The notes under the pieces: model-generated
The model's database searches: none
Seen by the model: the letters and a program-made list of their open reading frames with translations, nothing else
What the model was told of the DNA's origin: nothing
Assembly: GCF_965363235.1 (NCBI RefSeq)
Contig: NC_134846.1
Span: forward strand, 64,035,121-64,099,120
Reading direction: 5' to 3'
Source: Mytilus galloprovincialis
Taxonomy: Eukaryota > Mollusca > Bivalvia > Mytilida > Mytilidae
Length of the DNA: 64,000 nucleotides
Made by a program: the position numbers and the translations under genes
Shown: piece after piece, positions 1-64,000 of the stretch
Position numbering within the stretch: the stretch's first letter is position 1
Layout of the letters: the number at the start of each line of letters is the position of its first letter

Positions 1-189
1 TTTTAACACTGATAAAAGTGATATTCTAAAAAGGGGGTAGCTAATTTTGTTATTTGGATTGTGATTTCATATGGTCAGTGTTTGTTTGACATTGAAATGT
101 ACATGCCTCTTGGGTTGAATCTTCTCACAGAACAAGTGCAATGTGAATTTGATACATTTAAGAAACTTTTGACAGCTGAATGATAAATT

Positions 190-291
190 CTCATGGGCGC
201 AGCCATTTTTTAAACAAATAAGTTAAACTTTCTGTGATTGGTTAAAGAAATCCGGAAACAATAATCCGACCAATCACCAGTATCAAAAGAA
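190..291 (+). promoter_or_regulatory. GID4: Putative GID4 proximal promoter / 5' UTR
   Basis: The 100 bases before the first GID4 ATG hold an inverted CCAAT box (ATTGG, 237-241), an ETS-like CCGGAA (252-257), a direct CCAAT (270-274) and a GCCATTTT core resembling a YY1 site (202-209). No TATA box is placed sensibly. This looks like a TATA-less housekeeping promoter, as expected for a ubiquitous ligase subunit. The start of transcription cannot be read from sequence alone. Bases 1-189 show nothing I recognise. Confidence 0.35.
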
Positions 292-468
292 ATGTCCATT
301 TTGACAATTTACAGGAATGCCAAAACAATGCCGGTAAAGCTTGACCCACCACCTCCTGCGAATAGCAACCTCCCCGGAATAACCACCAGTCTATTGTACA
401 ATGGATCAAGGTTTCAGGGACACCAAAAAAGCAAAGGCAATTGCTATGATGTAGAAGTTATTTTACAG
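292..468 (+). CDS. GID4: GID4 exon 1 (residues 1-59)
   Basis: Encodes the start through CYDVEVILQ, then donor GT at 469 in phase 0. It carries the Pro-rich DPPPPANS stretch and the conserved [11 protein letters not shown] and GHQKSKGN segments. Reading past the donor gives a short unrelated tail, which confirms the exon boundary. Confidence 0.93.
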
Positions 469-3400
469 GTATTGAAAATAAAAGTACATAATTTCTACTG
501 TAAAATCCATTCTCAGTTTCTAGATATGTAAGAACTTATAAGATGTTTCTGCTTCTGTCTGATAATGGCCACAATCAACGAGCTGATTATTATACCATGA
601 CTAAGGTGCGCATACAGACCCCAATTTGATAATTTAGTTCAGCTTTGTCAGTGAGGCTTTAAGGTTCATCATAACAAATGGACAGATATGGCCGTATTTT
701 CACCTCAAAAACTACTCTGTGTACAGACTTACCTGTGCTGTTTGAAAAGTTTTAATGCCTAGCATCCACTAGATATATAAAAGTTAAATGCATTTTGTGT
801 TAAAGAAAGATAAAATCTTTTTTGGTTTTTGCTGGGCATTTTTTTTCCTTTCTGCAGAAGGTGTAAAAATAAACAAACACCTGAATTACTTTGATACTGT
901 CCACTCACTGACTCAGACGAACTCTTTATCTCACCTGTAGTTGTGAAGATACCTCTTGTCCATGTCAATTCAGGACAATCAAAACAATACAAACCGGTTT
1001 TTTACCTGGGGGAGCATCTCATAGTTGTACCACAACTTAGTCAATTTTCAGACCTTTTGCATGAAGGAAAAAAAAATGCCCATCAAAATCCAAAAGAGAT
1101 TTTATCTTTCTGAAACACAAAATGCATTTAACTTTATTATATCTAGTGGATGCCAGGCATTAAAACTTTTCCAACTACACAGGTAAGTCTGTACTCAGAG
1201 TAATTTTTGGCATGTAAATACAGCCATATTTGTCCGTTTGTTATGATGAACCTTAAAGGCCTCGACTGACTGTGCTGATGCTACCCCAGGAGGGAGAGCA
1301 TTCCAATCCCTGATTGTTCTCGGGGAAAAATGAGTATTTTCTGTAATCACTTCTGGTTGCTGGAATTTGGAAACTTTTGTCATGCATGTTCCTTGACAGT
1401 CGTGTTGGTTGCATAAGACGACCTTCCTTAGTTACAGCCACTTTGTTGTGTTCTATTTTTTAGAGCATAGTTAGCCTAGCGTCTTTTCGTCTTTTTTTTT
1501 CCAGATATGGCCATTCCAGGTGCTCAATCATTTTGCTGACACTTAAGTGATTATGGTGTTTGTTGGAAACATATCTTGCTGCTCTTCTCTGGACCATTTC
1601 TAGACGATCTATTTCAGTTTTAAAGTATGGGTCCCATACTGGACTTGCATACTCTATTATTGGAAGGCTTTTGTATGCATTTTCTTTGACTGAAGTTGCT
1701 CCTATGTTTAGATTTCTCTTACATGTCTTAAGGAAGCCTATTGTCTTATTGACTTTATTGCATATGCTATTGATATGATCATTCCACTTCAGTTCGGATG
1801 TGAAGGTGCAACAAAGGTATTTAGCACTTTTGACAGGTTCAAGTTTGTGGCCATGCAATGTGTACGATGTTGGAATGGTGTTGTTTTTGCGGCTGATAGT
1901 AAGAACCTTGAATTTGTCCGCATGGAAGGACATTTTCCATTTGACTTCCCATGTTCCCAGTTTGTCGAGGTCATTTGAATGTCATTTGAATCTTTGTCAG
2001 ATGAGATGTGGTATGAGTGCCAATGAGACAACTCTCCAACCAAGTCAGAATAAGTAAAAAGTTAACTTTTTAAGGTCAAGGTACAGCCTTCAAGAGGGAG
2101 CTGAACTGAAGAGGTCTAGCAAGAAATTTAAATACATGTAGCCTTTCAAGACATGTCACAGTAAAAAATTAAAATAGTTAAAGTTAAGACAAGACGTCAT
2201 AATTGTTAGGACTAGGGCTCTCACTAGAGTTTTTTTCAGAAAATTATTGCACTTACCATAATAAATTATACCATTCTGGCCGTTGTGCCTACTACAGTTA
2301 AAAAAACCCAAATATCAATATTTTTAAAACCTTAGCTTATTACCATAATCAGGTTCTGTTAATATGAGATACATTATTTATTGTTTGATCTGGCCATCAC
2401 ATATAAACTCAATAATTCAACAGAAACTTAAATTGCAGAGTTATCTCCCATGGCAATTTTTATTATGAAATTTGTGCTTCCCAGCTGTTGTCTGGAAGTG
2501 CATTTCCAAAGGGAAATGACTTTTAAAGCCTGATTTAGCTGATACATATATAACACATTCTATTTTTTTAAGCTAGAATTCATTTCATTTTCAAACCACA
2601 TAAAAGCTCACCAAAGGTTTATATAGACAAGTATTAGGTTTTGTACATTGTAAGTCAAAGTTTGAGCTTAAATATATTATGGGGCATGCACAATAGGCTG
2701 TAAAAATGTACTTCTTTTTAAAATTTTGATTTGGAATTGAAAACAAAAAGTTTGCTAACATAAAGTTCTAAGAAGTACTTCTATATAATTTTAAAACTTA
2801 TCTTAGTGCAAATGTTTACACAAAAGTATTTAATTATTTCATTTGTAATGTCTGCAAAGTTAGTATGGAATTTCTCTTCCAAATTATGATATGTGAGAAA
2901 TTAAATTTCATTCAAATTTTCTAAAGGGAGATAATTCTTAATATGCAAAATTGAACTTTTTTATGTATAGCGATTTCCAAATCTGAAAAACATCCAAATT
3001 TATTTTATTTCATGGCATCTTCAATAGGAGTCTGGACTTAAAAAAATCACTTCAAAATCAAATTTTTGATTTTCTTAAACATAAAATGTATTTAAACCAT
3101 GGTTATCTAGAGTCCATGCCATAATTTTCCCCAGCTTTGCAGATTGTCTGCACTAAAAAAAATTAGGTTCATACACAGCCACATTTGCCAAAAGATTCAG
3201 TAAAACAAAAATTGGGGAAAAATGTGATATAAATTACGAAATCAATTTTAATGCCAGACTGTAGGCACCAGGACCATTAACACTTAAGTTAATTTGCCTG
3301 AGCTTTAAAAAAAAAAACTTGATAAGTTTTAGGCATTGGAAAAGCTTTTAAATAGAGAGTAACCAAAAATACTACATAAATTTAACCAAAAATACAACAT

Positions 3401-6400
3401 AAATTTAACTAAAATACAACATAAATTAACCAAAAATACAACATAAATTTAATCCTATTAATGTAGCCTTATATTTAACATTATTTTTTCTTTTCAGTAT
3501 GTTGATATGGACAATTCTTATCTCTGTGGTTATTTGAAGATAAACGGCCTAACAGAGGAATACCCAACATTGACAACATTCTTTGAAGGGGAGATAATCA
3601 GTAAGAAACATCCATTTCTTACCAGGAAATGGGAGGCTGATGAAGAAGTAGACAGAAAACATTGGGTAAAAAATTAATTAATATAATGACTTTTTAATGA
3701 ACAAAAAGCTTTGCATGCATCAATGTGCAATATGCTTATGCTGTTCACAATTGTTCGCCCTGAATGAATTGAAAAATCCAAATATTTTTCGTAATTTTTA
3801 AAAACATTTTCAAACTTCCTTTCTATCAGTAATTATTTGAAACAAATGATAATATAATTCCAGCATCTACTATTTCTTAACATATTTTTATTCTTCTCAT
3901 ATCATAATCATGTAATATTTTTAATACTTTCAGGGGAAGTTTTTATCTTTTTATCCATTTGCCAAGAATTTTAACTCTGATTCTTTTGATTATGAAGAAT
4001 TAAACAACACAGATTTTGTATTTATGAGATGGAAGGTAAGCTTCTTAACATTATGTTGAGTTTATAAAACAATTAAATTGAGAATGGAAATGGGGAATGT
4101 GTCAAAGAGAGGTCCTCAATGTAGCGAGAAATTCCCGCACCTGGAGGCGTCCTTCAGCTGGCCCCATAACAAATATATACTAGTTTAGTGATAATGAACG
4201 CCATGCTAAACTCCAAATTGTACACAAGAAACTAAAATTAAAAATAATACAAGACTAACAAAGGCAAGAGGCTCCTGCTGCAGGGTTAAACATGTTAATG
4301 AGATCTCAACCCTCCCCCTATACCTCTAGCCAATGTAGAAAAGTAAACGCATAACAGTACGCACATTAAAATTCAGTTCAAGAGAAGTCCGTGTCTGATG
4401 TCAGAAGATGTAACCAAAGAAAATAAACAAAATGACAATAATACATAAATAACAACAGACTACTAGCAGTTAACTGACATGCCAGCTCCAGACTACAATT
4501 AAACTGATTGAAAGATTATGATTTTATCATATGAATATCAGGCACAATCCTTCCCGTTAGGGGTTTAGTATCATACCATCATAACATATATGAGAAGAAC
4601 ATAACCCTTGTCATGCCAACAACTGGTTTTGAATAAATGTGTTTAGTTCCGATGCAAAGACCCTATAAGTGAATCAATATTAAAGCCAAAATATAAACAC
4701 CTTTTGCAGTTATCATAAAATAAGGAGAAGGGGTTTGATTGCCAATGTAAGTGACTACTATCCACCAGAGAATAAATGAAGTGGATCTAAGCAATTATAG
4801 GCAACTGTACAGGTTTCAACTAGGAGCATAACCAATATTGCATTGCAGGCTGTAGAAGGCCCTTACATAACAAAATGCAAACTGAGGAAAGGAGATAACC
4901 AATAGTCTGATTTATGAACAAAACAACAAATGAAAATCAAATATGATATACAATAATGAACGACAACCACTGAATAACAGGGTATATCATCCGCTCATGG
5001 TGCAACTCTTATGGAAATATTTATATATTTTTTATATATTTCAAGAATTTACTATTATGCAGACAAATTATACAATGATATAGAAGTTGTAATTAATTTA
5101 AACAAAAAAAACCCAGATATTTTTCTAATTTTGGATAGAATTCTATAGTGTTACATATATGTTTGGTTCTTTTAAAATCTGAAGACTTAAAAAAAATTCA
5201 CAAATTTCATTATAGTTAAATAGTATTGGTGAAAGGTGTGAAAAGCTGTTTGGATACATTTTATTTCTGATTTGATTGAAAAGTAGAAGTATTTCATCCA
5301 CGATTTTTGTCTTACCATTTTAGGAGCATTTTTTGGTTCCAGACCATACAGTCAAAGACATAACTGGTGCATCTTTTGCTGGCTTTTATTATATTTGTTT
5401 CCAAAAATCTCTGGCATCCATTGAAGGTTACTACTATCACAGAAGTTCTGAATGGTAAGTATTCTTTTATAAGAGATATAAAAAAGATACACTTTTTGGG
5501 AAATAATTTGAATGGATAAATTTCATATGTCCTTAGTTTCTGTTGGTGATATAGTGTTTCCTGCAGCTTTTAAAAAGGGCAGGGTAATTGTTAGCTCAGA
5601 GGGCACATTAAGCGCGATGGACAACAATTTTAGGGCACTTGCTTAATATAAACAGGCAATTTCTATAAAATGGATTCATTTAAAACATACTAGTTTAATG
5701 CTATAAAAAGGACATATACATCTGTAATCAATCATTAAAATAAATTGTTAAACAAGAAAAAGTGTTTAAAACATATATATGAAATATTTCTGCATTTTGC
5801 GGCCTGTTTCTCATTTTCTTCTTCACGTTTTCGCTTCATCCGATTTGTTGATGGCATGATTAGTATCTGTATTCACTATTCAATCTATTGCAGTTTGCTA
5901 ATCAGCTGATTACGAAATCGATTACAAAATGGCGTCCTAGTGAACTTTTGTTTACGTTTGAAGGGAAATAACTCGAGCGGTATTCATAAAATATGTCTTT
6001 CAGTACCGGTTGTTAATTACAACGATAAAGGCATGGCGTCAGGAATTTCGACAAAATTAGGGCAGGGCGCCAATTTTTTTTCCCAAAAAGGGCAGGGCGT
6101 CGAAAAATCGCGTCAGGGCGCCATTACACGCCAAAACCACCTGTAGGAAACACTATGATAGTTTTAAGTAAAACTAATGGCACCTGTGTAGAATATAGAC
6201 AATGAAATATCTAAAATCTTGTGAAAATTAAACATATATGAAAAAAAATAGTTAAAAGCCTTCCTATAAACAACAAAAAACAATACAAAATTTGTTTTCA
6301 GCTAGCCTTATCCAAATGGCTAGTTTGAACTTTTGTCGTCATTTGGCATTTGGCTTCAATTAACTTTTAAAAAACTCTTCTGAAACTCTTGGGCAAATAT

Positions 6401-9400
6401 GACCAAAGTTGGCAACAATCAGAGTATCAAGTTGAAAATATGTGTGATTCTGTCTATTTACCAGCACTGTCATCATGAAGTAATAATCACCATAAATCTA
6501 GAAAAATCTTACAGATTAAAAAAGTGATTAGAAAGCCAAGGTCTATCTTCCATACATTAGATAAGAATATTCAGAAAAAATTGGTGAAAAAGTCAAGGTC
6601 TATCTATCATACATGTATGACATGAATTGACAGCTTACTTGTTGTTTAGAGTTCTTGATGATTTTTATACGACCGCAAAATTTGAAAAATTTTTCGTCGT
6701 ATATTGCTATCACGTTGGCGTCGTCGTCGTCGTCGTCGTCGTCCGAATACTTTTAGTTTTCGCACTCTAACTTTAGTAAAAGTGAATAGAAATCAATGAA
6801 ATTTTAACACAAGGTTTATGACCACAAAAGGAAGGTTGGGATTGATTTTGGGAGTTTTGGTCCCAACATTTTAGGAATTAGGGGCCAAAAAGGGCCCAAA
6901 TAAGCATTTTCTTGGTTTTCGCACTATAACTTTAGTTTAAGTGAATAGAAATCTATGAAATTTTGACACAAGGTTTATGACCACAAAAGGAAGGTTGGGA
7001 TTGATTTTGGGGGTTTTGGTTCCAACAGTTTAGGAATTAAGGGCCAAAAAAGGGCCCAAATAAGCATTATTCTTGGTTTTCGCACAATAACTTTAGTATA
7101 AGTAAATAGAAATCAATGAAATTTTAGCACAAGGTTTATGACCACAAAAGGAAGGTTGGGATTGATTTTTGGAGTTGAGGTCACAACAGTTTATGAATTA
7201 GGGGCCAAAAAGGGGCCCAAATAAGCATTATTTTTGGTTTTTGCACCATAACTTTAGTATAAGTAAATAGAAATCTATGAAATTTAAACACAAGGTTTAT
7301 GACCATAAAAGGAAGGTTGGGTTTGATTTTGGGAGTTTTGGTCCCAACAGTTTAGGAATAAGGGGCCCAAAGGGTCCAAAATTGAACTTTGTGTGATTTC
7401 ATCAAAAATTGAATAATTGGGGTTCTTTGATATGCCGAATCTAACTATGTATGTAGATTCTTAATTTTTGGTCCCGTTTTCAAATTGGTCTACATTAAGG
7501 TCCAAAGGGTCCAAAATTAAACTTAGTTTGATTTTAACAAAAATTGAATCCTTGGGGTTCTTTGATATGCTGAATTTAAAAATGTACTTAGATTTTTAAT
7601 TATTGGCTTAGTTTTCAAGTTGGTCCAAATGGGGGTCCAAAATTAAACTTTGTTTGATTTCATCAAAAATTGAATAAATGGGTTCTTTGATATGCCAAAT
7701 CTAACTGTGTATGTATATTCTTAATTTTTGGTCCAGTTTTCAAATTGGTTTACATTAAGGTCCAAAGGGTCCAAAATTAAACTAAGTTTGATTTTAACAA
7801 AAATTAAATGCTTGGGCTTATTTGATATGCTTTATCTAAATATGTACTTTGATTTTTGATTATGGGCCCAGTTTTCAAGTTAGTCCAAATCAGGATTCCA
7901 TATCAAGTATTGTGCAATAGCAAGAAATTTTCAATTGCACAGTATTGCACAATAGCAAGAAATATCTAATTGCACAATATTGTGCAATAGCAATTAATTT
8001 TCAATTGGAGTTATCTTTCTTTGTATAGAATAGTAGTTGATAATATATGTTGGAAATTTGCCAGACATGACTATGATGTCATTTTCTATTTTTATTTGCC
8101 AATAACTTTATGTAAATAACTTCATTGGAAATTTGCCAATATAAAATGTTGCTGATGAAGCTTTTTTTCCTTATCTTATCTAAAATGTTTTTAGATAATG
8201 TATGTTGGACATTTGCCAGACATGACTTTGATGTCATTTTCTATTTTTATTTGCCAATAACTTTATGTAAATAACTTCATTGAAAATTTGCCAATATAAA
8301 ATGTTGCTGATGAAGTTTTTTTTATTGTTTTATACAATAAACAATGTATATTCACTTTTACTACCAACCAATCTTTACCATTCAGTGATAACAAGCACTT
8401 TATTTTACATTTTAATATTTTATGATGTATTTAAAAGAGTAGTTATTGTTGCAAACTCCATTAGAAATTTGAATTGATATCAGTTTTGGAAAAAGGGAAA
8501 CGGGGATGTGAAAAAAAGGGGGGGGGGGTTTAAATTTTTCTCATTTCAGATTTCATAAATAAAAAGAAAATTTCTTCAAACATTTTTTTGAGAGGATTAA
8601 TATTCAACAGCATAGTGAATTGCTCAAAGGCAAAAAAAAACTTTTAAGTTCATTAGACCACATTCATTCTGTGTCAGAAACCTATGCTGTGTCAACTATT
8701 TAATTTTAGATTTAAATAAGTTTGAAGAAGAAATCTTTAATTGATTTGTAAAATCTTGACATTTGTTTTGTGTAAAAAAACCCATGTAATGTCAAAAATT
8801 TGATCACAATCCAAATTCAGAGCTGTATCACGCTTGAATGTTTTGTCCATACTTGCCCCAACTGTTCAGGGTTCGACCTCTGCGGTCGTATAAAGCTGCG
8901 CCCTGCGGAGCACCTGGTTTACAAATTTTATCCATTATATAGAATTGAGAAAGGAAATGGTGAATATGTCAAAGCGACAACCACCCGACCATAGAGCAAA
9001 CAACAGCCGAAGGCAACCAATGGGTCTTCAATGTAGCGAGAATTCCCGCACCCGTAGGTGTCCTTCAGCTGGCCCCTTAAATATGCATAATAGTACAGTG
9101 ATAATGGACGTCATACTAAACTCCGAATTATACACAAGAAACTAAAATTTAAAATCATACAAGACTAACAAAGGCCAGAGGCTCCTGACTTGGGACAGGC
9201 GCAAAATTGCGGCGGGGTTAAACATGTTTATGAGATCTCAACCCTCCCCCTATACCTCTAGCCAATGTAGAAAAGTAAAACAATAACAATACGCACATTA
9301 AAATTCAGTTCAAGAGAAGTCCGAGTCTGATGTCAAAAGATGTAACAAAAGAAAATAAATAAAATGACAATAATACATGAATAACAACAGACTACTAGCA

Positions 9401-12400
9401 GTTAACTGACATGCCAGCTCCAGACCTCAATTAAACTGATTGAAAGATTATGTCTTCATCATATGAATATCAGGTACAATCTGTATATTTTGATAACTAT
9501 GATAGATAGCCAGAAACTTCAAAGTGTAGACATTAAAGACAATCAGCAATCAAAGATCTTTATACATGTCATTCAGATTGAAGGAGATATTGCAATTTTT
9601 ATGCCCCCGCCGTATGGATAGGGCGTTAAGTTTTACTCTTGTCCATCTGTATGTACGTCCCAAAAATTGTAATCACTCTCTTACTTTAGTATGCCTCAAC
9701 AAAATGTTATGTATATGAAACGCAATGCTTATTACCACAAAACACAGATCAAGTTTGAATTTTGGTGGTATCACTTTTGCAATTCTTTAGTAATGCTTCT
9801 TTACAGATGGATACGTTGCAAACATTTTTGTATTCTTTCTCTAACTTTAGTTTGCCGAAACTAAATGTTATGAAGCTTATACATAACACTTATTACTTTA
9901 AAACACAGACCACATTAAAATTTTGGTGATGTCACTTTTATTGTTCTAGAGTTATGCCTCTTTATAGATGGAAAAATTGTTTGATTTTTTTGTTGTTTCC
10001 GTTCTCTAAATTAGTTTGCCTCAACCAAACATTATGAAACTTATACACATTGCTGATTATGAAAACAACACAGAGCAAGTTATAGCTTTGTTGGCATCAC
10101 TTTTACCATTTAAGAGATATGCCCCTTTATGGAAAAATTGCTGGGTTCTTTTTCGTTTCCATTCTCTAACTTAAGTTTGCCTCAATCAAATGTTATCAAA
10201 CTTAAACATAATGCCTATTACCACAAAATACAGATCAAAGGAGTAGGGGCATTAAGGCCTGGTTTTGGCCCAAGAAAATAAAATGTTTTATGACTTTTTC
10301 AAATTGAGACATAATGTTAAGAAATGCATAGGGTCAAGAAATATCAATGAAAATCATTAAGATTTTTATGTGATGACGTCACAATTACGTCATAATATGT
10401 ACTGTTTTCACAAAAATGATGAAAAATACAGAATTTATGCAGTTTTCTATCTTTATTTCTGTTGTGGAAACAACGTGCGCAGCCAAGAAAAAACAAAATA
10501 ATTTAACAGAAGTTTTATTATAACTATTGACAAAATCTCACCAAATATAAAGTTGTTTCTTGGGTGCACACATACTAATCTCGAAATTTTATAAATTATG
10601 CAAATTAACTCATGATTTGTTTCCATGGTAACTTGTTCAATGTCCAAAATTGTTTTGTTTTTCTTAATACCTTGTACCTTAGATACTGTACAGTAATTTA
10701 AAAATATGTATGATTACTTTTAATTTTGCAGTAATTTTTGGGCAAAATAAGGGCCTTATTGCTACTCCTTTGAATTTTAGGGGTTTCACTGTTACTGTTC
10801 TAGAGTTATGCCCTTCACAAATATAAAAAATTCATTTTTTTTTGTTTCAGTACTCTTACTTAAGTTTGCCTCAACCAAACGTTATGAAACTAAAACACAT
10901 TGCTGATATAACAACAAAACACATATCAAGTTACATATTTGGTGGAGTCACTTTTACCATTTTAGGGTTATGACCCCTCACAAAAGGAAAAATTGCTAGA
11001 TTTTTTCGTTTTGGTTCTCTAACTTTGAATGCTTCAACTTAATGTCAGGAAATGTATACACAAAGCTAATTACCACAAAACTCAGATCAAGTTCAAATTT
11101 GGGGCTCCTCACTTTTACAGTTTTTGAGTTATGTCTCTCTATAACATTGTATGAAAGTGGGGGATTCATCTGTGTCTTATGGACACATTTCCGATTTATT
11201 TTTCCCATTTTTTGAGGTGTTGTCTACTATTTTGAACAATTCTAAATATAGAAATAGAGAAACTTGAACATCAAAAATGAAGAGCTAGACCAGATATAAA
11301 AATTAGTTAAAAAATGTCAGCAGTCAAGTGGTGAGTAGACTTCTTATAGTTTTCTTACAGTTAAAAGTCTGCTCTTGTGTGCACAAATTCAGAACTTAGT
11401 ATACTAGTTTGATACATCAACCAAGGCCGTAATTACACCTATTATTTTAGTGATTGAAAAATTTTGGTAGGGTATGGAATGAATGGTGCAAAATCCTGCA
11501 TTCTGGGCATTTCCAGAGAGCTTGACAATGTTTTAAATTTGGACAGTTTTTATATAAGTTTTTCATATGTAAAGACATTTACTAACACCAAATTTTATTT
11601 AAATTAATTTAAGAATTGAATGCTTTTTTTTGTAAATTCATTGGGGTGTAAAGGAAAAGCGTTGACCAAAGTACATTTTGTATGAAGCGCAAAAAGTGCT
11701 TCATTCTAAAAATATGCACACGGTCAACGCTTTTACAACCCTATGAAATTATACAAAAAAAGCATATGATTCTATCTAGAGTTAGTTTACTTGTATGATA
11801 TGGGTACAGGGGAATCTGACTTGCGTATACGCCGTTTACATGTAGGTCCGGGATTTCAAGTTATTTATGGAAATATAGTCAGTGGTAAGATATTTTAGAT
11901 CTATAATCGATAAATTAGGGGATTGAGGTGGGGGATTGATCCTGAAATCCCAAATATAAATACACAAAATTCAATAGTCCCGAATTAGAAAAGACAAAAT
12001 CCTGTTTGAAAGGTCCTACCGTCCCTCAATAAATGGTCAAATTGGAATACAGGATGTTCTTTCAATTTTTAAGGTTAAAGAAACATATGGATAAAACTAA
12101 TCCATGCAGGTTTCATATTATTTATATTTTGTTTACCTTTAAAGAGAGCAGATAAAGTTGGTGAAACGGAGAAATGAATACAAAAGACAGGACTGCACCA
12201 GTGCGATATCCCACTTCTTGATTTTTCAGTTTATTTATAGTTTTTGGATTAGTTCCAATGACGTTATATTCAATACTCAAACTCTTAACCCCTGTTGTAA
12301 TCATAAACAACATCAGTTAGTTTACTAAATTATTCCTTCCTCACCTTCAGTATCGCTTTTTCTTTTTCTGCAAGAGACTATTCTAACCAGAGATCCATGA

Positions 12401-12832
12401 TGATTGTCGTTACTAGGTTTTAATGTATCGAGAAACATCACTCATTGAGATGCCAAGTTATATCCGGAAAGAATAATTTTAAAGGATTGATGACAAGTTA
12501 TAGAAATTCAGGTTGAGACAGAACAACAAATGACTATATTTCGTATTTAATTACCACAAACAAATACACACACAAAAAAAAACAGTGTCAAAATTTTAGT
12601 GAGGCAATTGCCTCACTTGCCTCAATGGTAGTTACGGCCTTGTCAACATGTGTTGTACACAATGAAGTGTAATTCTGTTTGCAGCCCTTATATATTCCAA
12701 GTTTCTTAATATTTTACATTTAATAAGTAAGATATGATCAATATATATTATATATTTTGTTTTTTTAGGTTTCAGTCCCTGAATTTAACTCATGTTCCAG
12801 ACCACAGTATACCAGTCTACCAGTTCAGATGA
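292..12832 (+). CDS. GID4: GID4, substrate receptor of the CTLH/GID E3 ubiquitin ligase (complete, 5 exons)
   Basis: Exons are 292-468, 3498-3665, 3934-4035, 5324-5454 and 12769-12832. The introns are GT-AG and the joined frame encodes 213 residues with a TGA stop. The translation follows vertebrate GID4 closely: GHQKSKGN, then [77 protein letters not shown] and a C-terminal YQFR. GID4 (yeast Gid4/Vid24) is a cytosolic and nuclear beta-barrel that binds N-terminal proline degrons and presents substrates to the CTLH ligase. Human GID4 is about 300 residues; the difference is a low-complexity N-terminus lacking here. Met1 (292) and Met13 (328) are both possible starts; MPV at Met13 matches an internal Met in the human protein. 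Repeats fill introns 1, 3 and 4. Confidence 0.96.
636..1282. repeat. Inverted duplication of a LINE 3' end (arms 636-852 and 1056-1282)
   Basis: The two arms, each over 200 bases, are near-complementary. Shared landmarks are AAGGTTCATCATAACAAA, CAGACTTACCTGTG, TTTTAATGCCT, GCATCCACTAGATAT and GGGCATTTTTTTT. The right arm is the end of the minus-strand LINE fragment beginning near 1195; the left arm is a second copy in the opposite orientation. About 200 bases of loop separate them. The whole would fold into a long hairpin in GID4 intron 1 RNA. Confidence 0.8.
1195..2000 (-). mobile_element. LINE fragment, C-terminal part of reverse transcriptase ORF
   Basis: The minus strand at 1460-1933 reads [20 protein letters not shown], then [20 protein letters not shown] and [18 protein letters not shown]. 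This is the typical thumb and C-terminal region of non-LTR (Jockey/CR1-like) reverse transcriptases. A second block at 1195-1383 gives the usual C-terminal [10 protein letters not shown]. The catalytic FADD region is absent, so the copy is 5'-truncated, and the two blocks lie in different frames, so it is dead. It sits antisense in GID4 intron 1. Confidence 0.82.
2003..2095 (-). repeat. Short interspersed repeat, TCATTGGCACTCATACCAC family (copy 1)
   Basis: The minus strand contains GAGAGTTGTCTCATTGG and ACTCATACCACATC. The same words recur at 4725-4870, 37885-37975, 40780-40930 and 48630-48800. It abuts the 5' end of the LINE fragment. Family assignment is by internal comparison only. The remainder of intron 1 (2100-3360) shows nothing further. 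Confidence 0.55.
3361..3446. repeat. Short tandem repeat, about 21-23 bp x 4
   Basis: Four imperfect copies of a unit containing ACCAAAAATACAACATAAAT lie in tandem in GID4 intron 1, 50-140 bases before the exon 2 acceptor. Confidence 0.8.
3498..3665 (+). CDS. GID4: GID4 exon 2 (residues 60-115)
   Basis: The acceptor TTTTCAG ends at 3497 and the donor GT lies at 3666, both phase 0. The 56 residues run from [13 protein letters not shown] to EVDRKHW. This is the most conserved part of the family and forms the front strands of the barrel. Confidence 0.95.
3934..4035 (+). CDS. GID4: GID4 exon 3 (residues 116-149)
   Basis: The acceptor CAG ends at 3933 and the donor GTAAG begins at 4036, phase 0. 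The 34 residues run from [13 protein letters not shown] to DFVFMRWK and match the vertebrate protein block for block. Intron 2 before it is only 268 bases, the shortest of the gene. Confidence 0.95.
4078..4705 (-). mobile_element. Retroelement 3' tail, copy 1 (same family as 48815-49880)
   Basis: Begins GAGAATGGAAATGGGGAATG and includes AATTCCCGCACC, CAGCTGGCCCC, ACCCTCCCCCTATACC and CTGACATGCCAGCTCCAGAC. At 48815-49451 the same sequence directly follows, in the minus sense, the stop codon of a Penelope-like reverse transcriptase. I therefore read this as the 5'-truncated 3' UTR of that element, inserted antisense in GID4 intron 3. Confidence 0.7.
4725..5010 (-). repeat. Short interspersed repeat (copy 2) and attached tail
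   Basis: GATTGCCAATGTAAGTGAC, CAATTATAGGCAACTGTAC and AACTAGGAGC are degraded counterparts of the TCATTGGCAATCATACCAC family seen at 40780 and 48630, in reverse. The following AACGACAACCACTGAATAAC block is also repeat-like. It lies in GID4 intron 3 directly beside the retroelement tail. Confidence 0.5.
5324..5454 (+). CDS. GID4: GID4 exon 4 (residues 150-192 plus 2 nt)
   Basis: The acceptor TTTTAG ends at 5323 and the donor GTAAGT begins at 5455. The codon for Trp193 is split TG/G across intron 4. The exon carries [20 protein letters not shown] and YYYHRSSEW, the C-terminal barrel strands. Confidence 0.95.
5551..6156. mobile_element. Non-autonomous DNA element, 606 bp, 16-bp TIRs
   Basis: Ends are ATAGTGTTTCCTGCAG and CTGTAGGAAACACTAT, inverted repeats matching at 15 of 16 positions. 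GAT flanks it on both sides (5548-5550 and 6157-6159), suggesting a 3-bp target duplication. No transposase frame is present; the open stretch at 5940-6146 is low-complexity. It lies in GID4 intron 4. The superfamily is not assigned. Confidence 0.75.
6662..8920 (+). mobile_element. TTTATACGACCGC element, copy E1 (about 2.26 kb, full length)
   Basis: Starts TTTTATACGACCGCAAAA and ends with GCGGTCGTATAAA followed by a GCTGCGCCCTGCGGAGC hairpin and ACCTGGTT. Inside, in order: a (CGT)n microsatellite (about 6715-6742); four tandem units of about 160 bp (about 6743-7367), each with GGAAGGTTGGGATTGATTTT; about four units near 127 bp with TTCTTTGATATGC (to about 7890); a block of TTGCACAATATTGTGCAA palindromes (about 7910-8000); and a unique 3' segment. 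No protein is encoded. Related copies lie at 56865-58530, 60120-63465, 60914-63206 and 63466 onward. Confidence 0.85.
8941..9480 (-). mobile_element. Retroelement 3' tail, copy 2
   Basis: Starts GAGAAAGGAAATGGTGAATA and tracks the copies at 4078 and 48815 through AATTCCCGCACC, ACCCTCCCCCTATACC and CTGACATGCCAGCTCCAGAC, then stops near AATATCAGGTACAATC. It keeps the CTTGGGACAGGCGCAAAA segment that the 4078 copy lost. The open frames here translate this repeat and are not genes. Confidence 0.7.
9601..11130. repeat. ATGCCCCCGCCGTATGG element with about 160-bp internal tandem units
   Basis: Opens ATGCCCCCGCCGTATGG and continues as degenerate tandem copies with CTCTAACTTTAGTTTGCC, AAACGTTATGAAACT, ACCACAAAACACAGATCAAG and AGTTATGCCCCT. 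The array is interrupted at 10235-10773 by a separate inverted-repeat element. The architecture (unique ends and internal short-period repeats) resembles the E family but the sequence is unrelated. It lies in GID4 intron 4. Confidence 0.65.
10235..10773. mobile_element. AAAGGAGTAG MITE, copy 1 (539 bp)
   Basis: Perfect 12-bp inverted ends: TCAAAGGAGTAG at 10235-10246 and CTACTCCTTTGA at 10762-10773. Complementary GGCATTAAGGCC and GGGCCTTATT follow inward. It splits a repeat unit of the 9601-11130 array, so it is the younger insertion. A second element with related ends lies at 25792-26381. Confidence 0.8.
11422..12642. mobile_element. CAAGGCCGTAA DNA element, 1.22 kb, 5-bp target duplication
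   Basis: Inverted ends CAAGGCCGTAATTAC (11422 on) and GTAGTTACGGCCTTG (to 12642) are flanked by TCAAC on both sides (11417-11421 and 12643-12647), a clear 5-bp target duplication. The GAGGCAATTGCCTC palindrome lies just inside the right end. No transposase frame is visible. A long hairpin at 11622-11770 lies within it. The right end is about 125 bases upstream of the GID4 exon 5 acceptor. Confidence 0.82.
11622..11770. repeat. Long inverted repeat (about 45-bp arms)
   Basis: The left arm runs through TGCTTTTTTTTGTAAATTCA to AAAGCGTTGACC. The right arm is its imperfect reverse complement, GGTCAACGCTTTTACAACCC to AAAAAAAGCATA. The loop holds its own small stem, GAAGC/GCTTC. It is either a subterminal hairpin of the surrounding element or a foldback element nested in it. 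Confidence 0.75.
12769..12832 (+). CDS. GID4: GID4 exon 5 (C-terminus and stop)
   Basis: A T-rich acceptor ends TTTTTTAG at 12768. The exon opens with the last base of Trp193 and encodes [20 protein letters not shown], then TGA at 12830-12832. It is separated from exon 4 by 7.3 kb of repeat-laden intron. Confidence 0.94.
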
Positions 12833-15800
12833 TAATCTATTAACAAGTTGAAGTTGTTATTTAATTTAATTTATGGTGGACATGGCATGGTAAATGCACA
12901 TGCTAAACATGTTATATGAATATGTTTTGTTAATTTTTGCAAAAAATGTTGAACACTATGAGAAGTGCTAGTGTATGTATATTATTAACATGCAACCTTT
13001 TTACAAAATGTACTTATAATAGATTATTGGTGATCATCTCAGCGAGATTGTTTTTCTCGCTTGAGCCAGGACGGCGAAATCAAGAAAGGCAATCGAGTAG
13101 AGATGAACACTGATAATCTTTTTATCGCAATTTTACCTATGACGACATTGTCAATTTCATGTCAATTTCGTTAGCAACGCCACATGCATGCTTAGTTTCT
13201 AGCGATAATTTTCCATCTCAAGCGAGTAGCATATGAAAATTATCACAAAAAAAGATCAAAGGAAAAATGCACAAAAATAGCGATAATTTGTAATTATCAG
13301 TGTTGTTTCCAGGGGTGAAAAAAAGGATTTGCAGTACACTCTTTTATTGGTGTTCAATTCATAATTTAAATGAAGTAAATTTTTTTGTTGCTGTAGGGAG
13401 AAGACTATATTTGCCAAATTTTGTTTAATTTGGTATTTAATCAGCATTTCAATTACCAAAAGAGACGGCTAAGTGCTGATAAAACTCATTATTTCTTTTT
13501 TTTATTTTTCCAAATGGTTTTGAAACTTGATTAATAGTTCAATTGCATATTAAATTATTAAGATGAACAGTTTTAATCAATTTTTGTACCCTTATAATGC
13601 CAATACAAATGTACATTTTAGACAGATAGTAATTATGGGGACAAAACGATTGTTCTCTAAAGTATGACACTTGTTTCAGTGTGTAGTAAACATTGTAAAA
13701 TGATTCTTTTAGGATGTTAAAGTAGTATGGAAGTATTAACAAAATACAAAAGATTTTTTGTACTTAACCAAAATTCATATTATGCTTTTAATTAAACAAA
13801 AATAAGGTAATGATTTCATGATCTTTTTCAGGCTGTGCACAATTTTCTTCTTTTTTTTAGGCAAAGAAAACACTGTTATGTGACTTAATAAAAGAAAATT
13901 ACATTGTTTTAAAAAATGTCACCGTCAATCGTTTCTTCTTACATTACAAAATAAATGAATATACAGTATATTCTTTTATACTTGGAAAGTTATTTGAGAT
14001 ATCTCCTGAATTATAATTTGAAGCAACCAATAATTATGTATTTGTTTAAATAAAACACTTTTTTTTTGTCAATACAAATCTGCATAGTTCATATTAGGAA
14101 ATGTTGTTTTGTTAGGCAAATCTGTAATCAAGAAGGTCATGGATAGCCTCAGAATTATTTACCGTAATGTTCAGCAAATGTGTTCATTTACACAAAAAAT
14201 GAACTAACATTTATAATCAGGCTATTTATTGATATTTAGAATCATTTACGTGTAACCCACCTACCAGTGTAGACAAAAACCATTTTCAAGGTCAGCAAAT
14301 TCATATATTTTGTTTTCTGTAGAATAGAATGTGAGAAATATATCTCTGATTTGTAGAGAAAAAGAAAATTATGGAAGCTTTCAAGCTTTCTTTATATTCA
14401 TCTTTTGTGAACAAATAGGTTTGATGCAGGTTGAAACTTGGTCAATAATCAATAACTGAATATCTTAAGTCAGTTCAAAATTATGTTGATTTTGTAGTAA
14501 GATATAGGCAACTTACCATGGCTTGTGGTTAGATTTTGTCTATACTATGGCCCTGAAAAATTTAACAACATGGCTAAGATAAAATATTTTACTGTTTTTT
14601 GGGGGTTTTTTTATTTACCACAAATTTGTTTTATCTAAATTGCAAAAAATATAATGGCACACATTAAAACATTAAGCTCCTGCCTGATATTATTCTTATT
14701 AGACCAAAAAATACTGAAGATAAATTATCAATCACGTTGATATTAAAGGACATAAACAATCTTTAACTCCATGTTTAGAAAAGAAAATTTGCATATAAAA
14801 AAATTATAATAAAGGAATCAGAGGTCGATGTACTTATTAGGATTGTTTTACACTGAAGCACAAGCATTGATTTTTTGAGTAGAGTACACAGATTAAAAGA
14901 TCTATAGATGATGTAAGATGAAGTTATCAATTATTCACAAATATTAAGTGTATTACTTGTCAGATATTGTTACACAGAATACTGATTAGCTGCAAGACAA
15001 ATAATTATAACATAGTTATAATAGATCTTCAGTGAAATTCAATAATTCCTCTTTAACTTAAGTGTTGTTTTATTATTTTCTTTCATGGTAATATCTGATT
15101 TTTGTTCACATTTTTTTTGCAAATTTTTCTATTTTTTTTTTTAAATTTCGATTTAAGTTAGGAAAATTGTCGATAAAGATTGCATATTTAGTGTCAGTGA
15201 TCTTAATACTCTGCTTTCTTTTGTAATTCATAGTTTTTTTTATTCGTATGTATATATACTATGAGATTGTGACTACTATGTAGTATAAGTCTAATGTCAT
15301 ACATTACGATCTTGGAAATGAATGAAAATTAGACAATTAATGGACTACAATAAGGGATTTAACAGATACATACATAAATAATGAATGATGATACAATTTA
15401 TGGAAACCATTAGTATTTAACAGTAATTAGAGTCTTGATATTATGCTATATTTATATTGGTAAAATATTGTCATAAAGCATTACTAAACTATGCTCATTC
15501 TCCCCTTGAGAAATATAATCAACAAGTTTCGAAAACGCTTCATATCCACAAAGTATACTTTTATTTTTCTATATTTCAAAATTGATGATTGATAGGCAAA
15601 TAAGAAGGGCTTTATTGATGTACATAAGAGGAGTTCAGCTTTAATATTTAAAATCTGGGACTAATATATAAAATATTGGTTCCAGATCAAATCAGCACTG
15701 TATTTTAATGTATTATACGTGTCTGTTCATACTTAATGTCAGAAACCAAGTTATGTACTCTCTTCCTAATACGGCTCTCTTACAGAGGCCAACCAACCGA

Positions 15801-16150
15801 CTAGGATAAGCTAGAAATTTATAACCTGATTTTAAATTTAGACCACTGTCGTTTTGTCAAAAAAATAGAAAAATATTATAATACAATGCTGACTGGTAAT
15901 TTTGTTGGTCTGTAACCCTACTTGAAGATATATGTACTGTTAATCAGTAAACAAAATTCTTACTTTTACCTTCTTTTAGAATTTTATTTACTATTGTAAA
16001 AATGAAACCTTTCTATTTCCTTAGATTTTGTTATTTTATGAATTAAATTCATTGTTGCATTTTTTATCATTTTATGTATAAATTTACGTTAAAGTAATGT
16101 AATCATTAAACATGACATTTGTTATATGTAATAAAAAAAGAAGTAATCTT
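12833..16150 (+). other. GID4 3' UTR and downstream region
   Basis: The length of the 3' UTR is unknown. AATAAA occurs at 13887-13892 (about 1.05 kb UTR) and at 16130-16135 (about 3.3 kb UTR). From about 14075 the sequence also forms the start of duplication unit A and is repeated at 25458-28110. No open frame of note lies here. A short stem-forming element sits at 13021-13121. Confidence 0.4.
13021..13121. repeat. Inverted repeat in GID4 3' region (about 30-bp arms)
   Basis: GATTATTGGTGATCATCTC with GCGAGATTG pairs imperfectly with CAATCGAG and GATGAACACTGATAATC. Further stem-forming words (GCGATAATTTTC, GAAAATTATC) follow to about 13310. If the GID4 3' UTR runs this far, the hairpin would be in the mature mRNA. 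It is probably a degraded short element. Confidence 0.5.
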
Positions 16151-16465
16151 GTACTTTTTTTATTTTCTTGAAAATCAAGGAACCCTACAATCATAACAAT
16201 AAAGTAGGGAAATACCACATTTAAACATATAAAATTTGTCACAGAAAGCTTGATACAGGGATAGTCATCTGGAGGTGGTGTTAACTTACTTCTTTAAAGT
16301 TTTATATTTTAGAAGATTGAAGAACTGGATGCTTTATACTTTGTATATAGTAGCCTTATGATACAACGTTTCTGTCTGCCATGTGTCAATTGTCCTTGAC
16401 CTCATTTTCATGGATTAGTGACTACTTGTAAAAAAGATAAAAAATTTTGTAAATTTCTTTCTTAT

Positions 16466-16681
16466 TACTGTGGATTCATTATTATTAAATGGATACCAAT
16501 TTTTGAACGTTTCATGGGTACAAGTCAACCACAAATTTTGATGTTCAATGAGATACAAATTTCTATAAAGTTGTAGTTAGACTTTGGCATAACCACGAAA
16601 TCACATATTCCATAAATGCAAGGTTTCCGCAATCCACAAAAATTGGTACATGTACCCACGAAAATTGATGAATCCACAGTA
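16466..16681. mobile_element. Tc1/mariner-like MITE, TACTGTGGATTCAT ends (copy 1, 216 bp)
   Basis: Ends TACTGTGGATTCATTA and TGATGAATCCACAGTA are inverted repeats, with TA at both edges as in TA-targeting elements. Internal words GGATACCAA, CAACCACAAATTTT, ACTTTGGCATAACCACGAAA and AATCCACAAAAATTGGTAC recur in copy 2 at 53859-54089. It has no coding capacity. Confidence 0.85.
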
Positions 16682-16990
16682 TGTGTTTTAGGATTACTAT
16701 ATTTAGTATGTGTGTTCCTTGCAAGGTTCTCATGCGTTTTAGACAGTTTTCATTTGACCTAGACCTGATTTCATGTATCAGTTAAAAAGGTTAAAATTTC
16801 CAGGTCAAGTCCATATATCAGATACTATAAGCAATAGGTCTACTTTATTTGGTGTATGGAAAGATTGAAAGGTGTACTGGTACATATCTAACTGGCAGGT
16901 GTCATCTGACCTTGACCTCATTTCATGGCTCAGTGGTCAGGCTTAAGTTTTTGAGTTTGGTCTTTATTTTTGTAATACTATATGCAATAG

Positions 16991-17025
16991 CAAGGATTTG
17001 TATAGTGCCACTATACAAATCCTTG
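16991..17025. repeat. Near-perfect 35-bp palindrome, 17-bp arms, 1-nt loop
   Basis: CAAGGATTTGTATAGTG (16991-17007), one C, then its exact reverse complement (17009-17025). The same 16-base arm, CAAGGATTTGTATAGT, forms a longer palindrome at 47959-48007, so this is a repeated mini-palindrome and not a chance hairpin. Confidence 0.85.
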
Positions 17026-17495
17026 GTAATAGGTGTGTGGAAATATTTTCACTCAGTCTCACAGGTTTTATTTGAACTTGGTCTCATTTTCACGGTTCAT
17101 TGCTCGGTGTAAAGTTTTTGTGTTTTAGTTTGTTTTTCTTCAACTTTAACCAATAGGTCAACTATATTTGTTGTATGGAAGAATTGTAAGATGTATATGT
17201 CTTTCTTGCAGGTTTCATTTGAACTTGAACCCATTTTCATGGTTCATTGGACAATGTTAAGTTTGCATAGTTAAGATTGTTTCTTAGATAATATAAGCAA
17301 CAGGTCAGCTATATTCGTTGTATTGAATGATTGTAAGGTGTACTTCTCGTTTGATTTATTCGACCTTGATCTCATTTTCTTGGATCATGTTAAATTTATG
17401 TGATACTTGTAGTAAAGCTTTATCTATGTATTAAGGACTATCAACATAGAATCAATGGTTAGTAAAGAAAGCGATACATTTCAGCTTGTGCATTT

Positions 17496-17810
17496 TTGTT
17501 TATAAAGTTATATAGTCATTATATTTATCGCCTGTGTTTATTGTGCATACATTCATCAGAGAAATTTCTGTGTTTTCAGCACAAAAGTCCACATATTACA
17601 AAAAACAATAAAACATATAAGTTAACCAATTCCGAGGTTTCCATTGTTGAACAGGTGCGTGACAACTCGATTGTTTCTTTGAAACCTCAACCCTTTCCCT
17701 GGAAAGCAAGACATTGTGTTTCAGGATCAACACATTTCATTTTGGCAGTGTATGTCTTTCAATGCAAAATTATACAAAATTGTAACAACACTGTCCCAAA
17801 GCGCTGAGTA
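17496..17810. other. Conserved block between units A and B, non-coding
   Basis: Matches 30290-30500 in unit B through AGTTAACCAAT, CCGAGGTTTCC, AACCTCAACCCTTTCC and TTCATTTTGGCA. The 103-residue open frame in A is broken in B and has repeat-like composition. I do not regard it as a gene. Confidence 0.5.
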
Positions 17811-18299
17811 TCGGTTAAATGTTACAGATATATGTAAACTAGCTGGAAAAAAGTCTTTTAGCTAATGATATATATAGGTTTTCATATTTCTAAAACTTGT
17901 TGGGCTCATCAACTTTCGTATATTGACCCTTATTAAGGTGAAACATATTCATGCGAAATGTGTTTTTATTCAGAAAACTTCTACTTGAATAAAAGTGTCA
18001 GATCTAAAGGCCATCAATCTTTAAAAAAAAAAACGAATGTGGTTAATGGAGAAACGATCTTAATACACACTAAAAGGTTCCCTAGGGAATAATTAAGAAT
18101 CATTAGTCGAAGAAAGGCGTTAAATACCATGACTAAAAAAAAGACGAAAACAACATCCTCGGGAAAGGTACACAAAACAATACACAAAAAAAAAAAAGAA
18201 AAGTCGCCAACATATAACAAACATTTGTAGTTTACCACAGTGCAATTTTAATGTTATAATACCCAGAATTTAAAAAGAATAACATTTGCCTGAAAAGGT

Positions 18300-19065
18300 G
18301 CTAATGAATACAAACCTAACAGGCAATATTTATAAATTATATCTTTATTCTCAGTATTTAAACCATCAATTTGACAAGGTGTAGAGAAATACACACATGT
18401 ACGTTATTTACAATGTATACAACATTTAATAAATACATTTAGTACAAGACATTTTACAAAAAATAACAGTAGTGGCTTCACACTAGATTAAGCTTGGAAA
18501 GGTGTTTGGATGTGCATGCGTGACATGTTTCTTCAGATCATAAAGCATCTCAACTAGCAAGACGTTATTTTCTTCAACAAGTACTACAAAGTTAATAACC
18601 CTCAAGATATTGGTGCCGTGACGAAAACCACAACTAGAGATGAGTTCGAAACTCAAAACAGTACGAGCCGCACATCGACGAGCAGTAATAAAGATACTGA
18701 AAAAAGGAGACCAGACAGAAGAACCGCAACAAGATGTTGTCAACCTCAGATCCATGATGGAGCCTATCAAAACCAAGCAGAAGACATTGTCCGACCTCAA
18801 TGAGAAGATTCTAGAATCTATTGAAGAAGAAGAAGAACTCGACGAAAAAATTGAAGAAGTTGACAGATACGAGTTAGAGATTCAAATTGGAATAACGAAA
18901 ATTGAGAAGTTCATCAAAGAAGTAAGTCAGTCTAAAAATCAATCAGCTCTTAACTCTAATGCATCAGATTGTATATGCAATAACCCCAGCGTGCAAGAAC
19001 ATTCTAACCAGATAATTTTCAACTCAGAGCAAACAAGCCTTAGTCTTTATATTATTTGGTTTGGT
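18300..19065 (+). mobile_element. BEL/Pao-like LTR retroelement fossil (leader and start of Gag region)
   Basis: A primer-binding-site-like TGGTGCCGTGACG (18611-18623) is followed by a coding start whose early residues, SSKLKTVRAAHRRAV, and the charged coiled-coil stretch after them resemble BEL/Pao polyprotein N-termini. The rest of the element is missing and the copy is broken. An LTR should lie to the left, but a matching partner is not visible. It lies in duplication unit A and is absent from unit B, so it arrived after the duplication or was lost from B. Family call is by resemblance only. Confidence 0.5.
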
Positions 19066-19069
19066 ATAA

Positions 19070-19700
19070 CTATATTTTTGTATCTAATTGTTCCACTCCT
19101 GTTAAAAAAAAATGACATTCCAAAACAAAGTGATATTCATCCACGAATAGTACAGTTTCTTTTTTGTCTTCTAATATTATACGATCTACTAGCTTCAATA
19201 GGTTACCTATGATTTTTCTTTCTAAATCTGCAAAAAGATTTTTGTTACCTAAAATATCTAAATAAACTTCCGAACTAAAATCTTTGAATACTTTGTAATT
19301 TACAGCTTTTGGTGATTCTTCTGATATGAATAGATTGATCTTAAATGTTTCTAGAGGATATCTTCCAAGTTCGCAATATATCATATCCGATGGTGCAGAA
19401 GATTTTAAATGCAGAAGCAATTTGCAAAATTCAAGGTGGACTTTTTCTATTATTTCGTTATTGCTGAATCCCAATACTGTGAGTGAAATATGCGTTATCA
19501 TTTAATCAAATAATTCGAGTTGCGTTTAATTGCAAGGCCGTGGTTTCTGCCTAATTTTAGAACCTCAAAGAAACCCTTAGTAGCCTTATTGGCTACGGAC
19601 TGCTTCGCTCTCTTAAAATTCTCATTCCTCTCCAAATAGATCTCTAGATAATTAAAACTTTTCACTATTTCTAATACTATTCCGTTCAAGCTAAAATTAA
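19070..19700 (-). mobile_element. LINE fragment, C-terminal reverse transcriptase region
   Basis: The minus strand reads IVKSFNYLEIYLERNENF and KRAKQSVANKATKGFFEVLK (19498-19689), then VHLEFCKLLLHLKSSAPSDM and IYCELGRYPLETFKI (19070-19501). This is the familiar post-catalytic region of a non-LTR reverse transcriptase (compare YGELGRYPL). The two pieces lie in different frames and the catalytic core is missing. It is abutted head-on by the BEL-like fossil, and the open frame crossing the boundary at about 19065 is a chimera of the two. Confidence 0.72.
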
Positions 19701-21002
19701 AGTTCCTTGGAAGAGTTCCTTTAAAAAAAACATGATTTTACTTTCTACGTTCAAACTAGTACTAGTGTAATAACACCTATAAAAAAAATACAGATCTGCA
19801 ACTAAAACAGACACTTTTTGTCACCAGTGTGTTATATTTCATTGCTGTATATTACACGAAACCTCTTCACCTCAAAGGTAAGATTTCACAATTTTAAAAT
19901 TCCTCTTTCTAAATCAACAATATTATACATCTTCAGATAAAGTAACGATGACAACTGTCGCAATAATAAGAGTTTGAACATGCTATTGTGCTGCTTAGAT
20001 TAGTTAATTCTGTTTGTACATGCTATATTGTTACTAAAGTCAATGATATAAAGCTATACAATAAATACTTCACTTTTTCTCTTGTGAATTCATATCTTCG
20101 TGATCTCAAACAGACCTCCACCTATTAAATAAGCTTTATTTAGAGTCGGCATGTAGTATACAAACAAGGATATAACATAAGCTCTAATGAACTTTTAACT
20201 GACATGACCTATGGAATACACATTGAAGTGTCCTAACGATTGGTTAGGATAAAGATTTTAGTTTAATTGTTAATCATACTTAGATACTATATAATATGTA
20301 AGAATTTATATATTGATGTTCGATATAAAGATACTGATCTAAAGTACGCAGCTCTGATGTCAAATAGACAGGTGAGGTATAATAATTAACAATCAGACGT
20401 TTTACTTAATATCTACTCTGCACAATCAATGGTCACGAAGCATTATTCTGTAGTGACACTATGGTGAAATATGAGAAGTATTTCCATGAAGCCTTTAAGG
20501 AATTGATTTGATAATGGAATATACCATATTCATTCTATAAATGCAAGTTTATAGCTTTATGTTTGGCAGCGATAATAGTTTATGACAATCAAATGATTTA
20601 TTTAACGTGTTTAATCCAGTAAAATTCCGTGTCCGTTGCTCGATTCCTTAAATACGATTATGTTGGTGCTCTTTTGCTAGTTACAAGAAAGTTTTTTTTT
20701 CTAAAAAAAAAAATGTCCCATGAAAATTGAGATTTTAGTGCTAAAACCATAACTTAACGTTGCAGCATGTTCATGTTTTGAATAGGGAACATTGACCATG
20801 TCTTTCAGTTATGTCTGAATGTGTTTTGTCCTTCAGCAATAAATCGGACCTTAAATGCCGACCGGCATGAAGAGGATAGGTGAGGTGAGGTGATGAACAG
20901 AAAAGATGTAAAACAATTGACACATTCTTTTAAACTTATTCACAACATTTCTAGAATCCTGGCAATTGACAGTTTGCGACACACATTGTATCGACACTTG
21001 CT

Positions 21003-21115
21003 GTTCTATTATTTGTCTGTTTGTCTTTTTATTTTTTAGCCATGTCATTGTCAGTTTATTTTTAATCTATGAGTTTGACTGACCCTCTGGTATCTGTCCC
21101 CTTTTTTTTTTGACT
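21003..21115 (+). mobile_element. Penelope-like element 3' end, short fragment
   Basis: TATTATTTGTCTGTTTGTCT, TTTAGCCATGTCATTGTCAG and ATCTATGAGTTTGACTGACC match the 3' tails at 24709-24875 and 34620-34745. It is severely truncated. Flanking sequence (20100-21000) is ordinary unit A DNA with no gene. Confidence 0.6.
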
Positions 21116-22179
21116 TGTCTATTGTTAAAAACTGTATGATATTCTTAAGATGTCGTTTGCTTTTTATTTCTCTGGGTTGCTGTTTCTAGAAATATATCCA
21201 TCATCGCCACTTATCTATTATGATATGATTTTGTTTGTTTTCGACGGCATTCTTCACTGGTTTACATAGTAGTTTACACAATATGTAATTTCAGAACTGA
21301 ATGCATATAAAAGTTTTTCAAACTAATAAAACCGCATTCATCATTTTCAATCTATGGCACTTTTAAAACGCACGTGTGTCAAGCTATCCAGCAATTTTAA
21401 AATAAAATATAAAATTTCAAGAAATATAAAACAGAAAATACAAATTATAATTTCGAAAACCACAACACACACATGCATATATTAGATATTAGGTAATGTT
21501 TTTAATTTGTTCCTATTGGATAATTTTATCGGATTACTGTCGGAAAAGTTGCTTAAACGACAAATTTCGTCTAAATCTTAAAAATATGTCTTATTCTCGA
21601 AATTGAAAGAGACTACCCTCTTCCGAACACGTGTATTGATAGTTCTAAAATCACAGGATCTTTGGTAATGCTTTAATATTGTAGCTATTAGATACATATA
21701 CTATTATGATAGAATCGGATTTCTTGCGAAAACATTCAGATTGTTATTTTTTTTTATCAAACTCTATGAAATATGCCATATATTCTCTGTTATGGAGGGC
21801 ATGTCTTTACAGTTCTGGATCCTAGGTATGAAATGCTAGGGTACTTGGATAAAAAATAAACAGAATGGCTGATAGAAATTGTACTAGGTGTTTAGAGGTC
21901 TTCTATGATTACCAGTAAACTGAATAGATACATTTGACTAATGAGTATTTTTGTATTTTTGTATACATTTTTAAGTTCTTAATAATGCGAGACACCATGG
22001 AAAGGGGGGGGGGGTCGTCATGGAGTATCATTTATGACCACAGATTCATGGTACTGATGTATAAAATGTCCGAATATTTTTTTGGATTTAGTCTGAATTT
22101 TCCTAACCAGTAATGTATCTGTGGAGTGTCATGCCTATTGTTGATAATGCAGATACTGGAATATTGAAAGACTTGCAAC

Positions 22180-23405
22180 TGTGAGTTCTAAATTAAGAAT
22201 TCACTTGTCATAGCCTCTCTCTTTTGACAAAAGATTCGGAATATAATCTCTATACCATTTTCCCCTTGACTGAATTGTGCCCAAAGGAACACCTGTTGCA
22301 TTATATTGCTTGGCATATAGTTTGAAAGGATCGATATATCCTTTACCTTGTATATATCCCTTCATAATTACTAGCATATGCACGTCATATGTTAAATGTC
22401 ATTTCGCCACCGTCTAAGATGTCCCTTTTGGTGGCTTCTGTTGCTATTTGTTGGATGAAGATTGAGTTTCCGTTCATGACATGTTTCCTGCTTGTTTTAC
22501 ATCATTTTGTATTTCTTTGATTATTTTCAAATAAAACTTAAGATAAATAAATAAGGTTTTGTTCATTTGTCAGTTCTTCAATATTGTGGTTTTTTTTCTG
22601 AACAGTTTGAGTGCCTTTAATCTGGCATAATACTGTTTGCAATAGCATGATTTGTTCTATATAATAAGAATGTTCTTATCCCGGGCATAAAAACAATGCC
22701 GTATTTGGCGAAACCTTTTTAACTTTTTATCTCCAGTGCTGTACAACTTTGTACTTTTTTCACTTTCGATCTTTTATATATGGGCGTCACTTGTAAGTCC
22801 TGTGTGGACAAGGCGCGTTTTTGGCGTATTGAATTTTAAACCTGATGCTTTTTGTTATCTATTAATCATGTTTTTCTTTGTCTAATATGTTCTCCTATTT
22901 ATTTGTATTGTAGTCCTGTAATATTATGTTGTCATTTCAATGTTATATTTAACTTTGCCATTAAAGTGCGAGGTTTGGCATGCCACAAAACCAGGTTCAA
23001 CCCACCACTTTTATTCCCCTTTAAAAGTGTCCTGTACCAAGTCAGGAAGATGGCCATTGTTATATTATTGTTCGTTTCTGTGTGTGTTGCATTTTAACGT
23101 TGAGTCGTTTGTGTTTTCTCTTATTTTTGAGATATTGAGATCAGGCGTGGCACGGTACTTGTCTATCCCATATTCATGTATTTGGTTTTCTTGTTATACT
23201 TGTTATTCTCGTGGTGTTTTGTCTGATGCTTGGTCCGTTTCTGTGTGTGTTACGTTTCGGTGTTATGTCGTTGTTCTCCTCTTATATTTAATGCGTTTCC
23301 CTCGGTTTTAGTTTGTTACCCCGATTTTGTTTTTTGTCCCTGGATTTATGAGTTTTGAACAGCGGTATACAACTGTTGCCTTTATATAAGACTTCGTTTT
23401 TATGT
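22180..23405 (+). repeat. Unassigned interspersed repeat (GTCCTGTACCAAGTCAGGAAG family), copy 1
   Basis: Contains GGCGTCACTTGTAAGTCC, CCTGTACCAAGTCAGGAAG, TTCGTTTCTGTGTGTGTT, CCCTCGGTTTTAGTTTGT and GCGGTATACAACTGTTGCC. A shorter copy lies at 30610-31000. The overlapping open frames at 22852-23311 are translations of this repeat. The block belongs to an extra 2.6 kb in unit A (about 21400-24050) missing from unit B. Confidence 0.6.
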
Positions 23406-24708
23406 TATATAGCAATCAGTATTTAAAGTTTGCAATAAACGTCAGCGTACAATATCCTAGACATTTTCCTACCACTTTTTTTCTAATTTATTAACCACAA
23501 AGGTACTGGTACAGTATGGATTCAATTTTGAAACCCCATTTAACATTATAATTTACAACCTGCAACGCTCAAATGATATGCATTTGAAATTTCCTATCAA
23601 TGCCTTAAAGTTATCTTTTGTGAGTCAAAATAAACTTGAATCCCTTTCGCCGTTCTTATCTAAGATCATGTTTTCCTTCTTTAATGTTGCGTCATTTGTT
23701 GTTCCTTGTGTGGTCCTATCGAATTGAAGATATTCCCTCAATCATGAATGTGTTGAAATCATCTGCACTGGTTGCTAACTTCACTTCATAAGGTTGATAA
23801 TTTTATTTTATCCTTTAAGTGGTTTTTTTGAAACAGAAAATAACAATCATCCTGAGACTTTTTGTTCTAAATTCGATATAATTTTATTATCTAAATAAGA
23901 AAAAATACCCGCATATTTAACAGATTTTACGAAAAATTTCGACCTAATGAATGTTTTCACCTGAAATCCGATCATATCACAAAAGTAGTATTTTCTAATT
24001 GTTATGAATAAAATCACAATCTAGGCTGCCAATGAACTTCAAAATACTCGAAATAGGGATACGAAAACTGCTACAACCTTCTGACTTAGTAAATGTATGG
24101 CATTTTGATCAGATTCAGACGAACATTTTAGACCTTATGAATAGTTTCGCCAGAAATCTGATCTTATCACAATATAATTCCACTTAATAGCTCCACTTTT
24201 ATGCATAAATTAAAACACGAAGGGTTTTTAAAGCTGTCGATACCATAGGTGGGTACTTTCTTCCAATCTAGTGAATATACCCCTATATGGCACATTTACA
24301 ATATTCCAAGAATGTTTTCGGACATTAGAAATGACTGCTGCAAACAATCTTATGAAGGTTTATTCTTTAAACTGATTGATAACATGATAATAGTGGTATT
24401 AAAATCCTATTGTGTTTAGAATATATCACCTACTATCGTGTCAAAAAATGTGTGTGCAAGTTCGATCGTATTGTCAAATAATTGGAACTGCTGTGGTATA
24501 TAATAGTACGATTCATTGTGGTACAACGATTGGACTTTTTGTCTGTAATCATAAACACTAGAGTGAAAACACGCCGAAATGTCTCGCCTGCTTTACAAAA
24601 CATTGATTTCATGTTGATAGTTCAAAATACAAAGTTTTGCTTACACTTGATCAAAGATTTCTTAGAAAATGAGTTGAAAGTCAGATAAACCAAACCAATA
24701 GTACATGT

Positions 24709-24875
24709 ACACCTGGGGTTCGTGTTGCTTATTCTTTACGGTTCTATGTTGTGTCATGTGTACTATTGTTTGTCTGTTTGTCTTTTTCATTTTAAGCCAT
24801 GGCGTTGTCAGTTTATTTTCGATTTATGAGTTTGACTGTCCCTCTGGTATCTTTCATCCCTCTTTTACAATCATT
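24709..24875 (+). mobile_element. Penelope-like element 3' tail, copy
   Basis: GGGGTTCGTGTTGCTTATTC, TGTACTATTGTTTGTCTG, AGCCATGGCGTTGTCAG and TATGAGTTTGACTGTCCCTC match the tail after the reverse transcriptase at 34620-34745. It is 5'-truncated to about 170 bases. Confidence 0.65.
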
Positions 24876-24879
24876 CCAT

Positions 24880-25060
24880 ACATCGAATATAGGAGACCTA
24901 TTGCAGAAACAGACTAACTAATAAAAACTTCATATTGACCAATATACCATGAAAAATGAGGTCAATGTCAGTTGAACCATGCTTCACCTTACAATCAATT
25001 CGTGCATCAAATATAGCTGACCTATCGCATATAAACAGTAAGACTTTACATTAACTAATG
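24880..25060 (-). repeat. GACCTTGACC-family tandem repeat, reverse orientation
   Basis: Minus-strand words ACATTGACCTCATTTTTCATGG and the GCAATAGGTC-like stretch link this to 16360-17400 and 35440-36330. Only one to two units are present. Confidence 0.55.
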
Positions 25061-25275
25061 AAGCAATTTGTGTAGAAAACTCGAAACTCTATATAAATAT
25101 TATACATATTTCGTAATTGCAGCACGAAATGTGTCACATCTACGCGGTATCAATAACAGAAGACGAAGGGAAATGTTGTCAGAAAGACGGCAAGTCAACA
25201 ACACAAACAATCAAACGATAAAAAACATGCATGTTTGAGAAAGATATACCAAATGTCTTTGAATAATCATGTGTA

Positions 25276-25415
25276 TAAACTAAACTAAACTAAACTAAAC
25301 TAAACTAAACTAAACTAAACTAAACTAAACTAAACTAAACTAAACTAAACTAAACTTAACTAAACTAAACTAAACTAAACTAAACTAAACTAAACTAAAC
25401 TAAAATAAAATAAAA
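25276..25415. repeat. (TAAAC)n microsatellite closing unit A
   Basis: About 25 near-perfect pentamers with a single visible variant (TTAAC), then degenerating to TAAAA. It is preceded by the CTACGCGGTATCAATAACAG motif, as is the matching tract at the end of unit B. The repeats may have served as the recombination seed for the duplication. Confidence 0.95.
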
Positions 25416-25791
25416 AGAACTGTACAAATATTTAGAACCCTTGTTTTGTCTTATATGTCTCTGCATTGTTTATATTAAGAACTGTTGTTTTGTTAGACGT
25501 GTCTGTTATTTAGGGTACAACTCACTGGTCACCTCAGAATAATTAATGTTTGGCAAATGTGTTCCTTTACAAAACAAAATCGAACTAACATTTTTGAAAA
25601 ACTAGGCTGTTAGATAATGTTTAGAATCATTTACATGTAACCCACCTACCAGTGTAGTTTCCAGGATTGCTTTGTATGTATCCTTGTAAACAAAAAGGTA
25701 TATGCAGGTTGGAATTTGGTCAATAATAAATGACTGAGAAAATCGTAAGTCTATAACATGGCTCTAAAAAATTTGACAAAATTGCGGAGAT

Positions 25792-26381
25792 AAAAGGAGT
25801 AGGGTAGGTCCGGTAATGACCGATTTTGGCCTCAAATTTCAGGTTCATCTGACGAAAGATTTTGACCACTTTTTAAACACTTAACTGTCTATTTCATTTG
25901 ATTCAATTAGTTTATGTGAAAGATTTTAATTGATTTAGTCATTAAAAACGATCCGATTCAAGCTCAAATATGAAAAATCTACCAAATATGCCAAAAAATA
26001 CCACTTTTCAGATGGATTTTGTCAAAAATGAAAGTGGCCGCATCCGTGTTCATCCTCAACCTTAATATATGTTATGTATTATCATCAAATACAACTTACA
26101 TTTCAATATTAAGGATGAACACGAATGCGGCCACTTCCGTTTTACGCGGAAATCGTCTTGAATTTAACTAAAATGCTAGAATTGTGAAGATTTCAGTAAT
26201 TTAGCATAACTTAATGGTGCGACTACCCGATATATGTACATGGTATTGTCAAAAACAGCCCATATGTATGTAGCCGAAGCATTCTGCTGTTCAATACATA
26301 ACTAAAAGTTTACATTTTAACAATTTTGTAAAACTGCCATATTTTGGGGCAAAAAAGGGGTCTTACTAGACCTACTCCTTT
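25792..26381. mobile_element. AAAGGAGTAG MITE, copy 2 (about 590 bp), with internal hairpin
   Basis: Ends AAAGGAGTAGGGTAGG and CCTACTCCTTTC are inverted repeats related to the element at 10235-10773, though the interiors differ. Unit A has the uninterrupted sequence near 14570-14610, giving an empty site. An internal inverted repeat (26033-26068 with 26106-26135) has arms containing AGTGGCCGCAT and TGTTCATCCT. Confidence 0.8.
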
Positions 26382-28104
26382 CTTTGATTTACAACAAATT
26401 TGTTTGTCTAATTACCAAAAGTATAATGACACACTTAAAGACATTGGAAATATAGTTTCCACAAACCTAATAACCTAAAGGAAAACCTATCCCATATTAT
26501 TCTGAGACGACCAAAAAATATAACAAATAAATAACAATCATGCTGATATTAAGGATGTACTTTAGTGAGGTTAGGGGAAAATTAATAAATCAAGAATTAA
26601 AAATTGATACTGTAAACCGGTAAAGCATTTGTTAAGGAAAAAAATAAGCTTAAAATATTGATAGGTCATGGACCTCCTTTTCGAGATATTTCAAATTTAA
26701 AATATGACTGGAAAAGGCTGACTCGGACTTTTACCTTACGTTTGCATTGGTATTATTTGGGTCTTAAAACAAAAGAAAGAAAATCAAGAATCTTCTAAAA
26801 TTTTGGTAAATGACCTTTCATGAACTATTAAGTCTTATATGAAAAAATAAATGGGTGTTATGGGGCAAAAGAAATCAGAGGTTATGAACTTTGTATGATT
26901 GTTCTACACTGAAGCCTGAGCATTGATTTTTGAGTTCATTGTAACCTGTTAAAAGATCTTTAGATTATATAAAATGAGTTTATCAATAATTTACAAATAT
27001 TAAGTGTATTACTTGTCGGATATTGTTATACAGAATACTGATTATCTGCAAGACAAATAATTGTTAGGTAGTCATAATAGGTCTTCAGTGAAATACAATA
27101 TCTCATCTTGATCTTAAGTGTTGTTTTATTAATTTTCTTTCATGGAAATATCTGATTTTTGTTCACATTTTATTTTGAAAAGTTTTCTAAATACTTTTTT
27201 TTCTAAATTTCGATTTAAGTTGGGAAAATTGTCAATGAAATTATCCTAATGTACATATACTAATAGATTGTGACTACTATGTAGTATAAATCTAATGCCA
27301 TACATTACGATCTTGTAATTGAATAAAAATCAGAGGGATTTAACTGATACATTCATGCATAATGAATGATGATTCTATTTATGGGAACCATAAGTATTTA
27401 CAGTTAATAAGAGTCATGATATTATGCTACATGTATATTGGACAAATATTGTCATAAAGCATTCCCTTTCATTTTAAGAGATGTTTAGATCATCAAAGTA
27501 TATGTTACTTATTATTTTTCAAGATTGATGATTGATAGGCAAATTAGAAGGGCATTTTAGATGTTTATAAGAGTAAGTTATCTTTAATGAATAAAATCTG
27601 AAACCAATAGGTCCCAGATAAAATCAACACTGTATGTTCTTGCTTAATGTCAGAAACCAAGTTATGTATTCTATTCCTAAAACAGCTCTCACGTCAGAGA
27701 CCAACCAACCAACTAGGATAAGCTAGAAATTTGTAACCTTATTTTAACTTTAGGTCATGCGTTTTGTCACAAAAAGAGGACAATGCTGACTGGTTATTAA
27801 GTTGGTCTTGTGCATTTAATGTATTTAATGTATTTAATGTATCAATGCAATGAACAGATTCAGCGGCAAAATTAATGTAATAACTGTACTTTAGGATACA
27901 TGTTCTGTTAATTGGCACACAAAATTCTTACTTTAACCATCTTTTAGAATTTTATTTATTATTTTAAAAATGAAACGTTGCTATTTCCTTAGATTTTGTT
28001 ATTTTATGAATTAAATTCATTGTTGCATTTTTTATCGTTTTATGTATAAATTTATGTTAAAGTAATGTGATCATTAAACATGACATTTGGTATATGCAGT
28101 TATT

Positions 28105-28655
28105 TGGCTCATATCTCTGAAACCAAAGCATTTAAACTAATCTGACGAGGATAAAATTATTTATTAGGGCAAGATCTATCTGCCCTAAAAGTTTCAGACA
28201 AATCAGGCAACCCATTTTGGGGTTGCTGCCTCTAAATTGGTAATTTTCAGAAAACTTTGCAGCTTTTGGTTATTATATTGAATATTATTATAGATAGAGA
28301 TTAACTGTAAACAGCAATAATGTACAGCAAAGTAAGACCTACAAATAAGTTAAACATGATCAAAATGGTTAATTGAGCCCTTAAGGAGTAATTAACCTTT
28401 ATAGTCAATTTTCAATTTTTTTTAACAATTTTGTAAATTTGGTAAATTTTTACAAAATATTTTCCACTGTAACAACTGGGCCAAGTTCATTATAGATAAG
28501 AGATAACTGTAAGCAGCAAGAATGTTTAGTAAAGTAAGATCTACAAACACATCGCCATCCCCAAAACACAATTTTGTCATGAATCCATCTGTGACCTTTG
28601 TTTAATATGCACATAGCCCAAGGTGAGCAACACAGGCTCTTCAGAGTCTCTAGTT
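28105..28655. repeat. Unassigned interspersed repeat ending ACAGGCTCTTCAGAGTCTCTAG
   Basis: Opens TTATTTGGCTCATATCTCTG and ends GGTGAGCAACACAGGCTCTT. Within it a segment with GATAGAGATTAACTGTAAAC is repeated once (28295 and 28495). It ends the homology between units A and B at this point. It has no coding potential. Confidence 0.55.
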
Positions 28656-29408
28656 TATTTTCTTTGAAATCAAATAACTCCTAAATCATAACAACAAAGA
28701 TAGAGATACAGTGTAATTTTTTTTTATAAAAATTGAGAAAAGGAACCAAGGTGAACTCAAAAAGAGGATGTCAAATTCTCAGTAAAAGGAAAGGAACAGA
28801 AATAGAAATGAGTATAACTTTATACATAACTAAATTTACAGAAAAAGACTATGTAGAAAAGACAGATGCTTATTTCAAAACAGGAGGGAAAGTCAGAATC
28901 ATGAAAACACTTTGCTCACAACAAAGTACGAGACTTTGGGGGTATACTGCAACAAAGCAGCAACCAAAATAGGTTGACAAGTGCCCACAATATATGTCAA
29001 GCCCACTGCTAATATATCAGACTTAGAAAACACACACACACATCATCACAATAAGTTGAAGAGCAAAGATCATAAATCTGTTTAAATTTCAGTACAGTAC
29101 TCAGGATGTTTTCCTATATGAATAAAAACTATAAAAACCTAATTAGAAAAAACAGTTGATTTTAGAACAGAATGCTTTAGATGGGGTTTTCGTGTATGTG
29201 TGTGTTTTAAAGAGTTGACCTTTGTACATTTTGTATAAACATGATTGTGCTTGGTGTGCACATGTTAACAAAATCATGAAAAGAATAAAAAGTGATAACA
29301 GAAGGGCAAAGAAAAATTAAATTTTAAATACAACTGTTCAGAGAAAGACACCACCCCACTCAAATGCTTAAACAACAATAAACAAGGACCAATAACACAG
29401 TTATACAA

Positions 29409-29512
29409 AGTTTGAGGAAGTCTGTACCCTTTATCTGGCTTCTATGCCTATGATAAAGTTTGAGGAAGTCTGTACCATTTATCTGGTTTCTATGCCTTAT
29501 GATAAAGTTTGA
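29409..29512. repeat. Two-copy tandem repeat, about 50 bp
   Basis: AAAGTTTGAGGAAGTCTGTACC and TTTATCTGG..TTCTATGCC occur twice in direct succession. The surrounding 28660-29900 shows no gene. Confidence 0.75.
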
Positions 29513-30609
29513 AGCTAAGTATCATTCTGGATAAGTCCTGTCCAAATTCAAAGAGATATAATTTACCCAGAATTGATTTCAAACCAAAGCAATTTAGACA
29601 AAACGATCCTTAAATCCTAAATCTTAAACTTACAGCTAGTATCAACTTCACATCTTCGAGCTTGTAACACAATTAGTTGATGGTATTCCTGAACTTGTAA
29701 CCAAATCACATATGATTAGAGACGGCTCAAAGAATTGTTTAAGGATTTCAAAAATAGATAGGAAAAAAACCCACATTATATACACGACCTAAAAGTAGAT
29801 CAAAAGTATTTGGTTTGAAGCTTGCTTCCTTTATACGGCAACCTAAAAATCATCACAAACAAGTAAAAGTAATTTAGAGGTCATCACAGGTTCTTTATTA
29901 ACAGACAAGTTTCTATTCATCGCCCGTGTCTGTTGTGCATACAATTATCAGAAAAAAAGTAAAATCACAAAAATACTGAACTCAGAGGAAAATCTAATCG
30001 GAAAGTCCATAATCACATGGCAAAATCAAATGACAAAACACATAAAAAACGAATGGACAAGAACTGTCATATTCCTGACTTTGTACAGGCATTTTCAACT
30101 GTAGAAAATGGTGGATTAAATCTGGTTTTATAGCGCTCAACCTATCACTTTGATGACAGTCTCGTCAAATTCCGTTATATTTACAATGAGGCGTGAACTA
30201 AACAGACATAATAAATAAAATAGTCAAAATATGGGTTCAGCAGTCATCATCGTGTAACAATCAAAGTTGACGATAGATCTGCTATTAACACAAAAGTCCA
30301 CAAAAAACAAAGCAATATGACATTAAAGTTAACCAATACCGAGGTTTCCGTTGTTAATAACTCAATTATTTCATTGAAATCTCAACCCTTTCCACGAAAA
30401 AAAGTGCTAGACATCTTTCAGGAAGAACACAATTCATTTTGGCAATACATGCTCGTCAATGCAAAATTTCACAACATCTAACATATACAAAATTGTAATA
30501 ACACTGTCTTATTTGATGAATTAGGCAAACCTTCAGGACTTTTGGTTCCTCACAATCATAAACCAAATATTATGCTGAAGTATTATTTATTTAGTGTTTT
30601 TAATTTTTT

Positions 30610-31000
30610 TTTAATTTCAGCGTCACTGATGAATCTTTTGTAGACGAAACGTGCGTCTGTCGCAAATACAAAATTTCAATCCTGGTAACTATAATGAGTT
30701 TATTTGTAGCGCTGAATATCTTTTAAATGTTACAGAAATATGTAAACTTGCTGAAAGTCTCAATCCACCATTTTTTCCTTAAAATGTCCTGTACCAAGTC
30801 AGGAAAATAACCATTGTTATATTATAGTTCGTATCTGTGTGTGTTATATTTTAATGTTGTGTTTCTGTTGTGTCGTAGTTCTTCGCTTATATTTGATGCG
30901 TTCCCTCAGTTTTAGTTTGTAACCCGAATTTGTTGTTTTTCTCAATCGATTTATGAATTTCGAACAGCAGTATACTACTGTTGCCTTTATTTGAGCTAAT
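30610..31000 (+). repeat. GTCCTGTACCAAGTCAGG repeat, copy 2
   Basis: A shortened copy of the 22180-23405 repeat: CCTGTACCAAGTCAGGAAA, TCTGTGTGTGTTATATTTTA, CCCTCAGTTTTAGTTTGTAA, TATACTACTGTTGCCTTTAT. It is preceded by GCGTCACTGATGAATCTTTT and ACGAAACGTGCGTCTG, a motif also recognisable at 40315 and 51190. Confidence 0.6.
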
Positions 31001-32904
31001 GTTAAATAGTGTTTCATACTTCTAAAACGTGTTGGGCTCATTAAATATCGCATATTGACCTTTACTAAGGTGAAACATATTAATGCAAAATGTGTTTTTA
31101 TTCAGAGAAGCTTCTACTTGAATAAAAGTGGCAGATCTAAAGGCCATCAATCTTTATAAAAAACGAATGTGGTAAATGAACAAACGATATTAATAAACAC
31201 TAATAAACACCTAGGGAATAATTAAGAATCGTAAGTCGAAGAAACGAGTTAAATTCCATGGATAATTTAAAACAAATGACGATAGCAACACTTCCTCGAG
31301 AAAAGTACAAAACAGAAAAAAAGAAAAGTCGGCAACATAAACCCAACATTAGCTTCACCACTGTACAAATAAAATGTTATAATACCTAGTATTTAAGCAA
31401 AGAACAAGAAAGAAAAAAATGTTAAATGTCAAAACCTACTGAACATCATCTATGCATTCAAAATGGTATTTGTATATCAACACCTATAAAAAATAACCTA
31501 CAGATCTGAAACTAGAAAAGAAACCTATGGTCACCAGTGTGGTATATTTTATTTTTCTGCAAATAACACGAAACATCTTCACTTTTTACGCAAGAATTCA
31601 CTGTTTTAAAACCATTCTATCTAAATCAACAAAATAAAACACATTCAGATAAAGTAACGATGACAACTGTCGCAATAGTAAGAGTAATTTAGTTTGAACA
31701 TGCTATTGTTCTTAGATTGGTTACAAGTCAATGATATAATGCTAGACAATGAATACTTCAATGTTTCTCATGTGAATTTCATATCTCCATACTCTCAAAC
31801 AGATATCCCTATTACATAAGCTATACTTAGAGTCGACATGGTATACAAACAAGCATTATTATAACAAAAGCTCTAATGAGCTTTTAACAGACATAACCTA
31901 TGGAATTAGATGTATGGAATAAACATTGAAGTGTCCCAACGATTGGTAGGATAAAGATTTTCCAATGTAGTTTAATTGTTTAATCATACTTAGATACTAT
32001 ATTATATGTATATATTGATGTTCGATATAAAGATTCTGAACTAAAGTACGCTGATGGTAAATAGACAGGTTAGTAAAATTAACAATCAGACGTTTTACTT
32101 AATATCTACCCTGCTCAATCAATGGTCAGGAAGCATTATTATGCAGTGACACTATGGTGAAATATGAGACGTATTTCCTGGAAGTCTTAAAGGAATTGAT
32201 TTGATAATGCAAATTCATTCTATAAATGTAAGTCTATTGCTTTATTGCTTTGTGTTTGCCCACGATAATAATTTATGACAATCAAATGTTTTTTTCCGAT
32301 TTAACGTGTAAAAGCCAGTTACATTCCGTATCTATTGCTTGATTCCGTATACGATTATGTTTGTGCCGTTACAATGAAGCTTATTTTACAAAAACAATCA
32401 AATTTCCCTTGGAAATTGAGATTTTTGTGCTAAAACAATTATTTAACGCTGAAGCATGTGGATGTTTTGAATATGGAACCTTGACAGTATCTTTAAGAAG
32501 TATCTAAATGTGTTTTGTCCTTCAGCAATAAAACGAAAATGATGAACAGAACAGATGACAGAACCTTGACATATTATATTAAACTTATTCACAACATTTC
32601 TAGAACCATGGTAATTGACAGTTTGCGACACACTTGTTATTGTCTATTGTTGTAAACCGTATGATATTCTCGAGAAGTCGTTTGCCTTGCATTTTGCTGG
32701 ATTGTTTCATAGAAACATATCCATCATCGCCTTTTATTTATAAGGATTTTTATTGGTTTTTTTTCAACGGCAAGTTTCACCTTCTGGTTTACGTACTAGA
32801 AGTAATTTACAAAATATTTAAGTTCAGAACTGAATGCATATAAGAGTTTTGAAACTACTAAAACCGCTATCAAAATTTAGATAATTTTCTTTCTGTCACA
32901 CTCT

Positions 32905-34745
32905 ACGAAATTTGTTATCCAAAGGTCCGAAATATCGTGAGCCTAAATCCATCAAATCAACTTCAAAGTACTAATGGTTTCAGTCGAGGATTATGCCTGG
33001 CAATGGGCTAAATGCGAGAAAGAAGACGTTGATAGTCTTTCCAAATGGATTAAGGCTGTGAGGTCGTTAATACAAATCCGAATTAAGAAAATTAAAGATT
33101 TTTGTTTATGCAAATGTTGCAAAACACTTGTCCTACCTCCATGACAAATATGTTGATGTCCCCGCAGATAAAGCCCCAAACAATATCGTTTTTGTGTGTA
33201 AATATCATTACATAAACTGCTTGATAAATGAATTAGGTATTGACAATTCACTTAGAAACTCAATATATACCCTCACTACACTTACCAAAAAGGAAATCCT
33301 GGATAATTATAGGTCTGTTCTATGTTCCTTTGGAATTTCAACCAAAGATGAAGAACTGGATCTTTCATCACTGTACTTGATACCTAAACTACATAAGTGT
33401 CCTTACAAACAACGGTATATTGCTGGCTCTTCCAAATACTCCACGAAACCTCTTTCTAAATTATTAACATCTATTTTATCAGCAATCAAAGCCGGGCTCC
33501 AACGTTATTGTGAAACTGCCTTTTCTAGAGGTGGCGTGAATCAGATGTGGATACTAAAAATTTCCATAGATCTTTTAGAGTACATACAATCTAAGACTCT
33601 CTCATCTTACAATAGTATTAAAACATTTGACTTTTCTACACTTTACAAAAGTATTCCCCATTCCAAACTATAAGACAAACTAAAAGAGTTGGTATTACTT
33701 TGATTCATTAAAAAAGAATGGCCAAAGTAGATACCAGTATCTTGTCTTGGGGAGGGATAAGACCTACTTAGCTAAGAATCACTCTGATTCAAACCAAAAA
33801 TTCTCTGAAACTGACATTATCAAGATATTTGATTTCTTGATTGACAACATATTTGTTACGTTTGGAGGACGCGATTTTCAACAGACTGTCGGAATTCCAA
33901 TGGGAACCAATTGTGCCCCTCTTCTTGTCGACTTGTTTCTTTATTATTTTGAGGCTGACTTCATACAGGAACTTCTTAGGAAGAAAGATAAGAAGTTTGC
34001 AATATCCTTTAACTTTACGTTCCGCTATATAGATGATGTTCTCTCACTAAATAATACAAAATTTGGAGACTATGTTGAACTGGGGATAAAGGATACTACA
34101 GATACAGCTAAGTCTGCCTCATATCTTGACTTACATCTAGAAATTGACAATGAGGGTTGGTTGAAAACAAAACTTTACGACAAAAGCGAGGATTTCAGCT
34201 TCCCAATTGTGAACTTTCAATTTCTATGTAGCAACATTCCAGCAGCGCCTGCATATGGAGTACATATCTCCCAATTGATACGATATTTCCGGGCTTGTAT
34301 TTCCTATCATGATTTTTTTGATAGAGGATGATTGCTACTCACAATGAAGCTATTAAACGAAGAGTTCCAAATGGTGAAGTTGAAATCATCCCTTCGTAAA
34401 TTTTACGGACGCCATCACGTCGAGTTGGTTGACCGTTTCACAGATGATATCGGATATGTTCCTTATGTCGTAACTACAATACCTTTTCCCTTTGCACGAA
34501 TGTGACCTACCGAATTAGACTATTTACCGGATTTGTAATAACATACGCAACACGACGAGTGTCACCTGTTGAGCAGGGTCTGCTTACCCTTGTTGAGTAC
34601 CTGAGATCACCCCAATTTTTGGTGGGGTTCGTGTTGTCTAGACTTTAGTTTTCTATGTTGTGTCTTCTGTACTATTATTTGTCTGTTTGTTTTTTAATTT
34701 TTTTTAAATCGCGTTATTAGTTTATTTTCTATCTATGAGTTTGAC
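32905..34745 (+). mobile_element. Penelope-like retroelement, reverse transcriptase and 3' tail (decayed)
   Basis: Two coding blocks (33128-33673 and 33747-34331) carry VPADKAPNNIVFVCK, LYLIPKLHK, FDFSTLYKSIP, GIPMGTNCAPL and RYIDDVLSLNN (the catalytic YIDD), then YLDLHLEI and YGVHISQLIRY. The PADK and LP-K-HK signatures with this core are typical of Penelope-like elements. No GIY-YIG endonuclease is visible. The copy is incomplete and disrupted. The 3' tail (GGGGTTCGTGTTGTC to GAGTTTGACTCTCCC) matches 24709-24875. Unit A shows the empty site near 21350, so the insertion post-dates the duplication. Confidence 0.75.
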
Positions 34746-35439
34746 TCTCCCTCTTTTAAGCGCACGTGTGTCAGCTATCCATAAATGTTCATCATACAAA
34801 TCATAAAAAGTTGATACCACCTTCCAACTAAGTGAATTTATGGTATTTTCTATCAGACAAACATTTTTGGACCTTGTGAATAGTTTCGTAACAAATGTGG
34901 TTTCATCACAATGCAGTTCCATCCAATAGCTCGACGTTAATGCATAAACTAGCACCCAATGGGTTTAGAGCTGTTGCGACCACAGTTTCGGAAGTGGGTA
35001 TTTCTTTCCAATACAAAAAAAAATATGGCCTATTTCCAATATTTCAAAGAAAGTGTTCGGACAAAAGGATTGTCCGCAGTGCAAAAAAATACAATCTTAT
35101 GAATGCCTATTCTTTAAACTGATTGATCACATAATAGTTATGGTACTAAATTCTGGGACATTTATCCTATTTTGTTGGGAATATATTCCCGTATATCGTG
35201 ACAAACAATGTGTGTGAAACGTGGATCATATGGTCAAATATTTGGAACTAATATATCACATAATAGGACGATTGTAATACAACAATACGATTTTCTCCGT
35301 AATCGTAAATACAAGAATGTCTCGACTGCTTTACTGAACATCGATTTTATTTTGATAGTCAAAAATATATAGCTTACTACAAGTACCTCATTAACTTTAC
35401 ATGATCCAAGAAAATGAGTTCAAAGTCAGATAAACCAAG

Positions 35440-36330
35440 CCAGAAAAAATATTACACCTTCCAATCATTCCATACATCGAGTATAGTTGACTTATATTGC
35501 TTTAATAGACACAAGAAACAGACCAACTCATGAACACCTTATATTGACCAATAAACCATAAAAATGAGGTCAAGGTCAGATGAACCCTACCACACAGACA
35601 TGGACACCTTACAATCAATCAATGCATTTCATATATTTGATCTATTGCATATGGTATTTTAAAAACATACTTAACCTTGAAAACTTAACATTGACCAATG
35701 AACCATGCAAATTAAATCAAGGTCAGATGATACCTGCAATACAGATATAAACACCTAACAATCATTACTTACACCAAATTATTTGATATAATTATTGCTT
35801 ATAGTTTAAGAAAAGCAGATAAAAAACACAAACACTTAACATCGAGAAAGGAACCGTGACAATAAGGTGAAGGTCTAATAAAACTTGCCAGACTGACATG
35901 TTCATCGCAGAATATTTTCATACATCAACTATTGTTGACCTATTGCATACAGAACACACACAAAAACCCAAGCCAGAACACAAAACAAAATCCGTAACAT
36001 TAACCAACGAACCATTAAAAGGTCAGGGTAAGATGACACATGTCAGTTGACCATAAATACCTTACAATCATTCCATACAGAAATATGGTAGCTATTGCTT
36101 ATAGAACTGAGATATGGTACTGAGATACGAAAACGTAACCGTATTCACTGACCCATGAAATGAAGTCAAGGTCAAGTGAAAACTTTCTGACAGGCATGAT
36201 GCCTTTCAAGGTTCGCAAATACCTGATATAGTTATCTTATTACTCAAACTAAAAGAGAAATTAACATAACTAAATTCTTAACTTTTTTTCTCTCAAGTAG
36301 ACACTGAACCATGAAAAAGAGGTAAGAAAA
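35440..36330 (-). repeat. GACCTTGACC-family tandem array, reverse orientation
   Basis: About six units of roughly 150 bp. In the plus sense each has AATGAACCAT..AAATGAGGTCAAGGTCAGATG followed by CACCTTACAATCATTCCATAC. This is the reverse of the 16360-17400 family. It is one of the longer pure arrays in the window. Confidence 0.7.
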
Positions 36331-36681
36331 TGGACATACGACAAACAGAAAATTAATAATTTGAGGCTTCTATATACAGATTATAAAACATCCAGGTCTT
36401 CAACTTCCCTATCTCCATGTCTCGATTTCTGACAAAATTGTTTCGGAGTTTCTACAGATTGACATCGTAAAATATTAGCGACTCGTCACAATTTGACCCT
36501 CTTTAGCTCGTATCCCGCTCTCTATCACCAACAAGGGTGACTCGCGACTGATAGTTGCTTAGTCTTTAGTTTTTTATGTTGCGTCCTGTGTACTATTATT
36601 TATATATATCAGTGTGTAAAACAAACGATAACCGATATATAGTATGAATATTCCGTGATTGTATTACAACATGTGTTACAT

Positions 36682-36730
36682 CTACGCGGTATCAATAACA
36701 GAAGATGAAGGGAAATGTTGTCAGAAAGAC

Positions 36731-36763
<33 letters not shown>

Positions 36764-36864
36764 CGCGGTATCAATAACAGAAGATGAAGGGAAATGTTGT
36801 CAGAAAGACTAAACTAAACTAAACTAAACTAAACTAAACTAAACTAAACTAAACTAAACTAAAA
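36682..36864. repeat. Compound satellite: CTACGCGGTATCAATAACAG block plus (TAAAC)n, twice
   Basis: A block of about 49 bp ending TTGTCAGAAAGAC is followed by (TAAAC)n at 36731-36759. The same block then repeats and is followed by (TAAAC)n to 36864. At the end of unit A the block occurs once. Downstream to about 37160 the sequence decays into AAACTAAAAC and poly-A (37124-37154). Confidence 0.9.
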
Positions 36865-37559
36865 TAATATCAACTAATATCAACTTAACTAATATTAACT
36901 TAACTAGTAGTAAACAAAACTAAATTACATGAAACGTTAACTTAACTAAAACTAAACTTAACTAAAACTAAACTTTATAACTAACCTGGTCTAACCATAC
37001 CTAAAACTCAACTAAACTTATCTTATCTTATCTAAAAAATAAAAATACGATAAAATTACCTTGCCCTAAAACAAAACAAAATAAAACGAAAAATTAAAAA
37101 ACAAAACAAAACAAAACAAAACGAAAAAAGAAAAAAAAAAAAAAAAAAAAAAAAAACAGAACAAAAAGATTCAAACTTTGGAATACAAAAAGATTTCTTT
37201 TTTTCTACATTATCATCACGGAAATGCAAAATATGAGACACAACTTCCACAGTGTGTTGCAAAACTAAAACTCAATTTCATAAAAAAAAAAAGGGTTAAA
37301 ACTAATTTCATTGACAAAATGTGCAGAGATCAAGATACAATTCTACTACTTTTATGACTTTATCAATCAATAATCAATTAATTTAATTTCCCATTGGTGT
37401 TAATATTTTGGAAAGAGATATGGCATCACCATTCTATAATAATTAAATCAAACAGCAGTTTCAATTTACAAATTTACATAGTTTGATATGAAACAACGGA
37501 GGGGAAATAGAATTTGCAATGATTAGCTTTGTCTTAGCGTGGGCGTAGTGAGGAAATAT

Positions 37560-37629
37560 TAAAGGAACAAATATATTACTCTTGGAAAGGCAGATATTTT
37601 TCAGAGAATTATTGTAATTGACGTTGAAG
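37560..37629 (+). other. Candidate 5' UTR exon for the small membrane-protein genes
   Basis: ATTGACGTTGAAG is followed by a strong donor, GTAAGT, at 37630. The coding exons at 39456 and 41316 both start at acceptors upstream of their ATG, so a spliced leader exon is required somewhere upstream. This is the best candidate I see, but there is no direct evidence joining them. Confidence 0.25.
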
Positions 37630-37884
37630 GTAAGTCATTTTATTTTGTATTCCTAAAACGTTTGGTCAATGATTATATTGTTTCAATCTTTAACTGTCCA
37701 TACGTTTAAAATTGATCGACTAGAGTACATAAATTGTGATTAATGAGAAAATTCATCTGATTGGCCAATATGCTGATATAAAACGACAGAGGCCTGTATT
37801 CCAATATAAAACTAAAAAAAAAAGGGTGTGGGGAAACACAACAAAAACCTTAACCTGTTGCCTATCCGTTAGTATCACAAATAA

Positions 37885-37975
37885 GGACTATTTTTATGAT
37901 TGCCAATAAGACAGCTATCATTTGGAGTCTAAATGAAGTTGATTCCCCGTAAGGCCTTCAATAATGAACAAACAA
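37885..37975 (-). repeat. Short interspersed repeat, copy 3
   Basis: In the minus sense: GTTCATTATTGAAGGCCTTAC, then GTCTTATTGGCAATCATAAA. It is a degraded member of the family at 40780 and 48630. Confidence 0.55.
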
Positions 37976-38289
37976 AGCTTTAAAATGTTACAGTAAGACA
38001 AATTTTATATACTTTACGCAAAATAACTATGCTAAAAAACAAACAAAAAACAAATATGATAGCAACCATTATATAGGCTGCTGACTTTTTACATGTACAT
38101 AGAAATGTGGCGGGGTTAACATATAACGGTTTTGACTTTTTTTTAAGGCTCCCTCTACGTATATATATATGACCTTCATGTAGTTATACATCATTCTTTG
38201 TTTCAATAAAATATGAGGTTTTTTTTTACACTTTTGACTTGAATAGAATCTATTTTCTTAATCTTGAAAAAGAATACTCACTGAAAGCT

Positions 38290-38640
38290 TCTTTTTTTAA
38301 ATGTGTCGTTTGTACGTTTGAATTGTCTGTAGTGTCGCCAGAGTGGACTTTTTACTTGCCGTATTAGCTATGTAAAAGAGCGAACAAAGACAAACAAACA
38401 GACAATTGTACACAAAACACCGCATAGAAAAAAAAGTACATTTTTGTAACACGAACCCCACCAAAAACGTTCTCTGGACTGGCAAGCAGATCCTGATCCA
38501 CATGTGGAACCCGTCATGTTGCTCATGTTAGTACAAACAAGGTAATAAGTCTAATTCGGTAGGTCACATTTGTGAAAATGGAACGGGATTGTAGTTACGA
38601 CATGAGGAACATATGCGCTATCAATTGTTAAACGGATATT
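38290..38640 (-). mobile_element. Penelope-like 3' region, degraded, minus strand
   Basis: The minus strand has GGTGGGGTTCGTGTTAC and GACCTACCGAATTAGAC, which follow the reverse transcriptase at 34500-34640 in unit B. The body is missing. Confidence 0.55.
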
Positions 38641-39464
38641 CTTAACTGCCAACCAGCTCGTGTTATCATTCTAATATTTATCCAATAGTTCAGGTCTTTG
38701 AATAAGTAACAATTATAACAAACTGATTGCAGACATATAAAATTACTGTTATCAGAACAATTCATGACTCTCTTAATTAGGTTTATCATACCTAATACAT
38801 ACTCGGAATGCTCAGATTAAATAGCTTGGTATAACTGTAAAACGGCATTTGTCTTTGTCTAGAAACAGGATCCAGTCTAGAGACATATCCGGTTTTTATT
38901 AGTTTAGCATTTAAATGCTAGTTAACAACGACCACCACGAAGCTGATTCGTGAATTTTTATCTAAAAGGAGTTTTCATTTGTAAAAATGGAACAAAAGAA
39001 AATAAAAAAATAATTTATTAACCTTCTGTTATACTGTTAATTTTATTTTCTTGTAATTCTGAGTCATAAAAACTTTGCAGTTCAGTTATGCTTCCAATTG
39101 AAAAAGAAGAGTATGTATTAACATCGTAACATTACAGGTACACCATGTTAGGCTTATGAAAATCTTGAACATTTTCTAGAAACAGTTTAATACAAGGCTT
39201 TTGAGATTGTTAAACAAAATAAAGTAACATTACATGAAAATCTTTTTTTATCACTTTTTGCAGGTACTTCAGATGCTGTATTTGATCCTAACTATTAACA
39301 AGTGCATTCATTGAACAGAGGACATAAAAGGGCAACATGACTTAGTTTGTACAAGTCTACACTTACTTTTAATTACCTCATTCTAATTTTCTGTTTACAC
39401 TGGAACTCTTTGAAATTTAATGATACATTACTGATGTAATAGTTTTTCTTTCTAGGTGCACAAA

Positions 39465-39749
39465 ATGAATGGAAACGAAACGGAGGCATCTGTACAGTAT
39501 TTTCGTCGCGAGCGACGGCGAAGCAGTATCACATGGAATGATTATGTCAGGATCAAAGCTTCTCTAAAACAAATGAAGGATCAGCGACGCACAGGACCTT
39601 CTCGGTACCTCTCTTTTGAATCGAACTGGAGAATATTTCCAAATGAACGATGCAAAGAAGATTGCTATAGAATTATGTTTTGGATAATATTTGTTTTATT
39701 AATAGTGTTCATCTGTTTTCTGTGTGTTTATTCAAGAGAATTCCTTTAA
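39465..39749 (+). CDS. Small basic protein with C-terminal membrane anchor, paralogue 1 (94 aa)
   Basis: I do not recognise the family. Start ATG 39465 is chosen because homology to paralogue 2 begins at MNGNET; acceptor AG is at 39454-39455. Residues 1-42 are hydrophilic and basic (YFRRERRRSS, then NDYVRIKASLKQM). Residues 43-68 form a variable linker. Residues 69-89 are one hydrophobic helix (MFWIIFVLLIVFICFLCVY), followed by a short SREFL tail. There is no signal peptide, so a tail-anchored protein with a cytosolic N-terminus is the simplest topology. A donor-like GTAAGT lies at 39767, 17 bases after the stop, and AATAAA at 40139. Of the first 42 residues, 36 are identical to paralogue 2. 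Confidence 0.72.
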   Translation: MNGNETEASVQYFRRERRRSSITWNDYVRIKASLKQMKDQRRTGPSRYLSFESNWRIFPNERCKEDCYRIMFWIIFVLLIVFICFLCVYSREFL

Positions 39750-40214
39750 CTGCCAGTCGAGTGTCCGTAAGTGCTTTTTGTTTACACCAGGAAGGTCAGA
39801 AAGAGAGAGATGGAACCGAGATTAATTAAATTCTTGTCGCCATACTTACTAAATTCTTTGTTTGTTAAATATTCTCGACACAATGGAATTTATTCTTGGA
39901 AGCCTTAAGTATATTGGAATGTAACACTGGTAAGAAAGTTTAATGTTTTTTAATTTACAGGAATTTTATGTTATTACATAATAACATCGGCTTTTTTTAA
40001 ATGAAAATTTACTAATATTGTTAAGAGATTTAGTTGCAATGATAACAAAAAGTCATATCAGTGAAGAAACTACAAAAAAAAAGTTTTATAACAAAACATG
40101 AAATATAATGCATAATTAAAATGTTTAAGGTTAGAGTCAATAAAGATAACATATTATAGTTTTAAACAGCCTATCACCGTCATAAAAACATATGTCGACA
40201 TTGTTACTTTGCAA

Positions 40215-40400
40215 AGCTCTGATTCCTTTCACGACTTTGACTATACTTTTTGGACCTTTTGGATTATAGCTCTTCATCTTTTATATAAGCTTTGGATTTC
40301 AAATATTTTGGCCACGAGCATCACTGAAGAGACATATTTTGTCGAAATGCGCATCTGGTGCAACAAAATTAGTACCGTTGATTTTATTATTGCACGGAAG
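40215..40400 (+). repeat. Interspersed repeat with ACGAGCATCACTGAAGAGAC
   Basis: Contains GGCCACGAGCATCACTGAAG, GTCGAAATGCGCATCTGG and AAAATTAGTACCGTTGATTT. Related wording occurs at 30615-30680 and weakly at 51190. The open frame at 40209-40436 translates this repeat. Confidence 0.55.
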
Positions 40401-40779
40401 GTAGTTTACATTTCAACTTATTTCAACAAACGCTAGGGTCATGTACCACTCCTTTTTTTTTTAGTGTTAATTGTTTTGTATTATTTTTTGTTATGATTTT
40501 TTTACTATACACATTCTTGATTTCTTTGACATATTTTCCTTCAATATTCTATGTCTATACGATGATCAGTGGTTTTTACGTGCTGACCACAGTGGTTTAC
40601 GGTATATGGAAAACAGAAGCGCTTAAACTAGTATGCTGATAGAAGGTCCATCTTTCTTTTTATGAAAGTATAAAATAAGACCCTGTTTACAGAACCCATT
40701 ATTGTTTTTGTTTTATAATTAATATCAAATTTTTAGTTACATACCTGCCAATTTTTTAAAATCTCCTATATATATGTCA

Positions 40780-40930
40780 TTAGTGTACTTTCGTGGTCTT
40801 ATATAGCTGACTATGCGGTATGAGCTTTGCTCATTGTTGAAGGCCGTACGGTGACACATAGCTGTTAAGGAGTGTCATTTGTTCTTTTGTGGAGATTTGT
40901 CTCATTGCCAATCACACCACATCTTCTTTT
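40780..40930 (+). repeat. Short interspersed repeat, copy 4 (best preserved)
   Basis: GAGCTTTGCTCATTGTTGAA, GGCCGTACGGTGACAC, TTGTGGAGATTTGTCTCATT and GCCAATCACACCACATCTTC followed by a T-rich tail. This looks like a SINE-type unit of about 150 bp. I cannot see tRNA A and B boxes clearly enough to name its origin. Confidence 0.6.
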
Positions 40931-41331
40931 TTTTTATATTAACTAGACTGAAAAAATTACATGGTTTTGAATGAGTATACATGTGTTTAAATGTTTTTAT
41001 CTCCTCTGAATTTTTTTAAAAAGTATTTAGTCTTAATAGTTGAGTACCTCACATGGGGACAGGTCAGTGTTTGTTTTTTCGTTCTGAAAATGCATGAGAT
41101 ATTTGCCACTGAATATCAATCAAACAGCAATTAATCATCTATGAAAACAAAAAACAAAATAACACATGAATTGATATTTCAATTAAGAAAGTATGACACG
41201 AAGCATTTAATTTCTTCCATAGAGAAAAGGAAGTTATTAGACTTAAATTTCCAAACACAGCCATTTCGGTCTAAATAGGTGCTCACATATATCATCTATA
41301 TTTTATCTTTTTCAGGAAAGACAATTACATT

Positions 41332-41619
41332 ATGAACGGGAATGAAACAGATTCGTCAGTACAATATTTCCGTCGAGACCGACGTCGGAGTAGTATCACT
41401 TTCAACGATTACGTAAGAATAAAAGCATCATTGAAACAAATGAGAGGACAGAGACGCCAGAGGCCAGTTCGACAGATGCCTTTAGAAATAGAGGAGAAAA
41501 CAAAAATCGATGTATCAACTGAATCAATACAGGATAACGGAATAGTGTTTTGGATTATTTTTGTTATATTAATAACAGTGATCTGTCTGTTGTATATTTA
41601 TTCAAAAGAATACCTGTAA
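41332..41619 (+). CDS. Small basic protein with C-terminal membrane anchor, paralogue 2 (95 aa)
   Basis: The family is unknown to me. A TTTTTCAG acceptor ends at 41315 and the ATG follows 16 bases later. Residues 1-42 match paralogue 1 except for conservative changes at six positions. The linker (43-70) is unrelated and more acidic. Residues 71-90 form the hydrophobic helix (IVFWIIFVILITVICLLYIY) and the protein ends SKEYL. A polyadenylation signal AATAAA at 41705-41710 gives a short 3' UTR of about 100 bases. The contrast of a frozen head and anchor with a drifting linker argues for a real, selected protein. It could be a separate gene, or an alternative terminal exon of one locus with paralogue 1. 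Confidence 0.74.
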   Translation: MNGNETDSSVQYFRRDRRRSSITFNDYVRIKASLKQMRGQRRQRPVRQMPLEIEEKTKIDVSTESIQDNGIVFWIIFVILITVICLLYIYSKEYL

Positions 41620-41969
41620 CAAAAATCGTAAAAAGTTCTGTTTACCTTCAACAGGAACTAATTTAACGATCTGCCGTTGGTAATTGGTTTTCTTTGTTCA
41701 GAGAAATAAAAGCACATTAGTAAAATGAAAATGACAGCAATATTCATTTTAAAGTTAATAAACGAACTAATGGATTCTCACGCTAATCATCCATTTTATA
41801 ATCGGTTAGTTTTGATATTCCCTTATTGCTATTAAAGTGTTCATATTTTCTATACAGGAACAGTTTTAACACAAATTTACGCTGTAATACCATTTGCGTG
41901 AATACAAAATATGACTGAATATTTGCATGCATTCGTTTTTAGTTTTGAGAAATTAAATCCCAAATACGA

Positions 41970-42752
41970 AAAAAAGAGGCGGATTTAGGGGGTCACAGTG
42001 TGCCCTCCCCCTTTTTGTGTGACAATTTTTTATTGATTTTATAGGGAATCAATGAGGCATGACTGGAGCGGACCCCTCTCAGGTAGCAATAAACAGTTAG
42101 GAAAAAACATTATAATTTGCCTTTATAAATTTTACCATCCCCTTTTCATTGCTTTCTTGCAATATTAAGCTTACTGTTTGTGTCATATATGTGCATATGT
42201 ATGTTATCAGAATCTTCCATAGATTTTATATCCAGTATATAAAATGGTAAAATATAATTTCTTTTGAGTGTATTCATGGCAACAACCTGCATTTAACGGT
42301 TACAAAATATTGCAATAAGGGGGTAAAGATGTCACATATTTCCCCAAAATTTGGCTAAAAGTAGAATTTCAATCGCTTGAAGTAGTACCTTTTATGAAAC
42401 TGTGTACATATATCATTCAGCAAATCCAATGAAAATCATATGTCTTTCATCTCATTTTTTGGTAAAATTGCGTCAAAAACTTCGTGTTGATGGCCGGTCT
42501 AGCTATTAAAATACGGATTGTCAAACAGAAAATAGCCCATAAAACATGTAAAAAATAATCTTGATGCACTTATTAACCATCTTTGAAGGCTAAATTAGCA
42601 CTCAGTTGTCTAAAAAATTAATTTTATTACACAATAACTTTCATATTTGAAAAATCCACCGCGGCCAAAATGCGAAACCAAACTCCTAACTGTGTATTGC
42701 TACCTTAGGCAGTCAGTGGGCCTCTCTCATGAAATATCCGGATCCGCCACTG
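41970..42752. mobile_element. GGCGGATCC-ended DNA element, about 780 bp, non-coding
   Basis: The left end reads GAGGCGGATTTAGGGGG with CCCTCCCCC inside. The right end reads GGATATTTCATGAGAG and GGCGGATCC in the minus sense, ending at CCGCCACTG (42752). A much shorter relative lies at 52496-52652. The interior has no frame longer than 61 codons. Confidence 0.6.
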
Positions 42753-43641
42753 AAATATGTACACGACCAATAAAATTCCAAATAAGTTTTACAGTTTTGA
42801 CATTTTCAATTGCCCGATTAAACTATCAGTAAATATCATATTTAGTTGAAAATGTATAGACAAAATTATTAAGAAAAGATACAGCCTACAAAATACAAAA
42901 CAGAACCCGTCTAATGTCAGAACATATGTGATTCGGAAGGGTAAGCAATACATGTTTAACAAATGGCATCTCTCATGCTTCCTACGATAAGTTCCATTGA
43001 TGAATTTTGTTCGATGACAAACCTTGAGTCGGAGAATTCAATATACCAGAGTTTGTGATACGCTCTACAGTAAACAAATGATTGATTACAAGTTGATTGC
43101 TTAACGTACAGTGGCAAATATTTCATACATGCTAACGGGAAAGCTGCTAGCAAAAAAATGAAACACACATATATATATATATCCCACTAAAAAAAGAAAA
43201 TAGCTTCATACAAAATTACTATTCGCAGTATTAGCCTAGTGTGATAAAAATGAAAAGTATTTAGACCCAAATGATGAGAAAATGCTGTAGCTGAGGTTAA
43301 AATAGTTGGTAAACATTTTGACATTGATACTTAGAACAGCATTAAGAAAAGTGATGTTCCTTTGCCTTGAGTGAATTTTATGTGCATGTAATGATTTTGT
43401 GTCAAGAATTGATATATATCATCCTTTATTTTCCTTTATACGAACAAAGTTTGTATCTCGTTCTATGTGGAGTCCGTACATGTTTGCTCTTTTATTTTTA
43501 CACGGTAATGGCGTATTCATACTTTTGATAACTAAGCGTCTCTTATGCATCTGCTTCTTTGCCAGATATGATTTACGATTTTTCAACAATAACCCACAGC
43601 TAAGTAACATGATTAACATCATACAAACAGTTCAGTTAAAA

Positions 43642-43830
43642 TTATTGCTTCAAGGGACCGTGTTGAACATGTAATGTGGTGAGATAGAGCTTTGGCTCCA
43701 AATTGAATGGCTCACTATGGCTTTCAGATGAAGAACAGCAATAAAAGCGCTTTCCTCTGTATGCTTTTAATGTCGACAGTTTTAACTTTAGCAATTTGGT
43801 TAAAGTTACGATGTTTCTTCTTACACCCAT
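43642..43830 (-). other. Possible coding fragment or unassigned repeat, 62 codons
   Basis: The minus strand reads MGVRRNIVTLTKLLKLKLST, then RGKRFYCCSSSESHSEPF and LYLTTLHVQHGPLKQ. The composition is more protein-like than the surrounding shadows, but there is no splice or promoter support and no family I can name. It may be the end of a decayed element. The interval 42760-44150 otherwise shows nothing. Confidence 0.2.
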
Positions 43831-44159
43831 GATATCTTAGATTATGTGTTTATCGTTCATTAACAGAAGTTATATTGCGTCAACTTATATGAAGATTTTT
43901 TAATTCTCCTATATGGTGTGATTTAACTAAGATCAGGATTGCTGTCTGGATTGTGTATTGCTAAATGTGTGAGCAACATTATTGTGAAAAATTAATCTAT
44001 TATAACAAACAAAAGTGGTATAACTTGATAAATTATTCACAGTTATTCTTATTAACAATCGTTTGAGAAATGTGTTCATTATTAACATACATGTATGCAG
44101 AGCAGTAAAATGTAAACATTATCAATAATACGATTTTTTTTGGTACCATTTTAGTTAAT

Positions 44160-45311
44160 ATGAAGTCTTTAAGTAAAAACAAAAGTGTTGATCTTATGGC
44201 AGGGAGTGAGAAAATATTAAGAGTCCATCATAGAAACATGGTACATGCTAGATATTTGCAGAACAATTTAAACGATTTGGACAACATTTGCAAACGAAAC
44301 ATGAACAGAGTACAACAAGAGATTTATAACGTTTATTATAGCGAGTTTCTACCATTGAGGGAATCCAAAAAAACGATACATTTTAATGGACTAGAAGCGA
44401 GAGCTGCTAGAAGAGGCACAAAGCGATTTGATCTAGTGGGAGATGGTCGTGTGAAACAGAAATGTGTATTTCCCGACATTTGTAGAAGCACGTGCACATA
44501 TGACTCATTTTCTACACCGACGGTATTTTCAAGACTCTCAGATGTTCCTCCTCTTCCATCTATTCACGACCAATACAAAAGAAAAGAGAAATATGAGAAA
44601 ATCAAACAGAAGGATCAGACATTTGTACCATTGTCAGTGATTCTTAAACTGCCAAAAGAGGATAGACATATCTTTATCGGAAAATGGAAAGAAGATTTTG
44701 AACGTTCATGTCCGTCTGTTGTTTCCCGCCAAGAGGAAAGCTCTCCACCTCTCAATAATGATAGGCTAGAAATGATCAAAACCGCCATAGCTCTTTCATC
44801 TGAACCAGCACCGGATATTGATGGTACTAAGAAAAGTAGGAAATTAAGGAAAAGCTTTCTTGTTAGTCTCAGAAAAGATAGTATGCCTACCTGGAACCAT
44901 AGCGATGGGAAAGGAATAAAGGATTTGAATAAACGAAGGCTCAGTGCAATAAAACCACACAGTTCACTTTCAAGAAATGGCAGTGCAAAATCTGTTACAA
45001 ATAGGTTAAAATTAGAGAATGTGGTAAACGAAATACGAGAAAATGAGATGGATCTAATTTCAGCTTTTACAAAACCTTCAGCTACAGCAGTTTTGGAAAG
45101 TATGAAAGATAAAACGACTCAGTTTGCTTCAACCAGCATTTCTAATTCTCCAATCGCCGAATCTAATTATTCGGAAACCCCGCGCTTTTTCTCAGAAATT
45201 GACGAAGAACCAAGTAGTTTTGAAGACTCTGATTGGTCATCGTACATCTCCTCTACTGGCTCATCATATTGGGAATATACCGACGACGACTATAGCGAAA
45301 CAGCAGAGTGA
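44160..45311 (+). CDS. Uncharacterised charged protein, 383 aa (single large exon)
   Basis: I do not recognise a domain. An acceptor (CCATTTTAG) ends at 44154, six bases before the ATG, so a non-coding 5' exon probably lies upstream. Residues about 20-60 look helical (LRVHHRNMVHARYLQNNLND, DNICKRNMNRVQQEIYNVYY). Residues about 140-180 are Lys-rich (QYKRKEKYEKIKQKDQ) with a KEDRHIFIGKWKEDFE motif. The middle is Ser-rich and basic (KKSRKLRKSFLVSLRKD). The last 45 residues are acidic and aromatic (EIDEEPSSFEDSDW to YWEYTDDDYSETAE). There is no signal peptide or membrane segment. AATAAA at 45517-45522 follows. The uninterrupted 1.15-kb frame in AT-rich DNA makes coding very likely. Confidence 0.8.
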   Translation: MKSLSKNKSVDLMAGSEKILRVHHRNMVHARYLQNNLNDLDNICKRNMNRVQQEIYNVYYSEFLPLRESKKTIHFNGLEARAARRGTKRFDLVGDGRVKQKCVFPDICRSTCTYDSFSTPTVFSRLSDVPPLPSIHDQYKRKEKYEKIKQKDQTFVPLSVILKLPKEDRHIFIGKWKEDFERSCPSVVSRQEESSPPLNNDRLEMIKTAIALSSEPAPDIDGTKKSRKLRKSFLVSLRKDSMPTWNHSDGKGIKDLNKRRLSAIKPHSSLSRNGSAKSVTNRLKLENVVNEIRENEMDLISAFTKPSATAVLESMKDKTTQFASTSISNSPIAESNYSETPRFFSEIDEEPSSFEDSDWSSYISSTGSSYWEYTDDDYSETAE

Positions 45312-46035
45312 AATGTCAACTGTCGTTTGATACCTGTACAGAAATATTGAAAACTTATTACACACTGCAAACACTCAACTATGATGCAAATGAATTATGT
45401 GGTTCTCATTCTGTGAGGCAAATTGTCAGACACTAAAAAAGGGAGGTCTCTGTATAGCTCTTTAAGAATTAGGTTTAAAATTCGTTAAGATGATTCTAGT
45501 GTTAAAATTTTAAAGGAATAAATATACTTGGAATATTGCACCGAAATCAACAGCATCGAAGTGTCGATGGCTTTTTTCATATTTTTGTTTATGATGACAG
45601 GTTAATTTCGACACCACGTTTAATATTTATATCACTTTTAGAACTTTATTAAGTAACTTAATGTTACATTTTTAGGGATCAAAGTTGTCAATTTGTCACT
45701 TTGATGTCAAATAATTGCTATCTGATAATTTGTGGCGTTATAAAACATGCCCGAAATAACTGATCAGTCATGATTTCATTTTGCCAAGCAATGGTGATTT
45801 TATCCGTCTTTTTGCAATGCGATAAACAGAAAGACACTATTTAAAATATCAAATATAATATATATCAATATACATAAAATTACACTTCATTAGAGCATTA
45901 AAAATGTATAAATACTATGAAATATGAATACAAAATATAAATTTGAACCATCATTTTTTCCAAATTATTTTGAATTTTCTACATGATTTGTTGTTTAAAA
46001 AACTTTAAATAAATTGTTCACCTAAAAAAATACTA

Positions 46036-46647
46036 TCAGTTTTCATGGTTGTTGAAATATTTTGCTTGTAAGTAATACACTGCTTCGTCATCTTCGGAAG
46101 AGAATTGTAATTTACGTTTAGCAGGTTTTCTCTGCGTTGTTGTTCTGATTGGTTGGTTTGAAAGACTTTTGGGATTTTCTGGTGACATTGTTGGTGTTGA
46201 TGTTGCACGCGGACAAAAACAGTTGTCCTCTAGAGGAACTTGAAGTGGACATGGTGCAAATGCGTTTTTCACCAGGGAAGTGTGATAAATTTCGAATTCC
46301 ATATCACTATCGTCTGATCTAGAAAGACTACTTTGAGTTGAAGTTTCATATGAACCATTAGAATCTCGTGGCATGTGGGTTAACTTCACACGCTTGTTGT
46401 TATCCATACAGGAACTCGGATTATTCGGTGCTGGTTCTTCTTGAAATTCATTATAGTTTTGTAGTCTATTCTGATGATAACTGGCCATTTTGTATGTTTC
46501 CGAATCATTAAGATTTCTCATATCCATACTAGTTCCATCACTTGATTCGTCCCGCAGATCTGTCGATGTCGATGCTTGCTTCGGTGAAACAAGTCTGGTT
46601 TGAACAGGATAACATCCACCATAATAATAAACATGATTGTGTGTCAT
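46036..46647 (-). CDS. Uncharacterised Ser-rich protein with NLS-like motif, 203 aa
   Basis: I do not recognise the family. The first ATG at 46647 lies 27 bases after an AG acceptor (AAATTTTAG), so a spliced leader is possible. The protein is hydrophilic, rich in Ser, Asn, Asp and Thr, with STSTDLRDESSDG, SSLSRSDDSDMEFEIYHTSL and a C-terminal RKPAKRKLQFSSEDDEAVYY. RKPAKRKL resembles a nuclear localisation signal, and KRKLQF also fits the RxLxF pattern of cyclin docking. SPK and TPTMSP sites lie nearby. These motif readings are suggestive only. A 6-codon upstream frame overlaps the start as ATGA. It converges with the 383-residue gene, stop to stop about 720 bases apart. Confidence 0.7.
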   Translation of the reverse strand: MTHNHVYYYGGCYPVQTRLVSPKQASTSTDLRDESSDGTSMDMRNLNDSETYKMASYHQNRLQNYNEFQEEPAPNNPSSCMDNNKRVKLTHMPRDSNGSYETSTQSSLSRSDDSDMEFEIYHTSLVKNAFAPCPLQVPLEDNCFCPRATSTPTMSPENPKSLSNQPIRTTTQRKPAKRKLQFSSEDDEAVYYLQAKYFNNHEN

Positions 46648-46661
46648 TTTCTTTGAATCAT
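46644..46661 (-). promoter_or_regulatory. Minimal upstream ORF overlapping the start codon (ATGA)
   Basis: On the minus strand, ATG ATT CAA AGA AAA TGA ends in a TGA whose first two bases are the last two of the main ATG. If the leader is transcribed here, ribosomes finishing the small frame would sit on the main start, a layout that permits termination-reinitiation. Confidence 0.4.
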
Positions 46662-47958
46662 TTCTAAAATTTAGATATTTATAAATATAAATGCAATTTG
46701 CAAAAGTTTATATTATGTTCATTTTTATATCTATCAAAAGGATCAAATGAGTAAAAAACATATACACGACCAGAGCACTCTCTTTTATTAAAATATTATA
46801 CAGCTTCATATATGCGTCATTTTGATAATTGTTCATTTTACTGTTATTGACTAGTTTCTCTGTGGAGCAATACAAATGACAGTAATTCGAAACATGAAGA
46901 TAATTGGTAGAGATATATTGTCAACTTGTCAAAAACAGAAGGCGGGGAATTGAAACACTCTATAAAACAGACAATAAAGAGAAAATAAATATCCGGGAAT
47001 GGAAGTTGCGTAAATAACGGCCAAGTTAACTTTACATTACAATATGAATGTTGCAGTGGTCCATTTTCAAGTCAAAACCAAGGCTATCGCGACTAAATAA
47101 CTCACCTACTACTCAAACACAGCCTCTTGTATTTTCGGTTTCCAACCTTGCATAATTGTTTATTGTTACGTTATTTGTTCACTTGTTCCATACGACGTCA
47201 TAAACAGCAGCGGTGCCTCCGAAAAAGTTATTCAAACGCCAGAACAAAAGTGTACTTGTACCATGTACAATTTAAAGGGTTGATCATTACACACTGAATT
47301 AATCCACAATATTTTCATATATTATTTAGTTTTGTTATTTTAAAATGGTATAGGCTGATTTTTACATTTGAACAAAGATGGACAATACCTAAATTCACCA
47401 TGCACGAAGTTAACGTTTAGAGTACATAACGTCGACTTTCTCGTTAGACTCGCTTGAGAAGTTGGACGGATTTTCATTCTACAACACGCCACGAATTCCG
47501 CACACAAATGTTAAAATGAAAGAAACAACGAATTAAAAAAAGTCGGTTCTATAATTTACTTTTTTTTAAAAAAATTTTCCACTGACTTAGTTTTTTTAAA
47601 GATGGGTTTCAAGGGACAAAACTTTCGCTGACATGCACCTCTCTATCCGCTTGTAAAACCACAAAAGATGAATTATTTTGTTATCTTTCAATATGACTAG
47701 TTCAAACATACTTATTGATGCATATGTCCGTCCGTCAGTTTGGTTATACGTTTGAATACTACCAGGTTTACGTCAGAGTAAAACACCATTTAGTTTTGCT
47801 GAAAAGGGAAATAAACAGACATTCGTCATATAGCAGGAGGAACAGAATTTCACACTTCCTTTAATTTCTACAGATATGAAATGGAATTTACTTAATATCT
47901 CAATAAACGCAATGATTAATTGATATTTTCTGTGTTAGATTTCGGGTTTTGATCGGAA

Positions 47959-48007
47959 CAAGGATTTGTATAGTAAGACTTAGTAGGTCTTACTATACAA
48001 ATCCTTG
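47959..48007. repeat. Perfect 21-bp arm palindrome, 7-nt loop
   Basis: CAAGGATTTGTATAGT plus AAGAC (47959-47979), loop TTAGTAG, then the exact reverse complement (47987-48007). The first 16 bases of the arm equal those of the palindrome at 16991-17025. There is no gene between 46660 and 48620; apart from this palindrome the stretch shows nothing I can name. Confidence 0.85.
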
Positions 48008-48629
48008 AGCAGAACATCTATTTATTTACCACTTTGATTTCTCATTGATTTTTTAATGCAACAAATAAAACTGGTAATACTTAAAAACCATAGATAGTAC
48101 ATGGAATAAAAGAAAAAAATAGCCGTAAGAATTTGTTTGTTATGTTAATAAAAGAGTGGAGTACCTCCTGATTACATTGACATATCATAGAACGTCCGTG
48201 AATACGATGGGGTATGATGTATTCAACGTATCCGTACACTTTTAAAAATCAAACGGGGACATGCATTAATCACATGTTGATCATGTTATTTAAAACGCTC
48301 GAACACTTGCTAGCTTATTTATCGGTCTATATCATTTAACTGCACTGTTGCTGAAAAATAATAATTGAAATACAAGCCGTATCATAGAAATTCATTTTTA
48401 CAGAAGATCATTTCCTTTTTGGAAATTATAACTAAGAACTCGATACTTAAACTTTGAAGTCATCTTAAATTAAGCATATTTAATTTGGCTTCATGTTCAA
48501 AAACATGCACGATATACTGTTGTAACAATAAATACGGACACGAAGGATACAGATGAATTTGGAAAATTGTAAAATTGAAAGGGAGATAGATTTTTTCCTA
48601 GGAAACTGTTGTAACGTTGCAGCTATATA

Positions 48630-48800
48630 GTATGGGTTATGGTCATTGTTGAAGGCCATGACCAATAATTGTTAATTTCTGTGTCATTTGCAATCATATG
48701 GGCTTTGCTCATTGTTGAAGACCGTACGGTGACCTATAGTTGTTAATTTTTGTGTCATTTGTTCTCTTGTGGAAAGTTGACAACTTTCCTATTGGCTCAA
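48630..48800 (+). repeat. Short interspersed repeat, copies 5 and 6 in tandem
   Basis: TATGGGTTATGGTCATTGTTGAAGG is followed by a second TATGGGCTTTGCTCATTGTTG, with CCGTACGGTGACCTATAG and GTGTCATTTGTTCTCTTGTGG. The first copy is partial. It abuts the retroelement tail starting at 48815, as the copy at 4725 abuts the tail at 4078. Confidence 0.6.
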
Positions 48801-48814
48801 GGTGTTTTATAAAA

Positions 48815-49880
48815 TTGAGAATGGAAATGGGGAATGTGCCAAAGAGACAACAACCCGACCATAGAAAAAAAACAACAGCAGAAGGTCACCAACAGGTCTT
48901 CAATGTAGCGAGAAATTCCCGCACTCGGAGGCGTCCTTTAGCTGGCCCCTAAACAGATGTATACTAGTTCAGTGATAATGAATGCCATACTAATTTCCAA
49001 ATTGTACACAAGAAACTAAAATAAAAATAATACAAGACTAACAAAGGCCAGAGGCTCCTGACTTGAGACAGGCGCAAAAATGCGGCGGGGTTAAACATGT
49101 TTGTGAGATCTCAACCCTCCCCCTATACCTCTAGCCAATGTAGAAAAGTAAACGCATAATAATACGCACATTAAAATTCAGTTCAAGAGAAGTCCGAGTC
49201 TGATGTCAGAAGATGTAACCAAAGAAAATAAACAAAATGACAATAATACATAAATAACAACAGACTACTAGCAGTTAACTGACATGCCAGCTCCAGACTT
49301 CAATTAAACTGACTGAAAGATTATGATTTCATCATATGAATATCAGGCACAATCCTTCCCGTTAGGGGTTTAGTATCATACCATCATAACATATATGAGA
49401 AGAACATAACCCGTGTCATGCCAACAACTGGTTTTTGAATAAATGTGTTTAGTTCCGATGCAAAGACCCTATAAGTGAATCAATATTAACGCCAAAATAT
49501 GCAATCTTTAATGACCTGACAACAGTATCGTAACTATATCCCTTCTTAATAAGTCTATTCAAAGGTTTTGTTAGTTTTTGAGGTGAATACTGACACCTTT
49601 GTGCTTTATAAAGAATATTTCCATAAAAAATTGGATGTGAAATACCTGAACGTATAAGAAGTCTGCATGTTGAGCTATATTTACGAATGATGTCCTTATA
49701 CCGATGATAAAATTTAGTAAATGTTTTGACTAGTTTGTGATATCGAAAACCCTGGTGTAATAATTTTTCAGTAATACATAAATTTCTCTCGTTAAAATCT
49801 AAAACATTGTTACATACACGAGCGAATCGTACAAGTTGAGATATATAAACACCGTATAGTATACTTTTTAAAAGAAGGTG
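48815..49880 (-). mobile_element. Penelope-like retroelement 3' part: RT C-terminus plus 3' UTR
   Basis: The minus strand from about 49870 to the TAA at 49449-49451 is one open frame: YGVYISQLVRFARVCNNV, then NLCITEKLLHQGFRYHKL, TFTKFYHRYKDIIRKYSS, RLLIRSGISHPIFYGNIL, ending [10 protein letters not shown]. It aligns in layout with YGVHISQLIRY of the 32905-34745 element, so it is the post-catalytic RT region of a second, diverged lineage. It is 5'-truncated. The 3' UTR (48815-49448) is the same sequence found at 4078 and 8941. Confidence 0.72.
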
Positions 49881-49899
49881 TAGACATGCATACTTAGTT

Positions 49900-52490
49900 T
49901 TCTAAGACATATACATTTTTGTACATGGAATTTATGAGAGGTGTCTTTATCAAGATGCTGTCTTACTATCAATACTTTATTTATTTTACTAACCTGCGGC
50001 GGAATTAACATTTTTCTAGACTTATTTGTTTCCATGGCGTTTTACTATTAAGACTATATTTTTCTTTTCACATTATAACAAGCAGGTTCTCAAAATACCA
50101 GGTAATTGTTGAAGACTGGGCGAGTATTTTTGACTAAAATGAAAACTGAAAGAAAGGAATGCTGTGCATTTCGTACATTTGCATGGACTTATTTCAAGAG
50201 AAAATTATAAATCTTCGGACTATATTTGTTTCTCAAAAAACGGATTTTTATATAGTCATAAATCCTCATAGTTGATTCTAGTTTTATTGGATCAGATATG
50301 ATAATTTGTAATCCCTGAGAGGCCGATTATTAAACAAGGCGCTGCGACAAACAATACATTATTCAGTCTTGAATACTACTGATCTGGCAATAGTCCCGCC
50401 AATAGATGAAATGACATTCATTACGATTATATAACATCATATTATAATTTAAACAACGTTGTACTATAAATAAGATTTAAAACTGGACCCCTCCCCCTTT
50501 TTCGGCTTAAAATATGCAATATATGTTTTAGTGTTCTAAATCTTTAAGTGATTATCCTTAATAGATTACTTATTGAATGTGTTCTTGTTGAAATGCATAA
50601 TATTATAATAGCAGTATGTTCCATATATTCATCATTTATTGTACACCTTAAGATATATTAGCCATAGATCTATGGCTGTTATATTTATGATTACACCATA
50701 CATAAGTATCCATGATTTGATTGGTTAATTGCAAATGTATTTTGCATGTTTTTTCTTTTATCAGATATCTTGGGGATACTAGATGTATCAAAATTTCTAT
50801 ATCCATTCCATCCTTTGAAAGCACTGTAATCAATCAAGATGCTTAAAAGCAATTATCCAAAGTTTGACAGCAGATTGCTCATGTACAAATTAAGAGGGTT
50901 TTCAGATTTATTGTTTTGTAAAATATTCTGCTTGTACTAGTAGTAAAGTACATGTAATGTGGACAGTTTGAGATCATTAACCAGGAACAAATTGTACTAT
51001 TTGACCAAACCTTAACAGCAATTGATCAAAATTTTATAGATTTAAAAAAAAATAGAATTTTTAAATTGCCATCTTCAGTGAATACTGTGATAGTGGCAGT
51101 GAGGGTCAACAAACTACAAATGTATTAAATTTACAGAAGAAGATCAATGTATCATTTCCCACTGTTAGGCAACTTAATGTCCTCTAGCACTGCTGATGAG
51201 TCTTTTAAAGACAAATGTGTGGTAAGGATATAAAGTCCTCGACAATTTATTTTAAACATGTACACCTTTCTTTACATGGTAGTCATATTGTTTATTTATA
51301 GGAATGTAAAATGTACAGAAATACAATAATGGTAATGATGTATTTCAACTCATGTGGTTTCAGAGTGTAGATTAAAATATCACTGACTTACTATTAGTGG
51401 CTCCCCTAAATGTGACCTAATTAAAATTACTAATTAAGCAAAAGTTTCTCAGTCCATATATATATATATAAACAATAACTGTAAAGCAAGGGCAATTAAT
51501 CTCTAAGGAAATAAGATGTTCCAATGTTAATACAACTGTATATCAAATATCATTTATGTATCAGTAGAGGTTCCCCTTAAACTGACCTAATCACAGATAC
51601 ATTGTTGATGATGCTGTTGTAGCCACTGAAAACATCATGCCAAGGTTTTGCCTTCGTGACTTGTTTTACTGGCGAAAGAAAACCTGTTTTGCCCTTTTGT
51701 TGACTGAATTGTTCTCAATCTTTAGTTATTTTTAGGGTGTTTTTTTTCATTTTTCTTATCACCATTTTTCTGTCCCTTTGTACTTGGAAAGATTTATTGC
51801 CTACCTGGTATCATCTTAATTTTCTTTTTTCTATTTAAAATGTCTTTTCTACTCTGTGTGTAGAGAAGAGTATCCAAGCATTTTTGATGGATGGCTGATA
51901 AACGTCGACTAACAAATTAAATGCATATTCAGGACAAGGGCATGATTATTTGATATGAGTAAAAACCCTGCATTGTACTAGACTGATAAGAGGAGCTGGA
52001 TTTCTAACATATTCATACACAAAAAAGTTCACAAGGTAAGTCAGCAGGAAGATATGTTTGCACCTGTCCTAAGTCAGGAATCTGATGTAGAGTAGTTGTC
52101 CTCTGTTTATGTACAATGTTGTTCATACATGTTTTTGTTTTTATATAGATTAGACCGTTGGTTTTCCTGTATGAATGGTTTTACACTAGTAAAAGAAATA
52201 GAGCATTGCCACGACGCGACAAATTACATTGAAAAAAATACATTTTCTTTACACCAAATGTGATGCTATCCAAAATTTCTGGGGAGAACACTGCACGCAT
52301 ACCACATCTTCCTATATCTATTTCATCATAACTGTACATATTCTGAGAATGAGCTTACAAGTCTTTGCTCTATCTCCTAAACGCTGTGTGCTTTAGAGAC
52401 GCTGCAAATACCAATTTTCAAGTCTGGTTTGACATGGCAATGGTCAAACCTACAAACTCCCAAACTTGAGGCGGAGGTACAATTTTTTTT
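49900..52490. other. Intergenic, no gene seen
   Basis: AT-rich with no frame above 61 codons, no family I recognise and no strong inverted repeats. A weak GATGAGTCTTTTAAAGAC motif at 51195 echoes the repeat at 30615. TATATATATATA at 51458 is a short microsatellite. Confidence 0.5.
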
Positions 52491-52495
52491 TGAGA

Positions 52496-52652
52496 AACAC
52501 CCCTCAGTGGTGGATCCAGGGGGGGTTCCGGGGGTGCGCACCCCCCCTTTATTTTTGCCGATCAATGCATTTGTATCGGGACATATGTTTTGCACCCCCC
52601 CTTTGCCCTGGGTTAGCACCCCCCCTTTCGAAAATTCCTGCATCCGCCCCTG
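52496..52652. mobile_element. Short GGTGGATCC-ended MITE with C/G tracts, about 155 bp
   Basis: The left end CAGTGGTGGATCCAGGGG and right end CTGCATCCGCCCCTG are imperfect inverted repeats. CACCCCCCCTTT is repeated three times inside. The ends resemble those of 41970-42752. The 64-96 residue open frames on both strands translate this element only. Confidence 0.65.
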
Positions 52653-53848
52653 CCCCTTAAGCTCTATTTACATAAAAAAACAACTAAATTCAATTGTAAG
52701 TTACACTAACCCTTTATAAAAGAACCAGTAATTTTTCTAGTAAAAAGAAACAAGAGGGCCTCAATAAAAAAAAAACAAGAAATATTTATAAATCTATAAA
52801 TTGTTATGAACAATACATCTTTAATATTTCCAATTTGAAATAAGACAATTTGGTTATAATACAGATCCCATGTCAAAGACTCGTTTACTAGGACCAGACA
52901 ATACTCTGTATCCCTTAATGTTTTAGTAATCATTACATTAACCAATGAAAATACAGCATGTTTTTGGTATTGAACATTATAGCAAATTCTGAAAATCTTG
53001 AATAATTTTTAAAAAAACAGAATGCTGTTAGATCATTGTAATGTGGAAACAGGATCAGTATTCCAATCAAATTAGAAATAGGATATACATTTTTTTGTAT
53101 TATTTATATTATTATTATTCATTGTCAATATTGAATTTTTTTAAATAAATAAAAATATTTGAATTGACCATTGAATGGTACTTACTTTTATTCAAAGGTA
53201 CTTAAAAAAGGAAAGAAAAGAGAAAAAAAAACCTTTAAGGTAGATTTTAGAAAAAAGATTTTTTTTATGTTTTGAAAAACTTGTTACTCCGAAATGACCA
53301 TTTGAATTCTGAATTGAAAGTAATGTTATCTTCCTTTGAGGAGTTGAAAGTATTCTAGATTACTTGTGTTTTAAAACAAAAATCGTGCAGTTTTCAAACT
53401 TTCACATTTTACACAGGAATGTGCCAAAATAAAAGTACAATCCACATTTGTATGCAGAATAGTGTTAAAGACAATGAACCACACTATTTGGTCAATCCCA
53501 TAATGAAATTTGAACAATTTCAAAGTCATCAAAAATTTAACATGATTTATCTCCCCTAAAATGTTCAGTTTTGCATAGATTTTGAAAATTGATCAAGTAA
53601 CTAGAGACTGAGAACTGCCTTAAACTGGAAGTTTTCTGTTTCACATTACTTAGTCCCAAAAAACTTTTTTTTTTATGAGACAAATTCTTTTTTTTTTAAT
53701 ATAATTTTGAGCATATTTTTTTCATGCAAAATATATAAGTTCATCAAAAACTAGACAGTAAGTTTTTTCATAATCTTACTTTCAAAGAATTGCTGCAAAT
53801 TGCTGAAAAAAGAATTGCAACTCAAACCACATATACTTTGGATTCGTT

Positions 53849-54429
53849 TTTATTTAGTGCTGTAGATTCATCATTATTCGTTGGATACCATTTTCCATGG
53901 ATTTCGAGGGTACAGGTGAACCACAAAATTAACTGTTCGACTAATTTAAAATTTTCTATTTAAGGTAGATTTATATGTAGACTTTGGCAAAACCATGAAA
54001 TCACCTAAATGCAAGTTTTCCTAAATCTACAAAAATTGGTACCCATAATACATTTGTAAATAAATAAAAAAATAAATGAATCCACAGTAGTTGATGAGTA
54101 CTATAGTTGTGGATGTTAGGGTAAAGGTGAACGATTTGAGAATTCAACAAAAGCAAACCTTTAAAGTCTGTTGTAACAATGAAATCATGGAGCCAGGAAA
54201 ATATCCATGAAAATGTGTACCAACAAATATAAACTTAATCTACCGGTAGATGAATTATAATGGAAAATGATTATCATCACACAGTGATTGCCATTGTTGC
54301 AGTTTTGTTAATATGACAAAGATAAAACAACAAGAGCAGGAAATGAAAAAATAATTTTTAAACAATAAACTGTAGAAAACAATGATTATAGTACAATGCC
54401 ATTATTCTGTGAAATGATCATACACCATG
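53849..54429 (-). terminator. SIRT1: Probable SIRT1 3' UTR with AATAAA at 53849-53854
   Basis: The first AATAAA on the minus strand that I find after the SIRT1 stop lies at 53849-53854, giving a 3' UTR of about 580 bases that would include the MITE at 53859-54089. Another lies near 53180. Which is used cannot be told from sequence. Confidence 0.4.
53859..54089. mobile_element. Tc1/mariner-like MITE, copy 2 (about 230 bp)
   Basis: GCTGTAGATTCATCATTATT to AATGAATCCACAGTA, with GGATACCATTTTCCATGG, GGTGAACCACAAAATTAA and ACTTTGGCAAAACCATGAAA. It is homologous to 16466-16681. The left end is more decayed than the right. It lies within 600 bases of the SIRT1 stop, close to the end of its likely 3' UTR. 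Between 52660 and 53850 I see no gene. Confidence 0.8.
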
Positions 54430-55067
54430 TTATATATTGTCAGACTGAGGTAATGGATCACTGTGTTTGTCAGCTGATTGAACTTGTCTTTCAGGTTCCT
54501 CTAATTCATCATAACTTTGATGCATCCCATTACATAATTTTTGCAATGGTTTTGTCTTGTGTTGAGAGTCATATTTTAACATTCCATTTGAGATGTTTAG
54601 ATTTGCTTTACAAGATAAATTTGTCTGATCACGGAAAACACTATTCACGGGGTTGTTGATGTCTTTTGTTTCATTGTTTATTGAGCCCTCACCATTGACT
54701 AGATGTGATTTTGAATCTTCCTTTTCACCATTTACAGAAGGGAGAATTTTGGAATCATTCCTTTCATCACCATTGACTAGTTGTAATTCACAATCTTTCT
54801 TTTCACCATTTGTACAAGGGAGAGTGCTTGAATCTTTCCTTTCCTCACCATTGACAAGGTGTGATTCAGAATCTTCCTTTACATCATTTACAGAGGGGAG
54901 AGTGTTGGAATCGTTCTTTTCATCATCATTAATACTGTTCTGTGATTCATCATCTGATGAAGAAGACAATGATGATATATCAGAGTCAGAATCATCCTCC
55001 AAATCAGAATACACCTCTGCTCCAGAAAATACATATCTACTAGGAGGAAGAAATAAGTACTGTTTAC
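54430..55067 (-). CDS. SIRT1: SIRT1 last exon: ESA end, acidic tail with 26-residue repeats
   Basis: The acceptor TTTTTTCAG ends at 55068. The exon encodes [20 protein letters not shown], then [20 protein letters not shown], and stops at TAA (54430-54432). Three tandem 26-residue repeats (genomic 54685-54918) follow the pattern NDS..[20 protein letters not shown]. The antisense open frame at 54653-55093 mirrors this exon and is not a gene. Confidence 0.92.
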
Positions 55068-58000
55068 CTGAAAAAATAAGAAGAATTTGTTGAGAAATAC
55101 AATAACATCCTTGAATCTGAGAACAGTCATCAAATCAGGATGACTACTGGATTTGTGAGTTGATTTTGCATTTAACACTTAAAATTTCTTGACTAGTTGC
55201 TTATTGATTTTTTTATACAGTGATTTTATTTTTCTATTTTTTAGAAAATTAAACAAGAATGTGTCCCTAGTACACGGATGCCCCACTCGCACTATCATTT
55301 TCTATGTTCAGTGGACCGTGAAATTGGGGTAAAAACTCTAATTTGGCACTAAAATTAGAAAGATCATATCATAAGGAACATGTGTACAAAGTTTCAAGTT
55401 GATTGGACTTCAACTTCATCAAAAACTACCTTGACCAAAAACTATAACCTGAAGCGGGACGAACAGACAAAACAGACAAACAAACGGATGGACGAATCGA
55501 CATACAGACCAGAAAACATAATGCCCCTCTACTATCATAGGTGGGACATAAAAATATAAAATACAAAATCTTTTTAATTTTCATACAGTTATGCCAAAAA
55601 TGAAAGCTTTAGCATTAATTTTTTTTAATTGTTGAAAAATTCAGTATCCAGTAAGTGTGTTTATTGACAATTCCCAATCAATCAGTATGTAAAGTGAAAA
55701 AAAATCCATCTCAATTGAGGAATAATTTTATGGATGCATAATTTGATCATTTTAGCCATTTTAGGTAAATAAATACCTTCTAATCTTTTAGCAAGACTTC
55801 CATGATGACCTGATTTCCACATGTTAGTTATCTCAAAGTCTTCATCGTCATCATCATCCTCCTCTTTGGGATCATCAGACAACAGTAAACCATTCTTGTT
55901 GTTATCCACTGCTAATGCTGAATTATTCTTTGATTCACCCGACAAACAACTGTCTTTGCTATCTAGTTTAGAATTTTCAGAAGTGGTCTTACTTCTATTT
56001 TCATCTGCTACAGATCTGTCTTGAGTCTCTGATTCAGTTATTATAGAACTGGTCTCTAGAGACGTATTTCCATCAATAGTTAGACCATCTGTTTCATCAG
56101 TTTTTTGTGAAGTAATAACTGGACTAGAATCTGATTTATTTATAACAGTACAGCTTTCACTATTGTCCAACACAACACTGACCGGAATGTGTGGCTTTTT
56201 GTTATTTTTAACACTGTTATTTTCATCTATCTCATCACAAACTTTGACATGCTGTAAGTTAGACACTTCTTTGTCTGTCTTGTGATCACAGCTACTGTCA
56301 TCTGATTTACTCTCTGCACTTTTATTTTGAAGTGACCCCTGACCCTTGACATCATTGTCACTCCCACTCTCATCAAGGTCTGAAGATGTTGGTGTTTTTA
56401 GTTCACATTTTGATATTTCATGAAGTAACGGTGATCGTGATTTGTTGTCCCAATTTAAATGTTTACACAGTTCCTCCACAATAGCATCGCAATCACCAAG
56501 TAATTCAACATCAAAGTTTAAATGTTTTAGAGGTTCTCTGTTAATGAGAATCTGAGGTACATCTTCAGGCAATGAATCTGAAATACATAGAATTATTTTC
56601 ATTATTCTGTAAAGTAATAATGCAACAGGTATTGATATATAAAAAACGTCTATACTACAACTGTATAATGTTATTTCATATCAGCCGGTTACGCTTTCTG
56701 AACTCATAAACTCTGAGCAGTATTTGTTCATTCTTAATTAATTTAATTGGTTTTTGTCATCTATTGTACTGTTTGTATAGAGCAATTCAGTGTTTTTCTT
56801 GTGTACTGATTTTTGTTGTATGTTTTGTTTTGCATCTTTTATTACGTCTACTGCTTGAAATTAAACCAGGTGCTCCGCAGGGCGCAGCTTTATACGACCG
56901 CAGAGGTCGAACCCTGAACTGTTGGGGCAAGTATGGACAAAACATTCAAGCGTGATACAGCTCTGAATTTGGATTGTGATCAAATTTTTGACATTATACG
57001 GGTTTTTTACACAAAACAAATGTCAAGATTTTACAAATCAATTAAAGATTTCTTCTTCAAACTTATTTAAAATCTAAAATTAAATAGTTGACACAGCATA
57101 GGTTTCTGACACAGAATGAATGTGGTCTAATGAACTTAACATTTTTTTTTTGCCTTTGAGCAATTCACTATGCTGTTGTTTATTAATCCTCTCAAAAAAA
57201 CGTTTGAAGAAATTTTCTTTTTATTTATGAAATCTGAAATGAGAAAAATTTTACCCCCCCTTTTTTTTTCACATCCCCCTTTCCCTTTTTCCAAAACTGA
57301 TATCCATTCAAATTTCTAATGGACTTTGCAACAATAACTACTCTTAAATACATCATAAAATATTAAAATAAAGTGCTTGTTATCACTGAATGGTAAAGAT
57401 TGGTTGGTAGTAAAAGTGAATATACATTGTATATTGTATAAAACAATGATTTAAGTTGATTCAACTACTATTCTGTAAAGAAAGATAACTCCAATTGAAA
57501 ATTTCTTGCTATTGCACAATATTGTGCAATTAGATATTTCTTGCTATTGCGCAATACTGTGCAATTGAAAATTTCTTGCTATTGCACAATACTGTGCAAT
57601 TGAAGATTTCTTGTTATTGCTGAATACTGTGCAATTGAAAATTTCTTGCAATTGCACAATACTTAATATAATAATTTAGGATCCTGATTTGAACCAACTT
57701 GAAAACTGGGTCCATAATCAAAAATCTAAGTACATGTTTAGATTCAGCATATCAAAAAAGCCCAAGAATTCATTTTTTGTTAAAATCAAACAAAGTTCAA
57801 TTTTGGACCCTTTGGGCCCCTTATTCCTAAACTGTTTGGACCAAAACTCCCAAAATCAAACCCAACCTTCCTTTTATGGTCATAAACCTTGTGTTTAAAT
57901 TTCATAGATTTCTATTTACTTATACTAAAGTTATGGTGCAAAAACCAAGAATAATGCTTATTTGGGCGCCTTTTTGGCCCCTAATTCCTAAACTGTTCGG

Positions 58001-59506
58001 ACCTCAACTCCCAAAATCAATCCCAACCTTCCTTTTGTGGTCATAAACCTTGTGTTTACATTTCATTGATTTCTATTTACTTATACTAAAGTTATTGTGG
58101 GAAAACCAAGAATAATGCTTATTTGCGCCCTTTTTTGGCCAGTAATTCCTAAACTGTTGGAACCAAACATCCCAAAATCAATCCCAAGCTGCCTTTTGTG
58201 GTCATAAACCTTGTGTTAAAATTTCATAGATTTCTATTTACTTGAACTAAAGTTATAGTGCGAAAACCAAGAAAATGCTTATTTGGGTCCTTTTTGGCCC
58301 CTAATTCCTAAAATATTGGGACCAAAACTCCCAAAATCAATCCCAACCTTCCTTTTGTGGTCATAAACTTTGTGTTAAAATTTCATAGATTTCTATTCAC
58401 TTTTACTAAAGTTAGAGTGCGAAAACTAAAAGTATTCGGACGACGACAACGACGACGACAACGCAGACGACGACGCCAACATCATACCAATATACGACCA
58501 AAATATTTTCAATTTTTGCGGCCGTATAAAAAGCAGGAGAGTTTGAGACCTTATATTTCATACATCAAAGTATATCTTCATAAACATAACTCCCTTTTCT
58601 CACTTTTAGAGATGACACAACAACTTACTTGGTATAAGTGCCACTGGTCTTGGTTCGAGAGATGACACAATAACTTACTTGGTATAAGTGCCACTGGTCT
58701 CACTTTGAGAGATGACAAATACTTACTTGGTATAAGTGCCACTGGTCTCACTTTGAGAGATGACACAACAACTTACTTGGTATAAGTGCCACTGGTCTCA
58801 CTTTGAGAGATGAAAATAACTTACTTGGTATAAGTGCCACTGGTCTCACTTTGAGAGATGACACAACAACTTACTTGGTATAAGTGGCACTGATCTCACT
58901 TTGAGAGATGACACAACAACTTACTTGGTATAAGTGCCACCGGTCTAACTTTGAGATGACAAACAACTTACTAGGTATAAGTGCCACTGATCTCACTTTA
59001 AGAGATGACACAGCAGCTTACTTGGTATAAGTGCCACTAGTTTCACTTTGAGAGATGACACAACAACTAACTTGGTATAAGTGCCACTGGTCTCACTTTG
59101 AGAGATGACACAACAACTAACTTGGTATAAGTGCCACTGGTCTAACTTTGAGAGATGACACAACAACTAACTTGGTATAAGTGCCACTGGTCTAACTTTG
59201 AGAGATGACACAACAACTAACTTGGTATAAGTGCCACTGGTCTCATTTTGAGAGATGACACAACAACTTACTTGGTAAAAGTGTCACTGGTCTCACTTTG
59301 AGAGATGAAAATAACTTACTTGGTATAAGTGCCACTGGTCTCACTTTGAGAGATGATCCAATCACAATAAGTAGATCACATTTGTCTTTATCTTCGGTCA
59401 TTTGTTTGTGGAACTCATCAGACAAACTTTCACCAAAAAACACTATGTCTGGTTTCATTATTGATGTTGGACTGTCTGGAGGGCACACTGGACATTTGGG
59501 TATAAC
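54430..59506 (-). CDS. SIRT1: SIRT1, NAD-dependent protein deacetylase (last three exons; 5' part beyond window)
   Basis: Exons in gene order are 59506-59320, 56577-55777 and 55067-54430 (541 codons plus stop). The first carries KCPVC (a zinc-ligand CxxC), [11 protein letters not shown] and [18 protein letters not shown]. The second opens [38 protein letters not shown]. These are the C-terminal half of the sirtuin core, with the NAD-binding GSSL and NREP motifs intact. SLAKRLEG, continued by [20 protein letters not shown], matches the vertebrate ESA segment needed for full activity. SIRT1 is a largely nuclear deacetylase of histones and transcription factors. The tail is about 180 residues longer than in mammals because of acidic Ser-rich linkers. 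The core exon is followed by a minisatellite of its own end. Confidence 0.95.
54685..54918 (-). repeat. 78-bp coding tandem repeat x 3 in SIRT1 last exon
   Basis: Three consecutive 26-residue units share DS..LP..N..K.D...HLVNGE. The units are diverged but in frame. This is a separate expansion from the intronic array of the same gene. Confidence 0.85.
55254..55549. mobile_element. CAAGAATGTGTCC short element, copy R1 (about 296 bp)
   Basis: Starts CAAGAATGTGTCCCTAGTAC and contains ATGCCCCACTCGCACTATCA, GTGGACCGTGAAATTGGGG, CCTGAAGCGGGACG, a GACRGAC-type microsatellite and a terminal hairpin ATGCCCCTCTAC..GTGGGACAT. It sits in the last SIRT1 intron. A close copy, R2, lies at 61147-61437. Confidence 0.8.
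55777..56577 (-). CDS. SIRT1: SIRT1 exon: end of core plus acidic linker (801 nt)
   Basis: The acceptor TGTATTTCAG precedes base 56577; the donor GTATTT begins at 55776. After the last core helix ([11 protein letters not shown]) comes about 190 residues rich in Ser, Asp, Glu and Lys (for example [17 protein letters not shown]), a poly-acidic [12 protein letters not shown], and then the ESA start [14 protein letters not shown]. The split Gly codon G/GT links it to the last exon. Confidence 0.92.
56865..58530 (-). mobile_element. TTTATACGACCGC element, copy E2 (about 1.67 kb)
   Basis: In the plus sense it runs from ACCAGGTGCTCCGCAGGG and TTTATACGACCGC at the left to GCGGCCGTATAAA at 58530. It has the same modules as E1 in reverse order: unique segment, TTGCACAATATTGTGCAA block, a reduced 127-bp block, four 160-bp units, and a (GAC)n microsatellite. 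It lies in the SIRT1 intron directly downstream of the splice-site minisatellite. Confidence 0.85.
58598..59356 (-). repeat. Minisatellite made from a SIRT1 exon end plus its 5' splice site (15 units)
   Basis: Fifteen head-to-tail units of 47-50 bp. In the minus sense each reads CATCTCTCAAAGTGAGACC, AGTGGCACTTATACCAA, then GTAAGTTGTTGTGT. The unit nearest the exon (GGTATA at 59322) is the authentic exon end. Others start at 59274, 59224, 59174, 59124, 59074, 59024, 58974, 58927, 58877, 58827, 58779, 58729, 58681 and 58631. All keep GT. Four adjacent units (59224-59074) share GTTAGT, one has GTAAGC, one has CTA before the GT, and the rest keep GTAAGT. Spacing is mostly 50 bp with 47-48 bp variants. 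Confidence 0.95.
59320..59506 (-). CDS. SIRT1: SIRT1 core exon (62 codons + 1 nt)
   Basis: The acceptor TTGTTTAG precedes GTTATACCC at 59506 (phase 0). The donor GTAAGT occupies 59319-59314. The last base (A) joins AT of the next exon to make Asn. The final 37 bases are the founder unit of the repeat array that follows in the intron. Confidence 0.92.
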
Positions 59507-59599
59507 CTAAACAATAGAAATAATACAGAATAAATGTTAAATTCTTGGGGCATAGTTTTTTGCTATCAAAGGACAAGGTACACATGTACGATAAGGCTG

Positions 59600-60119
59600 G
59601 TTTTTGCCCCCCCCCCTATTTTCATCCATGTTTTGGAAAGCTACTTTTTATGTTAAAACATTCCCTGATGTTTGAAGTTTTGTTTGGATATACTTCTAAA
59701 CCCCTAAGTTTTGCAACTGGGTGAGGTGGGGGGGGGGGGGGGGTATACTTTCTGTTATTATTGAAATATTGTAATTATTATTCACTTTGAAGGTTTTCAG
59801 TACAATTTAATTTTTAGTTTTTAAATGCCTGTGCCAAAGTGACCCAGGATTTTTTTATTCCAATATTATGAGAACTGTTTTTTGCTGTCTAAATCACCAT
59901 AATTTTCTCTGGGTCACATAGGCGCACACTATTAAATTTTAAGAAACAATGGTCAAAAATCATAATTTTTCTTTCTTTTTGGCGTTTTTGATGCCCTTTT
60001 ACCCCCCTCACCTCACCCATTTTTTGAAATTAAAGTTTAGTTTTTAAGTTCATACAAACAAAATTCAAACCTAAGGGAATGTTTGAATGTAATAATTAGC
60101 TTTCCAAAACAAATTTTGA
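59600..60119. mobile_element. Long-TIR palindromic element with poly-G/C tracts
   Basis: About 115 bases at 59629-59745 (GTTTTGGAAAGC, AACATTCCCTGATGTTTGAA, GGGTGAGGTGGGGGG) recur in reverse complement at about 59990-60119 (CCCCCCTCACCTCACCC, TAAGGGAATGTTTGAATG, GCTTTCCAAAAC). The interior has no coding frame. The G17 tract at about 59728 and the C tract at 59608 are consistent with such ends. Element E3 begins at its right edge. Confidence 0.75.
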
Positions 60120-60913
60120 ACCAGATGCTCTGCATGGTGCAGCTTTATACGACAGCAGAGGTTGAACCCTGAACGGTTGGGGCAAGTATGGACACAACAT
60201 TCAAGCTGGATTTAGCTCTAAATTTGGATTGTGATTAAAAAGTTGACACAGCATAGGTTTCTGACACATAATGAATGTGGTCTAATGAACTTAAAATTTT
60301 TTTTTGCCTTTGAGCAATTCACTATGCTGTTGAATATTAATCCTCTCAAAAAAATGTTTGAAGAAATTTTCTTTTTATTTATGAAATCTGAAATGGAAAA
60401 AAAATTGAACCCCCCCCCCCCCCAATTTTTTTTTCACATCCCCTTTCCCTTATTCCAAAACTGATCTCAATTCAAATTTCTAATGGAGTTTGCAACAATA
60501 ACTACTCATTTAAATACATATTTAAATGTGAAAAAAATGCTTATTATCACTGAATGGTAAAGATTGTTTTAATTTATCAGTTGGTAGTAAAAGTGAATAT
60601 ACATTGTATATTGTATAAAGCAATGATTTAAGTTGATTCAACTACTATTCTGGATAAAGAAAGATAACTCCAATTGAAAATATGAAAATTTCTTGTTATT
60701 GCACAATATTGTGCAATTAGATATTTCTTGCTATTGCACAATACTATGCAATTGAAAATATTTGCTATTGCACAATACTGTGCAATTGAAGATTTCTTGC
60801 TATGGTGCAATACTGTGCAATTGAAGATTTCTTGCTTCTTGCTATTGCACAATACTTAATATAATAATTTTGGATCCTGATTTGGACCAACTTGAAAACT
60901 AGGCCAATTATCA
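60120..60913 (-). mobile_element. TTTATACGACCGC element, copy E3, left part
   Basis: Starts ACCAGATGCTCTGCATGG and proceeds through the unique segment (with a C14 tract at 60410-60423) and the TTGCACAATATTGTGCAA block to ACTAGGCCAATTATCA. There it is interrupted by E4. Its sequence resumes at 63207 with AATCTAAGTACATGTTTAG. Confidence 0.82.
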
Positions 60914-63206
60914 ACCAGATGCTCCGCAGGGCGTAGCTTTATACGACCGCAGAGGTTGAACCCTGAACGGTTGGGGCAAGTATGGACACAACATTCAAGC
61001 TGGATTCAGCTCTAAATTTGGATTGTGATTAAATAGTTGACACAGCATAGGTTTCTGACACAGAATGAATGTGTTCTAATGAACTTAAAATTTTTGTTTT
61101 CTCTTAGAGCAATTCACTATGCTGTTGAATATTAATCCTCTCAAAACAAGAATGTGTCCTCAGTACACGAATGCCCCACTCGCACTATCATTTTCCATGT
61201 TCAGTGGACCGTGAAATTGGGGTAAAAACTCTAATTTGGCATTAAAATTAGAAAGATCATATCATAGGGGACATTTGTACTAAGTTTGAAGTCGATTGGA
61301 CTTAAACTTCATCAAAAACTACCTTGACCAAAAACTTTAACCTGAAGCGGGACAGACGGATGGACGAACGGACGGACGAACGGACGGACGCACAGACCAG
61401 AAAACATAATGCCCCTCTACTATCGTAGGTGGGGCATAAAAATGTTTGAAGAAATTTTCTTTTTTATTTATGAAATTTCAAATGAGAAAAATTGAACCCA
61501 ATTTTTTTAATCACATCCCCCTTTCCCTTATTCCAAAACTAATCTCAATTAAAATTTCTAATGGAGTTTGCAACAATAACTACTCATTTAAATACATCAT
61601 AAAATATTAAGATGTAAAAAAAAACTGCTTGTTATCACTGAATGTTATTTATTATAATTTATCAGTTGGTAGTAAAAAGTGAATATACATTGTATATTGT
61701 ATATAACAAAGATTTAAGTTGATTCTGGACAAAGAAAGATAACTCCAATTAAAAAAAAATCTTGCTATTGCACAATATTTTGCAATTAGATATTTCTTGC
61801 TTACTATTCTGGACAAAGAAAGATAACTCTAATTAAAAAAAAATTTGCTATTTCACAATATTGTGCAATTAGATATTTCTTGCCATTGCGCAATACTGTG
61901 CAATTGAAAAGACTTGCTATTGCACAATACTTAATATAATAATTTTAGATCCTGATTTGGACCAACTTGAAAACTGGGCCCATAATAAAAAATCTAAGTA
62001 CATTTTTGGATTCAGCATATCAAAGAACCCCAAGATTTCAACTTTTGTTGAAATCAGACTAAGTTTAATTTTGGACCCTTTGGACTTTAGTGTAGACCAA
62101 TTTGAAAACAGGACCAAAAATGAAGAATCTACATACACAGTTAGATTTGGTATATCAAAGAACCCCATTTATTCAATTTTTGATGAAATCAAACAAAGTT
62201 TAATTTTGGACCCCGATTTGGACCAACTTGAAAACTGGGCCAATAATCAAGAATCTAAGTACATTTTTAGATTCAGCATATAAAAGAACCTAACTGATTC
62301 ATTTTTTGTCAAAATAAAACTAAGTTTAATTTTGGACCCTTTGGACCTTAATGTAGACCAATTTGAAAACGGGACCAAAAGTTAAGAATCTACATACACA
62401 GTCATGACAGTTAGATTCGGCATATCAAAGAACCCCAATTATTCAATTTTGATGAAATCAAACAAAGTTTAATTTTGGACCCTTTGGGCCCCTTATTCTG
62501 TTGGGACCAAAACTCCCAAAATCAATACCAACCTTCCTTTTATGGTCATAAACCTTGTGTTTAAATTTCATAGATTTCTATTTACTTATACTAACGTTAT
62601 GGTGCGAAAACCAAGAAAAATGCTTATTTGGGTCCCTTTTTGGCCCCTAATTCCTAAACTGTTGGGACCTAAACTCCCAAAATCAATACCAACCTTCCTT
62701 TTGTAGTCATTAACTTTGTGTTTAAATTTCATTGATTTCTATTTACTTAAACTAAAGTTATTGTGCGAAAACCAAGAATAATGCTTATTTGGGCCCTTTT
62801 TTGGCCCCTAATTCCTAAACTGTTGAAACCTAAACTCCCAAAATCAATCCCAACCGTTCTTTTGTGGTCATAAACCTTGTGTCAAAATTTCATAGATTTC
62901 TATTAACTTAAACTAAAGTTATAGTGCGAAAACCAAGAAAATGCTTATTTGGGCCCTTTTTGGCCCCTAATTCCTAAAATGTTGGGACCAAAACTCCCAA
63001 AATCAATACCAACCTTCCTTTTGTGGTCATAAACCTTGTGTTAAAATTTCATAGATTTCCATTCACTTTTACTAAAGTTAGAGTGCGAAAACTAAAAGTA
63101 TTCGGACGCCGGACGACGACGACGATGACGACGACGACGACGACGCCGACGCCAACGTGATAGCAATATACGACGAAAAATTTTTCAAATTTTGCGGTCG
63201 TATAAA
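60914..63206 (-). mobile_element. TTTATACGACCGC element, copy E4 (full length, nested in E3)
   Basis: Runs from ACCAGATGCTCCGCAGGG to GCGGTCGTATAAA with all modules, including the 127-bp and 160-bp tandem blocks and a (GAC)n tract at 63104-63153. The R2 element (61147-61437) is inserted in its unique segment. Flanks on both sides are E3 sequence, so E4 is the younger. It is non-coding. Confidence 0.85.
61147..61437. mobile_element. CAAGAATGTGTCC short element, copy R2
   Basis: A close copy of R1 (55254-55549). It splits the CTCTCAAAA..AAATGTTTGAAG sequence that is intact in E2, E3 and E5, so the insertion point is exact to within an A-run. The internal GACGGACGAACG tract is longer than in R1. 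The 3' hairpin ATGCCCCTCTAC / GTAGGTGGGGCAT is perfect in its outer seven pairs. Confidence 0.85.
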
Positions 63207-63465
63207 AATCTAAGTACATGTTTAGATTCAGCATATCAAAAAAGCCCAAGAATTCAATTTTTGTTAAAATCAAACTTAGTTTAATTTTGGACCCTTTGGA
63301 CTTTAAAGTAGACCAATTTTAAAACGGGACCAAAAATTAAGAATCTACATACACAGTTAGATTTGGCATATCAAAGAACCCCAATTATTCAATTTTTGAT
63401 GAAATCAAACAAAGTTTAATTTTGGACCCCGATTTGGACCAACTTGAAAACTGGGCCAATAATCA
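63207..63465 (-). mobile_element. Copy E3, continuation after nested E4
   Basis: Resumes AATCTAAGTACATGTTTAG, runs two 127-bp units (with CAAAGAACCCCAATTATTC) and reaches CTGGGCCAATAATCA, where E5 is inserted. The remainder of E3 should continue beyond 64000. Confidence 0.75.
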
Positions 63466-64000
63466 ACCAGATGCTCCGCAGGGCGCAGCTTTATACGACC
63501 GCAGAGGTTGAACCCTGAATGGATGGGGCAAGTATGGACACAACATTCAAGCTGGATTCAGCTCTAAATTTGGATTGTGATTAAATAGTTGACACAGCAT
63601 AGCTTTCTGACACAGAATGAATGTGGTCTAATGAACTTAAAAAAAAATTTTTGTCTTTGAGCAATTCACTATGCTGTTGAATATTAATCCTCTCAAAAAA
63701 ATGTTTGAAGAAATTTTCTTTTTATTTATGAAATCTGAAATAAAAAAAATTGACCCCCCAATTTTTTTTTCACATCCCCCTTTCCCTTATTTCAAAACTG
63801 ATCTCAATTCAAATTTCTAATGAAGTTTGCAACAATAACTACTCATTTCAATACATCATAAAATATTAAAATGTAAAAAAAGTGCTTGTTATCACTGAAT
63901 AGTAAAGATTGTTTTAATCTATCAGTTGGTAGTAAAAGTGAATATACATTGTATATTGTATAAAACAATGATTTAAGTTGATTCAACTACTATTCTGGAC
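63466..64000 (-). mobile_element. TTTATACGACCGC element, copy E5 (cut by window end)
   Basis: Begins ACCAGATGCTCCGCAGGG and TTTATACGACCGC, then follows E3 and E4 through the unique segment to AGTTGATTCAACTACTATTC at the window edge. Confidence 0.8.

Follow-up and report, generated by a model that had tools for sequence, protein, structure and literature searches.

The 5' splice site that closes a conserved catalytic exon of SIRT1 in Mytilus galloprovincialis has been multiplied into a minisatellite, a head-to-tail array of 15 units that stands at the start of the following intron and repeats the exon end together with its donor. We think it probable, at about 0.68 and judging from sequence, that this array is a young tandem duplication that arose locally across the exon-intron junction and is tolerated, with the exon-proximal donor mostly used and perhaps some leakage to decay-bound transcripts. 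The SIRT1 array appears to be one of a class: in other genes of this genome, too, minisatellites seem to have arisen from the gene's own 5' splice site.

The SIRT1 gene and the layout of its array

A preliminary description, made from the letters of the window (here the whole 64,000-nucleotide stretch of DNA analysed), had read 15 repeats over the end of a SIRT1 exon, and both the array and the identity of the gene bear this out (Table 1). TRF reports a period of 50, 15.4 copies, 91% matches and a score of 1252, and alignment of the units places 15 of them head to tail. In this one assembly, each unit consists of the last 37 bases of the exon, the donor and 11-13 intronic bases, close to the 37 and about 12 first proposed. 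Most units are 50 bases long, with an intronic part of 13 bases; units 2, 12 and 14 have 48 bases, 11 of them intronic, and unit 9 has 47, 12 of them intronic. GT is kept in 15/15 units and the full GTAAGT in 10/15, as had been said of all units and of most; GTTAGT takes its place at donors 3-6 (4/15) and GTAAGC at donor 7 (1/15). Every unit also holds, beside its one donor, a CTCTCAAAG stretch ending in AG, an observation that bears on intron gain by tandem duplication, in which the copied piece would have to provide the GT as well as the AG of a new, spliced intron. With local, repeated head-to-tail units that fall within the range of about 10-100 bases, the array is a minisatellite, and it belongs at an exon-intron boundary in the strict sense that, in all 15 cases, the unit takes in both the end of the exon and the donor that follows it.

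Table 1. Features of the SIRT1 array and the gene around it, in positions of the window
Feature	Position	Strand	Donor G	Description
SIRT1 catalytic exon	59320..59506	minus		62 codons and one base, ending CCA A; open frame after TTTAG
SIRT1 intron	56578..59319	minus		2,742 bases, array at its start
Next SIRT1 exon (start and open frame)	55682..56577	minus		Starts at 56577 after TTTCAG; frame open until the stop at 55682
Donor array	58598..59356	minus		15 units in direct succession, each of 50, 48 or 47 bases, then a partial 16th (TRF, unit alignment)
Donor 1, GTAAGT	59314..59319	minus	59319	Founder; presumed regular 5' splice site of SIRT1 (phase 1), predicted from the join to 56577
Donor 2, GTAAGT	59266..59271	minus	59271	Would add 48 bases, with the frame kept and open
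Donors 3-6, all GTTAGT	59066..59221	minus	59221, 59171, 59121, 59071	Weak U1 pairing; predicted use leads to a stop
Donor 7, GTAAGC	59016..59021	minus	59021	Predicted use leads to a stop
Donors 8-15, all GTAAGT	58623..58971	minus	58971, 58924, 58874, 58824, 58776, 58726, 58678, 58628	Predicted use leads to the stop common to donors 3-15; predicted U1 pairing strongest at donor 13
Partial 16th copy	58598..58615	minus		Copies the first 18 bases of the exonic part with one mismatch; closes the array

The gene was assigned to SIRT1 by a core closest to SIRT1 and by neighbouring SIRT1 exons in order. Read from 59506 to 59320, the exon matches human SIRT1 (4if6) over 62 aa with an E value of 3.2e-25, aligned to its end VALIP (phmmer), and upstream beyond the window the same strand carries, in order, frames with GAGVS, PDFRSRDGIYARL and TQNIDTLEQ. 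Judged from the exons that were located, the SIRT1 gene looks intact. Two further kinds of repeat were seen in the window. A 78-base repeat of 3.1 copies (TRF) at 54689-54930 lies inside a minus-strand open frame of 234 codons (54430-55134) and may be a repeat that is translated within the C-terminal part of SIRT1. Tandem repeats of 161, 135 and 35 bases, grouped in sets at 57492-58426, 60683-63092 and 6756-8007, occur in both orientations and look like one composite dispersed element (TRF).

What use of each donor would mean

When the predicted splice forms are translated, donor 1 joined to 56577 gives a continuous SIRT1 reading in phase 1; donor 2 inserts 16 residues and is, among the 15, the only donor with an in-frame, stop-free extension; and donors 3-15 (13/15) all run into one common stop, which lies in unit 3 and ends the frame after 87 residues. 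Transcripts with premature stops are, as a general rule, lost to nonsense-mediated decay. The 14 donors beyond the first could be pictured as competing decoys, with donor 2 giving the 16-residue insert and donors 3-15 a message that stops and is lost. We think it likely, reading from the exon and its conservation, that donor 1 is the one used, with some leakage to the others, because the unchanged conserved core comes only from donor 1. The net state would be a minisatellite that is largely tolerated, perhaps at a small cost to SIRT1 output that depends on copy number.

Two properties of the sites count against main use of donor 1, since neither favours it. The U1 duplex energy is -5.6 for 9/15 donors, donor 1 included, -1.7 for four, -4.5 for one and -7.5 for donor 13, and in predicted local folding the accessibility of donor 1 is 0.018, below that of 13 of the 14 other donors. 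The 15 sites had at first been called equivalent, a description that has to be given up: five are weaker than the common value and one is stronger, and the predicted consequences of their use differ as well. In DOK7, the choice among nearby 5' sites is reported to be able to go to the intron-proximal one (PMC5585400), and a preference of that type would predict that the distal donors of the SIRT1 array are heavily used.

It is also possible, if improbable in our judgement, that the array works as a splicing rheostat, in which several donors are used, the 16-residue and decay-bound forms tune SIRT1 and copy number sets the level. The retention of GT in every unit and of GTAAGT in 10/15 would suit such a function, as would the open, in-frame form from donor 2 and the 31-bp VNTR of human CBS, where more repeats are reported to go with lower activity and higher homocysteine (PMC5188458). 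If the donors were held by selection, however, one might expect them to change less than their surroundings, and they do not: 6/112 donor cells have changed against 17/488 cells in the rest of the unit (Fisher p 0.41), and at the observed rate the chance that all 28 GT cells remain unchanged is 0.37. Donor bases have changed about as often as the rest, so retention of GT needs no selection, and we see no sign of selection preserving the donors. Nor do the other arrays of the genome speak for a rheostat, as the periods of those judged exon-founded are not clearly in frame and the next well-formed donor yields an in-frame open form in only 5/19 of them (see below). Tolerance of a young duplication, with donor 1 mostly used, remains our preferred reading.

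Probable origin in place, and known precedents

Unit 1, the exon-proximal unit, is the sole one that runs on into the remainder of the exon, and compared with it the other 14 units differ at 18/516 exonic cells, 5/14 being identical over all 37 exonic bases, which agrees with its proposed role as founder. The array DNA has one matching place in the 1.385 Gb assembly, in a search that omits very common words; the 36-base unit pattern, allowing up to three mismatches, has 11 matches genome-wide, none of them outside the array; and the exon is matched in full at one place only. Neither a second SIRT1 copy nor an uncollapsed array-free allele was found in the assembly at E up to 0.01, where the one further match to the exon, on contig 7, is a stretch with 50% identity. 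Because there is one locus, with few changes relative to unit 1 and with unit 1 continuing into the exon, the array was most likely formed locally and not long ago from SIRT1's own exon. The earlier proposal of a repeat born across the junction fits the units, all of which hold an exonic part, a donor and intronic bases. The last 37 exon bases and 11-13 intronic bases would first have been doubled head to tail by a local tandem duplication, which then grew, through slippage or unequal exchange as we suppose, to about 15 copies within the intron. The order of variants is the trace that one expects from either process: the four GTTAGT donors are consecutive, unit 4 equals unit 5, and unit 11 equals unit 13.

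The copy number comes from one assembly, and a small repeat might in principle have been expanded by mis-assembly. We regard this as very unlikely, considering that the units differ in an ordered fashion (four GTTAGT donors in a row, 48 bases in units 2, 12 and 14, 47 in one) and that arrays with unrelated units also stand behind other exon-like stretches. Less credible still is a dispersed satellite or mobile element inserted at the exon end; other tandem repeats, with units of 161, 135 and 35 bases, do occur in the intron and its neighbourhood, but the unit is SIRT1 coding sequence, and the check for a transposed satellite, for which the preliminary description had asked, came out in favour of a local origin, with array, unit pattern and exon each at one place and no copies elsewhere in the assembly as searched without very common words. 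That the array is itself coding, one long exon with its true donor in the last unit, is scarcely tenable: the frame is open through unit 2, and another array, L060, is open over 285 bases, but the stop in unit 3, alike for donors 3-15, refutes this reading for SIRT1, provided that the assembly is correct.

Arrays of this kind have precedents. Each repeat of the CBS 31-bp VNTR carries a donor. That VNTR, at the boundary of exon 13 and intron 13, is the closest precedent that we met, being like the SIRT1 array a minisatellite at an exon-intron boundary; it lies in another gene and is described as non-coding sequence (PMC5188458), whereas the founder of the SIRT1 array is a conserved catalytic exon. 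Unlike the CBS repeat, the SIRT1 array also seems to have counterparts at further exons of its genome. Tandem repeats at exon-intron boundaries in human segmental duplications are reported to alter splicing, with 27 intron modifications (PMC2812944); these belong to recent primate paralogues, the variable ones averaging four 30-bp units, as against 15 units of about 50 bases in an apparently single-copy gene here. In CBS 844ins68, a tandem duplication over a splice junction produces duplicate splice sites (PMC2630376), and in a potato RdRp gene an intron was gained by tandem duplication across a junction (PMC4974935). Both resemble the SIRT1 case as junction-spanning duplications with which splicing copes or from which a new intron arises, and both are single duplications at an intron-exon (acceptor-side) junction, in contrast to a long array of donors. 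The 844ins68 text itself mentions two donor sites, and a title among its references a 3' site (PMC2630376). Among the literature matches listed, judged by titles and abstract openings, none described the SIRT1 array or, for a mollusc, a group of arrays founded on donors. We conclude that the SIRT1 array belongs to a kind already known; undescribed, among the papers listed, are its copy number, its place at a conserved catalytic exon and the apparent class within one genome.

Donor arrays elsewhere in the genome

The array had been called unusual, but arrays similar to it do not look rare in this genome. Minisatellites are common in this genome, given that 20 stretches of 10 kb, taken at hand-chosen positions from contigs 1 to 11 and amounting to 197.5 kb of known bases, contain six arrays with units of at least 20 bases and at least 10 copies, or seven if the adjoining L019 pair is split, with two arrays cut by the end of a stretch and arrays merged by hand. 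One stretch (L010, G000:C2:5000000-5009999) holds a 6-kb array of 176/346-base units that reaches its end. Two genome-wide scans looked for repeated donors. Three AGGTAAGT motifs with starts 28-58 bases apart were found at 627 places (331 and 296), against 448 (326 and 122) for the reversed motif, and the 100 of the 627 matches that were listed group into 17 arrays. Three CAGGTAAGT motifs were found at 103 places, of which the 100 listed group into 21 arrays, three of them already in the first scan. Beyond the spacing limits of the scans, about 40 CAGGTAAGT motifs spaced mostly by 78 bases lie at G000:C1:7066749-7069966 (minus strand).

The 5' flanks of the 35 other arrays among the matches listed in both scans were then judged for exons. 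By eye and unblinded, 19/35 arrays were judged to start on exon ends, recognized by a plausible peptide that runs to the first donor, together with either a long open frame or a stretch resembling an acceptor, the array start being unreached in 3/35 (L028, L042, L059); L037 and L047 are further possible first exons outside the 19. Homology with E below 1e-4 was found for 9 of the 19: a P5A-type ATPase (L035, 1.9e-11), FLVCR1 (L036, 7.7e-5), BONZAI 1, presumably a copine (L029, 2.7e-5, without any single significant stretch), UBR4 (L038, 9e-10), TSP_1 (L046, 5.1e-13), SID-1 (L054, 5.2e-10), an FRB domain (L060, 8.9e-5, under its curated cut-off), a TRP channel (L056, 1.4e-17) and a 'helicase-like protein' that we take to be Mot1/BTAF1 (L058, 4e-18). 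L051, too short for Pfam, seems to us to resemble a CAMKK kinase; L040 had no homology match, and eight others gave nothing convincing in Pfam, L031 showing a weak coiled-coil match (0.006). The L060 array (G000:C9:94372181-94372881), open over its 285 bases in the frame of the exon with the weak FRB-domain match, could be a coding repeat. At L033 (G000:C1:118398076-118399276), the unit is a T-rich stretch ending in CAG with GTAAGT immediately after it, which brings an acceptor-like sequence into direct contact with a donor, in the manner of a recursive splice point. Sites with AGGTAAGT at L064, L067, L068, L072 and L080, and at about 1182 (plus strand) and 732 (minus strand) of the window, share similar upstream sequence and look like members of one dispersed family of repeats that brings its own donor.

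One might ask whether 5' splice sites are preferred by minisatellites as such. Among CAGGTAAGT arrays, including two whose start was not reached, 12/21 were judged exon-founded, as were 4/20 isolated CAGGTAAGT sites, the first 20 listed on contig 1 (p 0.025); p becomes 0.21 if the doubtful isolated sites L077, L078 and L079 count as exons, and 0.045 if those two arrays are left out along with five isolated sites that belong to a single repeat family. With an automatic exon score, trained on 538 codons of the window and negative for strong-homology exons such as that of L056, 12/35 arrays pass the 95% background cut against 2/30 non-array motifs (p 0.013), the latter made up of isolated sites (1/20 passing) and of AGGTAAGT sites from the sampled stretches, the window and L003-L005 (1/10 passing); at the 99% cut the counts are 7/35 and 1/30 (p 0.06). 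The two judgements overlap in part: 9/12 passing arrays are within the 19, with L030, L037 and L047 outside, and 10/19 arrays judged exon-founded fail the score. By places, there is no enrichment genome-wide either of three CAGGTAAGT motifs (103 against 105 for the reversed motif) or of the single motif (10,610 against 10,824). Distinct arrays among the matches listed number 21 against 11 reversed (p 0.11), and with 3/103 and 5/105 places unlisted the true counts could be 21-24 and 11-16, with extreme p values of 0.04 to 0.51. We take a donor preference of minisatellites as suggestive only. The bolder idea, that 5' splice sites are hot spots of minisatellite birth here and that many genes carry private donor batteries whose copy number tunes loss by decay, seems to us doubtful.

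Whether arrays are selected to keep frame can be asked of the same loci. An early contrast, in which 7/9 exon-founded arrays of a first set had a frame-keeping unit length against 0/8 of the others, faded as arrays were added: with hand-counted periods, 10/20 arrays judged exon-founded, SIRT1 included, have a period divisible by three (p 0.09), or 9/20 (p 0.19) unless the first step of 41 in L036 is counted as 42. When units with damaged donors are skipped, the next well-formed donor gives an insert that is a multiple of three in 9/19 arrays, and one that is open as well in the 5/19 mentioned above. There is no firm sign of frame selection on arrays.

These loci offer natural series of tandem donors, graded in strength as well as number, both in SIRT1 and in other conserved genes identified by homology, among them those for a TRP channel, a UBR4-like ligase, a P5A-type ATPase and an FLVCR-like transporter. 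How the spliceosome chooses among near-identical 5' splice sites is a long-standing question, and it becomes directly testable within one genome. If minisatellites prefer splice junctions, this would be a new mutational bias, and should the downstream donors leak, the number of copies would set the output of the genes that carry them in a heritable way.
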